Below, one piece after another: positions 1 through 64,000 of a DNA stretch of 64,000 bases. Position numbers and translations under genes: made by a program. Position 1 is the stretch's first letter. Each line of letters begins with the position of its first letter. Below the pieces are notes generated by a model. That model saw only the letters and a list, made by a program, of their open reading frames with translations, did not search any database and was not told the DNA's origin. Location of the stretch: positions 62,001-126,000 of the forward strand of contig LODT01000051.1 in the NCBI GenBank assembly GCA_001606155.1, in the 5' to 3' direction. This DNA comes from Tieghemostelium lacteum. Taxonomy: Eukaryota; Evosea; Eumycetozoa; Dictyosteliales; Raperosteliaceae.

Positions 1-1589
1 GATAGATTATCATATAAATCACATTGTAAAAATAGTCACTCGGATATAAATCTCCTGATTATAGTACAATCATCAATAGAGGAGACATGTGATTTAAATT
101 AATAGAAATCACTATAATCAAAACCTTTAAATAATTATAAATTTCTAAAAGAAAATTTCTTTAGAAATCGATTTTAATTAAACTTTTTTTTTTTTTATTT
201 TAAATTAGCTAATTAACATTACATCTTTTGTATTACTTTTTTATTTGTATTAATACCAACAGTAAAACTACTATACTTTTTTTTTTTTTTTTTACCAAAA
301 ATAACATTTTTAATCAACAAACTAAAAAGTAAAGTATTATTTTATTATCTTTAGATTATCATAAATTTTATTTTAAATTTTAGATATTTTAGATATTTTC
401 CCCTCCAATACCACACATTACCACTGATAAAATGACATTAACAGTGGTGAAATGTTTTAATATTTTAAAATAATGGTGCTCTTTTGAGTAAACTCCAATT
501 GATTTACCCAATTAACATAATATTATTATTAGTGTTTTGTGTGTGTGTTATTTTTAGTGCTTTCACTATTTTTTTTTAAAAAAATTTTAAATTGTTGTGT
601 GTCAAACCCTAAGATTAGTTTGATTAAATTTTGATTTCTACTCTTTTTTTTTTTGTTTTTAATTTAATCCTCTAATTGTTAATCAAATAATTTGTAACAC
701 CACTAAAGGTAAATCATATTTTAGAATGTTTTTGATTTGATGAAATATCCATCCATTGTTTTTTTATAATTTTTATAAATTATTTTGTTTTATTAAATTC
801 TGTTGTTCAAAAAGAATAGAGATATTTATCAATATTCAGTTAAATTGTAACTCATTTTCATTTAACTTAATTTTCTTTTAAAAGATCTAAAAAAAAAAAA
901 AGTATTTTAGAACTAAAAATAAGAAGGGTAATTGTCAAATACCAATATAATTAATTAAAGAATACTATCGATCAGTTTCTTTAAAAATAGTATATACATT
1001 CGCCAAAAATAACCTTTTTACATAGATCTATAGATATCATTACACTTCCGGAAGGATTGTGTTTAGATTCCTACTGGTTTTCATAAAAATATTTTTTCAC
1101 AGCGTACACTTTCGAAGATTCGTAAAAAAAAGATCTTCAAAATATCTTTACGACCCGAAGAAGACCAAGTTTTTTTTTTTTTCAACACTTTCGTTTTTGA
1201 TAAATTAAAGCAAAGCACATCTCTTTGTATGTTTAAAAGTATAATTTCACGTGAATTTACAAATTCAATCATCACCCCTTTCTTCAAATTACACTATTCT
1301 TTTAATTTAGTTTTTCATTTTAATCCTTTGTAATTTTCATAAAATATCTTAAAATTCTTTCCCTTTTTGTGCATTTTACTCTTTTTTTCCCCTTCTTCAG
1401 ATATTTTCACAAGAATACCAGAAGATAGTTTTTTTTTTTTTTTTTAATTTAATTTAATTTAACATCACTTCTTTTAACACTAATTTTTACCTGTCACTTA
1501 TTTAGATATTAATTAAATATACACACACAGATATAGAGAGAAACATATTTTTAAATAACAATTAAACAATAAGAATAATAATAATATAA
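1..1589. other. AT-rich non-coding region with one nested inverted repeat
   Basis: No convincing coding frame lies here; the one 68-codon minus-strand frame near 1081-1287 is low in complexity and has no plausible context. Long T and A runs dominate, as in dictyostelid promoters. Bases 15-24 can pair with 87-96, and inside this 51-56 pairs with 80-85 and 57-60 with 68-71, which gives a nested hairpin. The part next to 1590 is presumably the promoter and 5' leader of the gene that starts there. Confidence 0.6.
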
Positions 1590-3161
1590 ATGAAAATACC
1601 AATAAATTCAATTGAATTGAATCAAGGATTGATGGATAGTGAAATGTATGTTCCAAACATTAAACCATCAGTTTCAAGTAACTCTTCATCACTTTCCAGT
1701 AGCACAGCTAGTTCAAGACCAGATTCACCAATTACTATGTCTACAACTACTACTACTACTACCAGTAGTACTACTACTAGTAACCACCATAGCAACCAAC
1801 ACCAAAACCACAATCGTATTAGTAAAAATACATTATTAAATATCTCCAATTCCACATCCAATTACACTAATATGATGGAACAACTAGAGATTTTTGTAGA
1901 GAAGATTGATCAATGTTCACCATCTACCAGACAATTGGTTTGGAATGCAGTTTTTCAACAATCTATTGAGACTGTTTTCAAGGATAAGAAACCACAACAT
2001 CTCGACTCCATGTTTCTAAATGAGACCAATGAATTCTCTCAAAAGTTTACACCATACTATCAGTCTCTGGTTGACGGTTATACCATTAATTACCATGCTG
2101 TAGAATTACTTTATCAAGCATTCCAAGAGACTCAAAAAACTTATCCTAATCTATTAAATCAAATATCACCAGAACAGTCTTCTTCTATTGATGACTCAAA
2201 TAACTCCAATAACAACAATAACAACAATAATAATAATATTAACAATAACTCAAGTGCAGTTATCGATTTACAAATACCATCTAATCTCTTTTTAAATTCT
2301 ACTATTTGGAGTTTTACATTCCCATCAGCTCTACAACAATTAGTATTGTTATTATACTGGCTCCCAATTCTAGAAAAACTACCAAAGAAACAGAAAAAAG
2401 CAATTTGGCATACATGTCAATTGATTCCAAATTTCCAACAAACTTATCATCAAAAGGCACCAAATTTCACTAGACTTATTCATCAATGGATTACCAATCC
2501 ACAACAACATCTTAATATGATTACTGTACTATTTGGTGCCATTGGTTATGGTATTCATTTGGGTTTGGTTAAAAATGAATTTTTCTATCCAGAATCACCC
2601 GTGAGAGTATTTGATAGTCCAATTGGTGATTCTCAACATTCACCATCCACTCAGAAGTCAAAGAAAAGATCATCAAAAGATGTGTATGATGATGACTATA
2701 GTGAATACTCATGTTCATCTTCATTGGCTAGTTCTACATCTTCTTCTTGCTCCTCTTCCTTTGATGAATTTGATCCACAATCTATAAAGAAATTAAAGAA
2801 TATGATTAATGGTAGTGGTGTACCTTCATATAGTCCTGCTCAATCTCCAAATAAATCTAATCAAACCTTCACTTCACTTGCTGGCGCTGCTACTCCAAAT
2901 GCAAATTCATCATCTAACAGTTCACCAACCATCCTGTTTTCTTATGATTTTGATAGTGATGAAGATGATAGTGAAATTGATCAAATTGAAACCATTTCAA
3001 ACAACAACAATATAGATCAAATTGAAATCATAGATAATAATAGTAACAAAATTGTAAATAATAATAATATTGAAAATACTGTAAATAATTCAAACTCCAC
3101 CGAGAAATCACTAAAATCTAAAGATATATTATGTTTTATCAAAGACACTAATAACCTAGTA

Positions 3162-3235
<74 letters not shown>

Positions 3236-3590
3236 AAATTCATCTCCTTCCATTTCATCTTCAGTTTCTCTTTTAGATGCTCTCGCTATGACAGCCAGTC
3301 ATTTTGAAGAGTTAGAGGGTGATCATGTTCCAATGGATACTACTAAAGACAGTACCACATCAACCTCTACAGTAGCATCTGAAAAAGAAATAACTAATCT
3401 ATCTAATAGTATGGATTCAACAAATAATGAGCAGAATCCTGTTAAACCATTGTCATCTAGTTCATCTTCAATTCAACCACTTTCCAAGAGACTTAGTAAA
3501 AAGAGAAGAAGTTTTTCACAACCATACAGTGTTGAATTAAAAACTGAATCTGAAGAAGTAATGTCAATCAACAATATCTTGTGTTCTTAA
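1590..3590 (+). CDS. Asn-rich protein of unknown function, single exon
   Basis: A 666-residue open frame without introns. I recognise no family. Residues about 90-330 are a non-repetitive, probably helical region rich in Trp, Leu and Gln (for example LVWNAVFQQS, then LVLLLYWLPILEKLPKKQKK), and include a short hydrophobic stretch (MITVLFGAIGYGIHLGLV). This core is interrupted by an Asn run and flanked by Ser/Thr-rich low-complexity segments. The C-terminal half has acidic Ser patches (DSDEDDSE), an Asn run of more than 20 residues encoded only by AAT, and a basic tail (SKRLSKKRRSFSQ) that could be a nuclear localisation signal. The start ATG follows an A-rich leader typical of dictyostelids. 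Codon use agrees with the neighbouring genes. Probably dictyostelid-specific; no function is proposed. Confidence 0.85.
3159..3234 (+). repeat. AAT microsatellite inside a coding region
   Basis: About 25 perfect AAT units in the coding frame, giving a pure Asn run. The lack of AAC interruptions suggests recent slippage. Other Asn runs in the window mix AAT, AAC and AGT codons. Confidence 0.95.
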
Positions 3591-4059
3591 ACATCAACAT
3601 CATTTTAATTATATATTTTACATTATTTATACATCATTCTCACACTCATCTAATAGTTTTTCTGGTATCACACCTTTCCTTTCATATAATTTATTATTTT
3701 CATCTCTGTACATTCAACTCCTATATCCATCATTCCTTTTATTAAAAAAAAAAGGAATTTGATTTTATTTAAATAGTATCAAAGAAACTTTAAAATTTTA
3801 TCAAGTTTTTATTAATCTCTAGTTGCAAAAATAAAATATAACATTAAAAAGAAAAATTGATAATAGAAGTTTAATTATTTTCTTTTATAGTACTTTTGAA
3901 GACAGTTATTTCATTTATCTTCTTATCAAAGAAGATTTATTTCTTATTTTTTTTTTTTTTTTTTTAGTTTTTCTATCGCATAATTCATTTTTATGAGATA
4001 TTACTTATTTATTTAAACCACAAATTGTTTAAACTACATTTAAATTAAAATTTAAAAAA
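3591..4059. other. Intergenic, nothing recognised
   Basis: This AT-rich spacer between two plus-strand genes holds T runs near 3948-3964. I see no coding frame or RNA gene. It should contain the 3' end of the upstream gene and the promoter of the WD40 gene. Confidence 0.6.
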
Positions 4060-5421
4060 ATGTCGGATGGACAACAACAACAGCAACAACAACAAAGACC
4101 AAGTTCACTATTCTCTTTATTAAGACTAGCACAACCAAATTTTAGAGAATTTCTGATAAATTCCAATTTATTTGGAGAGAATAGCACAGATTTCAATGAC
4201 ATGATTACACATTCTATATTGACAAATAATTTTAGTCCACAATCACCACCATCTGTAAATGAAGGTATTCTAGGCGAATGTACATTTTTTTCAAATCACA
4301 GTAGGTTTGTAAAAGGTGTTGACTTTTCACCTAGGGATGATCATATATTTTGTTCGACTGGTTTGGATGGTAAATTAATTATATACGATGCTAGATTCGC
4401 AAAAGTGAAATCAACTACACCAATTAATTTTCAAGGTACAATAAGTTTTAGTGGTTGTATGTATATATTTGTTATCAAACAACACTTTTGGTAACAATAA
4501 ATAAAGAGAATATCATTGTAGGAAAATGACTATTTAACCATGAAAATACTAATACTGAAAATAATTACTAAACACCAAGTAAAATTTTTACACGATGGTT
4601 TTAGAATAGCGTTAACAACAACATCAAATAAATTATTAATCTATGATATTGAAAAAGGTATTGTAGTTCAAAATGTAGATAAATGTTGTTCTTCAGTTCA
4701 TAGTAGGACATCTATAGCAGTTGACCCAGATACAGGTATAATAATGACACCAAATCTAACTGGAAATGGATTATCCCAGATTGATATTAGAACATCATCT
4801 ATTGTAAAATCATTAGACCATTTACATACACACCAAATTAATGATATAGAAATTCTAGATAGACAATGGTCTGATTTCTATCGCCAACAGCAACAACTAC
4901 AACCAACCTATAACCAACATTTACAACAAAATAATAATAATATTGAAAATTTAATAATGACAGTGTCATCAGATACCAATTGTAAAATATTTGATAATCA
5001 AAAGAATCAGATTAAAGAGATATCAAGTAGATCACCACTTTATTCAATTCAACATACTCCAGAGGTACCTTCACAATCTACATCATGTCTGGCTATTGGA
5101 GGTGAAAAACTTGGATTCTACTCTATAGATGGAACATTAGAACAGACATTTAGTTGTAAAGGAATAGTTAAATTAAAATACACAAAATCAGGAACTAAAT
5201 TGTTTTCTGCTGGCAATGATGGATATGTTCGTTTGTTTTCTAGATTTAAGAGAAAACATGAACTACAAGGTGTTGTCTATAGACATTCTAGAGACATACA
5301 AGATATGGCAATGTCTAGAAATGATGAATATCTAGTAACTGCCTCCACTGATAACAAAATTGGTTTGATTAGAATAGGGGATCCAATTTTTGGTCCCTCA
5401 GAATATGGTAATATAATATAG
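4060..5421 (+). CDS. WD40 repeat protein, two exons
   Basis: The model is join(4060..4435, 4580..5421), 405 residues. The donor is CAAG|GTACAA and the acceptor ACCAAG|TAAAAT; the phases match (1 then 2) and the join restores a WD blade. A Gln run at the N-terminus is followed by a helical region and at least five WD-like blades. Visible blade signatures are VKGVDFSPRDDHIFCSTGLDGKLIIYDAR, shown here only as landmarks: VKGVDFSP, GLDGKLIIYD, then SNKLLIYDI, SDTNCKIFD, GNDGYVRLF and STDNKIGLIRI. WD40 propellers are protein-docking platforms; the overall plan, with a helical lead before the propeller, recalls DCAF-type or chromatin-associated WD proteins, but I cannot assign a subfamily. The acceptor ending CAAG is less pyrimidine-rich than most, so the intron end is the weakest part of the model. 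Confidence 0.8.
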
Positions 5422-5728
5422 TAAATTAATAAGTAACTAATAAATTAGACCGATTTTACCTTGTATATAAACACAACTACATAGATAATTAACTAAATAA
5501 AATTATTTTATTATCTGACCTACATAATTTCCCTTCATTACCAGTTCCTTTAAATGCATTGGATTTTCAAATAATTTAGGTTGATATTTTTTTGAATTTA
5601 ATTCAACGAAAAAAATTTATATAAAAAAAGTGTGATTGCAAAAAAAGATTGATATTTTTGATCATAACTTTTTTTTTTTTGTATTAGAAAAAAATAATTG
5701 TATTATTACCTGTACTATTTTTAAAATA
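5422..5728. other. Intergenic spacer
   Basis: This AT-rich stretch between the WD40 gene and the permuted Ras gene has no coding potential I can support. A T run followed by GTATTAG lies just upstream of the next start codon and could be a leader intron end. Confidence 0.5.
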
Positions 5729-8337
5729 ATGGAATTTGCATCAGAATTTGTATTTATAAACCCAAGTGACTCAGTTTCACTTGAATGGTTTACCAAAAGT
5801 GAATTACATGATGTTACTGGTACTAGTAACTTAATGAATGTTGTAAATACAAAATCGCTTTACAGTCATACTTCAGCAGCTTCCAAAATTGGTGGTGAAA
5901 CAGATACTGTACTACTTGATATTTTAGATACAGCTGGTCAAGAAGAATATTCAGCTATGAGTAAGTAATCTTGTTTAGTTTTAAAAACTGCAAATAGATT
6001 TGAAAACTAAAACACTTCTGTTTATTTTTAAAATAACAAAAAATAAAAACAGGAGATCAATATGTTAGAACTGGTAATGCATTCCTTTTGGTTTATAGTA
6101 TAACATCAAGATCATCTTTTGAAGAAGTACCACAATTAATTCAACATGTAGCTAGAATTAAAGATTCTGATAATACACCAATTATTATTATTGGTAATAA
6201 AGGTGATTTGGAATATCAAAGAGAAGTTTCAAGACTAGAGGGTGAACAATTAGCTAGAAATTATAATTGTCCATTCATTGAAACCTCCGCCAAAACTCGT
6301 GTTAATATTGAAGAGGCATTTTTCAAATTGATTAGAATCACACCAAGAGGTAAAGAATATAAACTTGTAGCAATGGGTGGCGGTGGTGTTGGTAAGAGTG
6401 CTATCATCATTCAGTTTATTCAAAATCATTTTGTAGATGAATATGATCCTACTATTGAGGATTCTTACAGAAAACAAATTACAATCTCTGGACTTCCACC
6501 ATACTATGATCCAAAAAAGAAAACTACAACTACCTCTTCTAGTTCATCAGGTGGTAAATCAATTATGGGTAAATTATTTGGTAGTGGTAGTTCAAAGAAA
6601 ATTGAAGCAGTTTCATCTATTGCTCCTCAACCTAAACTTCAAGTTGGAGATTATTCCGTTGAGGCTTTGGATACTAATGCATTTGTAACACCAATGGATA
6701 TTCTAAATGTAAATTCACCAATGATGACTGGTGATGCAATGTATTGTCAAGGTTGTAATGTAATTTTGAATAGACATTCAAATCTAACTAGACCAGGAGC
6801 AACAGGACCTTACACATGGCGTTGTGAATTTTGTAAATATACCAATGAAAATCTTCTATTGGAACCTTCTGAAATTCCAAATCGTGATGCTGTTGAATAT
6901 ATATTAGCACAACCATTAGAGAGTGGTGAATCAACTCAAAAGAAAAAAGAAGATTCAATCATTGTTTATTGTATTGATATCTCTGGATCCATGTCAGTTA
7001 CAACTGAAATTCCAGCATTACAATCTGAATGGGGTAATGTTAAAAAAGGTCAAAAAGAAAGTGGACCATCTTACATTTCAAGATTGGAATGTGTTCAACA
7101 ATCTATTCCAACAATGATTGATAGACTTCAATTACAATATCCCAACAAAAAAGTGGTATTAGTAACCTTCTCTGATGAAGTTATAGTACATTCCTCAACT
7201 GGTGATGTAGTAGTTACAGGTGATAAATTAGAGTCATTTGATCAACTTGTAGATATCGGTAACAGCTTTAAATATGACCAATTGACATCTGTAACCTCTA
7301 GCAATGATTTCTTAAAAAAGAAAATCAAATCATTAGAACCAAATCAATCAACAGCTCTTGGACCAGCTCTATTAATATCCACTATCATTTGTAGTCAAAG
7401 ACCACTTTCTGAAGTTGTAGTATGTACTGATGGTGTGCCCAATGTAGGTTTAGGTGCTATTGAAGATGTACCAATTCAACCAGCAAGAGAATTCTACGAT
7501 CGTGTAATTGAATTGGCTCAAACTAATAAATCATCCATCTCCATCATTGGTATCAGTGGTTGTGAAATTGATTTGGGTGTCATTGGTAAGATTGCTGAAG
7601 AGACTAAAGGTACAGTTACAACCATTCATCCATTAGAGATGGCAAGAGAAATTCGTAAACTCACTCAAAATCCAGTGATTGCAACTGATGTTGAAGTCTC
7701 TGTTATTGCACATCCCAATATTGAGTTTTCACGTTACGATTCCAAACAAGGTTTATCAAGAGTTGTAAAAACATTTGCTAATGTAAATGCTCAAACTGAT
7801 CTCACATTTACCTTTAAAAATCGTTCAAGAGTCAAGGAAAACCTCCGTGAATATCCATTCCAAGTTCAGATAAAGTACACTAAATTGGATGGTATGCGTT
7901 GCCAAAAGGTTATCACTGTGAATAAACGTACAACACCAGCCAGAGAAGAAGCTGAAAGAAATGCTGTAATCTCAGTACTCTCTCAAGCATTCACACAACA
8001 AGCTGCAAAAATGGCACAATTAGAGGAATTCCAAAATGCACATTTCTATCTTAAAGCTGCTACAAGACTATTCCAAAGAATCTGTTTATCTGATGAACAA
8101 CAAGAAGAATCCTATAATTTCAATATCCTCAGAGATGAATTGGATGCCAATCTCGTTGAATGTATTAAAAATAAGGAAAAGAAATTTGAAAAACCAGCTT
8201 CTGATGAGAATTCTAAAGTCTTTATCAAGATGAAAAATGTTCATAAATCCTTTGTTGTCTCTGGTAAAAAGAAAGATATCTCAAAAAGAAAAGGTGAGGC
8301 TGAAATTAATAAGCAATATTATGCTATTAGATTTTAA
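5729..8337 (+). CDS. cpras1: Circularly permuted Ras-like GTPase with Sec23/24-type zinc finger and vWA domain
   Basis: The model is join(5729..5960, 6053..8337), 838 residues; the intron GTAAGT...ACAG restores SAM-R-DQYVRTG. The Ras motifs occur in permuted order. G3 (DTAGQE, about residue 67) is followed by G4 (NKGD, about 124) and G5 (ETSAK, about 152). Only then come the P-loop G1 (GGGGVGKSA, about 184) and switch I/G2 (YDPTIEDSY, about 206). After a Ser/Thr linker comes a four-Cys finger (CQGC...CEFC, about 305-337) like that of Sec23/24, and a vWA domain whose MIDAS motif DISGSMS is near residue 382. The C-terminal 250 residues resemble the beta and helical part of Sec23/24. This architecture is the cpRAS family described in Dictyostelium and a few scattered eukaryotes; its function is unknown. 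All nucleotide-binding motifs look intact. I chose the ATG at 5729 because the in-frame one at 5636 precedes a T-rich non-coding stretch. Whether it equals D. discoideum cpras1 or cpras2 cannot be decided here. Confidence 0.93.
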
Positions 8338-8419
8338 ATTATCAATAAATTCATTTTTCTTTGAAAACTATTATTTTTATATTTTGTATAATTAATTTTG
8401 ATTATGTACTGTGGTTGTT

Positions 8420-8602
8420 CTATTTAAAATTTGTTTGTATACCAGGGGACTGATATCTATTTCCTGCCGATACACCTGATCTGTATGTAAAAGACTAAAT
8501 AAATAGTGTTATTAAATTTCTATCAAAATTAAGTTACGATAAGAAAATGCTTACAACACCAGCAGAATTCTTAGGTTTGAGATAATTATCAAAGTTGCTC
8601 AT
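8420..8602 (-). CDS. Possible tiny two-exon gene (32 residues)
   Basis: The model is complement(join(8420..8475, 8560..8602)). Exon 1 starts MSNFDNYLKPKNSAG and exon 2 reads VSAGNRYQSPGIQTNFK before TAG. The intron is 84 bases, G|GTGTTG to ATCAG|G, in matching phase. This stretch is visibly less AT-rich than the spacer around it, and both exons read as ordinary hydrophilic protein rather than the Lys/Ile/Phe noise of shadow frames. It sits in the gap between two convergent genes. The donor GTGTTG is unusual; a GTAAGC lies five bases further in but breaks the phase. I do not recognise the peptide. It could also be an untranslated or structured RNA. Confidence 0.35.
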
Positions 8603-8793
8603 CTTATGAGAGGTGGATGGTTCGAGTGAAAAAAAAATTGTTTATTTTTATGATAAGAAGATATTTTTTAAAATTTCACAGCATTGAGAGTAATGGAATG
8701 TGTTTTTATTTTTTGTACAATGAAAAGACAATTTATTTAAATTTTTGAGAATAGATATTTCACACCCTGGTTCTTTGGGATTAATATTAAAAT

Positions 8794-9487
8794 TTAATTA
8801 TAATATCTAATAATCCATTCACAGATTGCAGATGGTTTAGAAGAACCTTCAGTTTCAAAAGTTAATTTGATTACAGATTGAGCACCACCAGCAATTTCAG
8901 TGAGTTCTTGTAATTCAAATTTACATCTTAAATTGGCACCAACCATAACTGGAGATACAAATCTAATCTTATTGAAACCATAATTTACACCATATTTGAT
9001 TCCTTCAACTTTTGGCATAATTTCATCAGCAAACATTGGTGCCAATGATAGAATGAGGAAACCATGTGCAATTGGTCCACCGAATGGTGACTCTTGTGTT
9101 GCTCTCTCTGGATCAATATGAATCCATTGAAAATCACCAGTTGCCTCTGCAAATTCATTTACACGATCTTGGGTGATTTTAAAGTAATTACTAGTTCCAA
9201 TCTCTTTACCCACAAAAGTTTTCAATTCCTCTAACCCATTCAATACCTTTGATGGTTGTGATTTTTCATTTCTCTGTGTTTGTGCTCTGATTGTTAATTC
9301 TCTTAACCCTATAGATGCTGTATTGTTATTACTTAATTCTAAAACAGTATTTCATACCATGAATCATATTAATAACATAAATTTCTTTATAAAACTTAGT
9401 TGACTAAATATAAATACCATATTGGTTTCTATCATTGATTGGTGATATTTGGTTGACAATAGTTTGAATTCTCTTTAAACTGTTCAT
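8794..9487 (-). CDS. MaoC-like (R)-specific hydratase, probably mitochondrial
   Basis: The model is complement(join(8794..9338, 9418..9487)), 204 residues; the 79-base intron starts GTATTT and ends TTTTAG, and codon G|AA is rebuilt across it. The body is a hot-dog fold of the MaoC/NodN type. The hydratase-2 signature is visible as TGDFQWIHIDPERA followed by FGGPIAHGF, with the Asp and His expected to activate water on an enoyl-thioester. Known relatives hydrate 2-enoyl-CoA in fatty-acid or polyketide metabolism. The short first exon encodes MNSLKRIQTIVNQI, basic and amphipathic, followed by further basic residues (RELTIRAQTQR), so a mitochondrial import signal is likely. The frame downstream of position 9243 alone lacks an ATG, which supports the extra exon. 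The exact substrate is unknown. Confidence 0.85.
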
Positions 9488-9823
9488 TTTTCACAATAAT
9501 TTTTGATTCAATAAAAATTGAAATTTTTGAAATTCATTATTAAATTTAATTTTATATATAGAAATTCGATATTATTGGCAACAAAACAGAAATTACAATA
9601 ACCACCATTTATGAGTTTAGTAGTAAATGACTGAAAGGAGAATCTAAAACTCAATACTAAACAAAATATTTATTATTTTTTCCATTAGATTTTCATTTTA
9701 CAATTTCATTTTAAATTTTTATATTTAATAGTAAAAGATATCTTTTCGAAATGAGCTAAAGTTGGCTCTGTGGTGAAAACTATAGTTTTATTTATGGTTT
9801 ACGAAAACTTTTGAAATTATGGG
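9488..9823. other. Intergenic spacer
   Basis: This lies between the start of the MaoC gene and the end of the SPRING gene, both on the minus strand. There is no coding frame. A weak inverted repeat (TGAGTTTA near 9612 with TAAAACTCA near 9646) is the only structure I see; it may be chance. Confidence 0.5.
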
Positions 9824-10690
9824 TTATACTTTTACAGACATGGGTACAGTTCCTATTCCATAACAATGTTTAAAAACTGGTTGTTTATATTCTCTCTGGT
9901 GTACTAGTGACTTTGATGATGTCCTACAAGAAAAGGAGCATAAGTCAAATTGGCTTTTAAAAAATGAAGGATTGATACCTTTTTCAATTAATTTTACTAA
10001 AACTTTGGTGAGAATAGATTCTTTATCTGATGACATGCAACATGATACACAAAATTCATATTCTCTACAACAATGGTATCCTTTTAGACATCCTCTACAA
10101 GAGAACTGCTTCTCTATTGTATCTTGTATAATTTCGATGGAGCTTTCTAGTATCTCCTCTTGTTGTGGTTCGGCTATAGATGGATGATTATAATCACAAC
10201 ATCCAGTAATTGGATCAACATTTCCAATAAGACATACATAACCTTGATCATCTGCAATGTACTTTGTACCTTGTACTGTATTTTTACATGTTTTTATAAT
10301 AGCTGTTGCTGTTGGTTTTGTAACCTGTGGTGATTTACTGTCTTGTGATGAAACAACTGAATTACTCTTACTACCACTACTATCATCACTGTTAGTGGTA
10401 GAAAGAGAATCTTGCTCGACATTGATACTTATTGGTATCTGACTAGTAGGTCCCCACCTAAAATCTAAGTTCCTCAGTATTTCTAAATATTTTTTATCTA
10501 TTGGTTTATCTTCATCGCTCTTTTTATTATTATTGTTATTATTACTATTATTATTATTATTATCGTCTTTGTTCGGCTGATTACTATATCCAAATGGGAA
10601 TTTAAGATCAGTATGTATTAATTCTATGACTGTGAAAATAATTGTAATTAAAAATAATATGAGTAAACATAATTTTAATGAAATTCTCAT
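9824..10690 (-). CDS. SPRING1: SPRING / C12orf49 homologue, Golgi SREBP-pathway regulator
   Basis: A single exon of 288 residues. A short basic N-terminus precedes one hydrophobic segment (about residues 6-26: CLLILFLITIIFTVIELI), giving a type II membrane protein, then an Asn/Lys-rich linker. The Cys-rich C-terminal half matches the SPRING family. The landmarks are CKNTVQGTKYIADDQGYVC, GCCDYNHPS, CCREYEFCVSCC, DLCSFSCRTSS and FKHCYGIG, in the same order and spacing as the human protein (CQNSVQG, GYVC, CCSAYEYCVSCC, LCLAKCRTSS, KYCYGE). Human SPRING licenses site-1 protease (MBTPS1) and is needed for SREBP processing in the Golgi. The Asn tract and a Ser-rich insertion before the Cys domain are dictyostelid additions. 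The C-terminal domain assignment is strong; its role in amoebae is inferred from the family. Confidence 0.92.
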   Translation of the reverse strand: MRISLKLCLLILFLITIIFTVIELIHTDLKFPFGYSNQPNKDDNNNNNSNNNNNNKKSDEDKPIDKKYLEILRNLDFRWGPTSQIPISINVEQDSLSTTNSDDSSGSKSNSVVSSQDSKSPQVTKPTATAIIKTCKNTVQGTKYIADDQGYVCLIGNVDPITGCCDYNHPSIAEPQQEEILESSIEIIQDTIEKQFSCRGCLKGYHCCREYEFCVSCCMSSDKESILTKVLVKLIEKGINPSFFKSQFDLCSFSCRTSSKSLVHQREYKQPVFKHCYGIGTVPMSVKV

Positions 10691-10934
10691 AAATCCTGAT
10701 TTTCTATAATTGAGAAATGTTTGTTGTTAATGAAATGAAACTTAAAAACATATAATTATAATTTAGTAATGTTACTTACTAATTTTCATAAATAAAAATA
10801 AAAAATTTTAAATTTTAAAAAATCTCAAATAGATTACACACTTAGTGATGTTGTAAAAACACGTATACATAAATTTTTATAAAAATAGAATAGAAATCAG
10901 AATGTAAATTTCTTTTGAAAATCAACTAAATTAA

Positions 10935-11996
10935 TCACATTGGATACCATGCTAAATTTAATATAAAGCCATTTACCTCACCAATACAATGAATTTTCAT
11001 ATTTGGTCCAAATTGGGGTTGTTTTTGTGGATTTTGTTCCCAAAATGGAATAGAAAGATGACATACAGCAGGATGATTAGGTACAACAGTCATATTTTCA
11101 AAGTGTATATTACTACCATCCAATATATTCAGTTGATCTTGTTTTGTCTCTATATTATATAACAGATTTTGATGTTCTTTTGTACCCTCTGGAGTAACAA
11201 GTATAGACTGTTTCAATTCATGTAACTTATTTTTTAATTCAACTATCTTATGTTCATTTTCTATTTTCTGTTCTTGGACTAGTCTATTTACAAATAGGTT
11301 TGGTTGACCAAATTGAGGTTCAAGAAATTTTGAACTACAATATATATCAACAATTCTTGAGTTACTGTCAACTATAATACCCGATTCAGATCCACATTCT
11401 ATCCATATGACCATCTTCTCCATTTCCAATAAACGATTTTGGTTTTCACTTGCTGCAGAATTGGAAAGGTTCTTAATGATAAAACTTGGTCTTATATTTT
11501 CTTCCATAGGTTGTGTAAGAGGAAAATAAGCCCTATATATTAAACATGTAAATATTTTAAATAAATATCAATTACAATTATGAATCATACAATATACCAT
11601 CCTTATTAGGACCAACTATATAAAACCTATGTCTTGAAGGACACCATGCTCTCAAATCATTTTCAACAGCCCAGTAATCAAGTTGTGTAAATAATTCAGT
11701 ATTTTGATTTGTATCAAGTTCATCTATTGATTTGACTATTGAGTTTTTTGAGTTTCTATAGCTATATTAAGATGATTGTTAAAATTTACAAGTTCAACAA
11801 ATGAATCTGAGATTGGAAAATCGCTTGGAAAAAGTGCTGATATATCAAATATTGTTTCATTTGGTGCTTCTATAGTATGATTATTTACAAATTTTGTATT
11901 TAAATTACTATTTGTTTCTTTGAACTTTTGAAAAGCATATTCTGATATTGACCAAGGAAGATTTAATGTTTCTATTGTGTGATCTATATCACCCAT
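10935..11996 (-). CDS. Unrecognised protein, two exons, with one apparent frame break
   Basis: The exons are 11591..11996 and 10935..11532; the intron GTATGA...ATATAG (58 bases) joins in phase. The first exon opens MGDIDHTIETLNLPWSISEY and stays open to 11736, but the sequence with the best coding character (KSIDELDTNQN, LDYWAVENDLRAWC, RFYIVGPNKDG) is one frame away. The switch falls at or near an A6/T6 run at about 11744-11749. One missing base there would give a single frame of about 334 residues. No GT-AG intron of sensible length solves it. The rest contains a coiled-coil-like stretch (QKIENEHKIVELKNKLHELKQS) and ends FILNLAWYPM with a TGA stop. I recognise no family. An assembly error in the homopolymer is more likely than a pseudogene, because both sides keep good codon use. 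Confidence 0.65.
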
Positions 11997-12204
11997 TTTG
12001 AGATAATTTTAATTAAATAAATATATTTTAAAATTAATATTAAAAACTTTAAATAAATTTTAGTACTTTTTATTTTTAAACCACACTGTGGCTTAATTAT
12101 ATATAATGATATGATCTTCCAAAAATTTAAAATTCAGTCAAAATTTAAAGAAGTTATTTATTGATACAACAAAGTTTAGAGAGGGTTTTCTGGTATTTGT
12201 CAAA

Positions 12205-13476
12205 TTATTTATGAACTAGTTTAACAATACCTGGTTGGATAGTTGAATTCATTGAGGCAATACGATAATTGCTACCAGAAACTAGAGTATTCCAATCCTC
12301 AACAGAACGTTCTCTACCATCTAAAAAGTGCATCATCTTTATATCCAATAATGGGAAGAGACCTGGTTGATTTTTAGTATCAATAATTGAATCATAAATA
12401 TAGACTATAGCTTTTGGATTAGCCTTTTCAATATTTGAAAGAATCTTTCTGCACTATAATATAACATATTAGTAATATATTATAATTATTAAAATTAAAA
12501 AATATATGAATAATAATTAACATACCAATTCATCATTCCAATCATGGAAAATAAATTTCATAGTGTAAGCATCTGCGTATGGTACTGCTGTAAAGAAGTC
12601 ACCTGATTGATCTTCAAATCTATCCATTTCAGAACCTTCTCTTATTTGTTTCTTATTTAATTCAATAAGATGACCCATATCAAAATTAATACCCTTTTTA
12701 ACATGTGGGTTTTGTTTAAGAATTTCCCTAGTGATACTTTAATAATATTCTATTAATTTCTGAAAAATATATATTTATAAAAGTGATAACAATAATTTAT
12801 AGAATACATACATTCCTTGAGAACCACCTAAATCACAAGTTATTTCACAACCAGTGAAATCAGATTCTTTTACAACTATTGGCGATTGTCTAAGTGATAA
12901 TGCTGTCATATTCTTACTGAATTCTAAATCAACATCTGGGTGATTTCTATGAATATCCCAAAAGTTTTCAACACCATTATCAGATGGACCATGAAAAATA
13001 CCAGTTTGAATAGTTTTAACTAATGACAAAAATCCTCTGCATTTTTTTTATTTATTTGAAAGATGTAAGTGTGGTTGAGTAGTATTAATATTAATATTTT
13101 TTTTTTTTTGTAAAATTTTCAAAGGAGTGGGATGATGAAAGACTTATGCATACCTATAATGAACATCACTACATTCTGCTAAAATAATAGATCTGGCATA
13201 ACCTTGTGGACCTGAAGTTAATAGAGTTGACATTGGTGTTTTTGAAAATACATGATCATCTTCTTCTTTCATTATACCTTGAGATGACATTGCTCTCATT
13301 AATCTGTAGATATTATCAACATTGGCATTGAGATCTTTTGCAACGTCTTCTGCTTTCTTTGGACCATTTTCAACATAATCAGGAATTCTCAAGAAAGTAC
13401 CAGCATGTACAATTCTAGAAATCATATGTCCCATAGAAATTTGATGAATTTTTTCAAATGCTTCTGCTTCTGACAT
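12205..13476 (-). CDS. SAM-dependent O-methyltransferase (COMT/DIF-methyltransferase type)
   Basis: The model is complement(join(12205..12453, 12526..12736, 12812..13036, 13154..13476)), 335 residues in four exons with matching phases. The N-terminal winged-helix dimerisation part (AEDVAKDLNANVDNIYRLMRA) is followed by the SAM site DLGGSQG, whose Gly-rich loop is completed across the second intron (SQG-I-ITREILKQNP), and then KGINFDMGH. The catalytic HDW motif appears as FIFHDWNDEL, near the end of exon 3. The length and motifs match plant-type COMT enzymes. Dictyostelids have a family of these, including the des-methyl-DIF-1 methyltransferase that makes the stalk inducer DIF-1, but many paralogues make other methylated polyketides, so the substrate is not assigned. 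The third intron ends AAAG rather than TAG; this is the only choice that keeps the frame and the motif. Confidence 0.93.
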
Positions 13477-14086
13477 TTATAATATATTTATAGTTTAATA
13501 AATAAACAGTTGGTTAAACTAAAAAGAATGACACTCTGAAATTTGAGAAAAAAAAAAAACAAAAGGTTGGTAGTTTTTAGTCTTATAAAATTTTATTCTG
13601 GAACCCACAATCGCGATATTTATTTAAAATTTCAATTCCACTACAAAAGAAGAAATAAACTGTTGCAACATTATAATCTCACGAATTCCTATTTATTTGA
13701 TTCTATTTTTAAATTGATAATAACAATAATACTTTGATTAGTATTATACAATTCTTATTTAATTCAAAGATAGGTTAAATTAAATTAATCTTGAAATAAA
13801 TTAAACTAAGATTTTATATACAAAATATATTAATGAGTTTAATGATCGAAATGAAAAGGTTACAAAAAATTTATTGATACAAGTTTCTTGAAAATAAATG
13901 TTACAAATGATATAGATGCATTGATCTTTTTGAAAAAAACAAGTTCTATATTTTTGCAAATCATATAGGACAATTAAGAATACTATTAATTTTGTATCTT
14001 AATTAGAAGATACAATTATGAGATATGCTAGAGTATTTAAAATATATTGATTATAAAAAAAAAAATTTTTTATTATAATTATGTAA
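13477..14086. other. Shared promoter region of two divergent genes
   Basis: This 610-base AT-rich gap separates the O-methyltransferase (minus) from the TM9 gene (plus), so both promoters must be here. The 64-codon plus-strand frame at 13543-13737 looks like noise (Lys/Asn/Phe/Ile-rich, no support). A long A run followed by a T run directly precedes the TM9 start, a common dictyostelid promoter form. Confidence 0.6.
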
Positions 14087-16022
14087 ATGTGCACTAATTT
14101 AACGTGTAACCAATATAGATTCAAAGTAATATTGCTTTTGTTACTTTTGATATTAAAAAATGTAAAGTCAGATGACGAGAATCATGAATATCAATTTGGA
14201 GAAGAAGTTACATTATACTATAATTACCTATCTAGTGCAACCAATCCACATCTAGCCTATTCCTTTCATATGTTACCTTGGTGTTTGAAACAGGATGTAG
14301 ATTCAAATGATTCTTTATTTAAATCACCATTTGTATTTTCAAAACACCTTCTAGGTAACCAACTAGTTGATAGTAAGATACCAATTCTCTTTGGAAGTAT
14401 GTATACATGTCTAAATATATATTCATTAAAATAGGTAATCTAACTATAATAAATATTATAAAATAGAATCATTTTCATCACAGAAAATATGTCAGAGTAT
14501 ATTTGATGATGTAGATAGTTATCCAATATTAATATCATCTATTAGAGATAGTTTTATCTATCATATTGAGATTGATAAACTACGATTATTCTCAAAGATT
14601 GGAGAATATAATGAAACTGATACGTATATTTATACACATCAGACATTGATATTTCTACATAATCATAATAGAATTGTACAGGTTCAGTTAGTTACAGATG
14701 GACTTGAACCATTACAATTTGGAAAAGAGATGACATTTAGCTACTCGGTTGAATGGCATCAGACTCTAGAGGAATTTAAATTTAGAGATTATAGAGATAC
14801 TTTACATCTACCTTCACACTCTATAACCACAATGGTTGTAAACAGTATACTTATTCTAGTGGTTTTATTGTCATTTCTTATAATTATTTATAGTTCATCA
14901 ACATCATCTGTTAGTAGAGGATTATCAAGCCCATCCAATAGAGATTTAGAAATGAATATAAATTCAATTCAAAATAGTACTTGTATGATTATAGGTAGTT
15001 CACCAGACGATATCATTGATATCTATCTAGTTATATGTAGAATTAAATATCTAGAGATATTCTTAGCATTAGTTGGTCTATCAATACAAGTTACATTACT
15101 AGTATTAGTTATCTATATATCCAATCTATTAATACCATATAATCCATCAAAAGAGGTGATATTAGGTATTGTACTGTTTAGTTATCCATTTTCATCATTC
15201 TTTGGATCCACCATCATCACTGTATTTTGTCATTACCTATCGTCATATATTCACCATAAACCAAGATTTTTTTTAAAATCATGGTTGTACTATACGTTTT
15301 CCATTCCCTTGATTATGATAATCACCTATGGATTTCTAGTTCAATCTACTCCTAATCCTCAGTACCTTAAATTTATATCACTACAGAATATGATTCGTTT
15401 GATATTCTATTTTGTATTCATCTCTGCGCCATCCTCACTCTTTGGTGTATACTATTGCCATAGACGTCTAACATCTACAGCAATATACATTAATAATAAT
15501 TCACAATTTCAAAACCAAACTATCAATAACAATAGTAATATACACAATAATAATAATGAAAATGAAGAATGGTATCAATCAAAATATATAAGTATACTAA
15601 GTTGTGGTGTATTTCCATTTTGTTATATATTCTTGCACCAGGAATGGTTGATTACATGTCTATTTAAATACAAGTATTTTAAATTTACATTATTTCATTC
15701 ATTTGAATTCATTGGGTTTTTGGTAGTCTTGGCATTATCAAATTTGACGGTATGTAATTCAATGATAAAATCTTATCAAGACTACTTTAAATGGCCATGG
15801 AGATCTATATTGTCATCTCTATCTATTATAATATACCTGGAATTCTATTCGATATTTTATCTGGTTGTAAAATCACAAATTACAGCATATCTACCAGTAT
15901 TATACTACCTAGTCTTTACATTGATGTTAAATATCATTGTTGGTTTGATATCACTGTCATTTGGTTTTATAACATCCATTTACTACATTAAGAAATTTAA
16001 TATCAATCTAAAGAGTGAATAG
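14087..16022 (+). CDS. Divergent TM9 superfamily (nonaspanin/Phg1-like) membrane protein
   Basis: The model is join(14087..14396, 14467..16022), 621 residues; the intron GTATGT...AAATAG restores LFG-K-SFSSQKICQS. A signal peptide (FKVILLLLLLILKNVKS) leads into a luminal domain, then nine hydrophobic segments. Family landmarks remain: FGEEVTLYYNYL, LLGNQL, YSVEWHQT before the first membrane span, FSYPFSSFFGS, WYQSKYISILSCGVFPF, and DYFKWPWRSILSSLSIIIYLEFYSI cut here to DYFKWPWRSIL. The C-terminus NLKSE fits the KxD/E COPI-binding Golgi signal of TM9 proteins. Dictyostelium Phg1 proteins act in adhesion, phagocytosis and sorting of glycine-rich transmembrane domains. This copy is shorter in the luminal loop than usual and quite diverged, so it is probably a Phg1 paralogue rather than a direct equivalent of Phg1A. 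Confidence 0.88.
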
Positions 16023-16175
16023 TAAATAAAACATATTTTCCTCTCACCCACACTACCTAAAATGGTAGTATGACGACACCGAAATACGATTTTTTTTTTA
16101 TAAAATTTTTTTATAAATTTTATTGTTCCCTAAACCAAAGGAGCACTATTCATTGTCAAATCAATCTAATCTACA

Positions 16176-16984
16176 ATGTCAGATAATATAGGAAAGAATA
16201 TTCTTACACATTATCTAAATAATCACAAGAAATGGCATTGGGATTGCATATTGTCAGCAATTAGAGGTTTTAGAAATGGTATATTAACAGGTGTCAGAAT
16301 TAGAATACCTTATATATTTCAAGCGGTAATCTATGCTATTCTATCAAGAGGAGACGCCAAAAGTATCAGTCGTGTAAAATTTGTAATCAAACAAATGTTC
16401 TTTCATGGTAAAAACCTTGGATTATTTGTTTTGATCTACAAGAGTATATGTTGTATCTTTAGAAATCTAGGTATAAAAGGAGGTATAGATTCATTAATTG
16501 CAGGTTTCATTGGTGGTTACTATGCATTTGGTGATTCCAAATCAACCTCAGGCAGTGTAAATAATCAAATTGTACTCTACCTATTTGCACGAGCAATCAT
16601 TGGTATCATACAAGGTTTAGTCAAAAGAAAAGTTATACCTTCTGATCTTTCAACTACAACACCAAAAGGTTTTAGAATATTTGCTGGTATTACTTTGTAT
16701 GTATACATTTTTTATCTCCTAAAACAAGTTGTATTCTAATTCAAATACCTCAATACTTCAACAGAGCTTTAATTTTATATTTGACAGAATATGAACCAGA
16801 GGTTTTAAATAATTCATTCATGTCAACAATGACATATCTATATCACCAATCAGATTCAGGTAGTCTTTTGGAAAAGAACGATCAAAAATTTTCACCAATA
16901 ATATTAGTAATTATATTTTCACTTTTAGGATCATTGTATCCGCAATTCTCACTAGACAGTATTTTAAGTAAATTTAAACTGTAA
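16176..16984 (+). CDS. pxmp4: Peroxisomal membrane protein 4 (PXMP4/PMP24)
   Basis: The model is join(16176..16696, 16765..16984), 246 residues. The first frame runs on to a stop at 16739, but splicing at ACTTT|GTATGT to CAACAG|AGCTTT gives GITLALILYLTEYEP, which matches the human WGLVLWLFEYHRS region, and it adds the family's C-terminal SSMTYLY motif (here STMTYLYHQSD). Other matches are AIRGFRNGILTGVRIRIPY, RFVFTYK-like LFVLIYKSI, and LIAGFIGGYYAFGDSKS. PXMP4 belongs to the Tim17/Tim22/Tim23-PMP24 superfamily of four-helix membrane proteins; its job in peroxisomes is poorly known. After the conserved part there is an extra hydrophobic tail (IILVIIFSLLGSLYP). The gene lies close behind the TM9 gene in the same direction. 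Confidence 0.92.
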
Positions 16985-17155
16985 TAATTACGAAAATAAG
17001 AATAAATCGAGTATAGACAACAACTATTAAATTAATTGTGGTATAAATTCAGATCTAATAGATATTTCTCATTTTTTTCTACTTACAACTTTCGGCTATG
17101 ATTTTTTTTTTTTTATTTTAATTTACAAATTACCACAACCCCCCAAATTACATCA

Positions 17156-20100
17156 ATGGAAACAGAAAATATTTTTGATATTAATAGAATTAGATTACAA
17201 TTCTTTAGAAATAATTATAGATTAGTACCAAATGTAAATATTAATATATATATATACAAATAATGCTATATAAATGCTTATTGTTTTAATATATTTAATC
17301 TAGAATGCATATAATGAGTATGGATGTGCACTTTGTGGTGAGGGTTGTAGTTGTTGTTGTGGGTGTACATTAAATGCTGGTTATGTTGAAATTTTATCCA
17401 ACAAATCACCAGAATATATAAAATCAACTAGACAGATATTTTTAGAATGGACAGAAATGAGTGTCCAAGAGAAATTGAAATATATTAAATTTGCTCATCT
17501 CTATAGAATACCCGGTGATGAAATTGAATATCGTTTTGATAAGGAACCAAAATATATAAAACATTTGGTAACTCTAGGAACTGGATATTGGAATCAATCT
17601 ATTGATCAGCTATTGGCTGATAAAGACGATCCTCCATCATTAAAATCAATTTCACCTCATTATTTTCAGAATTTTGACTATTACATCTCAAAGATTTTAG
17701 GAGATCCTTTAATAAGAAGTGGTATGTTATTTCTTTAAAATAGAAACACCTTCAAAATATGCTAACATAATTTTTGTTAGATTATTATGATTGGAAATAT
17801 TCAAGTAATAGATATCAAAGAAAAATTTATTCTATAATATTTTCAGATAAAACTGATAGACCAACAATATCTCAGTATATTGAAAAAGTAAACAAGGATT
17901 TGGAATACTATGACGGTCAACATTTTACATATAAACCTGGTGATATCCCCGAAATTTGTGATTTGGTAGATAAATTGCATATGGAAACATTTCAGGGCAA
18001 AGAAGTAAATTTATTAAAAGAACTGAAAGATCTTCACGATGACTATTCAGACACTGAATATGATGAAAATGAAATTGAACTAGTTTTAAAAAAAATCCCA
18101 AAAGTTGAAGTAAAAGTAGATGAAGATGAAGAAGATAATGAAAGTGAAAGTGAAAGTGAAAGTGAAAATGAAAATGAAAATGAATTTGTAGAGAGTGAAG
18201 AGGAGGTCGAAGAGGTGTATTTTGAGCCAAAATATGATTTTGGTAGAGTAATTAATAATTTGTATATTCATATTAAAGATTTAATAAGTGAAATCCCCTT
18301 AGGAACATTATACAAATTATTGGATTTCACCTATGTAACTTACAGAGATTCTGGACCTTCACAATATCCAAAATATAACATTATTAAAGTTATTATCTCA
18401 AAATTGAAAACCATTGATGATGATAAAATGGAAATAGAAAGATATCTTAAGATTACTCCATATATTTACTATCAAATTGTAAGTCTAATGATAATTTACA
18501 TCTATAAAAATTTTAAGTACTAATTAGTACACTCTAATAAGGATCATATTGATGTTGGGTTATTAAAAAGCTATGGTGAAAATTTAATTGCAAGAACAAA
18601 TGAAATTGTAGAAAAGCATCTAAATAGCAAAAAGTATGGAGATTTAACTTTTTTAAAGATAGCTGTTGCACAAGGTTCTGATAAATTAGGGTTACCTCTA
18701 GTTAAATTCTTTACCTTTATGAAAATGGCATTGACTCGTGATTCAAAAAAGAATAGAAAGGAATCTGATAGATTACCAGGCCAAATTTCATCAGAACTAT
18801 CCATTTTGGTTTCCAAGTTCTTACTTGCACACATGAATTATCTTTCATCTAATCATCTATCAGAACTCTCTGAATTTATCTGTACCTTCATGAGATTCAA
18901 TCATTCAAGAGCCTCTGACTTTCTTATTAAAGCCATAAACTTATTTTTGAGTGATACAAGATTTTTACCAGTGATCAATAAGAACTTCTTGGTAATCTTT
19001 AAGTGTTTGAAACAACTCTCAATGAATCTCTCTATTAATTATCTAGTGAAAATCACTGATCCTGAAGTATTTAAACAGCATCAGAAGAAATGTGTTAAAT
19101 ACTTTTCAAAAATTCCATTGTATTCCTTAACTGCATACACATTTGAATTGATATTCAAATATTGTGATAATATAGAACCACATGTAACCAAGTTCTTAGC
19201 CCAATATGATGATTCAAAATTTAAGAATTATACTAGAACCAGTATTTTCTCTACAGTCCACTTTATCGAGCAGCAATTGTACTTTTATCAAATGTTATCC
19301 CCAAAAAAGAGAATAATAGAAGTTTGTTGGAAATCTATATTTTCTTTGGATAAGGATACTCAAGTAAAACTTTTGGAGTCTATCATGGATAGAGAGGATT
19401 TGATTCTCTTTTTCTTGGAATTCCTCCAACATTTGAAATCTCAGTTGTCTCTGCAGGAAAAAGCTGACCCACCAGTTGCTACCCCAAATGCAATATGGAC
19501 AGATTTCATATACCCCACTATCTCAATAGCATCTTACAACCAGATTATCTTCCAGAGACTATTACCATTATTGGATACAGAATTTTTGGATAAACTATTC
19601 CAATCTATAAAAGCATCTAAATATAATGCCCATAACGTATTATACATTACAATGCTGAAAGCAATGAAGTTGGTAAATATCCCTGTAGACAATCACATCA
19701 TTGCACTATTATCAACCTATTTAATGACAAACCACTTTGATATTGCTCAGACTGCAAGTTTGATTTTATTGTTATCTGAAGATCAGGATAGTGTCTTCCT
19801 AGAGTGCTTCCATCAGATTTTTGTAAAAAGTAGGGATTATAAACTAATATACAAACTAAATGATGCACTGAAGGAAAGATATTCTATAGATTATTATCCA
19901 TTTGCCCTTCAGTCCATTTCGAAAGCAACTTCACCACAACAACTGAAAGATTTTGTAGAGGTATTCAAAGATATTTGTTGGAATGATAAATTATTCTTAG
20001 ATATCCTCAATGAACTTCCGACCATCCTTGTAGATGCCAGTCGTATCACCAACCCAAACACCTCAACAACTGAGACAATCACAATATCATCATTAGAGCC

Positions 20101-21244
20101 TTCATACAGAATGAAATATGTGCTACCAAAACTCATCTATCAGGAGATTGTAGAGTACATCTATAAGGATCATGGAATTTCAAATCTCACTAAACTTCAA
20201 TTGGCAACTGTTTCAAAACAATTCTTTGATATTTGCTCCAATTTGCTATTGAATCACTATGGTTATGGTAGTAAAAATAGAATGTATATGAAGATTCTGA
20301 AACCAGTTATTAGTTATGATAGTCCATTCTGTCTCATTAAAACCATACCAAAACACATTGGCTATAAGGAACTATTGAAATTACCATTCACCAATTGTAG
20401 AAAGCTGTTTGTTGAACGTATTGAATCACTAACTCTTAATGATATATTCGTAGATCACCTTACCACTCCACTTGTGAATCTAAAACATCTAGATCTAGTC
20501 ATTACAAAATTGTACAAGCTAAAAAGTACACAATACTACTTTGCACCAGGATATATTCACTTTCTCTCCAAGACAAGATCATTGGAAACATTTAGAATTC
20601 AATTTGAACCATTTCATCCAGATTCATTGGTTGAAATTTTCAAAGTTCTATTGTCTAATAATCCAAAACTCCATAGAATCATTATTGATGTGTTCAACTC
20701 TAGCAATAATGAAAAAACCTACGCACCATGTCTTGAAAAATTGTCTGAAATTATAAAACTAATTCCAGATAAAATCCAAGTTGATATTAAATCTACATTT
20801 AATAGCTTTATTTATAAATACCTGCCAGTGAATTCAATAGTCATTAGTAAATTCAATCCAACTGAAACCTTTGATCAACTCAAAGAAGTTACATTAAACA
20901 AAGTGAGAATACCAATTAATGAACTAAATGTCATGTTACTACTAGAAAAATTACAAGACCATTATATCAAGAAGTTAGTCATCTATGGTAATATCTTTAA
21001 TTATAACAGTACACATGAATTCAACAGCTTCCTACAAAAACTCAGTAAAACAGTAATTGAAAATATATTTAAATTACTGGATAGCAATATCTATCTGAAT
21101 CAACTATCTATCTATTATAGATTCATGGGTAAAAAGGTTTCAATACTCTCTGACCAACACTATCAGGATATTCTCACAAACTATAAAAATTTCAGACCAA
21201 AAAGTACATCCAACTATATCATCTTTAATTTAAATAATAAATAA
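17156..21244 (+). CDS. Large composite protein: Cys cluster, acidic linker, helical repeats, F-box-like and LRR-like C-terminus
   Basis: The model is join(17156..17233, 17304..17721, 17781..18478, 18542..21244), 1298 residues; all four exons join in phase at GTAAAT, GTATGT and GTAAGT donors. Near the N-terminus is a tight Cys cluster (residues 34-47: CALCGEGCSCCCGC), possibly metal-binding. An acidic Glu/Ser repeat stretch covers about 275-310. The middle is helical without a family I recognise. Residues about 920-965 (KYVLPKLIYQEIVEYI, then LQLATVSKQFFDIC) look like an F-box, followed by degenerate leucine-rich segments (VNLKHLDLVITKL, SLETFRIQF) typical of the expanded dictyostelid F-box/LRR-like families. 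If so it could be a ubiquitin-ligase adaptor. Exon 4 would read as a separate gene if the third intron were missed, so a fusion of two genes should be kept in mind, but the splice sites are good. Confidence 0.75.
18146..18182 (+). repeat. Hexanucleotide-type GAAAGT/GAAAAT tandem repeat in coding sequence
   Basis: Short units GAAAGT and GAAAAT repeat about seven times and encode alternating Glu-Ser and Glu-Asn. They lie in the acidic linker of the composite protein and produce the long His/Phe frames on the opposite strand. Confidence 0.85.
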
Positions 21245-21279
21245 TTCAACACTGAACCCAATCAGATAATTTCAAGTAT

Positions 21280-21400
21280 ATATAGTTTTTTATTTACAAT
21301 TTATGTGTTTTTTTGTGTTTGCGACACGGAACTAACTCCAACAGGAGAGGAGGGGCGAGGATAGACAAGAGTAATGATAATATATTATAAATTTAAAGTA
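21280..21400. other. GC-richer island between convergent genes
   Basis: Between 21318 and 21372 the sequence is strikingly richer in G and C than any nearby spacer (for example GCGACACGGAACTAACTCC and GGAGAGGAGGGGCGAGG). It lies 3' of both the composite gene and the cyclin gene. No open frame fits. It could be part of a 3' untranslated region or a small RNA; I cannot assign it. Confidence 0.4.
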
Positions 21401-21420
21401 ATAGGAGTTGAAATAGGTTA

Positions 21421-22415
21421 TTAAGCTACCCAACCAGTTGAGTTAAATTGAGTAGTTTTACCATTGGTAACTGAATGATCACAACTACCTCTTCTTCTTG
21501 TGGGCATTGGAATGGAAGTATTTACATTATTTGTTGAAGTTTTCATTGGTGAGGAACTTGAGTTTTGAAAATAAACCAAGGAATTATTCGTATTATTACT
21601 GTTTACCTGTGGTACAAGTTGATTTGTAGATTTAACTGAACTATTACTATTGGTATTGGAAGTAGAGTTACTTGTAGTTGTAGAACTATTAAGTGGTAGT
21701 TGTTGTTGTACAGTTTGATTAACTTGTGGAACTTGAGAAATAACGGAGGTAGTTTGTTGTTGTTGTAGTAATTGTTCTTGTTCTAGATTTCTCTTGGCTT
21801 TTTCAACTTCTCTTGAATATTTTTCAAATTCATCGAGTGAACAATTGACAGTGTAGTTCATCATGGTTAGGAAATTAACTTCTAAACCATTCATTTCTCT
21901 TAGTGAAATACCACCAACTTGACTGTAGAATTCATTGTTATAAAATATATCGTCTAAGTATTTAGTTGAAATCAACAGAGATGTAATAACTAATCTATGA
22001 ATATTCATTGAATTTACTATGAGGTCACAGTTACGTAGGAATCTATCTATATATACTAAACTCATAATAAAGCATTCTTTACTACATGGACTGTACTTTA
22101 GAAGACGTGCCAAATAGGCATCGATACCAATGGTTGGTGGTTTTCTATTTGGTGGATAAAATTCTCTTCTATCGTTTTTAATCTAACATTTTTAAGGATT
22201 AGTATTTTTGTTGGTATATCTGATCAATTTTTTTTTTTTTGATTATAAATATAACTTACTTTATCTCCATTTGTAATTAATTTATTAATAACAGTACATA
22301 AAACATCTAGTAAAACATTGTCTTTGGTATCTCTCTTCGGTATCACAGGACTATATTTTGGCAATTCAGTTTTACTTAGAATATCAAAAATGGATTCTAA
22401 ATTTGCAGTGTTCAT
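21421..22415 (-). CDS. Cyclin of the PHO80/P-type family
   Basis: The model is complement(join(21421..22182, 22260..22415)), 305 residues; the intron GTAAGT...GTTAG is in phase 0. The cyclin box covers about residues 50-155. Landmarks are TIGIDAYLARLLKYSPCSKE, then VYIDRFLRN, TSLLISTKYLDD and FYNNEFYSQVGGIS with EMNGLEVNFL. These are the marks of PHO80-like cyclins (P/U-type, which pair with PHO85/CDK5-like kinases) rather than mitotic cyclins. After the box the protein is low in complexity: Gln, Ser/Thr and Asn tracts, then a basic Ser-rich tail (PTRRRGSCDHS). It has the longest upstream gap in the window, 2.8 kb, shared with the divergent OTU gene, which would fit complex regulation during growth or development. 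Confidence 0.9.
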
Positions 22416-22719
22416 TTTTGTTTAAAATACTACCAAACTAGTGTACAGAAATATGTGTAAAATAAATAATATATTAATATATTAATATACAAGTTGTTAT
22501 ATATATTTTTAAAAATATACAAAAAAATATAAAATAAATAATATATATTAAAAAAAATTATTCTATTTCAATTGATTAATCGATTTCGGTTGGGGAAATA
22601 TGCATAAAATATCTAATTAAATAAATATAATAATAAATTTGTTCATAATTTTTTTTTTGTTATATGATGTTTTTTGTTGTTAGATATATAATTTTTTATA
22701 TATCTATTGATAAAATGGT

Positions 22720-22738
22720 ATGTGGGGGGGTGTTGGTT
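22720..22738. promoter_or_regulatory. G-rich box, possible GBF site
   Basis: A run of seven G followed by TGTTGG lies about 300 bases upstream of the cyclin start. It is one of four G/GT-rich boxes in this gap. GBF-type G-boxes are GT-rich; this is a resemblance, not a proven site. Confidence 0.3.
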
Positions 22739-24159
22739 TGAAATTTTGATTTTAAAAGTTATAAGTCTATTACTTTAAAAAGCAGTAGTAGTAGAAATCT
22801 ATTTTACTTTTTTTCCCTCTCTTTTTAAAAGACAATCAAAGATAGATTATTATTTTTTTTTGGAAATGAGTGTGAATAAGTTTTTTTTTAAATCATATAT
22901 GATTATTGGTTTGTGGAGATGAAAATTATAAATTTAAAAGCTAGATTTTTGTAATGGTTTACCAGTATACATACACTTTATAAGTAAACTTTGAAAATGC
23001 TGATAATAAATAATAAAATATAATTGAATGGAAAAAAAAAATAAATTATAAAAAGTGATTGAATACAACAGAAATTAATAAATAAATATCTCTTATTGTT
23101 TGAAATTCCAAATAACAAATGGTGACAGTGATACTATTGTTTTTGTGGGTGTTGAAAAAATATTATCAAAATTTGTTGGTTTTGGAGGTTGAATAGTTGT
23201 TGATTACTACTACTATTATTAATATTAATTTAAATTTTTGATTGATGATGAAAAAGAAAATGATTGAATATTATAAGATCTTATCCAAAGATTATTAATA
23301 ATTTTCTTGGATGAGTTTAACCTTTTTAAAAAGACAAAATTTATAAAAATTCTGTTGAGAGTGTGAATAATTATAAACTTCTATAGAGAAGAGTCTATCA
23401 TAAATAAAAAGAGAAAAGAAATATAGAGAGATCAATATTAGTTTCTGAAATTTATTTGATGATGATGATGTTGATGATGATAATGGTGTTTAAAAAAAAA
23501 AACAAAAAATTATTTTAAAACAACACACACATATGAATGAATAGATATTTGAGTACAAGTAAAGTTATAGATTTTTTTTTAAAGAGTAGATTTGTTGGTT
23601 AGAACAAGTAGAAAAAATAATATTACCACTCCTCTATTGAATGAGAGTGAAATTTGTGTTAATTAATTATCATTTTTTGAAAAAAAAAATCACAGAGTAA
23701 TCTTTTAATTCCTATGCATTTAACACTATATGATAAAGGTATAAATCTATTATTATTGCCACTGTAGTGTAACTAACCTTTTTGTTTTATGTTTTTTTTT
23801 TCTTTTAAAATCAAAGAAAGAAATAAATAAATAAATAAATAGATTTAAAGATAAAATTTAAAAGATTATCTTTTGTTATTTTTTTTTTGTTTTATAAAAA
23901 TACTAATTATAATTGAATTTAAAAAATTGCACTACTCTTGTGAGTATTTTTACTTGTCTATCTCACTTTAATTATAAAATGAATTGTGAGGAAATACCCT
24001 GATTGGTAATAAATAATAGTTTTTGTAATGAAATTTCATAACAAACATTATAAATCAAGAAGATAAAAACATATTGTCACCCAAATCACCCACTCTCGAA
24101 AATTTTAACACTAAGAGAATTATGTTTTGAACATATAAACAAATAAAATCTATCTCAAT

Positions 24160-24180
24160 AGTGGTAGTGGTGGGGTGTTA
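24160..24180. promoter_or_regulatory. GT-rich box, possible GBF site
   Basis: GTGGTAGTGGTGGGGTG stands out in AT-rich DNA about 1.1 kb upstream of the OTU gene. Together with the CACCC box near 24078 it could form a paired developmental element. Confidence 0.3.
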
Positions 24181-25238
24181 AAAAAAATAAATAAAAACCC
24201 AAATTGAGTAGAAGGAAATAAATAATTAGAATTTCTAAACACTAAAAATTTTTAACAACTGTTGACAAGATTGTATATCAATAGGTTTTTTTCTATAAAA
24301 ACATTTAATAATTATTATTAGTTTGAATATTCACCTCTTTTTTACTTTGAAGATATATAATTTGATGACCTGTTATGATAATGGATATATATATATAAAA
24401 TTGAAAATATTGTCGAGAGTTATTTTCACCTATGGGGATTTAAAAGATGTTAATTAAATATAAATCAAATAACAAGATATAAATAAAAGTTTCCGATGGG
24501 TTTTGGGTTTTATATAAATAATAATATTATTTTTTTTTTTTTTTTATTTATATATAAAATCTCATTTTAACTTCAATCTTTGTATTTTTAAATTTTGTTA
24601 TTGTTGATATTATTATTTGTGATCTGATCAAGTTGGAGATCTTGGCAAACAAAATTTACTAAAGATTGCATTCTAAAGAAAATCTGCAAAAAAAAATGTG
24701 GTTGCTAATAACAAAAACTTATTTTATAATATTTGGTGTGATTAATTGAAAAAATATCTAATGGGGCAAAGTGCAAGTGAAGAAAAATCAAAAATATGAT
24801 GTAAGAACATACAAAGTGTAAAAATGATCATTATAGGAAATACTGAAAAAGACAAATTTTATAGATTGTAGGATCCCAAAACATTTTAATGTGTTTTGAG
24901 CCCATGGAATGCATCTGTCGACATACTTTAAATTTAATATATTCCACATGTGCCAAATTAATTAAAATAAATTCGATATATCTTACCGATCTATTCTTAT
25001 TACCAAAATCTTCCATTCTTCATTTTTCTTGAATTTTATTCAAAAATTACATATCAATGGCTTTTTACCTATTTCTAGACAATAAAATATGGGTTCATAA
25101 AAAAACAATATAAAATTAGCCATCTTTGGTTAAATTAATTAAATCAGATGGGATTGTGTTTTAATTACTTAAATAATGTTCAAAAATATCAAAAAAGTGT
25201 AAAAAAAAAATTTTGGTTTTTTATTTTTAAAAAGGATC

Positions 25239-26327
25239 ATGGGTGGAAAAAAGCAAAATAAATTAAAAATTAATCTTAACGAGGATGACGAATCTACAAA
25301 TGAAAATGTAAATACTCAACAAACTAATGTAGAATCAAATAATAAAGATAAAGAGGAAGAAAAGGTAATTGAAGAAAAAGAAGAGGAAGAAGATGAAGAA
25401 GATGAAGAAGTTAAAAAAGAAAGTAAAGGAAAAATGATACAAAGACATAAAATGGAATTAAAAGTAAGGGTTTATATAGTAATAGTAATAGTATAGGTTT
25501 ATTAATAATTTTAAAAGAAATTACAACAAGAATTAGATAAACAAAATCATGCAATACCTAAAAAAGATAAGAAACTAAAGAATGAATTTCAAGAGAAAGC
25601 AAAGAAACAAGAGGAGGATTTAATTAAAAGACAAAAAGCAGAGTTATTGGAAATTGAAAAGGTGGAACAAGAGGCATTACAACAACAGAATAATGATTTA
25701 TTATTGAATAAACAGAGTAAAGGACCATCGAAAGGTTATCTAAAGAAATCTAAAAAAATTGAACAGGAAGAGAAAAGAATGAAGGAATTGGAAGAGGATA
25801 AAAAGAATTTTGTTTCAAAATCAAAGATTGAAATGGACGAGTTCATTCAGAAACTGCAACCTCTAGGAAAGACAGTTAAACATATCAATCCAGATGGCGA
25901 TTGTATGTATTCAGCAATAACAGATCAACTGTTACTGTTAAAAGTTATAAAAGATCAAGACTATAAAACCTATCCTGTCAAATTAAGAAAAATGGCTAGT
26001 GATTGGATACTTGCCCATCCAGATGACTATTGTCCATTTATTCTAGCTGATGAGGATTATGCAAGTTCTGAAACACCATTATTAGACTATTGTCAAGAGC
26101 AAGTACTTACCATTGGTAAATGGGGTGGTCAAATTGAACTAAAGGCATTATCACATTGTCTACAATCAAGAATTGTTATTTATCATTCAAACTCCAAAGA
26201 TATCATTATAGGTGAGGAATTTAATAACTCTGAACCATTGAATCTATCTTATCATAAACATGCTTTTACTCTAGGTGAGCATTATAATAGTGTCGTACCA
26301 TTATCTAATAATAATAATACACATTAA
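25239..26327 (+). CDS. otud6b: OTU-domain deubiquitinase, OTUD6 type
   Basis: The model is join(25239..25463, 25518..26327), 344 residues; the 54-base intron GTAAGG...TTAAAAG keeps phase 0 and is among the shortest in the window. The N-terminal half is charged and coiled-coil (KGKMIQRHKMELKKLQQEL), as in OTUD6A/B, and includes SKGPSKGYLKKSKK. The C-terminal OTU domain has the catalytic Asp and Cys in INPDGDCMYSAI and the catalytic His in YHKHAFTLGEHYNSV; WGGQIELKALS is the usual middle motif. OTUD6 proteins are cysteine proteases that remove ubiquitin and are linked to translation and ribosome-associated ubiquitin. All three catalytic positions are present, so the enzyme should be active. The subfamily call rests on length and the coiled-coil lead. 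Confidence 0.93.
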
Positions 26328-26547
26328 ATTTTTCATCTAAATAAATTAAAAGGGATACATTTCTAGATATTTTGCCATTTTATTATTAATTAGATATTTT
26401 ATAAAAATCCTAAAACAATCAGATCAATTTTTAAACCTTCTTCTTAAAAAACAAAGAAATATTTTTACAATAATGGACTAATTTAGTTGAACTTTTTTTT
26501 TTCACTTAATTAAAACAAATATTTTAATATATGTATAAATATAAAAA

Positions 26548-27150
26548 ATGGAAGCATATTTGAAATTAAATAAGGTTTATAACCATGGATTTGTTACTGG
26601 TTATACACTTGATAAAGTGACTATAATGCACCCACTTACTTCTGAACAAGTTGCAATAGTACAAGATGGAGTAAACCGTTACAATCAAGTATTTATTGAT
26701 TATAAAATTAAAATATGGACTATATTTGTGTATCTATTGGGCATAGCAGTAGGTATTGCAATGATTATATTTGGCACTGTTTTTTTTAAAAAAATTTCAA
26801 GTGCAGCATTAATGTGGGTAGGATATGGTATAATTATGGTATTTGCAATGGCTTTTATGTGTTATACTCTATCAATTGCATATTTAAAAACTAAAAAAAT
26901 GAGAGAATGTACAGATCTTTTAAATTTACAATATCAAATTAATGGATTCACATTTACATCTATAAAGAAAATGAAAAGTCGTTATGCTGAGTATTGTATA
27001 CAAGTTAGTTATCCAATTCCAACAAATGATGGTTCTTCAAATCCTGGTCATTATGTTCTACCACAACAACCTAATTACCCAACCGCTACTCCCCAAACCC
27101 CACTCCTTTTTAATAATCATGTGCTTATAAATGATAAATTTTTGTTATAA
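26548..27150 (+). CDS. Unrecognised membrane protein with two predicted helices
   Basis: A single exon of 200 residues. Two hydrophobic segments sit at about residues 58-80 (WTIFVYLLGIAVGIAMII) and 87-112 (MWVGYGIIMVFAMAFMCYTL), separated by a short loop FFKKISSA. There is no signal peptide, so both ends should face the same side. The N-terminus (MEAYLKLNKVYNHGF) and the part after the second helix (KTKKMRECTDLLNLQYQIN) are soluble, and the tail is Pro/Asn-rich. I do not recognise the family; small two-helix proteins of this kind are common among dictyostelid-specific families. It ends close to the 3' end of the convergent glycine dehydrogenase gene. Confidence 0.75.
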   Translation: MEAYLKLNKVYNHGFVTGYTLDKVTIMHPLTSEQVAIVQDGVNRYNQVFIDYKIKIWTIFVYLLGIAVGIAMIIFGTVFFKKISSAALMWVGYGIIMVFAMAFMCYTLSIAYLKTKKMRECTDLLNLQYQINGFTFTSIKKMKSRYAEYCIQVSYPIPTNDGSSNPGHYVLPQQPNYPTATPQTPLLFNNHVLINDKFLL

Positions 27151-27226
27151 AAATAAAATTTAAATTTGTTATACATTAGAATTATTAATTAATTAATTCG
27201 AATAATTGTGTGTTTATTATTTGTGA

Positions 27227-30200
27227 TTAAGAATTGGATTGATCAGGGAAAACTGGAGTATTGCAAGAACAAACTAAATTTCTATCACCAAATACATTAT
27301 CTACTCTGGCGACAGTTGGCCAGAATTTAGATTCTTTAGTTGATTGTGATGGGAAAGCAGCTTTTTCTCTTGAATATGGATGTGACCATTTATCAGAGAT
27401 GACTTCTTTCTCAATATGAGGTGCATTTACAAGTACATTATCTAATTTATCTGCTTTACCATCTTGAATCTCTTGAATTTCCTGACGAATGCTAATCAAA
27501 GCGTCGCAGAGTCTATTCAATTCGTACAATGATTCGGATTCAGTTGGCTCAATCATGAGGGTATTTGGAACTGGCCATGACATTGTTGGACCGTGGAAAC
27601 CATAGTCTTGTAATCTCTTGGCTACATCTTCAGCTTCGATACCAATGCTCTCTTTGAAATGTCTTAAATCAATAATGAATTCGTGAGCTACAAAACCATT
27701 GGAACCAGTATATAAAATCTTGTAGTGATCCTTTAATCTCTGTGCCATGTAATTTGCATTCAAGATGGCAACTTGAGTGGCTTTCTTGAGACCTTTTCCG
27801 CCCATAAGTCTCAAATAGACATAGGTGATTGGTAAGATGGATGAACTACCCCATGGAGCTGCTGAAACAGCACCCATTGCTTTGGCTCCACCTACTTCTT
27901 GAACTACAGCATGACCTGGAAGGAATGGTCCTAAATGACTCTTTACACAAATTGGACCCATACCTGGACCACCACCTCCATGTGGGATACAGAATGTCTT
28001 GTGGAGATTCAAGTGGCAGACATCAGCACCAATGTCACCTGGACGACATAAACCAACTTGAGCATTCATATTTGCACCATCCATGTAAACTTGACCTCCA
28101 TATTGATGAATGATATCACACATCTCATTAGCACCCTCTTCGAATACACCATGAGTTGATGGATAGGTAATCATTAAAGCAGCTAGAGTATCTTTGTATT
28201 TCTCAGCTTTTAATTTCAAATCTGCTTTATCAACATTACCATTTTGGTCACAAGCAACTACAACAACTTTCATACCAACCATTGCAGCAGATGCTGGGTT
28301 AGTACCATGAGCACTAACTGGAATCAAACAAATATCTCTTTGTGATTGTCCAATGGATTTAAGATACTCTCTGATAACCATCAAACCGGTATATTCACCT
28401 TGTGAACCGGCATTTGGTTGTAATGAACAATTATCAAATCCAGTAACCTCACATAATGATTTACTAATGAAATCAAACATCTCTTTGTAGCCTTGAGTTT
28501 GTGAAGATGGTGCAAATGGATGAATTTGTCCAAATTCAGGCCATGATACTGGATACATTTCAGCAGTGGCATTCAATTTCATTGTACATGAACCCAATGG
28601 AATCATAGCAGTTGTTAATCCTAAATCTTTCTTTTGTAATCTGTGAATGTAACGAAGTAACTCATGTTCAGAGTGGTACTTGTTGAATACTGGGTGAGTC
28701 AAGAACTCAGTAGTTCTTTGTAACTCCTTTGGAATGGTGGTATTCAAGAATTTACCTTCAAGATCCTTCTCCAAAGAATCCAAAGTAAAGTTATAGGCTT
28801 TTGATGAATGTTCAGCAAATGCATCTAAAATCAATTGAACATCTTGTTTAGTCATACTTTCATCAGTACTAATAGCAATAGATTTACTGCAATATTGTCT
28901 GACATTGACACCCTTATTTTCCAATTCTTTCATAACCTTGGTAGTCTTATCACCAGTTACAACTAAAATGGTATCAAAGAATGATTTATCAACTAAATCA
29001 AATCCGAGGTTTTTGACACCTTCAGCTAAGATGATAGCCTTCTTGTGTACTTGTTGACCGATAGCTTTAAGACCCTGTGGACCGTGATATACAGCATACA
29101 TTGCAGCCATATTTGCCAAAAGTGCTTGAGAAGTACATATGTTTGAAGTAGCTTTTTCACGACGAATGTGTTGTTCACGAGTTTGTAAAGCCATACGATA
29201 AGCTTGTCCTCCTAGACGGTCTTTAGAGATACCAATAATTCTTCCAGGTAACAAACGACTGTATTGGTAAGAGGTTGCAAAGAATGCAGCATGTGGTCCA
29301 CCAAAACCTAAAGGTACACCAAATCTCTGGGAATTACCCAAAGCAATATCAGCACCCCATTCACCTGGTGGAGTTAACATGGTGAGTGCAAGTAAATCAG
29401 TTGCACATACAACTAATGAACCAGCTTTATGAGCTCTATCAGCTAGATCACGATAGTCTTTAATCTGACCGTTAGTTGATGGGTATTGAACGATACATCC
29501 TACTACTTCTCCAGATGAGAAATCAAAGTCTTTGCTAGAGAGAACGTCGATAAAGATACCTTTTGGTTCAGCACGAGTTTTAATGGTATCTATAGTCTGA
29601 GGATGACAGTGTTTGTCAACTAGGAATCTTAAACGTCCTTTACTCTTACTAATGTTAACACACATTTGCATAGCTTCAGCTGCTGCAGTTGCTTCATCGA
29701 GTAAGGATGCATTGGCCATTGGAAGTGCTGTCAAATCTGCAATCATAGTTTGGAAATTCAATAGTGACTCTAAACGACCTTGTGAGATCTCAGCTTGGTA
29801 GGGAGTATATGGTGTATACCATCCTGGATTCTCTAAAATATTTCTTTGAATCACATAAGGGGTTATACTGTTATAGTAACCCATACCAATAAATGATCTC
29901 TTAATCTGGTTCTTTTCAGCTGTCTTTTTCAACTGTTGTAATAACTGTGATTCACCAAATTCAAAATCTTCATTTACCTTCTCTTCTTGAGTATTAATCA
30001 ACAAGTTTCTATTTAATCTGATATTTTGTGGTACTGTTAATTCAATTAAATGATCCAATGATTTAATAGTTTCATCCTTATTAGTTGCGATCTTTCCAAG
30101 CATATATTTAATATCATTGTCATTAGGTCCAATATGTCTACGTGAGAAGGTATCCAATGAATTAAATATTGATGATGTTTTTGTTGTACTAGTACTATAA

Positions 30201-30333
30201 TTCTAATTTTAGATTTAAAATTTATTAATATTATTTCATTATTAATCTTACAAAATTTACATACTCTGATTATAGATTTAGTATTAGAAACATTTAAGTT
30301 TCTAATACTTTTATTTAGTAGACGTAACATCAT
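27227..30333 (-). CDS. gcvP: Glycine dehydrogenase (decarboxylating), P protein of the glycine cleavage system
   Basis: The model is complement(join(27227..30202, 30265..30333)), 1014 residues. Exon 1 encodes [20 protein letters not shown], a basic amphipathic mitochondrial targeting peptide; the 62-base intron GTATGT...AATTAG joins in phase 0 to NYSTST and then [12 protein letters not shown], the usual mature start. The enzyme decarboxylates glycine with pyridoxal phosphate and passes the aminomethyl group to the H-protein lipoyl arm. The cofactor lysine is in [19 protein letters not shown], around residue 757. Other family blocks are [40 protein letters not shown] and GRPGDIGAD-like [15 protein letters not shown]. 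The length equals that of other eukaryotic P proteins. It is the best conserved gene in the window, with no sign of damage. Confidence 0.98.
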
Positions 30334-30515
30334 GTTGATGGTTCAAACTATGAAGTAAAAAAAAAAATCTTCAAAGTTTAAAAAAAAAAGAAATCTAAAA
30401 AAAACGAAATAGGATATTTCAGTGTGTAATAAGTGTAAAAAAGAAAATTTTCAAAGTTAAATATAAATTAAATTAAATTTATTTATTGATCATCTTCATC
30501 AGATCTGAATCTGAA

Positions 30516-30809
30516 TCATCGCACCATTAATAACAAATTCAGCGATTCATCTACAATGGTGATTTCTTTTGTACCTTCAGGTATTTCTTGTGTTGAAATA
30601 AAAATTTTGAAATTTTCTTCTTCTTGATCTACTTCAGTTTCATTAGCTCCACTACTTCTAGTTGGTGGTTCGGAAGCAACTAATCTTGATTGTTCCTCTT
30701 CAACATTTGGAAAGTTCTGCTCTGAGATTGATGAAATTGAAACTTCACCTTGAAAACCCCAATTCACTTGGAAAAACCAAAAAAGTGTTGTAAGGACAAC
30801 CTGGTACAT
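30516..30809 (-). CDS. Hypothetical 97-residue ORF, possibly an exon of a larger gene
   Basis: The frame starts MYQVVLTTLFWFFQVNWG, hydrophobic like a signal peptide, followed by an acidic Ser/Glu-rich body (SEQNFPNVEEEQ, ANETEVDQEEENF) and ITIVDESLNLL. The body has coding-like composition, unlike the surrounding spacer. Upstream on the same strand lie several AG acceptors, and the TruB gene ends AAAGTTAG|GTAAGA, a possible donor, so it could be a distant last exon of that gene across a roughly 700-base intron. I do not favour this because TruB proteins need no such tail. It may equally be an independent small secreted protein. Confidence 0.35.
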   Translation of the reverse strand: MYQVVLTTLFWFFQVNWGFQGEVSISSISEQNFPNVEEEQSRLVASEPPTRSSGANETEVDQEEENFKIFISTQEIPEGTKEITIVDESLNLLLMVR

Positions 30810-31094
30810 TTCTAAATCTATCTCTAGACATAGCTAGAGTTTGACAGAGTTGAATCTTTATGAAACTTGAAATTCTATTTTTTCTAATTTCGGAGGATTT
30901 TTTAAATCTTTTCCATCCTCAATATTTGATATGAGTTCTATTGGACAGATTCAATACTAATCTTTTGGTTTTTCTAGTGGAAATTGTATTTTGTATTTTT
31001 AATCATCTTTATTAAACAATCAAATTTAGTTTTTAATTATTAAATAGAATTTAGCTTATTATAATGATATAAATAAATTTGTTTTGTTGTTTTT

Positions 31095-31480
31095 TTAGAA
31101 TAAGAATGTTTAATACCTTCAGAATTCAAATAGAATTAGAATTAAGTGGTTCTATATTGTTTAAACACAAAGAATGTACGGAATGTTGAGATTCTCGATG
31201 GTTTTAGGGTTGTGGGTGTTTCAGAACAAAATAAATTTGATTCTCAAACATTTGTTTAAACAGTTTGGAATGAGTAGACAAACGGAATAATTTGATTCTG
31301 AGAGAGTGTTTTAACCTAAACCTCTATGATCTAATTCTGAATAAACACGGAATGTATAGAACAGAACACATTTAAAAACAACATGTTTTTTTGAAATTTC
31401 CACATAACTCCCAGAAGATGGAATTGCAAAAATAGAACAGAATAAAATTGGTTCTGAAGGTTTTTAGAGAAAATAAAAAT
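31095..31480. repeat. Degenerate short inverted-repeat cluster
   Basis: About six related units of roughly 20-25 bases share a core like AGAAC(A)AAATAAATTTGATTCT, with AGAA at one end and TTCT at the other. Clear copies are near 31222-31245, 31282-31300, 31330-31345 and 31433-31456. They are spaced irregularly, so this is not a simple tandem array. No known element is recognised. Confidence 0.45.
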
Positions 31481-31507
31481 TTTAATTTTTAGGATAATTA
31501 TTTATTC

Positions 31508-32431
31508 TTACCTAACTTTTTGAGAAGGCTTAGAATCAAATTCATAGTTTTCAAAGAGTGTTTTGGAACTAGCGATAGTTGCAAAAAGAGAATTTTGATT
31601 GATTTGTTTTAATTTTAAAGAATGTTCTAAAGTGAAAGGTCCAGCTTTAGTTCTGGTAATTTGTGATGAATAAGCAGTACTATTTAATTGTAATGCCATA
31701 TCTCTAACTAGTGATCTAACATAGAACCCTGATGACACCTCTAATTCTATTTCAGCAATTCCTGATCTCTCACAATACCATTTACAATGTGCAGAATACA
31801 AACTCACCAATCTACCTTGTGGTTTTGTACTAGTTTCTTCATTCACTCTATTTTTTATTGCCATCTCTGATAATGACTTTCCATTTACTTTAATTGCTGA
31901 ATATACAGGTGGTATCTGCACCATTTCACCAAGCATCACCTGTAATCTCTCATTTATTATTTGTTTTGTTAAATGTCTATACTCTTTAAATTCTCCCACT
32001 ATATGACCTGGTGAATCTAAAGTATCAGTCTCATAACCAAATACAGCCATTACACTATAAGATTTTCTAGAAATTGTAAATTTAGATAAATCTCTACATG
32101 ATTTACCTATTCCCACCACTAACTTTGTTCAACCAACATATATATCAATAATCAACAATCTATATGAGATCTTAAAAAAAAAATAGTTAAACATACCTAA
32201 TACACCTTGTGCATCTGCATCTAGTGTTCCAGCATGTCCAAGTTTAACATTTTTATTTGTAGACATGTGGTATTTTAGTATATTAATACAATTAGCACTG
32301 GTCATTCCAGCCTCTTTATATATTGGTACTATTCCTTCATTTGGAAACGTTAAGAATTTTGATTTTAGATTTTTTTTAAATAAATCTGTAATACAATAAA
32401 TAAATATAGATTGATGATTTAGTTTAAACAT
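31508..32431 (-). CDS. truB: tRNA pseudouridine(55) synthase, TruB/TRUB1 family
   Basis: The model is complement(join(31508..32118, 32197..32431)), 281 residues; the 78-base intron splits a Val codon and rebuilds AQGVLVVGIGKS, matching human TRUB1 ARGVLVVGIG. The catalytic Asp is in HAGTLDADAQG. Other family blocks are NEGIVPIYKEAGMTSANC (the usual 'lvvdKPxGxTS' lead), YETDTLDSPG, QIPPVYSAIKVNGKSLSEMA, and SSGFYVRSLVRDMA with TRTKAGPFTLE. The enzyme converts U55 of tRNA to pseudouridine in the T loop. There is no PUA domain, as in TRUB1. The start is the ATG at 32431; the N-terminus (MFKLNHQSIFIYC) is mildly hydrophobic and gives no clear targeting signal. Downstream of the stop lies an unexplained spacer. 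Confidence 0.92.
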
Positions 32432-32582
32432 CAACTTATCGGACTTTTATGAGATCCTATTCAAAATCTTTTTAAAAATGACAATTTTCCTAGAAAAAAA
32501 AAAAATAAAAAGGAGGGAAATGCATTTGATAAATCTTTTTATTTTTAACAGATAAACTTCATGAAATAGGCGCCATTTTTAA

Positions 32583-35500
32583 ATGATGGATTCAATAGTT
32601 TATCAAAATTCATCATCCTCTACAAATAGACAACAACATGAAAACAACCACATTTTTAAATTGTCCAATGACATTGTAAAGGAATTATTAAATAATTTTG
32701 AATCAACTAAACAGGTTAATTGTAAGGATATCTGAGCAAAGATATTTACATTCACTTACTAACATTTATATTCTCATTAGATTTACTTTCAAATTTCATT
32801 ACAAAGCAACCATTGGCAATTAACAGTCTAGTTAATTTCTATCAAAATAGAATACAAACTCTAGAACAACAACAACAACAACATCATAGTAATACTAATA
32901 ATAATTATAAAAGTCAACTTACTTCTAATAATGGTAGTACTGAGAACAGCCTTGAGATGGTAAATGATGAGAATAGTAATCATCAAAATACAACTAGTAA
33001 TGTTAATAATTCATTTCAATGTGCACAGGAAAATGATTGGAAGTTGAAATATGATCAATTGTATAATGAATTACAGTTAATGAAATCAACTGTATTTCAA
33101 TATGATCAACTAAAGAGTAACATTGAAATGCATATTGGTGACCAATTCATTTATATGCAAGATCAATATCTATCCTATATCAACCAATTTAGAACTAATC
33201 AAGAGAAAATTTATCAATTGTATATACATTTGTCAAATCCACCTCTGATTAATGTACAACATAGTAATAAGAATAATAATAATACTCAAGTGGAAGAGAC
33301 TATTATAGATATGGATAGTTTACAATCTACGAGTCAACAAGAGAGGAACTTTAATCAGTTTATATGTACACTTGATAACACTAATCCTATGCCAAATGTT
33401 CAACATTATTCTCAACCTCAACCTACTACCAATGATTTTCATCATTTTATTAATATATTCAACTCAACATTATCCAATTTCAAATTAATGTTGTCAAAAT
33501 CCGATCAGAGTTTTAGTGAGATGAAAAAGTACTTGGATCAGTATTCTGAGTCTTTACAGGATTATACATCACTAGAGAGATATAGTAGTGTTGAACCTGT
33601 AATTGTTGTAAAAAAAGAAATAACATCACCATTGCGTGTGAATAATCAGAATGAAACTCAAATTAATGGAAATGGGGTTATAAAAATGGAATTGGATAGT
33701 GAGGTAGATGGTAAAGGTAATGAAAAGTTGCACGATGTATTTTTAAAACTAGAGGAAAAGGATAATGAAATACTTAGACTACGAAATGAATTAAAGTATA
33801 CAATTGAAATGGACCAAGATATGATGTTGTCAATGAAACAGGAAAACGAACAACAGAAACAAGAGATTAAGTCTCTGAAAGAATTGGATATTCATAAGAC
33901 TAATCTTGTGGATTCTTTGACTGCAAATTTGGTATATTTCACATCGAATGGGTCACATCAAAAGAAGAAATCTGTAAATAGTAATAATAATGGTAGTAAT
34001 GCAAATTCATTGGAGATTGATGATGATGATGATCAACCATCTTCACAGAAAGAATTCTTTGAAAAGGAAAGACAGAATCTACAGGATCGTATAAAAGAGT
34101 TAGAGGTTGAAAATGCAAATTTACTATCATCTAATCAATTGACATCTTTAAGAGACCAGATTAAGGTTCTGACGGAAGATATTCAGATTATACAGCATGA
34201 GAAAACTAATGCTGAAATGGTGGTTCAACAATTACTTAATCACATTAAGTCATTGAAAATGTTAGTTAGTGGAAGAGACCAGGATTCGTCATTTGAGAGC
34301 GGTGGAGGTGATGTTACTTCATCTTCACCTCCACAATCGTCATCTAGTCAGTCTGGGCAAGAAGATGATAGCTTCTTATTAAACTATATTGATAGTTCTT
34401 CGGTATCAATTCTCAATGACAGTGGTACTATTCAATGGTTAAAGGGAAAAATTAGAAAACTCTTGAATATTCAAAAACAAATGGAAGGTAATAGAAATCA
34501 GTTTACTAGTGTTGAGAATGAACTCAACCAATTACGTGCACAGTTTATTCATATTCAACAGGAATTGAATGACAGTTCTTTGGTTATTCACAGTCAGAGT
34601 GAGAATAACAAGAGTTTGAATATGGAGATTATGATGTTGTCTTCTGATAAAGATGAATTGAATAATACCATTCACATAAGAAATCAAGAGATTCAACAGT
34701 TGAAGAAAGATTTGGAAAATATAAAAAATGAATTACAAGATGAAAAACAAGGGGTTTTGGTACTGGAGGAGCAAAAGATGGTTTTAGAAAACAAGGTTCG
34801 TGATTACTCGGATGTTCAAGTGAAGAATCATGCATCAAGTTTAAAGATGGTGGATGACTTGAATAGTGCAACTAATAGATATTTACAATTAGAGGCTGAG
34901 TTGATGATTGAGCAAGAGAAGGTTTCTAAGATTCCTTTGTTGGAGGCTAAGATTTTGGAGTTGAAACAACAGATTTCACAAGAAAGAGAATCTCAACAGA
35001 GTAATACTAAAGATTTAGTCAGTACCAGAGAGCAATTGATGGAATTGAATAATAAGATTAATGATCAAAATGAAGAAATTCAGTTACTGTTTAAAGAGAA
35101 ATCAGAAGCTCAGATTGCATTGGTGCCTCTTAGAGATAAGATTGAACAACTTCAACAGTCATTACAGACATTTGATTCCATGGTCACTGATTACAACGAT
35201 CTCAAACAATTGTATAAAGAGAAAATTGATAATTACGATCATTTAAATATTAAATACCAGGATAGAAAGAATGAACTTTCAACACTGAAATTAATGTCTG
35301 ATGGAATAAATGAGAAATTAAAAACTCTGGAGTTGGAATCGGACAAGAAGGAAAGTGAAATGAATCGTTTGAAATTTGATTTACAAACCTCTACTGATCA
35401 ATTAACAAAGAAAGAGAAACTCTATGATAGTAACCTTAAACAAAATGTTCAGTTAGAAAAGGAGAATAAGGAAATGAAAAAGTTGTTGGACAATTATCAG

Positions 35501-36694
35501 AATAACCAGTCACAGCATAATGATATCCAAAATGCAATGGCTCAAGAACTGAATCAGAAGCTTTTGGATTCACGTACATTGTATTTGGAGCAGTTTAAAC
35601 AGAATCAAGCACTCAAGGATAAATTTGATATTCTAATTTCTGAAAAAGAGAAATTGGATAGAGATTTAGTTGAAACTGTATCTGAACGTGATAAACTCAG
35701 ACAATCTATTGAGGTTCTAAAAAGTATTGATAATAGTGCTTCTGGAAAAGATGCTGAAATTCGTAAACTAAAAAAAGAAATTGAGTTCTTTAAAGAACAA
35801 TTAATTAGTCAATCTAAAAATTCAACTACCTCTATTACTACCACCAATACTACAAATAATAGTACTACAACTAGTAAAAAAGCAACAGCCTGTACAAATA
35901 ATGATTTCCCAACAATAGCATCAAATACTGCGACCAACGATAAAAAATCATCTCCAAGTAAAAAGAGAACTAATGAAGTTATTTCAACACAACTTTCAAC
36001 TACTGTTTTAATACCTTCTAATAATTTGGCATCACCCACAACTACAACAAATTCCACAACTACTACATCATCTAGTACCAATAAGAAATTGAAAACTCAA
36101 CATATTAGTTCATCTGCTATTTCATCTTCAATCAAACCCTATATATTATCATTAACTGGATTCAAAGAGGAAAGTGAAGATGAAAAACAAAATTTGATAA
36201 AGATTATAAAGTCACTGGGTGGTGATGTTAAACAAAATGATTTTGATAGTTCTATTACACATGTTGTCAGTAATTCAACTAGTACAACAATGAAAACTAT
36301 ATCAGCAGTACTGACGCACAAATGGGTTGTATCACCACAATGGATATATGATAGTGAACAATCTGGACATTTCTTACCGGAGACTGACTATGGTCAACAA
36401 TTTAATGTAAAACCACTAGCTGGAAAGAAATTCTTTTTATCAGAGTCATTTAAGAACTCAAAGGCTGTTGGTAATCAAACTGTCACTATTCTCATAACTG
36501 TCATTGGTAGAGGTACTATTGAAAAGGATGAATCCTCAGCTGAGTTTATTCTAGTTGCAAATGATTGGAAAAATCCTGATCCTTCTAATACTAAATATAT
36601 GACTTGGAATCAATTTTTAGCCCTAGTACCACAACCAAATCTTATGAAAAAAAAAACATCCCCTACTAACACTGCATCATCAACAACATCCTAA
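32583..36694 (+). CDS. Giant coiled-coil protein with C-terminal tandem BRCT-like domains
   Basis: The model is join(32583..32721, 32781..36694), 1350 residues; the intron GTAAGG...CATTAG rebuilds KQVN-Y-LLSNF. After Gln/Asn-rich N-terminal stretches, residues about 300-1040 are almost continuous heptad coiled coil rich in Leu, Glu, Lys and Gln. A Ser/Thr linker with basic patches (SPSKKRTNEV) leads to the C-terminus, where YILSLTGF..., SLGGDVKQNDFDSSITHVVSN and HKWVVSPQWIYDS form a BRCT domain with its conserved Trp. A second, weaker BRCT-like unit follows (KFFLSESFKNS to MTWNQFL). BRCT pairs bind phosphoserine peptides in DNA-damage and chromatin complexes. The combination of a long rod with a C-terminal BRCT pair suggests a nuclear scaffold. 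I cannot name an orthologue. Confidence 0.82.
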
Positions 36695-37170
36695 ATTAAT
36701 TTATTTACTTTCCCTCTCTTTTTTTATAAAAGTATTATCACACACCCACATGAAATCAAAAATTAAAACAACACACTCACCAACACCACATAAACACATT
36801 ATACATTTATTTTTTGATTGTAAATAAAACTCTATTATTTCATATTTTAATTGTAGTAGTAGTTTATTGTATTTGTTTTTCCTTACACACACTACATTTA
36901 TTTTAATCAACACTACTTTATTTTTTTGTTTTTTTATTTACAAGAGTTATAGTGATTAACCCCCAAAAAAAGATGTGTTAAATTTCACTGATTTAAATAT
37001 TGCAGTGATATACTACATTTTTCATATGTAAAAATTATAAATTAATTTATAAGAGAGTATTTGAATTTTAAAACATATACAGTATAGAAATTGAAAAAAT
37101 AATTTAAAATTGATACACTCACTTAGTTTAATCAAAACTATTAAAACTATTGTGTAAATTAATATTAAAA
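36695..37170. other. Intergenic spacer
   Basis: AT-rich DNA between two plus-strand genes, with CACAC-rich patches near 36739-36800 and no coding frame of interest. The 70-codon minus frame here is a by-product of low complexity. Confidence 0.6.
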
Positions 37171-38536
37171 ATGAGGATTTATTTATTTTTAATATTACTT
37201 ATATTTTTAAAATGTTACTTTTCAATTGAAATTGGTATGATTAAGAATGACATTCACCCCACACATATTTTATTAAATACAATGAAATATTAATATATTT
37301 TTATACATAGATAAGAAATATGTTATTGGCAGTGACTCAATTACAACTAATATTTATAAAAGTAATTCTAAATTAACTTATATGGTTAGTAAAGAAGATG
37401 GTACATTTTATTTAATGGACACAGAATTGGATACATTAAATCAATTCAATTTCAATACCAATCTTAATGTAAGAGCTGGTGGATACAGAGGAAAAGCAGG
37501 TTTTCTAGATATGGTTGATGGTAATTTTTATCTAGCAATCAATGATCCAGAATTTTTGGTATTGTTAAAGCTATCTTTTCTAAATACTAATAAATTCAAA
37601 ATTGAAGATAAAAGAATTGTAAGTAATATTAAATTATCAAAATTAATAGTAAATGGGTTCTAATATCTATGATTTTTTATTTAGTTCTCTGGAGAATATG
37701 TTTCAAGTATTGATTCAGTATATGTTAATTCTGATGATAAAGTTTTAACATTGGTTACCAATGAAAGAATTTATAAGATTTCAACAATTGATTTCACCAA
37801 TAAGGAAAAATCAGGTATTCCACAAAGTTGTTGGAAACAAACTGGTTTATTAATTAGTAATGATCATGTATATATTGGTTGTCAAAATATTCTATTGAAA
37901 TATATTGTAGCTCCAGAATTGCTGTTGGATAAGACATATTCCTATATTGATTATGGTGATGGTGAGATATCATCATTGGCATTGATACCACATACCAATA
38001 GTATAACATTTTCATTTATTCCAGAAGATGCATCAGGTACAACTATATTTGCTCGTTTGTCTGCTGGTGATCTAGAAGAATTGGAAGAAATTGAATTAAG
38101 TCATAATTTAGTTCCATCAGGTGCAGTTGGTAATTCTAAAGATCATGTATTGTATTTGTATCAAGGTGAAGTATTACTAATCAAAGGTGTACAAGAGAAA
38201 GATAGTAATAGTACAAAATTTGAAGTGGAGTCCAGAAAAGATTTCAAAGATTTTATTGCAACTGGTGCTATTTATAAGGAACCTTATGTATTGGTATCCA
38301 CTGATTCTTCGAGTATACTGCGTATTCCAATCTCTAAAAAAGAAGTTAAAGATGATACCTATGATAATCCTGATCCAATTGCCAATCTAGTTGACAAGAA
38401 ACATCATGGAATGAAATGGTGGCAAATTACAATGCTTGTTATTGGTATTACAGTTTGTGTTGCCCTCACTGTTGTTGTTATTAAATTCTATCAAGATATG
38501 AAAAAGAAAAAACATTTGGAAAATTATGTTCTTTAA
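37171..38536 (+). CDS. Type I membrane protein with large extracellular domain, unrecognised
   Basis: The model is join(37171..37234, 37311..37618, 37685..38536), 407 residues in three exons with matching phases. A signal peptide (MRIYLFLILLIFLKCYFS) is encoded in exon 1. The ectodomain of about 330 residues has repeated short strand-like units (KLTYMVSKEDGTFYLMD, VLTLVTNERIYKIS, YVLVSTDSSSILRIP) suggestive of a beta-propeller. One membrane helix near the end (WQITMLVIGITVCVALTVVVI) is followed by a basic tail (YQDMKKKKHLENYVL). It should sit on the plasma membrane or in the endomembrane system with the propeller outside. The family is not recognised and is likely amoeba-specific. The KKKK stretch close to the membrane is the normal stop-transfer signal. 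Confidence 0.82.
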
Positions 38537-38614
38537 CCAAATAACCACATAAAATAAATCTACTTTATACAACTAAATATTATATTTACATAAATTATAA
38601 TTTTTAAACTTTAT

Positions 38615-39894
38615 TTAGTTATTAATTAGACGGTGAATTTCATCATCATATTTTTGTGGATATTTTCTCTTGTAAATTTCGATAAAGATAAAGATACCAA
38701 TGAGTAGAGCAGTGAAACCAGAGAATACAATGATGGAAGCAGTTGGAATTTGATGAAGAACCATACCAGTAATAATGGTAGCAAAACCCATGAAATATAC
38801 AATACGACCACCCCAATGATGTACAACGTCTGGGAAGATTGGAGTCTTTGTACGATTTGGTTTCCACATTAGATGACTTGTAATACCAACACCAACAGCT
38901 AATAGGATACTTGAAAGTGTAATGATACCAAAGATACTGTGAATAGTTGAGAAATCGAAGCCATCAACAAAAGCAATAATTAAACCTAAACCTGAAAGAG
39001 CACACAAGAAGGCAGTACCTTGGAGAATGTAATGTAATGGGAACCACCAATCATAACCCTTCAAGAATCTACCAGCAAAGATACCAAATGGCATCAACAC
39101 ACCAAATGCTAAAAACATGAGAGATGCATGCCAGCTTACATAGTCAGGTGGTTGAGGTCCACCACTTGAATCCTGACTTGATGAAGATGCCTGTAAATTA
39201 ACATTTAAGAAACCTGCATTTCCAGCGCCGTGTTTAGCAAATGTGTTACTAGTACCATGAGCCCAAATGAAATATAAATTTGGGTTATTGAGATCAATGA
39301 TATTATCGGCAGCAGTATCACCTGTGTTCAATAACTTGGAGAAAATGAAATAACTAAAGTTCTCAGTTTGATAACCACCATAGGAAATAATGTTATCTTT
39401 ACCTCCTGGAACTGTGATATCTGGAATAGGTGGTGGACCTTTACCTGGTGAACTTGTCATATCAGTAACAGTAACTTGTGATCCATTAAATGTAGCAACT
39501 GCAAAATCAGCATGTTGCATTGGTGAATCACTTGAACATGTTGGACAATGCCATCCAATACCTAACCATGAATTTACATTTGCAGATGCTATATTATAAT
39601 TTTCCAGGGTTAATAAATTAAAAATTTTTTTTTTCTGATTGTAAAACTAAAGTTTGCATGTCAACATACCTGCAAATACAATCGTATCATTTAGAATTTC
39701 CCATTGTACAATGAAATTAGTTGTTGGATCAACTACAATACCAGCATTTAAACCAGCTAAATATTCACAAGATATTATATTTTAGTTTCCTTTTTGGTTT
39801 GGTGTTTTTATCTAATAATCATACCATCACAGTGATTAAAAAGAGATAATATTGTAATAATTACAGATAATATCAATACTTTATTTATATACAT
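38615..39894 (-). CDS. DOMON-cytochrome b561 membrane oxidoreductase
   Basis: The model is complement(join(38615..39588, 39670..39756, 39825..39894)), 376 residues. Two short exons supply a signal peptide (KVLILSVIITILSLF) and the start of the DOMON domain; both junctions rebuild an Ala codon in matching phase. DOMON (about residues 25-190: NFIVQWEILND, WLGIGWHC, HADFAVATF, NPNLYFIWAHGT) is expected to bind haem or a sugar outside. Five or six helices of the b561 type follow, with the haem-ligand His residues in VSWHASLMF, LHYILQGTA, IHSIFGII and VHHWGGRIVY. Such proteins pass electrons across membranes, often reducing ferric ions (as FRRS1) or using ascorbate. The short DOMON exons would be missed by a plain ORF scan. 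The 3' end lies only 78 bases from the preceding gene's stop, so the two are convergent. Confidence 0.92.
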
Positions 39895-40399
39895 TTTTTA
39901 AAAGATCTGAAATTATATTTAGATGAAAAAAAAAAAAATAAATAAGTTGGAATTATCAAACAAAATAAAATATCTTAATAAAAAATCTTTAAAACTTTTT
40001 CGATTAACTTTGAAAAAATAAAAAATAAACAAATAGAAGGGAACCTGGTTCCGAAAAATATCTATCCCCCACCTTAAAAAAAGTTTTTTTGTTCTAATAG
40101 AATTTAAATTTTTATTCTGAAGCAATATATAATGTTTAATTAGAAAAATCAATTGAATGGTCGCATGTAAACAACAAATTGTGATTGTTGATTTTAATAC
40201 TTTTTATTCTACCAGAATAATTATAAGGTTTCATTTTATAAAAATTAAATCTGAGATCTCCGGAGATTAATTCAATAATTTTCCAATGAAAAAAGCAATG
40301 AACGCACAAAATAGTGTTTGTTTTTGAATATACTTGTTAATTAATCAATTTATTTATAAGTTTAAAACGAATTAATAGAGAAGGAGGAGATAATTAAAT
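39895..40399. other. Intergenic spacer
   Basis: This lies between the start of the DOMON-b561 gene and the end of the bZIP gene, both on the minus strand. No supported coding frame is present; the 77-codon minus frame at 39919-40152 is Phe/Asn/Ile-rich noise. The DOMON-b561 promoter must lie here. Confidence 0.6.
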
Positions 40400-42529
40400 T
40401 TACATGGGTTTGTTCTTGTTGATTTGAACAAGAACAGAAATGAATTCGACATGTTGGTTGTCAGATTCTGTTAGGGCTTTTCCTATATCAGAAGAACCTT
40501 TAAAACTATTGGCGTCAATGAGGAATTTGAAATTATAGGAAGATCCTGGTAAACGAACATAGTTGGTTTTGTTTCCAGCCTCATTAGTTTGACCAATAAT
40601 TTCAAAGTTTGGTTCAAAGTTGAATTCAAATGTGGAGTTGTTAAATAATTGTGGTTGTGGTACTATATCACTATCTTGTTGATAACTTGTAGTTGATCTT
40701 GTGCTGGTAGTTGTAGTAGTAGTAGTAGTTGGGAATGGAATAAATTTGTTATTCTCATGATTGTTATTTGGATTATCATCATTATCCAATAGTAAAATTT
40801 TGTCCTGATGGTGTGGATGGTAAACGATATTGTTACTGTTCAATGGATCTACATAGATATCATTTTCATCATCAGATTCAATGCCATCTTTTTCTTGTTG
40901 TTGTAGTAATCTACCTTCCTGTTCAGCTCTTTGTTGAATTTGTCTTTGTGCTTTATATTTGTTGATTTGTTTAATGAGTGGTAAAGCAGAGTCTTTTCTA
41001 AAGTTAACTGTAACTTTAGAGTTTTGACGTCCAGTAGTCCAGGAATCAACTTTTTCTCTATTGATCAATTGAACATCATCTTCTTGTTGTTGTTGTTGTA
41101 ACATATCAATGTCGTGATCAAATTGAAGACTTGGGTGATCGTTTTGTAAAGTAGGACGTGAGGATAAAGAGGCAGGTGAAAAGGATGCAGTTTTTATGTT
41201 TCGAGAATCAAAGCTCTGATCGCTAAGCGGAGATCTACCAGATAGCGGATGACTATTACCACTGACATAACTATTAGAAATCTGCTGAGTGTATGGTTGT
41301 CCAAAGGATGTAGAACCCATACTAGCTTGTTGATGTTGTTGCTGTTGTTGAGCTGTGAAATTTGGATTATTGATAATGAATCCACAAAGAACAATGGCAA
41401 AAATAAAGACACAAAGGACCTTTTTACTATTTACAGATGAACTACTACCAATACTGGAAAAGACATTGGAAAGCAGTCCTGTGAAACTATTGTTACCACC
41501 AAATTGTTGTTGTTCTTGATATCTAGATGGGAATGAGGTTTGATAGATATCATTTTGTTTTCTCAAGAGGTCATTCTCCATCTTGAGCCTTTTGTTTTCT
41601 TGTTTCAGCTGTTCAATTTCTTGATTGGCCTTCTCAAGTTCTCCTTCAATTTCCCCAGTGTACTTGGTCTTCTTCTCACGAGATCTCTGGGCACTTTCAC
41701 GATTCTTAATCTTTCTATATTGTGAATTAATGAGATTCTGAGCATGTTTACTGAGATTACTGCCAGAATAGAAATTCTTTTTGTAAATTTTGAAGTCCTC
41801 ACTTGAAATCTCAAGTAAAATGGATCCAAGATCTGGACCTTGGTCAACGTATGGATCGAAACCATTCTTTCTCTTCTTACCAGTTATATTAGACGAAGAT
41901 GATGCTGATGAAGTAGACTTTGGTTCCTTTGTTTTCTTTATCTTCTCTGTCTTTTCACAGTCACTTGAAACAGTTTGTGGAGATGGTACAGATTGCATTA
42001 CTTGATCTGGACTAGAACTATGTGTAATGGCAGAAGTCTGTAATTGATTTGGTGTCAATGGTTCACTAATTGGTGATGAAAATACCTCTGGTGAGGAATA
42101 ATCTGATAATTGTTGTTGGTATTGAACTTGTTGTTGTTGTTGTTGTTCAATTTGATATTGTTGATTAAATTGTTGTTGGTATTGAACTTGCTGTTGTTGC
42201 TGATATAAATGTTGTTGTTGTTGTTGTAATTGTTGTAGATGTAATTGATTATAATCAGTTAAGTTTTGTAATTGTATTTGTTGTTGTGTAAAATTATTAA
42301 AATCATTTAATGTACTAATATTATTAGTAATATGATTGATATTGTTAGTGCCAGCAGCATTAAAAGTATTGTTATTGTCAACTGGTGTGTTGTTAAATGT
42401 TGATATAATATCATTGGAATACAATGATTGGTCAAATGTCAGAGTACTGGAACTGTTTGTCAACAGTGAGTTTCCAGATAGCAGGGATCCATTTTCATGG
42501 TCCTCTTGGAATATTATAAAGTCATCCAT
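40400..42529 (-). CDS. bZIP transcription factor with a transmembrane segment (ATF6/CREB3-like plan)
   Basis: A single exon of 709 residues. The N-terminus is Asn/Gln-rich and probably activating. The bZIP domain is at about residues 265-335, with basic region KIKNRESAQRSREKKTKY and a Leu zipper beginning LEKANQEIEQLKQEN. About 35 residues later a hydrophobic stretch (KKVLCVFIFAIVLCGFII, about 368-388) looks like a membrane helix. The part after it has a Gln tract and, about 40 residues on, RSPL, which fits the RxxL site-1-protease consensus. This plan is that of ATF6, CREB3 and plant bZIP17/28, held in the ER and cut in the Golgi under stress. The order (N-terminal activator, bZIP, helix, luminal tail) gives the right topology. 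Whether it is cleaved is inference. Confidence 0.85.
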   Translation of the reverse strand: MDDFIIFQEDHENGSLLSGNSLLTNSSSTLTFDQSLYSNDIISTFNNTPVDNNNTFNAAGTNNINHITNNISTLNDFNNFTQQQIQLQNLTDYNQLHLQQLQQQQQHLYQQQQQVQYQQQFNQQYQIEQQQQQQVQYQQQLSDYSSPEVFSSPISEPLTPNQLQTSAITHSSSPDQVMQSVPSPQTVSSDCEKTEKIKKTKEPKSTSSASSSSNITGKKRKNGFDPYVDQGPDLGSILLEISSEDFKIYKKNFYSGSNLSKHAQNLINSQYRKIKNRESAQRSREKKTKYTGEIEGELEKANQEIEQLKQENKRLKMENDLLRKQNDIYQTSFPSRYQEQQQFGGNNSFTGLLSNVFSSIGSSSSVNSKKVLCVFIFAIVLCGFIINNPNFTAQQQQQHQQASMGSTSFGQPYTQQISNSYVSGNSHPLSGRSPLSDQSFDSRNIKTASFSPASLSSRPTLQNDHPSLQFDHDIDMLQQQQQEDDVQLINREKVDSWTTGRQNSKVTVNFRKDSALPLIKQINKYKAQRQIQQRAEQEGRLLQQQEKDGIESDDENDIYVDPLNSNNIVYHPHHQDKILLLDNDDNPNNNHENNKFIPFPTTTTTTTTSTRSTTSYQQDSDIVPQPQLFNNSTFEFNFEPNFEIIGQTNEAGNKTNYVRLPGSSYNFKFLIDANSFKGSSDIGKALTESDNQHVEFISVLVQINKNKPM

Positions 42530-42981
42530 TCACAAAACACACTAGTTCTATATTATATATAAAAGTAAACAACAAAATATAATTGTATTGCTTATTCAAA
42601 AGTTATATTATTACTATTAAGTCTTTCTTCTTGAAGAATAGGAGTTTGTAATTATGATGTTTCAAAATAAAAAAAAAAAAGATAATTAAAAAAAAAAAAT
42701 AATTTTTTGAGAAATTGTTTTTTTGTCTCTGTGAGTCAATGCGTAGAAATAAAATTTTTTTTTAAGTTTTGAAGAAGGGATATTTTTTAGAAACGGACAT
42801 AAGTGTGTGATCATCTTACAATAATAGTTATTTAGTTTATTTTGTGTAATAGCAACATAGGCAAATATATTTCATTGACTAATTACTAAATTTCTATATT
42901 TCAAATGAACATAACATAAACTTAATTTTTTAATTTTATTTTTCTGTTTTATTTTTATTTTTTTTTTAAGTTAATATAAGG
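42530..42981. other. Shared promoter of bZIP (minus) and TMEM234 (plus)
   Basis: This 450-base gap with long A and T runs holds no coding frame. Two divergent genes start from its ends. Confidence 0.6.
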
Positions 42982-43728
42982 ATGAACATTTGTATGTGTT
43001 TTTATTAAGTTACATTAAATAAATTAGAAATTAATATAATTTCGATATAAAAAGATAATATTTTAAGTTTGGTATTAGTTGGATTGATATGGGGAGGAAC
43101 CAACCCATTGATTAAAAGAGGTAGTGAAGGTGTATCACGTGTACAAAAATCAAACTTTTTATTACAAATTCTATTTGAATTCTATTATCTTTGGTCTAGA
43201 TTAAGTGTATTTATAAACTGTTTCTTTGTAAATTCACAACAGAGATTATAATGAAGTTAGACTAACAATCTTAAAAACTTGAATGACTAAATAGTATGCA
43301 ATACCTATGATAATTAATCTCAGCGGTTCCATTGTATTCTTTTATACATTAAGTCAAACTGGTAAGTTATATATCATCATAAAGGATAATCCTTGGAACA
43401 CAACTAATCAATACTCAAAAATCTGTTGTGTTATCTTATTATGATATTAGATATTTCATTGGTAGTACCAATATCAAATTCTTTAACATTTTTATTCACT
43501 AGTGTAACTGGTTTACTGCTTGGAGAACAAACATTACATTTTCGTAAATATCTTAATTTCATTGAAAAATAATTTTTTTTTTTTGTAAAAGTTTCGTGAT
43601 CTAATACCACATCTATAATTAATTTAAATGTTATTGATTACTATATAGGTTCATATATAGGGATGTTATTTGTATTAATAGGAGTTACAATATGTGTCTC
43701 AAGTAAATTAGATGAAATAAAATTTTAA
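42982..43728 (+). CDS. tmem234: TMEM234 family membrane protein, five exons including a 10-base first exon
   Basis: The model is join(42982..42991, 43055..43206, 43295..43361, 43451..43543, 43649..43728), 133 residues; all junctions are GT-AG and all phases agree. Exon 1 holds only ATG AAC ATT T. The product begins MNIYNILSLVLVGLIWGG. It matches human TMEM234 along its whole length: LIWGGTNPLIKRGSEGVSRV with LLWGATNPFLRRGSAGLQRV, SYAIPMIINLSGS with RYLVPFLLNQCGS at equal spacing, DISLVVPISNSLTFLFT with DLTLAVPICNSLALVFT, and GLLLGEQ with KALGED. Four hydrophobic helices of the EamA/DMT transporter type are present. Its transport role is unknown; vertebrate work points to a kidney filtration phenotype. 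No ORF of useful length exposes this gene. Confidence 0.92.
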
Positions 43729-43959
43729 AATTAACCTCTTTTATTTATAAAAAAAGCCCAGATATCTTTCACTAAGCCCTGTTTTTTTTTTTTGAAGGAT
43801 AATTTTTTTTTTAAAAGACTATTTTTTATATTCTCTCCTCTATGTTATTTTGAAAATAATCAATTATATTTAAACTCTATGAATCTTTTCAATAGATTAA
43901 TCTGATATATTAGTAGTAGAATTAAGAAGGAGTATTTTTAAGCATCTCTATAGGACAGA

Positions 43960-43990
43960 GGCAGATAGATAGATAGAATAGATAGAAATA
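43960..43990. repeat. GATA tetranucleotide repeat
   Basis: GATAGATAGATAG and variants lie just upstream of the start of the next gene, within its leader. A simple microsatellite. Confidence 0.8.
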
Positions 43991-44017
43991 ATCAAAAAGA
44001 ATTAGAGTGATCACAAA

Positions 44018-47000
44018 ATGTCAAGCCAAATAATTAATTTAGATTATATTTTGGGTAAACTTGAAGATTTACTGACAGAGAATGATTTTAAGGATGGTAA
44101 TGGATTTACCAGGATAAGAAAGAGAAAGAATGATAGAGAGGAAAAATCATTTATAAGTCGTATCTCAACTAGTATGAAACAATTGATAGAGTACAAAGGT
44201 GAGAGAACAATGGTACATATATTTCATTTGAGATTTATTCACACCAATCAACACACCAAGAGAGCTAGAGTACAAAAGATTATTACAACTATTAAAGAGT
44301 ACATTAGATTACTTAATAAATCAGTATCTGATCAAGAGAATAATTATCATCAATATCTGTTATCTACACCATCTGTATCTAATCTAAGTTCTACCACATC
44401 AACACCACAGTTACAATCAACTAATATTATTAGTAATAATAGTAATAATATACAAAATCAAACAACACCACCTACCATGTCATTGGCGGGTAATCATTCA
44501 CCTATTACCACTCTAAATACAAATAACAGTAACAATAATAGTAATAATACACCACCAAATAATAACAGTCCTGGAAATAGTTTTTTAAATAATGTAGATA
44601 GTAATTGTAATATTAATGAATCTTATGAATCAAATAATGTAGAAAATAGTAATAGTATCAGTAACAGTAGTAGCAGTAGTAATATATTAACATATAATAT
44701 TGGAAGTAGTTTAACTTATGTACCAATTTACAATAGTAATAATATTTATAGTAGTAATAATACACCATCTTTTAGTGATGATATGGAATATAATCAAAAT
44801 ATTTCTATTCTAAATACCAGTAGTACTGGTAATTTTACAACTACTAGTAATACTAGTTCAAGTAGTGGCAGTACTAGTAGTGGTATATCAGGTGCATTGC
44901 ATACACTACTAAACAGTAGTAGTCAAAAACAAAATGATTGCAGTAAGGAAATGAAGATTGCCAAAGAACTATTAGATTATCTGACTAGTCATCAGGTAGA
45001 TCCAGATAATTCTCTAGTTGGTTGTGAACTGAATTCACAGTTTCTAGATGGTATCTTTAAACTGAGATCACAACAGAGTTTTAATAAAAGATCTTTAATT
45101 AAAATGATAAAATCATGGGGTTCCATGAAAGATGATTTATTAGTTAAAGAAGTTCGAAAAATGTCATCAACACTCAACTCTATAGATTTTAAAAAGGGTG
45201 AATTAGTAATCATTGATATGTCACTTCCACATAACAGTAATAGCAATAACAATAATCATAATGGTACTAGTATTTATGATGATAATACCAATACAATGGA
45301 AGATCATTCTAGTAATACTACTGCTCAAGATACAATGGATCAGGATCATATCTTTGATTTTGATTTTGAAAATTATATATCAAATAACAACAATAATAAT
45401 AATAATAATAACCATAGTAATCATGATGATTCCATTGATCTATTTGGTAAAAATAATAATTATATATTTGCAAGATTTGAAGAAGAATTTAATAGAACTT
45501 GTAAATGTTATAATATCCCTTCTGAGGATTTACAAACAGTATTACATTGTAACATTAATAATGTATATAAAATCTCACCGGAGATTTTAGATTTTATCAA
45601 ATCTGATAAATCCATTATAAAATTGGTAAATGATCCTTCTGTGCCTTTTTGTCATATGTTATCTTTTAAGGAAAGATTAATATTTAATGACTATATTCAA
45701 AATCAATTTGTAAGTATTTATATATTTATGAAATATAATTTTAACTAATTTATATTTATTACATAATATAGGGTATTGATAGTAGAATTCTTGAAAAATG
45801 TAAAAATAATTCATTTTCTGTTATTGATATGCCATTGTTGAAGGGTTATATAACACTTTTGAATGATTTGGAGAGAAATCTTACAAATACTCCATTGTGG
45901 ACTGAGATATTGGCATTGTCACATAAGGAATCTAAACCATTTTTGGAAAATGTTAGAAAGACTTGTATGTACATTCCATTGTATTTGCAATTGGAGGAAT
46001 TTGTAAAGACTATTGAAATCAATAGAGAGAAACAATTGAAATCTAGAATCAAGCAGAATATAATTTCATTTGATCATGCTTTTCATAAGATTCACATGGA
46101 GAGAAAAGATTTTATTGAAGGTGCTGCAAAGAATAGATTGTCTCAGGGATATTTACAGTTGATTAGAGAGAATGTCGATAGTTTTTTATTGAAATATGGG
46201 TATATTCATAATGCAGTTCAAACAGATTACTTGGAAAGACCTCCAACTAATCCTGGTCAGATTCGCTCCAATTTGGATATTCTTCATTCTATTCTCTCTC
46301 AGGATCCTCAGGAAACTATTCAACAGAAGGAATTCAAAAAGTTAATTGCAAAGTTAACGGATACCATCTATCCTATGATTGAAGAATTTATACTAAAATC
46401 CAAACTTATCATTTTGGATTCTTTGGATTTGTTTAATAGTAAATATCAGGTTTTGGAAGAACGTGGCCATTTAGATATGGATTTCATAAGATCCATTATC
46501 AATCACAAAAAGGATTCTATAGAAAAACAAAAGTTAGCTCATTTTGAAAGAATGCTTAAGGACATTGAATATCTACTGGACATGAAGAAAAAGGAAGGAG
46601 CTGTTGTAGAGAAACGTTTGGAAATTGTGACAATTTCTGGATTGGTCTTTGGTAAAATTCACAGAGCTGAGAATGAAGCTAGAACTACTCTGGAAGTTTG
46701 GGGACACTTATTGGCTCCACTTCAAAACCCAAATTCAGGGTCACATTTACCACCTCATAAACCTTTGCCTTCTCTACCAAAACATCAACAACAACCTATT
46801 ACTACAACCCAATATACATCACCAACTCTATCCTCATCAACATCAGTTAACATTACACAACAACAAAATATATTTACACCTCTTTCAGTTAGTAGCAGTA
46901 ATATTATTAATACTAACACACCAGTAACAGTACAACAACCAATGGCAATTAAACCTCAACAAGCACCAATAGTTCCAAATCGTATCTCACCAATTAACTC

Positions 47001-47526
47001 TAACATTAACACATCAGCAACAACAACAACAACAACAACAACTAATCCACCTAACCAACCAAATAACAATCAATTAAAACCATCGTGGTCATTTTCATCA
47101 GATCCTAATAAATCACAGAATCCTTCTAGTTCAAATGTTACACCAGTTGGTGGATCAAGATTCTTACCAAGTCAGAGACTAAAACCAGCACCTGTTATTT
47201 CAAATACAACACCAACAGTAACAACAGCTAATTCTAATGGCTTTGTTAATAATACCAATAGACCTATTTCACCACCACCATTAACAACATCACAACAACC
47301 TAGTAAAACTACAACACCATCAAATACAACATCACCAACTTATACATCACCAATTATTAAACCACTATCACCAACACAACTTTATAAACCACCACCACTA
47401 AAAACACAGTTATCTGATAGTAAATTACCAATCCCAAATCAGAATACACCACCAGTACTTACAAACAAATCTATGTCTAGTCTATCATTATCTCAATCTA
47501 TGGATTCACACACAATAAAACCGTAA
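44018..47526 (+). CDS. Large unrecognised helical protein with Asn-rich and Pro/Thr-rich regions
   Basis: The model is join(44018..45709, 45772..47526), 1148 residues; the 62-base intron GTAAGT...ATATAG is in phase 0. Residues 1-115 are a compact helical region (LDYILGKLEDLLTEND, FISRISTSMKQLIEYKGERTM). A long Asn/Ser/Thr stretch follows, then a folded part around 310-410 (MKIAKELLDYLTSHQVD to ELVIIDMSL), an Asn run, and a helical domain from about 480 to 900 (FARFEEEFNRTCKCYNI to EARTTLEVWGHLLAPL). The last 230 residues are Pro/Ser/Thr-rich with PPPLTT- and PPPLK-like motifs that could bind SH3 or WW domains. I recognise no family. The Pro-rich tail next to a helical core suggests a cytoskeletal or signalling scaffold, but this is a guess. 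Confidence 0.78.
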
Positions 47527-47668
47527 ACAGCAAGAATAATAATCAAATTTAATCATCGTTTATAATATATATTTATACACACAGAAAATTTTAAAATAAA
47601 TTATCAAACATAATTATTGATTTCTTTGATAAAGTTCATGGTAACCTATAAATTTTTATTATTTTACA

Positions 47669-48578
47669 ATGATCACACCAGAGAAAAAAGTAAATAAAAC
47701 AAAAGATGAATCCATTGGTAAAGCAAACCCAAAACCAAAAGAAAAAACAGAATATAGATTAAAGAAAGATGAATTTCTTAAGGAGGTAGATATGCTTCGT
47801 AATAGTCACAAACGTATATTACCTGTGGAACCAGTGGGCATCAGGATATCTAGTACTCTGCTATTTAGAAAAGAAAAGTTACCAAAAGAGAGATTTAATG
47901 CATTTCTAGTTTATAGCTACTTACCGGCATTGCCAAAAAATTATCTTCCGTTTATATTATTAGATCTACAATCAATGACTCATCAGAGTTTATTTGTTAT
48001 TGGTGGTAATGATCTTAAATCAAAACTACATTTGTATGTATTCAACATGTTGATTATATAGTACTAAATGTGTAGATTCTAACTATCTATATAGATCAAT
48101 AGGAGGATTAGCCACTGTACATACCCTAATTGATTATAAAGGATCTAACAATTATGCAATTATAGATGTGAGTACTGTTCATGAGAACATTGATATTGAT
48201 TTGGGTACAGGTACCTATGTAAATGAATTTAAATTAAAACCACTCTGTGAAGCCAAACTAGTACACAATGACAGACTTACATTTGGTGATCAGAATTCGG
48301 ATGCTAGATATACATTTAAAGTACTATCAGAATTATCAACAGAAAATCACAGAATATTTGAATATCTAATTACACTAAAATCCAACAAACAAATTCAAAA
48401 TCATCCTCTCTCAAAACTATTCACACCACTTTTAGTCATTAACCCAATTTTCCCTCAAAAAGAAAACAAAGCGGGTGATACCAGTTATGATATTAATGAT
48501 GATGATGAGGATGAAGATCAAAATGTTACATTTAATAGTGAATTGGATAAATCCATGATAAGTTCAGATAATGATTAG
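47669..48578 (+). CDS. Protein with a divergent FHA domain
   Basis: The model is join(47669..48005, 48076..48578), 279 residues. The splice at GGTG|GTAATG to GTGTAG|AT gives FVIGG-D-SNYLYRSIGGLATVHTLI, which has the spacing of a forkhead-associated domain; the alternative of reading on to 48061 loses it. Later FHA strands are NNYAIIDVST, GTGTYVNEFKLKP and LVHNDRLTFGDQN with YTFKV. FHA domains bind phosphothreonine, but the key residues are changed: the Gly-Arg is Gly-Gly, the SxxH is AxxH, and the Asn-Gly loop is Thr-Gly. The protein may have lost phosphopeptide binding. The first 110 residues (Lys/Glu-rich, then RILPVEPVGIRI) are not recognised. The tail is acidic (DINDDDEDEDQN). Confidence 0.78.
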
Positions 48579-48601
48579 TTAGAATCAATAAATCTTTAGA
48601 T

Positions 48602-51600
48602 TTATTTTGTAGATTTTGAAGCAAATACATCTGAAATTCTTTTACTCATATTCATAAAGCTACTACCAGTACCACTTGAAGATGGTGAAGAAGACAGAGA
48701 TCCACCAGTTGGACTTGTTACTGATGAATTTGGAATGGATAAATTCTGTGATCTTGATGAATTGGGAGGTGTAATTGGTGTAGATTGAGATGTCGGTGAT
48801 ATTTTTAAGAAGGATTGGAAATCAGATGGTAATAATGATACAGAAGAGGATAACAATGTATTATTCTTTGGTGGTATATTAATATGATTTACACTAATCA
48901 ATGTTGGTGATGATGGTGTACTATTTTCTTGTGAGAAACTTATATTATCCAATGGAAATAATTGGAAATTTACTTTACTCTTTAGTAAATTCATTGTATT
49001 AATTTGATCTGTAGTTGTTGGTGTACCATTTGTACCATTGGTACCCTGATTTTTCTTTAAATCAGCTTTAACTATGGATTTATGAATTTGAGTGAAATTT
49101 CCAAAGAATATATTGGATTTTACATAGGTAACCTCTATAAATCTATTAATGTGCTTTTCATAAAACTGATAATCTATTGGATCCATTTTTGATTTTATCA
49201 AATGGACAATTTCGTTAGAATAGTTGATATTCTTTGGTGGTTGTTGTTGTTGATCTCTTTGTTGAATAATTGATTGGTAGTGTTGTAATGATTTCTTAAA
49301 TATCTGATCTTTGATTTCATATTGGTTTTGTGGTTTTTTACCATACAAAATGAATAAAAGATACTTAAAATCAATTAATAGTTGAAGATAGTTATCTTTG
49401 TGTTGAAACAGTGATGTAGATTGTAACTTTTCACTTAAGATTTGGTAACAGTGCGTACTTATTGATTCTAATAGATATCTTGAGATATTCTTGTCTAGAG
49501 TGTTAAAAGAGACTTTACTCAACTCCAATGATATAGACAACAAATAGGAGAGTATATAGGCAGATGGCTGATATGGTAGATATATACTAGACTCTTTCTT
49601 TCCAGATTCAGTTTCAATCTCTATTGAAACTCTCTCCCATGTCTTTTCAATTTTTTTATCAGACCAATTTTCACTATCTAATTGCTTAGATAGTTGATTG
49701 GTACTATTTAATACCAATTCCTCTATCCATACAATAGAACCATAGTAAAACTGTTGTTTTAGATGATCGAGTATCTCTTCTGAGATATTTGGTTGCTCTA
49801 TTGTACTACTAGACTCTTGTTGATTACTAAAATAGATATCTTGGTTTTTGTAAACAATCTTTGAGATTTTTGCAATAAAAAGTATCTCTTGGGTTGATAC
49901 AGTTTTGTTAATTACATCCAATAGAATGTTATCAATTTTTAGTTGATTATTCTCAGAGAAATCTCTAAAAGACTTGTTGAATGCTTTCTTTATACATTCT
50001 TTTAGTTCCAATTCCTTTTGTGCGTGTCTATCTTGAATAGATTTTTGTTTTGGTTGATTGAGGCCACCACTTGGTGATGACTTCAATTTTGAAAGATAAT
50101 AGTATTGTGATGATGATGATGGTGACTGATGTTTTTTAATTGACTGTTCTAGTTGATATTCAAAGTTATTGGTATTGTTACTATCACTATTAGTGTTATT
50201 TGGAAATAGATAGATAAAATCCAAAATTGAATTTTGGTAGAGTTGATTTACTTGTTTTAGGAATGACTGAGTTAGAGGTGTTATACCTTTAGCTTTAAAT
50301 CTAATAGATTGAATTGGATCCTCATGATACTGCCACAGGTAATCAGAGAAATTCTTGTCGAATTGTGATGATGAGTGACCTTGACATTCATTCATAATCT
50401 TAGTTAATGATATCTTTGAGAATGATGATTCAATAATTGACTGAGATTTTAGTAATAAAACATCATCAAAAAACTCATAAAAATATCTTGAATCTCTTCC
50501 ATTGGTGGTTATTAGGAACAATAGATTCCAACTAACAGTCTCTGTAGACTCTTTTCCAGTGACTAATGGTATTTGATTTAATAAATTATTATTACTGTTA
50601 ATAGGTGATGAAAACTGTAGTAATTCTTGAAATATTTCAAATTTCAAATTTGACAAATCTTTAGCTGTATTGATACTAGATAGAATATCAATAGATTTCA
50701 ATTTAAATTCATTAAGTACCTGGTCTAACCACTCTGATGTTTTGCTACTTATATACTTTGGATTTAAATTATCAAATTCTAGTATTGAATCTTCTAGATA
50801 TTGATATTGTTGTGTATTACTATTATTACTATTAGTTATCTTAAAATAACATTTAATGATTCTTTTAGGTAAGGTGATTTCCATGTGAATTGGTTTTCTA
50901 ATTTAGATGATGTAAATGTCAGATCTGGTATTTGGATAAGTTGATCCAAGTTTAAGATATCATCAATATTGTTATTATCATCATCGTCACTACTATCACT
51001 ATCTAATGAAGATGAGTGATTAATTGGATAAAATAATAACAGTACTAGGTATACTGAAACTTTTAGATATTCCAATAGTCTATGAATGATATTTTTAATT
51101 GCAGTACTGTTTTGGTAGGATTGTTTATGTAATAGTGCACTAAATAATTGTGATTTTCTATACTGTAAAAACTGATTAAATATTTCTTTGATAGATTTCT
51201 TATCAAACAAAATCTGTGTTGATAATGATCCTAATAGTTTGTCAATTGATATACTATTACTACTGTTACTATTACTATTATTCAAGGTATTTAGATACTC
51301 TTGAGAATTTACTAAAGATTTCTTTGGAAACTCTTTTATAATTAACCACTGTTTCTCTATAATTTTTAATTTATTCTGAGTATTAAATGAACATCAATTA
51401 ATATAATGATTTAATGGGTGTGAAAATACATATACATACAACTAATACTTTAATATAGTCATATTTATCTTGATTTGTAATATTATTATATAAAGATTCA
51501 GCAGTTAGATATTGAATTGAAACTTCAAAATATTCATTATTATCTAAACATCTCCACATTAACTCTGGGATATCAACTAAATGTTTACAGTTCTTTGAAA

Positions 51601-52281
51601 ATCTAGTTATTATATTTTCTTTATATTCAGGGAATGAAATGTTAGGATAATTAAAATTATTAAATAGGTAATATTATGATAGATACTTTTAGATTTCTCA
51701 TCATCTTGTGGATTTGTAGATTTTCTTGTATTTCTCTTTTCAGAGAAAGTTTTTAATTGTCTTTGCATATCTAGTACTTTTTGATTTATAAGTTCAGTTG
51801 ATTTCTCCATTTTGACAATGGCATCAGAACCCTCTACTAAATCTCTATATTTATTACCAATGAGGTTTTTTAATTGATTTTTCATGTCTTCTACTTCAGA
51901 TCTCTTACTATACTCTATAGATTTCATTTGTTCTGGTGTATTCTTTTGAAATAGTTGGTTAACCTCTGCCTCATATTTGGTGATTAGGTATTGTGGTATA
52001 AGGGTATTTAACTGTTGTTGTTGTAGGTTTAGTTGTGTTACTGAACTTGACGATGTAGATAGTAAAGGTAACAGATTTAAATTCGATCCATAGGAATTGG
52101 AAGTTGATGAAGACTTATACCCTAACAATGACTGATTTGATGATTGTCTCTGGTATTGTGTATTTTGTATTGGTGACACAACAGCACTCAATGACTGATT
52201 CATCCTAACTGGTGAGTTCACAGGAGATGAAATTGAAGAACTCTTTTCATGTAGTTCTGATGTTGTGTGTGAACTTTTCAT
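48602..52281 (-). CDS. cog1: COG1, subunit 1 of the conserved oligomeric Golgi tether, with one apparent frame break
   Basis: The exons are 51687..52281, 51440..51618 and 48602..51375; both introns (GTATCT...TAAAG and GTATGT...CTCAG) are in phase. The N-terminus matches the Vps51/COG1 domain: KSIEYSKRSEVEDMKNQLKN, then NLIGNKYRDLVEGSDAIVKM and VDIPELMWRCLD. The C-terminal half has the COG1 blocks IYLPYQPSAYILSYLLSIS, MDPIDYQFYEKHINRF and VKSNIFFGNF. COG1 belongs to the lobe A/B-bridging subunits of COG, which tethers retrograde vesicles at the Golgi and keeps glycosyltransferases in place. Between about 50836 and 50915 the frame shifts: the upstream frame runs to a stop after SLNVILR, while the coding sequence continues from EITLPKRIIKCYF. 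One missing base restores a product of about 1180 residues. An assembly slip is likely, because the rest is intact and the gene is normally important. Confidence 0.88.
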
Positions 52282-52370
52282 TTCATAAATTAATAATTTT
52301 TTTCAAAAAAATTCAATTTCAATTATGAGGTAGAGAGTCAAAATTACAAATACTTATGATATTTATTTTA

Positions 52371-53879
52371 TTAAAATGAAGAATTAATACTTTCAATTTC
52401 TTCTTTTAGTTGTTGGATTAGTTGTACAGTTTCAGCAGAATTCATGTAATCTAAGGCATCTTGTTGCATTGATTTTATAGAGGATTTAGAGTAATCAGCT
52501 AGAGTATAGTTTTGAGTTAGAACAGGATTAAAACGGTAATAGGAAAAGTTTCTATATGTCTTTTTCATTTGTTTAAATATTTGATGTGCAGTTTCAGAAT
52601 CACCAATACTAGCTTGTGCAGTTTTAATTACACCCATAGTATGCTTTATAGTCTCTTGAAGTTTAGCACCTGGACTATTTTGTAAACTATTGTTAACTGA
52701 ATTCTTTAGAATCTCAAATTTACTACTAAGACTGGTTTTAGTAGTTGTGGTGGTTGTACTAGAACTTGCCTGCTCATTTATATTGATTACAACTTGATCT
52801 GTGGCATTTTGAATAATGTTATTTGGGTTCTGGTCAGGAGACAAACCAGTTCCAAGAGATATAAAAATACATTCCACCTTATCACCAAACTGCTTTTGAG
52901 CTTCTCTGTGACTTATAAGGATAGGGTTATTCTGAAGAATACCACCGTCACAGAATTTCTGACCTTTCACCTCACAAGGTTTAAAGAAAACTGGTGCGGC
53001 ACTACTACTGTCTATAGCCTGAGTTACTGTAACATCTTCATGTTTCTTATTGTAATTTGAGAATTTGGTAGGTTCAAATACCGATTGTTGATCAGTAGTC
53101 TGACGTACTTTACTAACCACTGCAAAAACCTTCTTATGGGTACTAAACTCACCTAAAAGTTGGTCACCAAAGACATTCTTTAACTCTTGTCTCTTTTTTT
53201 CAGAGTTTGCTAAAGTGGCACCAGAGATAAAATTCTTTATCATACCTTGGAAGATATTCTTTCCAAAGTTTCTGTAGATTTCTACAATTTCATGATACTC
53301 AAGTCCTTTGGTTCTTCCAAATGCTATTATACTACCAGTACTAGTACCACCAACCATATCAGCTCTCTCTATAATATCAAAATTTAATTGTTTTGATAAT
53401 TCTTGTAAAACTTTTAAAGTTGCAATACCACGCATTCCACCACCATCCAATGTAACCACAATTCTTTTGTCTCTTTTAATTTTTCGAATTTGACCACTAC
53501 CCGATATAGTAGTATTAGTACTCACACCTTTACTATTATTTAAATGTTGTTGTTGTTGCTGATGTTGTGGTTCAACACTTCCTATAGCATGTTGAATTGT
53601 TGGTATAAATGTAGGAAACAATCTCTCATATTGTCTATTATTTTGAATAATAGCTGTTTTTATTGCAGAGTTTAATGATGATGCTACTTTAATTGAATTT
53701 TCAGTGTGTACTCTGTGATCATTTGTTTCTGGTAATTGCTGTTGTTGAAGTTGTTGTTGTTGAAGTTGTTGTTGTATAAAATTACTATCAGGTGTAAGAA
53801 GCACTGTTAAAATCTCGCCTAAAATACCAAATATCTGGTAAACCAGCATTAAAAGTTTATACACCTTTATTTCATTCAT
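52371..53879 (-). CDS. Patatin-like phospholipase
   Basis: A single exon of 502 residues. The N-terminus has a hydrophobic stretch (YKLLMLVYQIFGILGEIL) and Gln tracts. The patatin domain covers about residues 138-345: the oxyanion loop LDGGGMRG (about 143), the nucleophile elbow GGTSTGS (Ser near 182), and the catalytic Asp in FCDGGILQNNP (about 311), with SSSAAPVFFKP and FISLGTG between and after. These are Ser-Asp dyad lipid acyl hydrolases; relatives are calcium-independent phospholipase A2 and plant patatins. Both catalytic residues are in place. There are no ankyrin repeats. The C-terminal 130 residues are helical and Gln/Ser-rich. It is head to tail with the COG1 gene, only 89 bases apart, on the same strand. 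Confidence 0.93.
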   Translation of the reverse strand: MNEIKVYKLLMLVYQIFGILGEILTVLLTPDSNFIQQQLQQQQLQQQQLPETNDHRVHTENSIKVASSLNSAIKTAIIQNNRQYERLFPTFIPTIQHAIGSVEPQHQQQQQHLNNSKGVSTNTTISGSGQIRKIKRDKRIVVTLDGGGMRGIATLKVLQELSKQLNFDIIERADMVGGTSTGSIIAFGRTKGLEYHEIVEIYRNFGKNIFQGMIKNFISGATLANSEKKRQELKNVFGDQLLGEFSTHKKVFAVVSKVRQTTDQQSVFEPTKFSNYNKKHEDVTVTQAIDSSSAAPVFFKPCEVKGQKFCDGGILQNNPILISHREAQKQFGDKVECIFISLGTGLSPDQNPNNIIQNATDQVVININEQASSSTTTTTTKTSLSSKFEILKNSVNNSLQNSPGAKLQETIKHTMGVIKTAQASIGDSETAHQIFKQMKKTYRNFSYYRFNPVLTQNYTLADYSKSSIKSMQQDALDYMNSAETVQLIQQLKEEIESINSSF

Positions 53880-54405
53880 TGTAAATTAACTAATAATGAT
53901 TGGTTTATGAAAATTTTAAAAAAATCATTTAAAATCGATATTGATATCATTTTTCAGATATTTTTTTTTTAATTATTTAAATTTAATATATTTTGAGTGT
54001 AGTTATTTATATATTTATTCCTTTCTAATTAGAAATTAAGTAAGAAAGATAAAAATACATCTTAAATTAAATGATCTTCATATTTAACAAATTTTTTATT
54101 ATTCAAATTGGTTATTTCCTTATTAATTTAAATCAATATGCCATCTAATCATTATTTATATTCCCCAGTTTTTCTATTATTTATTATTTTTTGACCTGGT
54201 TGTTTAATTTCAAAAAAAGACAAAAATTTAACATCATCTGACATCAAATTGTGTTTTTATTTTTACAAATTTGGAAATGCAAAATGAAATATAAATATTT
54301 ATCAAAATAATTTAAAGAATCATCAAACAAACTAAATTTATTATATTAAATATAAATATAAAACATAGTATTTCATTTCTTAACAAATAATTACAAATAT
54401 AACAA
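53880..54405. other. Divergent promoter gap
   Basis: AT-rich spacer between the patatin gene (minus) and the small membrane protein gene (plus). No coding frame or RNA gene is seen. Confidence 0.6.
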
Positions 54406-54576
54406 ATGAATAGATTCTACTCCACAATTAATAGTACTACTCAACCAAATTTCACTCCAAGTTCAAATAAATTAGATATGAAACCAACAAAATTCAGTAG
54501 AAATACTAAAATTGGAGTTGCATTAGTTGTAATTGGTGCTGTCGATTACTATATCTACACCAAATATTTCAAATAA
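54406..54576 (+). CDS. Small single-helix membrane protein, 56 residues, possibly mitochondrial
   Basis: A short frame missed by length cut-offs. It starts MNRFYSTINSTTQPNFTPSS, which resembles a mitochondrial presequence (FYS near the start, no acidic residues before position 23), then has a basic patch KFSRNTK and one hydrophobic helix IGVALVVIGAVDYYIYTKYFK to the end (shown here in part: IGVALVVIGAVDYYIY). The ATG sits in a good A-rich context and TAA follows. The coding stretch is clearly less AT-rich than both flanks. Proteins of this shape include small subunits and assembly factors of respiratory complexes, but I cannot name the family. Confidence 0.7.
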   Translation: MNRFYSTINSTTQPNFTPSSNKLDMKPTKFSRNTKIGVALVVIGAVDYYIYTKYFK

Positions 54577-54758
54577 TTAATTAATATAAAGATATCCTTT
54601 ATATTATAATAATATTTTATAAATTTATAAAACAATATATTTAATTAATATAATTACTATTTTATTATTCAAAAATAATAAAAAGACCTTTATTTTTTAA
54701 ATAAATTTAATTTTAAATGATTTCGTAATCATTTATAAAACAAAATGGAATTAGTATT

Positions 54759-55801
54759 TTAGATTGTCAAAAACATATAGGTTTTGTATTCACTTGAAGA
54801 TGAAAGGCTTATGTTAAAATTAGAGATTATAGAAAGAGTTTCTAGATTATAATTTGTAATTGAAAGTAATGGATAAACATTACAAGTGAAGATAAAGAGT
54901 GTTGAACCATCTTGTGAGAGTGAATATGGTAATGGTGGTATATAGTATTCTGATGGAAATTGATGAATTAATTTTAATTGATTATTGTTATTTGATAAAT
55001 ACAAATTAACAATGGTTTCATTAGACTCTATAAAAAATAGTGAACCACTATTGATATTAGAGTATAATGGGAATAGTGTAGATAAAGAACCAAGTACATT
55101 AGAATTACTGAATTCAATTTGATTATCATTAGTTATTTTAGATTGTGATAAATCATATTCAAGTAGACTAGGATTGCCATTTGGAAAATAGAATAGATAA
55201 AAAGTTTCATAGTTAATACCGCCTATTGTTCCAGTACAATAGTTTTGACTAGTGTCCAATTGGTCCATGTATATAAATTTAGATGATTTTTCATTAAAAT
55301 CCCATTTCACTAGACCAGCATCATAGTAACCTTGTTCATTATATATATATCCAGAAGACATTAGTGCAGTTTGAGTGCTTTCATTAAAATATTGATATTG
55401 ACCAACTGTAATTAATTTACTCATATTAACAGCTGAAAATGATTGTATATCTGTAATTTCATTATTCTAAAGAGGTTTTCATTCATTAGTATATTCAAAA
55501 TTAACATTAAATAAAGATAACATACATTTATATTTAAATTAGCTAAATGAATATTATTTTCAAGTGTATATGAAATTAAAAGATCATTATTTTCACTATT
55601 AAAACTAAATATACCATAAGTAGTATATATATATTGACTAGTTAATTTAACATTACTGCTTGTAAATGATTGATTCATTAAATCAATTTGAATCAGTTCA
55701 GTTAAATCATATGACACACCATAGATTACACTAGATGCTGATGTTATAAATATTCTAAAGAATATAAAAGAAATATAAATTAATAAACTATTGTTTATCA
55801 T
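54759..55801 (-). CDS. Secreted protein, propeller-like, unrecognised
   Basis: The model is complement(join(54759..55466, 55526..55801)), 327 residues; the intron GTATGT...CTTTAG is in phase 0. The start at 55801 gives a good signal peptide (MINNSLLIYISFIFFRIFIT, then SASS); the earlier in-frame ATG at 55876 adds 25 residues and is less likely. The mature part has repeating short strands (VIYGVSYDLTELIQIDLMNQ, LLISYTLENNIHLANLNI, STLFIFTCNVYPLLSITNY) that suggest a beta-propeller of a kind common in secreted dictyostelid proteins. There is no C-terminal membrane helix. It is only about 140 bases from the next gene, also on the minus strand. The function is not known. Confidence 0.78.
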
Positions 55802-55939
55802 TTTAAATGTTGGATGAATATATTGAAAATTAAAATTTAAAAGGCTTATATCAAAAATAACTATTTTAATATCCAAGATATTTTTGTAATTTTTTATATT
55901 TAGATAACCCGAAAAGAAGATGATATTACCGAGAATTAT

Positions 55940-57754
55940 TTATTTAAATAAATATAAGATTGATAAAATGGATAATATTAATACAAAATTTACATTAAAA
56001 TTAGAATTTGAGGCACTGATATCTAATTTAGAGGAAGTTGTGGAGGATGGAGTACTGTCACCACCAGTTGTTGTAGTGGTGGTAGTAGGTGTAACTGGTG
56101 GAAGTGCTTGCATTTTAACAACACGAACAAATTGTACCTCTAAATCTCCTGGTCCTAAATTTAGAATTTTGAAATCACTGTTACCAGGTGACATCTGATT
56201 GGAGAAATTGATATTTGTGAATTCAAATGTATAGGTTTTATAAGTTTGAGTTGCATTTACTTGTACTGTTGAACTATTAGTTAATTGGGAATTGGTATTC
56301 ATGTATTGTAATTTAAATTGAGTTGAACCTCCATCTAAAAAGGAAACTTTGATTTGAATATCTCCACTGTTACCTTTGATAAATGTGTCATCTACAAAGA
56401 ATACCATGGAATTGTTACCATTTGCCATATTTGTTCTAAGACCTTCGTAAGCTTGTCCATTGTCAGTGTTAGAACTTCCATAGATATCCTTTTTAAGTAG
56501 AGTACCAACTCTAGTATATGCACCAGGTGCCATATCTCTCTGGTATAGGAATCTCTCAAGATTCTTTATATAAGGTTTATTAGGCCAGTTGATAGAATCA
56601 TCGTCAGCCCAAAACAAATCTTGAGCACTTCTTAGAGCAACCCATGAATCAAATGCAGAATTACCTTGTTTTCCAAGAGAATATCTTAACCAATTGTATA
56701 ATTCAGGATAGGTTGTCATATATGATGGTCCAGGTACCAAATACAACCAATTCACACCCATTTGCAATGCTTTCAAATTTGACATTTTTATAGCATAAAA
56801 TAAATTAGCATTGGAAACTGTAAATCCACAATCTTTGAAACACTCATTCTCAGTCCCTATAACCCTATTAGGATTCATTTGTAGTGGCCATGACTGATTG
56901 AATATTAGGTAACCTGTATTGGTGTCTATTGTAACTCCATAAGCTGGTATCTCAGCTAGATGGAAGTTAAAGACCTCAGTAATACCATTTCTAATTCCCA
57001 TTCCTTTACTAACTGCATCTTTAGCAAGAAGATTCTTTGCCTGTGGCCAAGACTCCACATCAAATGGGTAGTCTTCACCAGTGTATACCAATTTATAGCT
57101 ATAATCACCAAAGATATCTACCAAATCTTGCATAGCTTGTTGAAACCATGTATTAAACTGTTGATATGTGTAACCAGTAGCAGTACTATAATTACCAATT
57201 TCAGTAAAATCAAATTCACACCAATTAAAAGCACCAGGTACATAGATGAACTTTAATCTATTATCAGCTCTCATGTTTAGAGTCTTAAAGATATAAGTAT
57301 ACATCTTTTTCATTTCACCCCAAACACACGCATTCCAAATTGGCAAATGAGGATCATTATCATAGTCTACACCAATACTCGAAACTTGACATAGAGTAGG
57401 TATATAAGTAGGAGCCCAATCCACACCACTATTCCATATTCTCATCCAAAATGCATTGGTAGTTTGATTTTGTGTGCTGAAACTTGAAAATGACATACCC
57501 TTAACTGTGGCAGTTGATGTAAAAGTATAAGTATCTTTTGAGGGATTTACCTGTCTCCAAGCAACATCAAATACACCAACATTTACAGCTACACTACTAT
57601 CTCTTTCCTCCGAAAAGAAGCCAGAATTCTGACTTACACCAGCCCATGAAGGTATTTCCCAATCATCACCATTCACAATTTTATCAGCTACAATAGTTTT
57701 AAAACTAAAAGTACATATACAAACAAGTAGTATAACAGTTACTACAAATTTCAT
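55940..57754 (-). CDS. GPI-anchored glycoside-hydrolase-like protein
   Basis: A single exon of 604 residues. A signal peptide (MKFVVTVILLVCICTFSFK) is followed by a domain that looks like a TIM-barrel glycosidase of the beta-galactosidase/GH42 kind: WAGVSQNSGFFSEERDSSV, DVAWRQVNPSKDTYTF (the 'pseudo-barrel' start, where a first Trp-Arg strand begins), FWMRIWNSGVDWAP, YVPGAFNWCEFDFTEIG with a candidate acid Glu, and IGTENECFKD with a candidate nucleophile Glu. A C-terminal beta-sandwich (MVFFVDDTFIKG to VQFVRVVKM) follows. Then comes a Thr/Ser tract and a hydrophobic tail (NFVLILSILSILYLF), the mark of a GPI anchor. It is therefore likely a cell-surface enzyme acting on carbohydrate. The exact family is uncertain, and the catalytic residues are proposed, not proven. 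Confidence 0.78.
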   Translation of the reverse strand: MKFVVTVILLVCICTFSFKTIVADKIVNGDDWEIPSWAGVSQNSGFFSEERDSSVAVNVGVFDVAWRQVNPSKDTYTFTSTATVKGMSFSSFSTQNQTTNAFWMRIWNSGVDWAPTYIPTLCQVSSIGVDYDNDPHLPIWNACVWGEMKKMYTYIFKTLNMRADNRLKFIYVPGAFNWCEFDFTEIGNYSTATGYTYQQFNTWFQQAMQDLVDIFGDYSYKLVYTGEDYPFDVESWPQAKNLLAKDAVSKGMGIRNGITEVFNFHLAEIPAYGVTIDTNTGYLIFNQSWPLQMNPNRVIGTENECFKDCGFTVSNANLFYAIKMSNLKALQMGVNWLYLVPGPSYMTTYPELYNWLRYSLGKQGNSAFDSWVALRSAQDLFWADDDSINWPNKPYIKNLERFLYQRDMAPGAYTRVGTLLKKDIYGSSNTDNGQAYEGLRTNMANGNNSMVFFVDDTFIKGNSGDIQIKVSFLDGGSTQFKLQYMNTNSQLTNSSTVQVNATQTYKTYTFEFTNINFSNQMSPGNSDFKILNLGPGDLEVQFVRVVKMQALPPVTPTTTTTTTGGDSTPSSTTSSKLDISASNSNFNVNFVLILSILSILYLFK

Positions 57755-58315
57755 TGTAATTTCAGTGTTTTAGATATTTTTTAAATGAAGGGTAATTTTA
57801 AAAAAAAAAAACAAATTATTGAATTCTCATGTAACCATCTTGTGTGTGAAGAGATATTTATTGGTTGGTCGGGACATTGGTTAAAATTTTAGAAAATTTC
57901 CATCTTAATTATAATAAAATCTTTTCAGAATTTCTATTCTAGAATTCTTATCTTCCAATGAAATCAAAGAATAATAATACCTAATTATTTCACCATATTT
58001 CAATACATATCAATTTATACAAGTTTATAATATCGCTATAAACTCCAATTTGAAGTATAAAATCAAGATCAGATAAATAAAGTAGCATGTCATGATTTAT
58101 ACACCATTTCTAATAAATGTATAATATTGTTTTTTTATAGTTTTACAATCATTTATATAGATATATAAATTATTTATTTTAATTATAATATGATTACTAC
58201 TAATACTACGAATGGGGTGTTTTGTGAAGTGAGGTGATGGTGTTTTTTTTTGTTTTTGAATTGAATTGATTTTGAGTGATAAAGTATAATAATAGCATAG
58301 AGAGAGTGTGTTAAA
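57755..58315. other. Intergenic spacer
   Basis: AT-rich gap between the glycosidase start and the RhoGEF end, both on the minus strand. I see no supported coding frame; the 65-codon minus frame crossing 58183-58380 is a shadow. Confidence 0.6.
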
Positions 58316-61300
58316 TTAATTTTTTGAATCAGATAAAGATTTTTCAGCATTGAAATCAGAACTTGAATTGGAACCAACATTAGCTGATAATCTTCTATTT
58401 CTAAGATCTTGAGCTAATTTCATTCTGTTCTCACGTAAAGACATTTTCTTTGCACTTGGATCATTTTCAGTATCAACTTTAGTTTCAGGTTTCTTGAGAA
58501 TTTTGTCTACAAAACCTTCAATATCTGATTTATTCTGAGCAAAGCCGTCAGTGGAGGAAACTGAATTTGCAACTCTCTCAGTGTTATCCTTTACACGAAT
58601 AGTTTCTTCATCCTTTACAGTCTTAATTTCTTTCTTCCATTCCTCCATCTGTTGATTGTCACTAAAGATAATGGAAACTGATTTCTCACCCTTTTGATAG
58701 AGTTTCAGTGATGGCAGACCAGTGATTTTCTCATTTTCCTCCATCTCCATTTTATTCAATAGAAATGTGAATGCAGCTTGCAATCTAATTGTCTTTTGCT
58801 TACCAAAGAAAGAGGAGCTACTGGATTTTGAGGAACGACTGATACTTATACTGTCATTGAACAGGTAGACTACAATAGGGTTCTTTTTAGTCTTACTGAC
58901 AAACTCAAAGAACTCACCTTCTCTGACAAATCTTCTACTGGACCATGAGGATTTAGATAGAGTCTCATCAGAGAGTTTCTCTTGAATCTCTGCTAGTTTC
59001 ATCATGTTTTCAGCCTCCTTCTTCTTGTCATTCATAAACTCTGCAACCTGATTAATGAGTTCAAATGCCTTTACCAACTGAGGGTAATCAGGATGAGTTT
59101 GCCAAGTATGTGATATCATATCTTTCAACAATAAACTATATCTTGGAATTCTTTGAATAGGTCTAATGAGATAGTCTTCAAGACCTCTGAGTTTAATCTC
59201 TTCGTTCTGGTCTTTGATCTTTTGTAAAAATGCCTTGAATTTAGACTGAGTTTTTAGAGTATTCAGTAAATTCATAGCCTCAGTATAGTTTCTACTATAC
59301 TGACTGTACACCTTCAAAAATGCACTAAATTTAATGAAAATGTCACCGATACATGTGTTTTGGTCCCATTTCTCCACACGATTGTTTAGTTCAGTCTTCA
59401 AAATGGTATTGTAAGCCAACACAATTTCAATCTCTGAAAATATAATTTTTAATTCCTCCTCTGATATAATTGGACTTCCTTTCACATTGATTGCATCTCT
59501 CAATTCCTTGATTACGAAATCTTTTAAAAATGTCAAACGTGTGAGATATTCAATTTCAGTTTTTTGAATCTCTTGAACTATTCTCTCTCTATAAGCTGCA
59601 TCTCTTGCTAAAACTCTCTGACGATTTCTTTCTAACCATCTCTTTACAGCTTTTTGAATTCTGATTGCAGCTCTTTCCTCTACTGATAATTTTGGTTGAC
59701 TTGGTGTTTTTGGTGATGATGTTACAGTTGTTGTTGTTGTGGTTGTGGTAGTAGATGGTGTTGCAGGTTTAGATAATACACTAGCATTAGTACTTGTAGT
59801 TGATGAGATGGTTGGTGTAGTTGGTGTGGAGTTTGAAGTTGTACTAGTTGTAGTTGTACCAGGAACAACTTTATTTACTGGTGCACTTGATGATAGAATG
59901 GGTGATGAATTAGGTTGAACTTTAATAGGTGAACTTAAACTATTTCTATTTGAACCACCTGGGGACTATATTATAAAAAAATAAATTAGTAATTTGTTTT
60001 AATTTGAAATCAAAAGGGGGGTAGTGTATATTAAAAATAAAAATATCATCATCAAAATGTGGGTGTATGTGTTTGTGTGTGTTGAGGAGAGAGAGAGAGG
60101 AAGATTGGTAAATGACAGTATTTTTTGATATATTGACTATTTTGATGACTGAGAATGGGTACTGACATTTTCATTTTCAAGTGGTTCATCTTCTTTAATA
60201 GTTGTTGTTATTTGTTGTTTACTAGTACCAATAGTTATACTATTTAAATTATTACTATTGATATTACTAGTACTACTGGGTAATGTACTTGTGATTGTTG
60301 GTTTTTGATCTTCAATTACTAATGAATTCTTTAAACTATTATTAATAAATGATTTTTTAGTTGGTGTAGTTGAAGTAATGGGTTTAGTTGTAGGTAAACT
60401 ATCACTCGAATTATTGAAAAAAGAGGATATTGAAGGTTTAGGTTTTGTTAATGATGTTGATCTAGTTTTTACTGTACAATATGATTCTATGTGTGAAATA
60501 CGTTGAGGTTGCAGTAATGATGCGTTATTACTAATGGTTAGTGGTTTAGTTGGATTCTTCCACTTGTTTAATACATCTTGAAAATTAATTCTGGTGTCGT
60601 CTGTTGTTGTGTTTGTTGATGATTTATCTGTTGATGATGATAATGATGTTCCTGATGGTTCTGTATGATTACTATTCTGTGATGATGATAAAGAAGGTAC
60701 TGTTGATGATGATTTAGGTGACGATGATAAAAATAAGGAAAAAGATTTTGGTGAAGTAGAAATGGGTGAAGGTGATAATGGTAATGAAAATGAAGATTGA
60801 GGTGTAAGAGATAACGATTTGGAGTGCTGTCTAGACACTCTATCTCCTCCTACAATCCCTCCTCCTCCTCCTCCTCTGATATTTTTAAATAAACTATTAT
60901 TATTTGTTATAGAAATAAAATCACTAACCTTTTGTGGATTGTTATCAGGATATAGTTTCTTTTGATCTGCTAAATGTTGAAATAGTCTAGTTTTAGTTTC
61001 CTCTATACCACCATCTGATTGAACCTGTGTCTTCTTGATTACTTCCTGTCGTTTATTCTCTCTAATTGTAAATTGTGCTAACATTTGTTCGGCATTTGAT
61101 ATCTCTTCTTCTGAAAATACTTGATCCGGGCTAGTCTCTGGCCAATCTGTTGTGAATGCATAAGAAGGATCCGAATTTGCAATCTATATAAATAGAGGTT
61201 GTGGGAAAAAAAAAATCAAATATAAAAAAAATGAGTGTGTGGGTGATATGTGAGTGTATATATAAAAAGCTTAAAACAAATACTTACCTTACAAATAGAT

Positions 61301-61671
61301 TCTAAACATTCAATAATTCTTTTTATATTTGTAAATGTTGGTCTGTTTGGTGGTGGTATTACAATATCAGAGATATTAAATCTCTTGTGTCTTGGTACAC
61401 CCATATCTGCACAAGCTTGAATAAAAAAACTGATATTCTCTGAAGAAATGTGAACAAATGTAGCTTTTCTAGTTGAATTTGGGTCAGGTACTGATATTCT
61501 AGGCATCAGTCTTGGACTGATACTCTGCATTAATTTACATAGTAATACACCGTCTTTTAGCAATTCAATAAAATCTTTTTTCTTGCTGTCCTCAATCTTG
61601 ATCTCCAATGCAGATTCAATCCATTCTAATGCCTGATTCTTTTTTGCTAAAAATGATAAAACTTTACTCAT
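58316..61671 (-). CDS. CH-IQ-RhoGEF (DH-PH) protein
   Basis: The model is complement(join(58316..59965, 60167..61183, 61288..61671)), 1016 residues, all in phase 0. Exon 1 is a calponin-homology domain (ALEWIESALEIKIE, FIELLKDGVLLCKLMQSI, ENISFFIQACADMGV). A Ser/Thr/Pro-rich linker follows. Then comes an IQ motif near residue 558 (RAAIRIQKAVKRWLERNRQ). The DH domain covers about 595-790 (EIEYLTRLTFLKDF, LEDYLIRPIQRIPRYSLLL, the last being the diagnostic helix). The PH domain covers about 815-910 (REGEFFEFV to EEWKKEIKTV). It should activate Rac-type GTPases on actin, with the IQ site binding calmodulin or a myosin light chain. Dictyostelids have many such Gxc proteins. The second intron is 201 bases with a GTCAGT donor, the least typical site of the model. 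Confidence 0.9.
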
Positions 61672-61854
61672 TTTTTCTCCTGTTTCTATATGTGTCTATA
61701 TTTATGATTACTTTGAATCACATATATCTTCCTTTGAGAAAATAAAAAAAAAAAATTAAAAAAAATTTTTATTTGAAAAGTTTGATTTGAAACACCAACA
61801 TTTAATGAAATCTTTTTTTATCAACCATCGATAATTATAGTTATTTTGAAAGAT

Positions 61855-62166
61855 ATGGGTATTACGGCGTCTAAAGATAATAATGATAAATTACAAATTA
61901 AAATTGAACAAAATACAAATGAAGGGGTTTTTAAAGCTGTAGTTACACCAGAAAGATCTAAATTTCTTTCATATTTAAAATCAAATCAAGAATTTCATGC
62001 TATACTTCAACAACATCCCACTTTAGTTTATAGTTTTGAAGAATTAGATTATTTTACTATTAATCTTCAAGCTCCCGATATTAAAACTATCAATGATGTT
62101 GTTTATAAACTTAATAGAATTTATAATGAATTCTTATTGTCCGCACAAACAGTTTCTAAAGCATAA
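61855..62166 (+). CDS. Small protein with N-myristoylation motif
   Basis: A single exon of 103 residues. The earlier in-frame codon at 61846 is TTG, so the first ATG is 61855 and the product starts MGITASKDNNDK. Gly2 with Ser6 fits the consensus for N-myristoylation (MGxxxS/T), so it is likely membrane-attached. The rest is a single small domain (GVFKAVVTPERSKFLSYL, VYSFEELDYFTINLQAPD, VVYKLNRIYNEFLLSA) of mixed strands and helices. I do not recognise it. Dictyostelids use myristoylated small proteins in membrane trafficking and signalling, but I propose no role. It lies head to head with the RhoGEF gene, about 180 bases apart. Confidence 0.78.
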   Translation: MGITASKDNNDKLQIKIEQNTNEGVFKAVVTPERSKFLSYLKSNQEFHAILQQHPTLVYSFEELDYFTINLQAPDIKTINDVVYKLNRIYNEFLLSAQTVSKA

Positions 62167-62409
62167 TGTAAAACTTACTTGTATATGTATATTTATTTCC
62201 AAAATATTATTATATTTTCTTGGTATAGAATTATCTAATAATTTATTACTTTAAAATGTGTCACGACAATAGCAAAATCAGTATTCAAATAAAATTAAAT
62301 CAGAAATATCCATAATATTGTAAATTATAATCTTACAATTTTAATTTAATGGAATTTTTTTAATTTTTTATTTTTTTTATTCAATTAATTGTTAGTAATT
62401 AGATAAAAG

Positions 62410-64000
62410 ATGGAAGAGGATTTATTTAATTTGGATCAAAATAATGATAATAGTTTTGATGAATATGAAGAGATTTTAATAAACCAGACACCTCTATCAC
62501 CAATACCCAAACTGAATAGTATGCCATTGGTGATTGTAGATGATCCAAATAATGAACAATATGATAATATAAACTTTAGTAGTCAACAATTACAACAACA
62601 GCAACAACAGCAACAACAGAATAATAGTGGTAGATCATTTACCACTAAATTAAAGGATTGGTATGGTGAGAAAACTCATAGTCGTTCAAATAGTACAAAT
62701 AGTAATGGTAATACTCCAATTAGTACTTCTACTATACCTATTAGTATAACAACTACTCCTACGACTACTACTCAATCTCTACAAGAAGATTTACTAGATG
62801 ATTCTGTTGACAAATCTTTAAAGAATAATATATTTGATGATAATTCGTCTACTTTTGATTTCAACTATTTTGATTTGACAACAAAGTCTAATCAAACAAC
62901 TATAATAACTTCACCAAATGTGACTGGTCATAGTCCAAAAAATACATTAACTACACCTATAACTACAACTACTACAACTACTACAACAACTACAACTAGT
63001 AATTCTACAAATGTTGACACACAACAACAGGTATTTGATAGTATAAACATTAATGATAGCAAGACTTCAACACCTTCATCTATATTCAATTTATCATCTA
63101 TAAAAAAGGCTTTAAATAGTGCTTCTAACTATTTACCTAGTAATAGTAATAGTCAGGTTTCAACTGCAACTTCAACCCCAACTAGTACCAGTACAACTTC
63201 AACTACACCAAATTTGAATAATACAAGTTTCAGTGCACTAAATTATTCAAAAGATGAACTGAATTTCAGTACAGATAGATTTTTAAATGATCTAACAGAT
63301 GACAGTATCATACAATCGGATGAATCTTCAGAATTTGAAAAATGGTTGAGATTGGGTGAGGATATACCCCAGTGTTCATGGTCTAGAAAACTCAATCAAA
63401 ACTTTCCAGATCATAAACCATTTCAAGTATCTGCAATGCAAGGTTTGAAACTTGTTGGAATTGGATATAGAATGTGGAAGTATGTTAAAAAGGAACTTAC
63501 AGCAAATCGTGTTCCTATAATGGACCCTTTTAATCCCCCTAAACCTGGACCTGTTATGGGTGTACCTTTAGGTGGAATAGGAAGTGGATCTGTAACTAGA
63601 GGTTGGAAAGGTGATTTTGTTCGTTTTAATCTCTCTGGTGGAATTGTAGAGAATGAGGTTATAGATGTTGACAAATTCTCAGTTTATATTAATATGGTTA
63701 ACCCTCAAACTAAACAATCTGTTGATACTCAGAATCTAAAGAAAGCTACTGTACTCTACCCTGGTAAACCTAAAAACAACCTGGTTTTAGATGTTTGGAA
63801 TTGGTCTCTAAAAGGTGACCAATCATGTTACTTTGGTCTATTCCCTAGATCATGGACAGTCTATGAAGAACCACATCCTCACATTAAAATGATCTGTAAA
63901 CAAATATCACCAGTTATTCCAAACAATTACAAAGAAACATCTTATCCTTGTGGTGTATTTGTTTGGAAAATTGAAAATAACTCAAAATTCCTTGATGCTG
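62410..64000 (+). CDS. gba2: Non-lysosomal glucosylceramidase GBA2, N-terminal part (runs off the window)
   Basis: An open frame from the ATG at 62410 to the window edge (530 codons). A long low-complexity N-terminus with Gln and Thr/Ser tracts is followed from about residue 310 by the GBA2 N-terminal domain: [50 protein letters not shown] (shown in part: [20 protein letters not shown]), [31 protein letters not shown] and [10 protein letters not shown]. These match human GBA2 blocks [29 protein letters not shown] and PVGVFVWDVEN. GBA2 removes glucose from glucosylceramide at the cytoplasmic face of ER and Golgi membranes. The catalytic (alpha/alpha)6 domain lies beyond the window. No stop or intron is seen. 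Confidence 0.93.

Follow-up and report, generated by a model that had tools for sequence, protein, structure and literature searches.

The CPRas (cpRAS-VWA) family was described in 2008 by Elias and Novotny (PMC2430557). According to the part of that article available to us, its members have a short N-terminus, a circularly permuted RAS domain with the TIE motif, a linker, four cysteines and a vWA domain, and proteins that have the C-terminal module without a cpRAS domain also exist. The same part of the article leaves the function of CPRas proteins open, and cites an earlier argument that opening a Ras domain at the beta2-beta3 turn should impair its folding. The YRG/YlqF proteins are likewise circularly permuted P-loop GTPases, with their motifs in the order G4-G5-G1-G2-G3 (PMC2430557, same part).

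Proteins of the Sec23/24 family are already known from Asgard archaea, as stated in the available parts of PMC9797344 and PMC7997004, the latter noting Sec23/24 families in Thorarchaeota. Here we describe a CPRas gene in a 64,000-nucleotide stretch of Tieghemostelium lacteum DNA (the whole stretch is referred to as the window), the Asgard proteins that resemble its C-terminal half, and a group of Asgard GTPases that are permuted in the same order as its Ras domain.

Results

The gene and its permuted Ras domain

The gene lies on the forward strand at 5729-8337 of the window (ATG at 5729, TAA at 8337), and its spliced product has 838 residues encoded in two exons. Exon 1 (5729..5960) covers codons 1-77 and ends after the first base of codon 78; it reads from an N-terminal stretch without a match into the beta-3 strand and then the G3 motif. 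Exon 2 (6053..8337) runs to the stop codon. The intron between them (5961-6052, 92 nt, GT..AG) is 80% AT compared with 67% in either exon, in a window that is AT-rich and has long Asn and Gln runs, which by our reading resembles dictyostelid DNA. Six splices in the scanned range leave the frame open, and just the splice at 5961-6052 yields SAMRDQYVRTG, which corresponds to SAMRDQYMRTG of HRas; the intron falls after SAM.

The sequence-only reading of this locus had proposed that the Ras motifs run in the order G3-G4-G5-G1-G2, and both the motif positions and a phmmer comparison with HRas bear this out. The motifs are DTAGQE (G3, 5927..5944, starting at residue 67), NKGD (G4, 6196..6207, residue 126), TSAK (G5, 6283..6294, residue 155), GGGGVGKS (G1/P-loop, 6376..6399, residue 186) and DPTIED (G2/switch I, 6445..6462, residue 209), all on the forward strand. 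The P-loop and the key residues are intact, as had also been claimed: the equivalents of Gln61 in G3, Gly12 in G1 and Thr35 in G2 are retained, and GTP binding and hydrolysis by the protein are predicted from these residues.

The domain as a whole (5903..6492, forward strand, residues 59-224, interrupted by the intron; delimited by phmmer against HRas, Pfam Ras and tblastn) is laid out from beta-3 to alpha-5 and then from beta-1 to beta-2. It is 63% identical to HRas, the Pfam Ras match has an E-value of 1.4e-52, and HRas gives tblastn matches at 5888-5962 and 6355-6492. In phmmer against the PDB (E 3.5e-57), residues 59-183 align with HRas 49-172 and residues 179-224 with HRas 3-48. These alignment limits indicate that the cut in the chain falls in the beta2-beta3 turn, between HRas positions 48 and 49. 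The G1-G2 part is identical to HRas at 37 of 46 residues, far beyond chance. A single-sequence structure model of the exon-2 product (pLDDT 34.9, pTM 0.24) was too poor for a fold search.

That exon 1 ends inside the Ras domain, and that the splice was read from the sequence alone, would be consistent with an artefact of the gene model or the assembly, the apparent permutation being a misreading of a canonical Ras exon or of two Ras copies in tandem. Such an error is extremely unlikely. The G4, G5, G1 and G2 motifs and the entire C-terminal half lie in the single uninterrupted open frame of exon 2, and an identical architecture has been published for other species (PMC2430557, available part). 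Furthermore, neither GxxxxGK[ST] nor DxTIE occurs in any forward frame of 2701-5960, so that a canonical G1-G2 segment upstream of DTAGQE, the arrangement that the sequence-only reading had named as fatal to its proposal, is not seen in this range.

By its sequence features the window gene is an additional member of the known CPRas family, as had been proposed. When compared with DdiCPRas1 and the other members in the available part of PMC2430557, the window protein shares the motif order and the RAS-type TIE switch I (DPTIED at residue 209, in a domain that is sister to HRas in the tree presented below), an N-terminus of about 58 residues, the linker, the four-Cys finger upstream of the vWA domain, and the vWA domain itself (VWA_2 at E 2.4e-5, just below the curated Pfam cut-off; 176 bits over residues 420-805 with the Asgard profile described below). 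Its 838 residues compare with about 840-970 in the described proteins, and no distinguishing feature was seen. A RING finger is present at the C-terminus of the Naegleria homologue (PMC2430557, available part); the Pfam scan did not find one in the window protein. The motif order sets the window protein apart from YRG/YlqF. When the window protein was scanned against the genome-contig and viral-contig collections, no relative was confirmed.

The C-terminal module and its Asgard relatives

In the C-terminal half of the protein lies a zinc-finger-like segment of four cysteines, C-x2-C-x22-C-x2-C (6745..6834, forward strand like the other features of this half, with CxxC at residues 309 and 335). 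It is followed by a vWA/Sec23-24 trunk-like domain (6964..7665, about residues 382-615, the limits being approximate and drawn from Pfam and the Asgard profile) and a Sec23/24 beta-sandwich-like segment (7771..7932, residues 651-704). The vWA domain has an intact MIDAS, in agreement with the sequence-only reading, made up of DxSxS in the form DISGS (6976..6990, residues 386-390), T511, and TDG (7426..7434, residues 536-538).

That reading had further assigned the C-terminal half to a module otherwise found in COPII coat proteins. The resemblance to Sec23/24 holds, but this description oversimplifies. The zinc finger (zf-Sec23_Sec24, E 0.0055, 17.1 bits against a cut-off of 25), the trunk (Sec23_trunk, E 0.054, 13.5 bits against 27) and the beta-sandwich (Sec23_BS, PF08033, E 4.6e-4, 21.2 bits against 33.5) all score below the curated Pfam cut-offs, and Sec23/24 is absent up to E 1 from a single-sequence PDB search with the C-terminal half. 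Sec23 and Sec24 of COPII also carry a C-terminal gelsolin-like domain. The Pfam scan of the window protein returned no gelsolin model at E up to 10, in a search where the HMMER filters drop most weak matches.

When the segment from the vWA domain to the helical part was used as the query, 82 of 227 Asgard genomes gave matches at E<=0.01 (at one place per genome), 78 of them at 5.2e-13 or better. Forty of these loci were fetched, each with a module-matching open reading frame of 480-637 residues. The C-x2-C...C-x2-C segment is present in 39 of the 40 proteins, the exception being L121, which starts at a contig end and retains the second pair; all 40 have DxSGS with TDG behind it at the expected spacing. 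In an alignment of the window protein with 26 of these Asgard proteins, the four cysteines and the MIDAS residues (D/S/S, T and TDG) are invariant.

We built an Asgard Sec23/24-like profile from the 26 Asgard proteins. Its best match in the PDB is yeast Sec24 (70.8 bits, E 8.1e-19), followed by Sec23 at about 30 bits and the vWA domain of inter-alpha-trypsin inhibitor at 24.6. The same profile matches the window protein with 212.6 bits (E 8.5e-62 at the database size of the PDB search), and none of 200 shuffles of the window protein was reported. The match extends along the profile (positions 43-531 of 545) and covers window residues 302-392 and 420-805, the beta-sandwich-like segment included. 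Thus, in profile score, the CPRas C-terminal half is far closer to the Asgard protein than the COPII subunits in the PDB are, which is a statement of similarity and not of kinship, and its link to COPII appears to run through the Asgard archaeal Sec23/24-like family. The zinc finger, MIDAS-bearing vWA domain, beta-sandwich and helical segment are colinear in the window protein and the Asgard proteins; the latter have no matched GTPase domain, and in one group a GTPase is encoded separately, close by. With COPII Sec23 and Sec24 the window protein has in common the order of zinc finger, trunk and beta-sandwich, and the tie is made via the Asgard profile. No report of a link between CPRas and Asgard Sec23/24-like proteins was found among the matches listed in the open-access literature.

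In a module tree of 29 rows, two Sec24 rows join the window half opposite the 26 Asgard rows (91/94); long branches meet there, and this order of branching is tentative. A branching of the window half inside the Asgard family, which we considered, is unsupported by this tree. Among 200 Thermoproteota genomes taken from a larger group, the Asgard profile gave weak partial matches in 11 and a full-length match in none. Two contigs of the viral collection, L167 and IMGVR_UViG_3300014208_000026 (L168), match the Asgard vWA module weakly and over part of its length.

Gene neighbourhoods of CPRas and of the Asgard proteins

Scanning of 20 open reading frames in the window (WD40, MaoC dehydratase, SPRING1, Tim17, cyclin and others) gave no hint of the role of CPRas. 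Among their products are a SPRING1 (SREBP regulating gene) homologue (9827-10690, reverse strand, Pfam 3.4e-36) and a RhoGEF-domain protein (58319-59965, reverse strand, 4.2e-46), the latter being the only other small-GTPase-related product of the 20 and encoded about 50 kb from the CPRas gene. The sequence-only reading had found nothing in the neighbourhood to account for the role of the gene, and this holds for the 20 open reading frames. The surroundings of the Asgard relative are more telling, since in one group it is accompanied by GTPase and Roadblock genes.

The group comprises 17 loci (L101-L117) and was defined after the gene order had been noticed. In 14 of the 17 the Sec23/24-like gene is followed on its own strand by a gene for an Arf/Ras-like GTPase, and downstream on this strand there are also a first, a second and a third Roadblock/LC7 gene in 12, 14 and 11 loci, respectively. 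An additional Roadblock-like gene lies upstream on the opposite strand in 12, and up to four Roadblock or Roadblock-like genes occur per locus. Family names were taken from one representative per cluster, with Pfam Robl_LC7 at 8.9e-16, 2.6e-10, 2.6e-16 and 4.1e-4 (the last below the cut-off) and Arf at 4.8e-14 for the GTPase; gene maps were drawn for three of the 17. Because some loci, for example L109, have intervening genes, we regard the arrangement as a conserved gene order rather than a proven operon. Ten of these loci are in the module tree, where they form one clade (95/96). The group probably represents Thorarchaeia, in which Sec23/24 is noted in the available part of PMC7997004. The clustered GTPase is canonical and Arf-like, and is not an ancestor of cpRAS. 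By reading, an SMC-like gene lies near the Sec23/24-like gene, and divergent from it, in 15 of the 17 loci, and ScpA/B-like genes (by reading) and a prenyltransferase gene occur around the cluster.

The remaining 23 of the 40 Asgard loci, some of which are on short contigs, did not show this gene order. A phmmer scan, which is blind to GTPases of the Arf-like kind, placed a Ras-like GTPase nearby in four of the 23, two of them about 0.76 kb away on the same strand. In one Asgard strain, GTPase and Roadblock genes do not as a rule share operons (PMC10933270, available part), a statement that makes the cluster of L101-L117 notable and at the same time cautions against generalising from it. Elsewhere in the Asgard set, L124-L127 and L130-L133 encode fusions, about 340-700 residues long, in which a Roadblock/longin-like stretch (by reading) at the N-terminus is joined to a canonical Ras-like GTPase.

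These observations bear on a reading without any coat link, in which the module is a metal-dependent vWA scaffold or an adaptor of the ubiquitin-ligase type under GTPase control, and the resemblance to Sec23/24 reflects ancestry only. Its attraction is that the MIDAS is intact in the window protein and in the Asgard family, the Asp of TDG included, and that yeast Sec24 lacks this Asp in the alignment; the RING of the Naegleria homologue would also fit. Nevertheless, we consider this reading rather unlikely, as in one group the gene of the Asgard relative is found together with those of a small GTPase and of Roadblock regulators, and as the window protein has no RING in the Pfam scan.

A second family of permuted GTPases in Asgard archaea

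A query spanning the G5-G1 junction led to eleven candidates for inspection (L083 and L124-L133), and L129 was found to be permuted. Among L124-L133 it is the only one, eight being complete canonical GTPases (L124-L127, L130-L133) and L128 a truncated canonical one. With L129 as the query, 26 Asgard genomes gave near-full-length colinear matches at 40-56% identity (100% in its own genome), and three more distant permuted matches came from G155, G157 and G159. Ras-like GTPases in the order G3-G4-G5-G1-G2 occur in at least 29 of the 227 Asgard genomes, a lower bound stated with 14 candidates scored per genome. We rejected G180:C238, where a long repeat-like region comes after a canonical GTPase, and four long matches with internal stops (in G190, G202, G084 and G054), which are adjoining canonical genes.

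All 29 open reading frames that were read have G3, G4, G5 and G1 in this order, followed by a G2-like motif, and none has a P-loop motif 60-400 nt upstream. An ATG, GTG or TTG precedes G3 in 28 of them (all except L158); the start codon lies inside beta-3 in L138, L139, L146 and L157, where the true start is unsure. In the five proteins scanned with Pfam the chain begins at about position 47-48 of the Ras profile, which is the same turn as in the window protein. The Gln61 equivalent is present in 26 of the 29, and the remaining three have DPPG. Unlike the window protein, with its retained Gly12 equivalent, 25 of the 29 have Ala at this position (e.g. L145:3068-3736). In Ras, such changes at Gly12 slow hydrolysis.

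The Asgard permuted GTPases are mostly short: 23 of the 29 are 219-293 residues long, and 10 of these 23 have a C-terminal hydrophobic segment. Overall, a strongly hydrophobic segment is found in 15 of 28 tails, that of L135 being cut by the contig end. A multi-domain form, consisting of the permuted domain, a linker, a further segment and hydrophobic C-terminal segments, is seen in L129:64-2184, L134, L159, L160 and L161; DPPG replaces DxxGQ in three of these five, and in the three scanned with Pfam the further segment was not assigned a family.

A methyltransferase-like gene (by reading) lies upstream on the same strand in 15 of 27 permuted loci, mostly within a few tens of bases, and one downstream gene family is common to 22 of the 27. 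These conserved neighbours argue against assembly error or eukaryotic contamination. We infer that most of the genomes are Lokiarchaeia. Among the matches listed in the open-access literature, none described small GTPases of Asgard archaea as permuted. A profile of the permuted GTPases matched nine of the 200 Thermoproteota genomes, always as separate halves and never across the junction, and the alignment of the permuted GTPases gave no match to the viral contigs.

The identical motif order and the identical turn suggest that the eukaryotic cpRAS permutation might have been inherited from the Asgard permuted GTPases. We examined this with a GTPase tree of 65 domains arranged in canonical order. 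Besides the window domain, it contains HRas and three Rabs as references, 22 Asgard permuted domains out of the 29, and 38 canonical domains, some of them bacterial, out of 73 from the fetched loci. HRas is the sister of the window domain (100/100), whereas all 22 permuted domains from Asgard archaea fall into one separate clade (97/94). Forcing the window domain and the Asgard permuted domains together costs 70.9 log units and is rejected (p-AU 2.9e-16). Because a single clade is rejected, the beta2-beta3 turn has been opened at least twice, and inheritance from the Asgard GTPases is hardly credible. The tree has just four eukaryotic reference rows; a different outcome is nonetheless unlikely given the nearness of the window domain to HRas.

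The Asgard proteins also bear on whether the GTPase half could be a structural relic that folds poorly or no longer switches, leaving the module to work alone. The folding argument cited in PMC2430557, and the module proteins without cpRAS mentioned in the available part of that article, would be in keeping with such a relic. It is improbable, however, for a domain that has all five motifs intact at its level of identity to HRas, and the permutation at the same turn has been retained in at least 29 Asgard genomes. Among the alternatives to a working switch joined to a coat-like module, we rank the vWA scaffold first, the dead switch second and the gene-model error last.

Discussion

The window protein is most likely a GTP switch and a coat or scaffold module on one chain. 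More specifically, we give about an even chance to the proposal that CPRas proteins combine a RAS switch permuted at the beta2-beta3 turn with a Sec23/24-like module of zinc finger, MIDAS-bearing vWA domain, beta-sandwich and helical segment, the two acting in cis. The module would be the partner of a small GTPase, and CPRas would unite in cis two partners that meet in trans in COPII, as Sar1 and Sec23/24, and possibly also in the Asgard system. Since the permutation opens the interswitch hairpin, beta-2, which lies beside switch I, is continued by the linker directly to the module, and GTP binding could therefore pass directly to the module. The nucleotide state would then switch the binding of the module to membrane, cargo or a metal-dependent ligand, and hydrolysis would reset it.

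What speaks for this proposal is a Ras domain that is permuted and yet complete, the similarity of the module to the Asgard proteins in the profile comparison, and the proximity of GTPase and Roadblock genes in one Asgard group. What speaks against it is that the gene order of L101-L117 was not found in more than half of the fetched loci, that the module tree does not put the window half with the Asgard proteins, and that the RING finger of the Naegleria homologue points elsewhere. We found no report of nucleotide binding, GTPase activity or localisation of CPRas, whose functions PMC2430557 leaves open in its available part.

A broader reading, which we offer tentatively and would not yet bet on, is that opening of the beta2-beta3 turn is a recurrent functional design with at least two origins, one in eukaryotic RAS and one in Asgard archaea. 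As part of the same reading, the cut would let the switch pull directly on whatever comes after beta-2; the Asgard version would for the most part be a GTPase on its own, in many cases with a tail resembling a membrane anchor; and CPRas would be the one-chain form of a pre-COPII Asgard pair of GTPase and Sec23/24-like protein, retaining a metal-binding vWA domain that the COPII subunits have apparently lost.

The leads that come from the window gene matter more than the addition of one member to the family of 2008. A permutation that was once argued to impair folding is present independently in archaea, and for this reason it likely folds and has been kept. A relative of the C-terminal half of CPRas exists in prokaryotes, and in one group its gene lies near small GTPase and Roadblock genes. 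From this archaeal context comes a concrete hypothesis, that in CPRas a coat-like module and a GTPase may act in cis, together with a testable pair of GTPase and Sec23/24-like protein in Asgard archaea.
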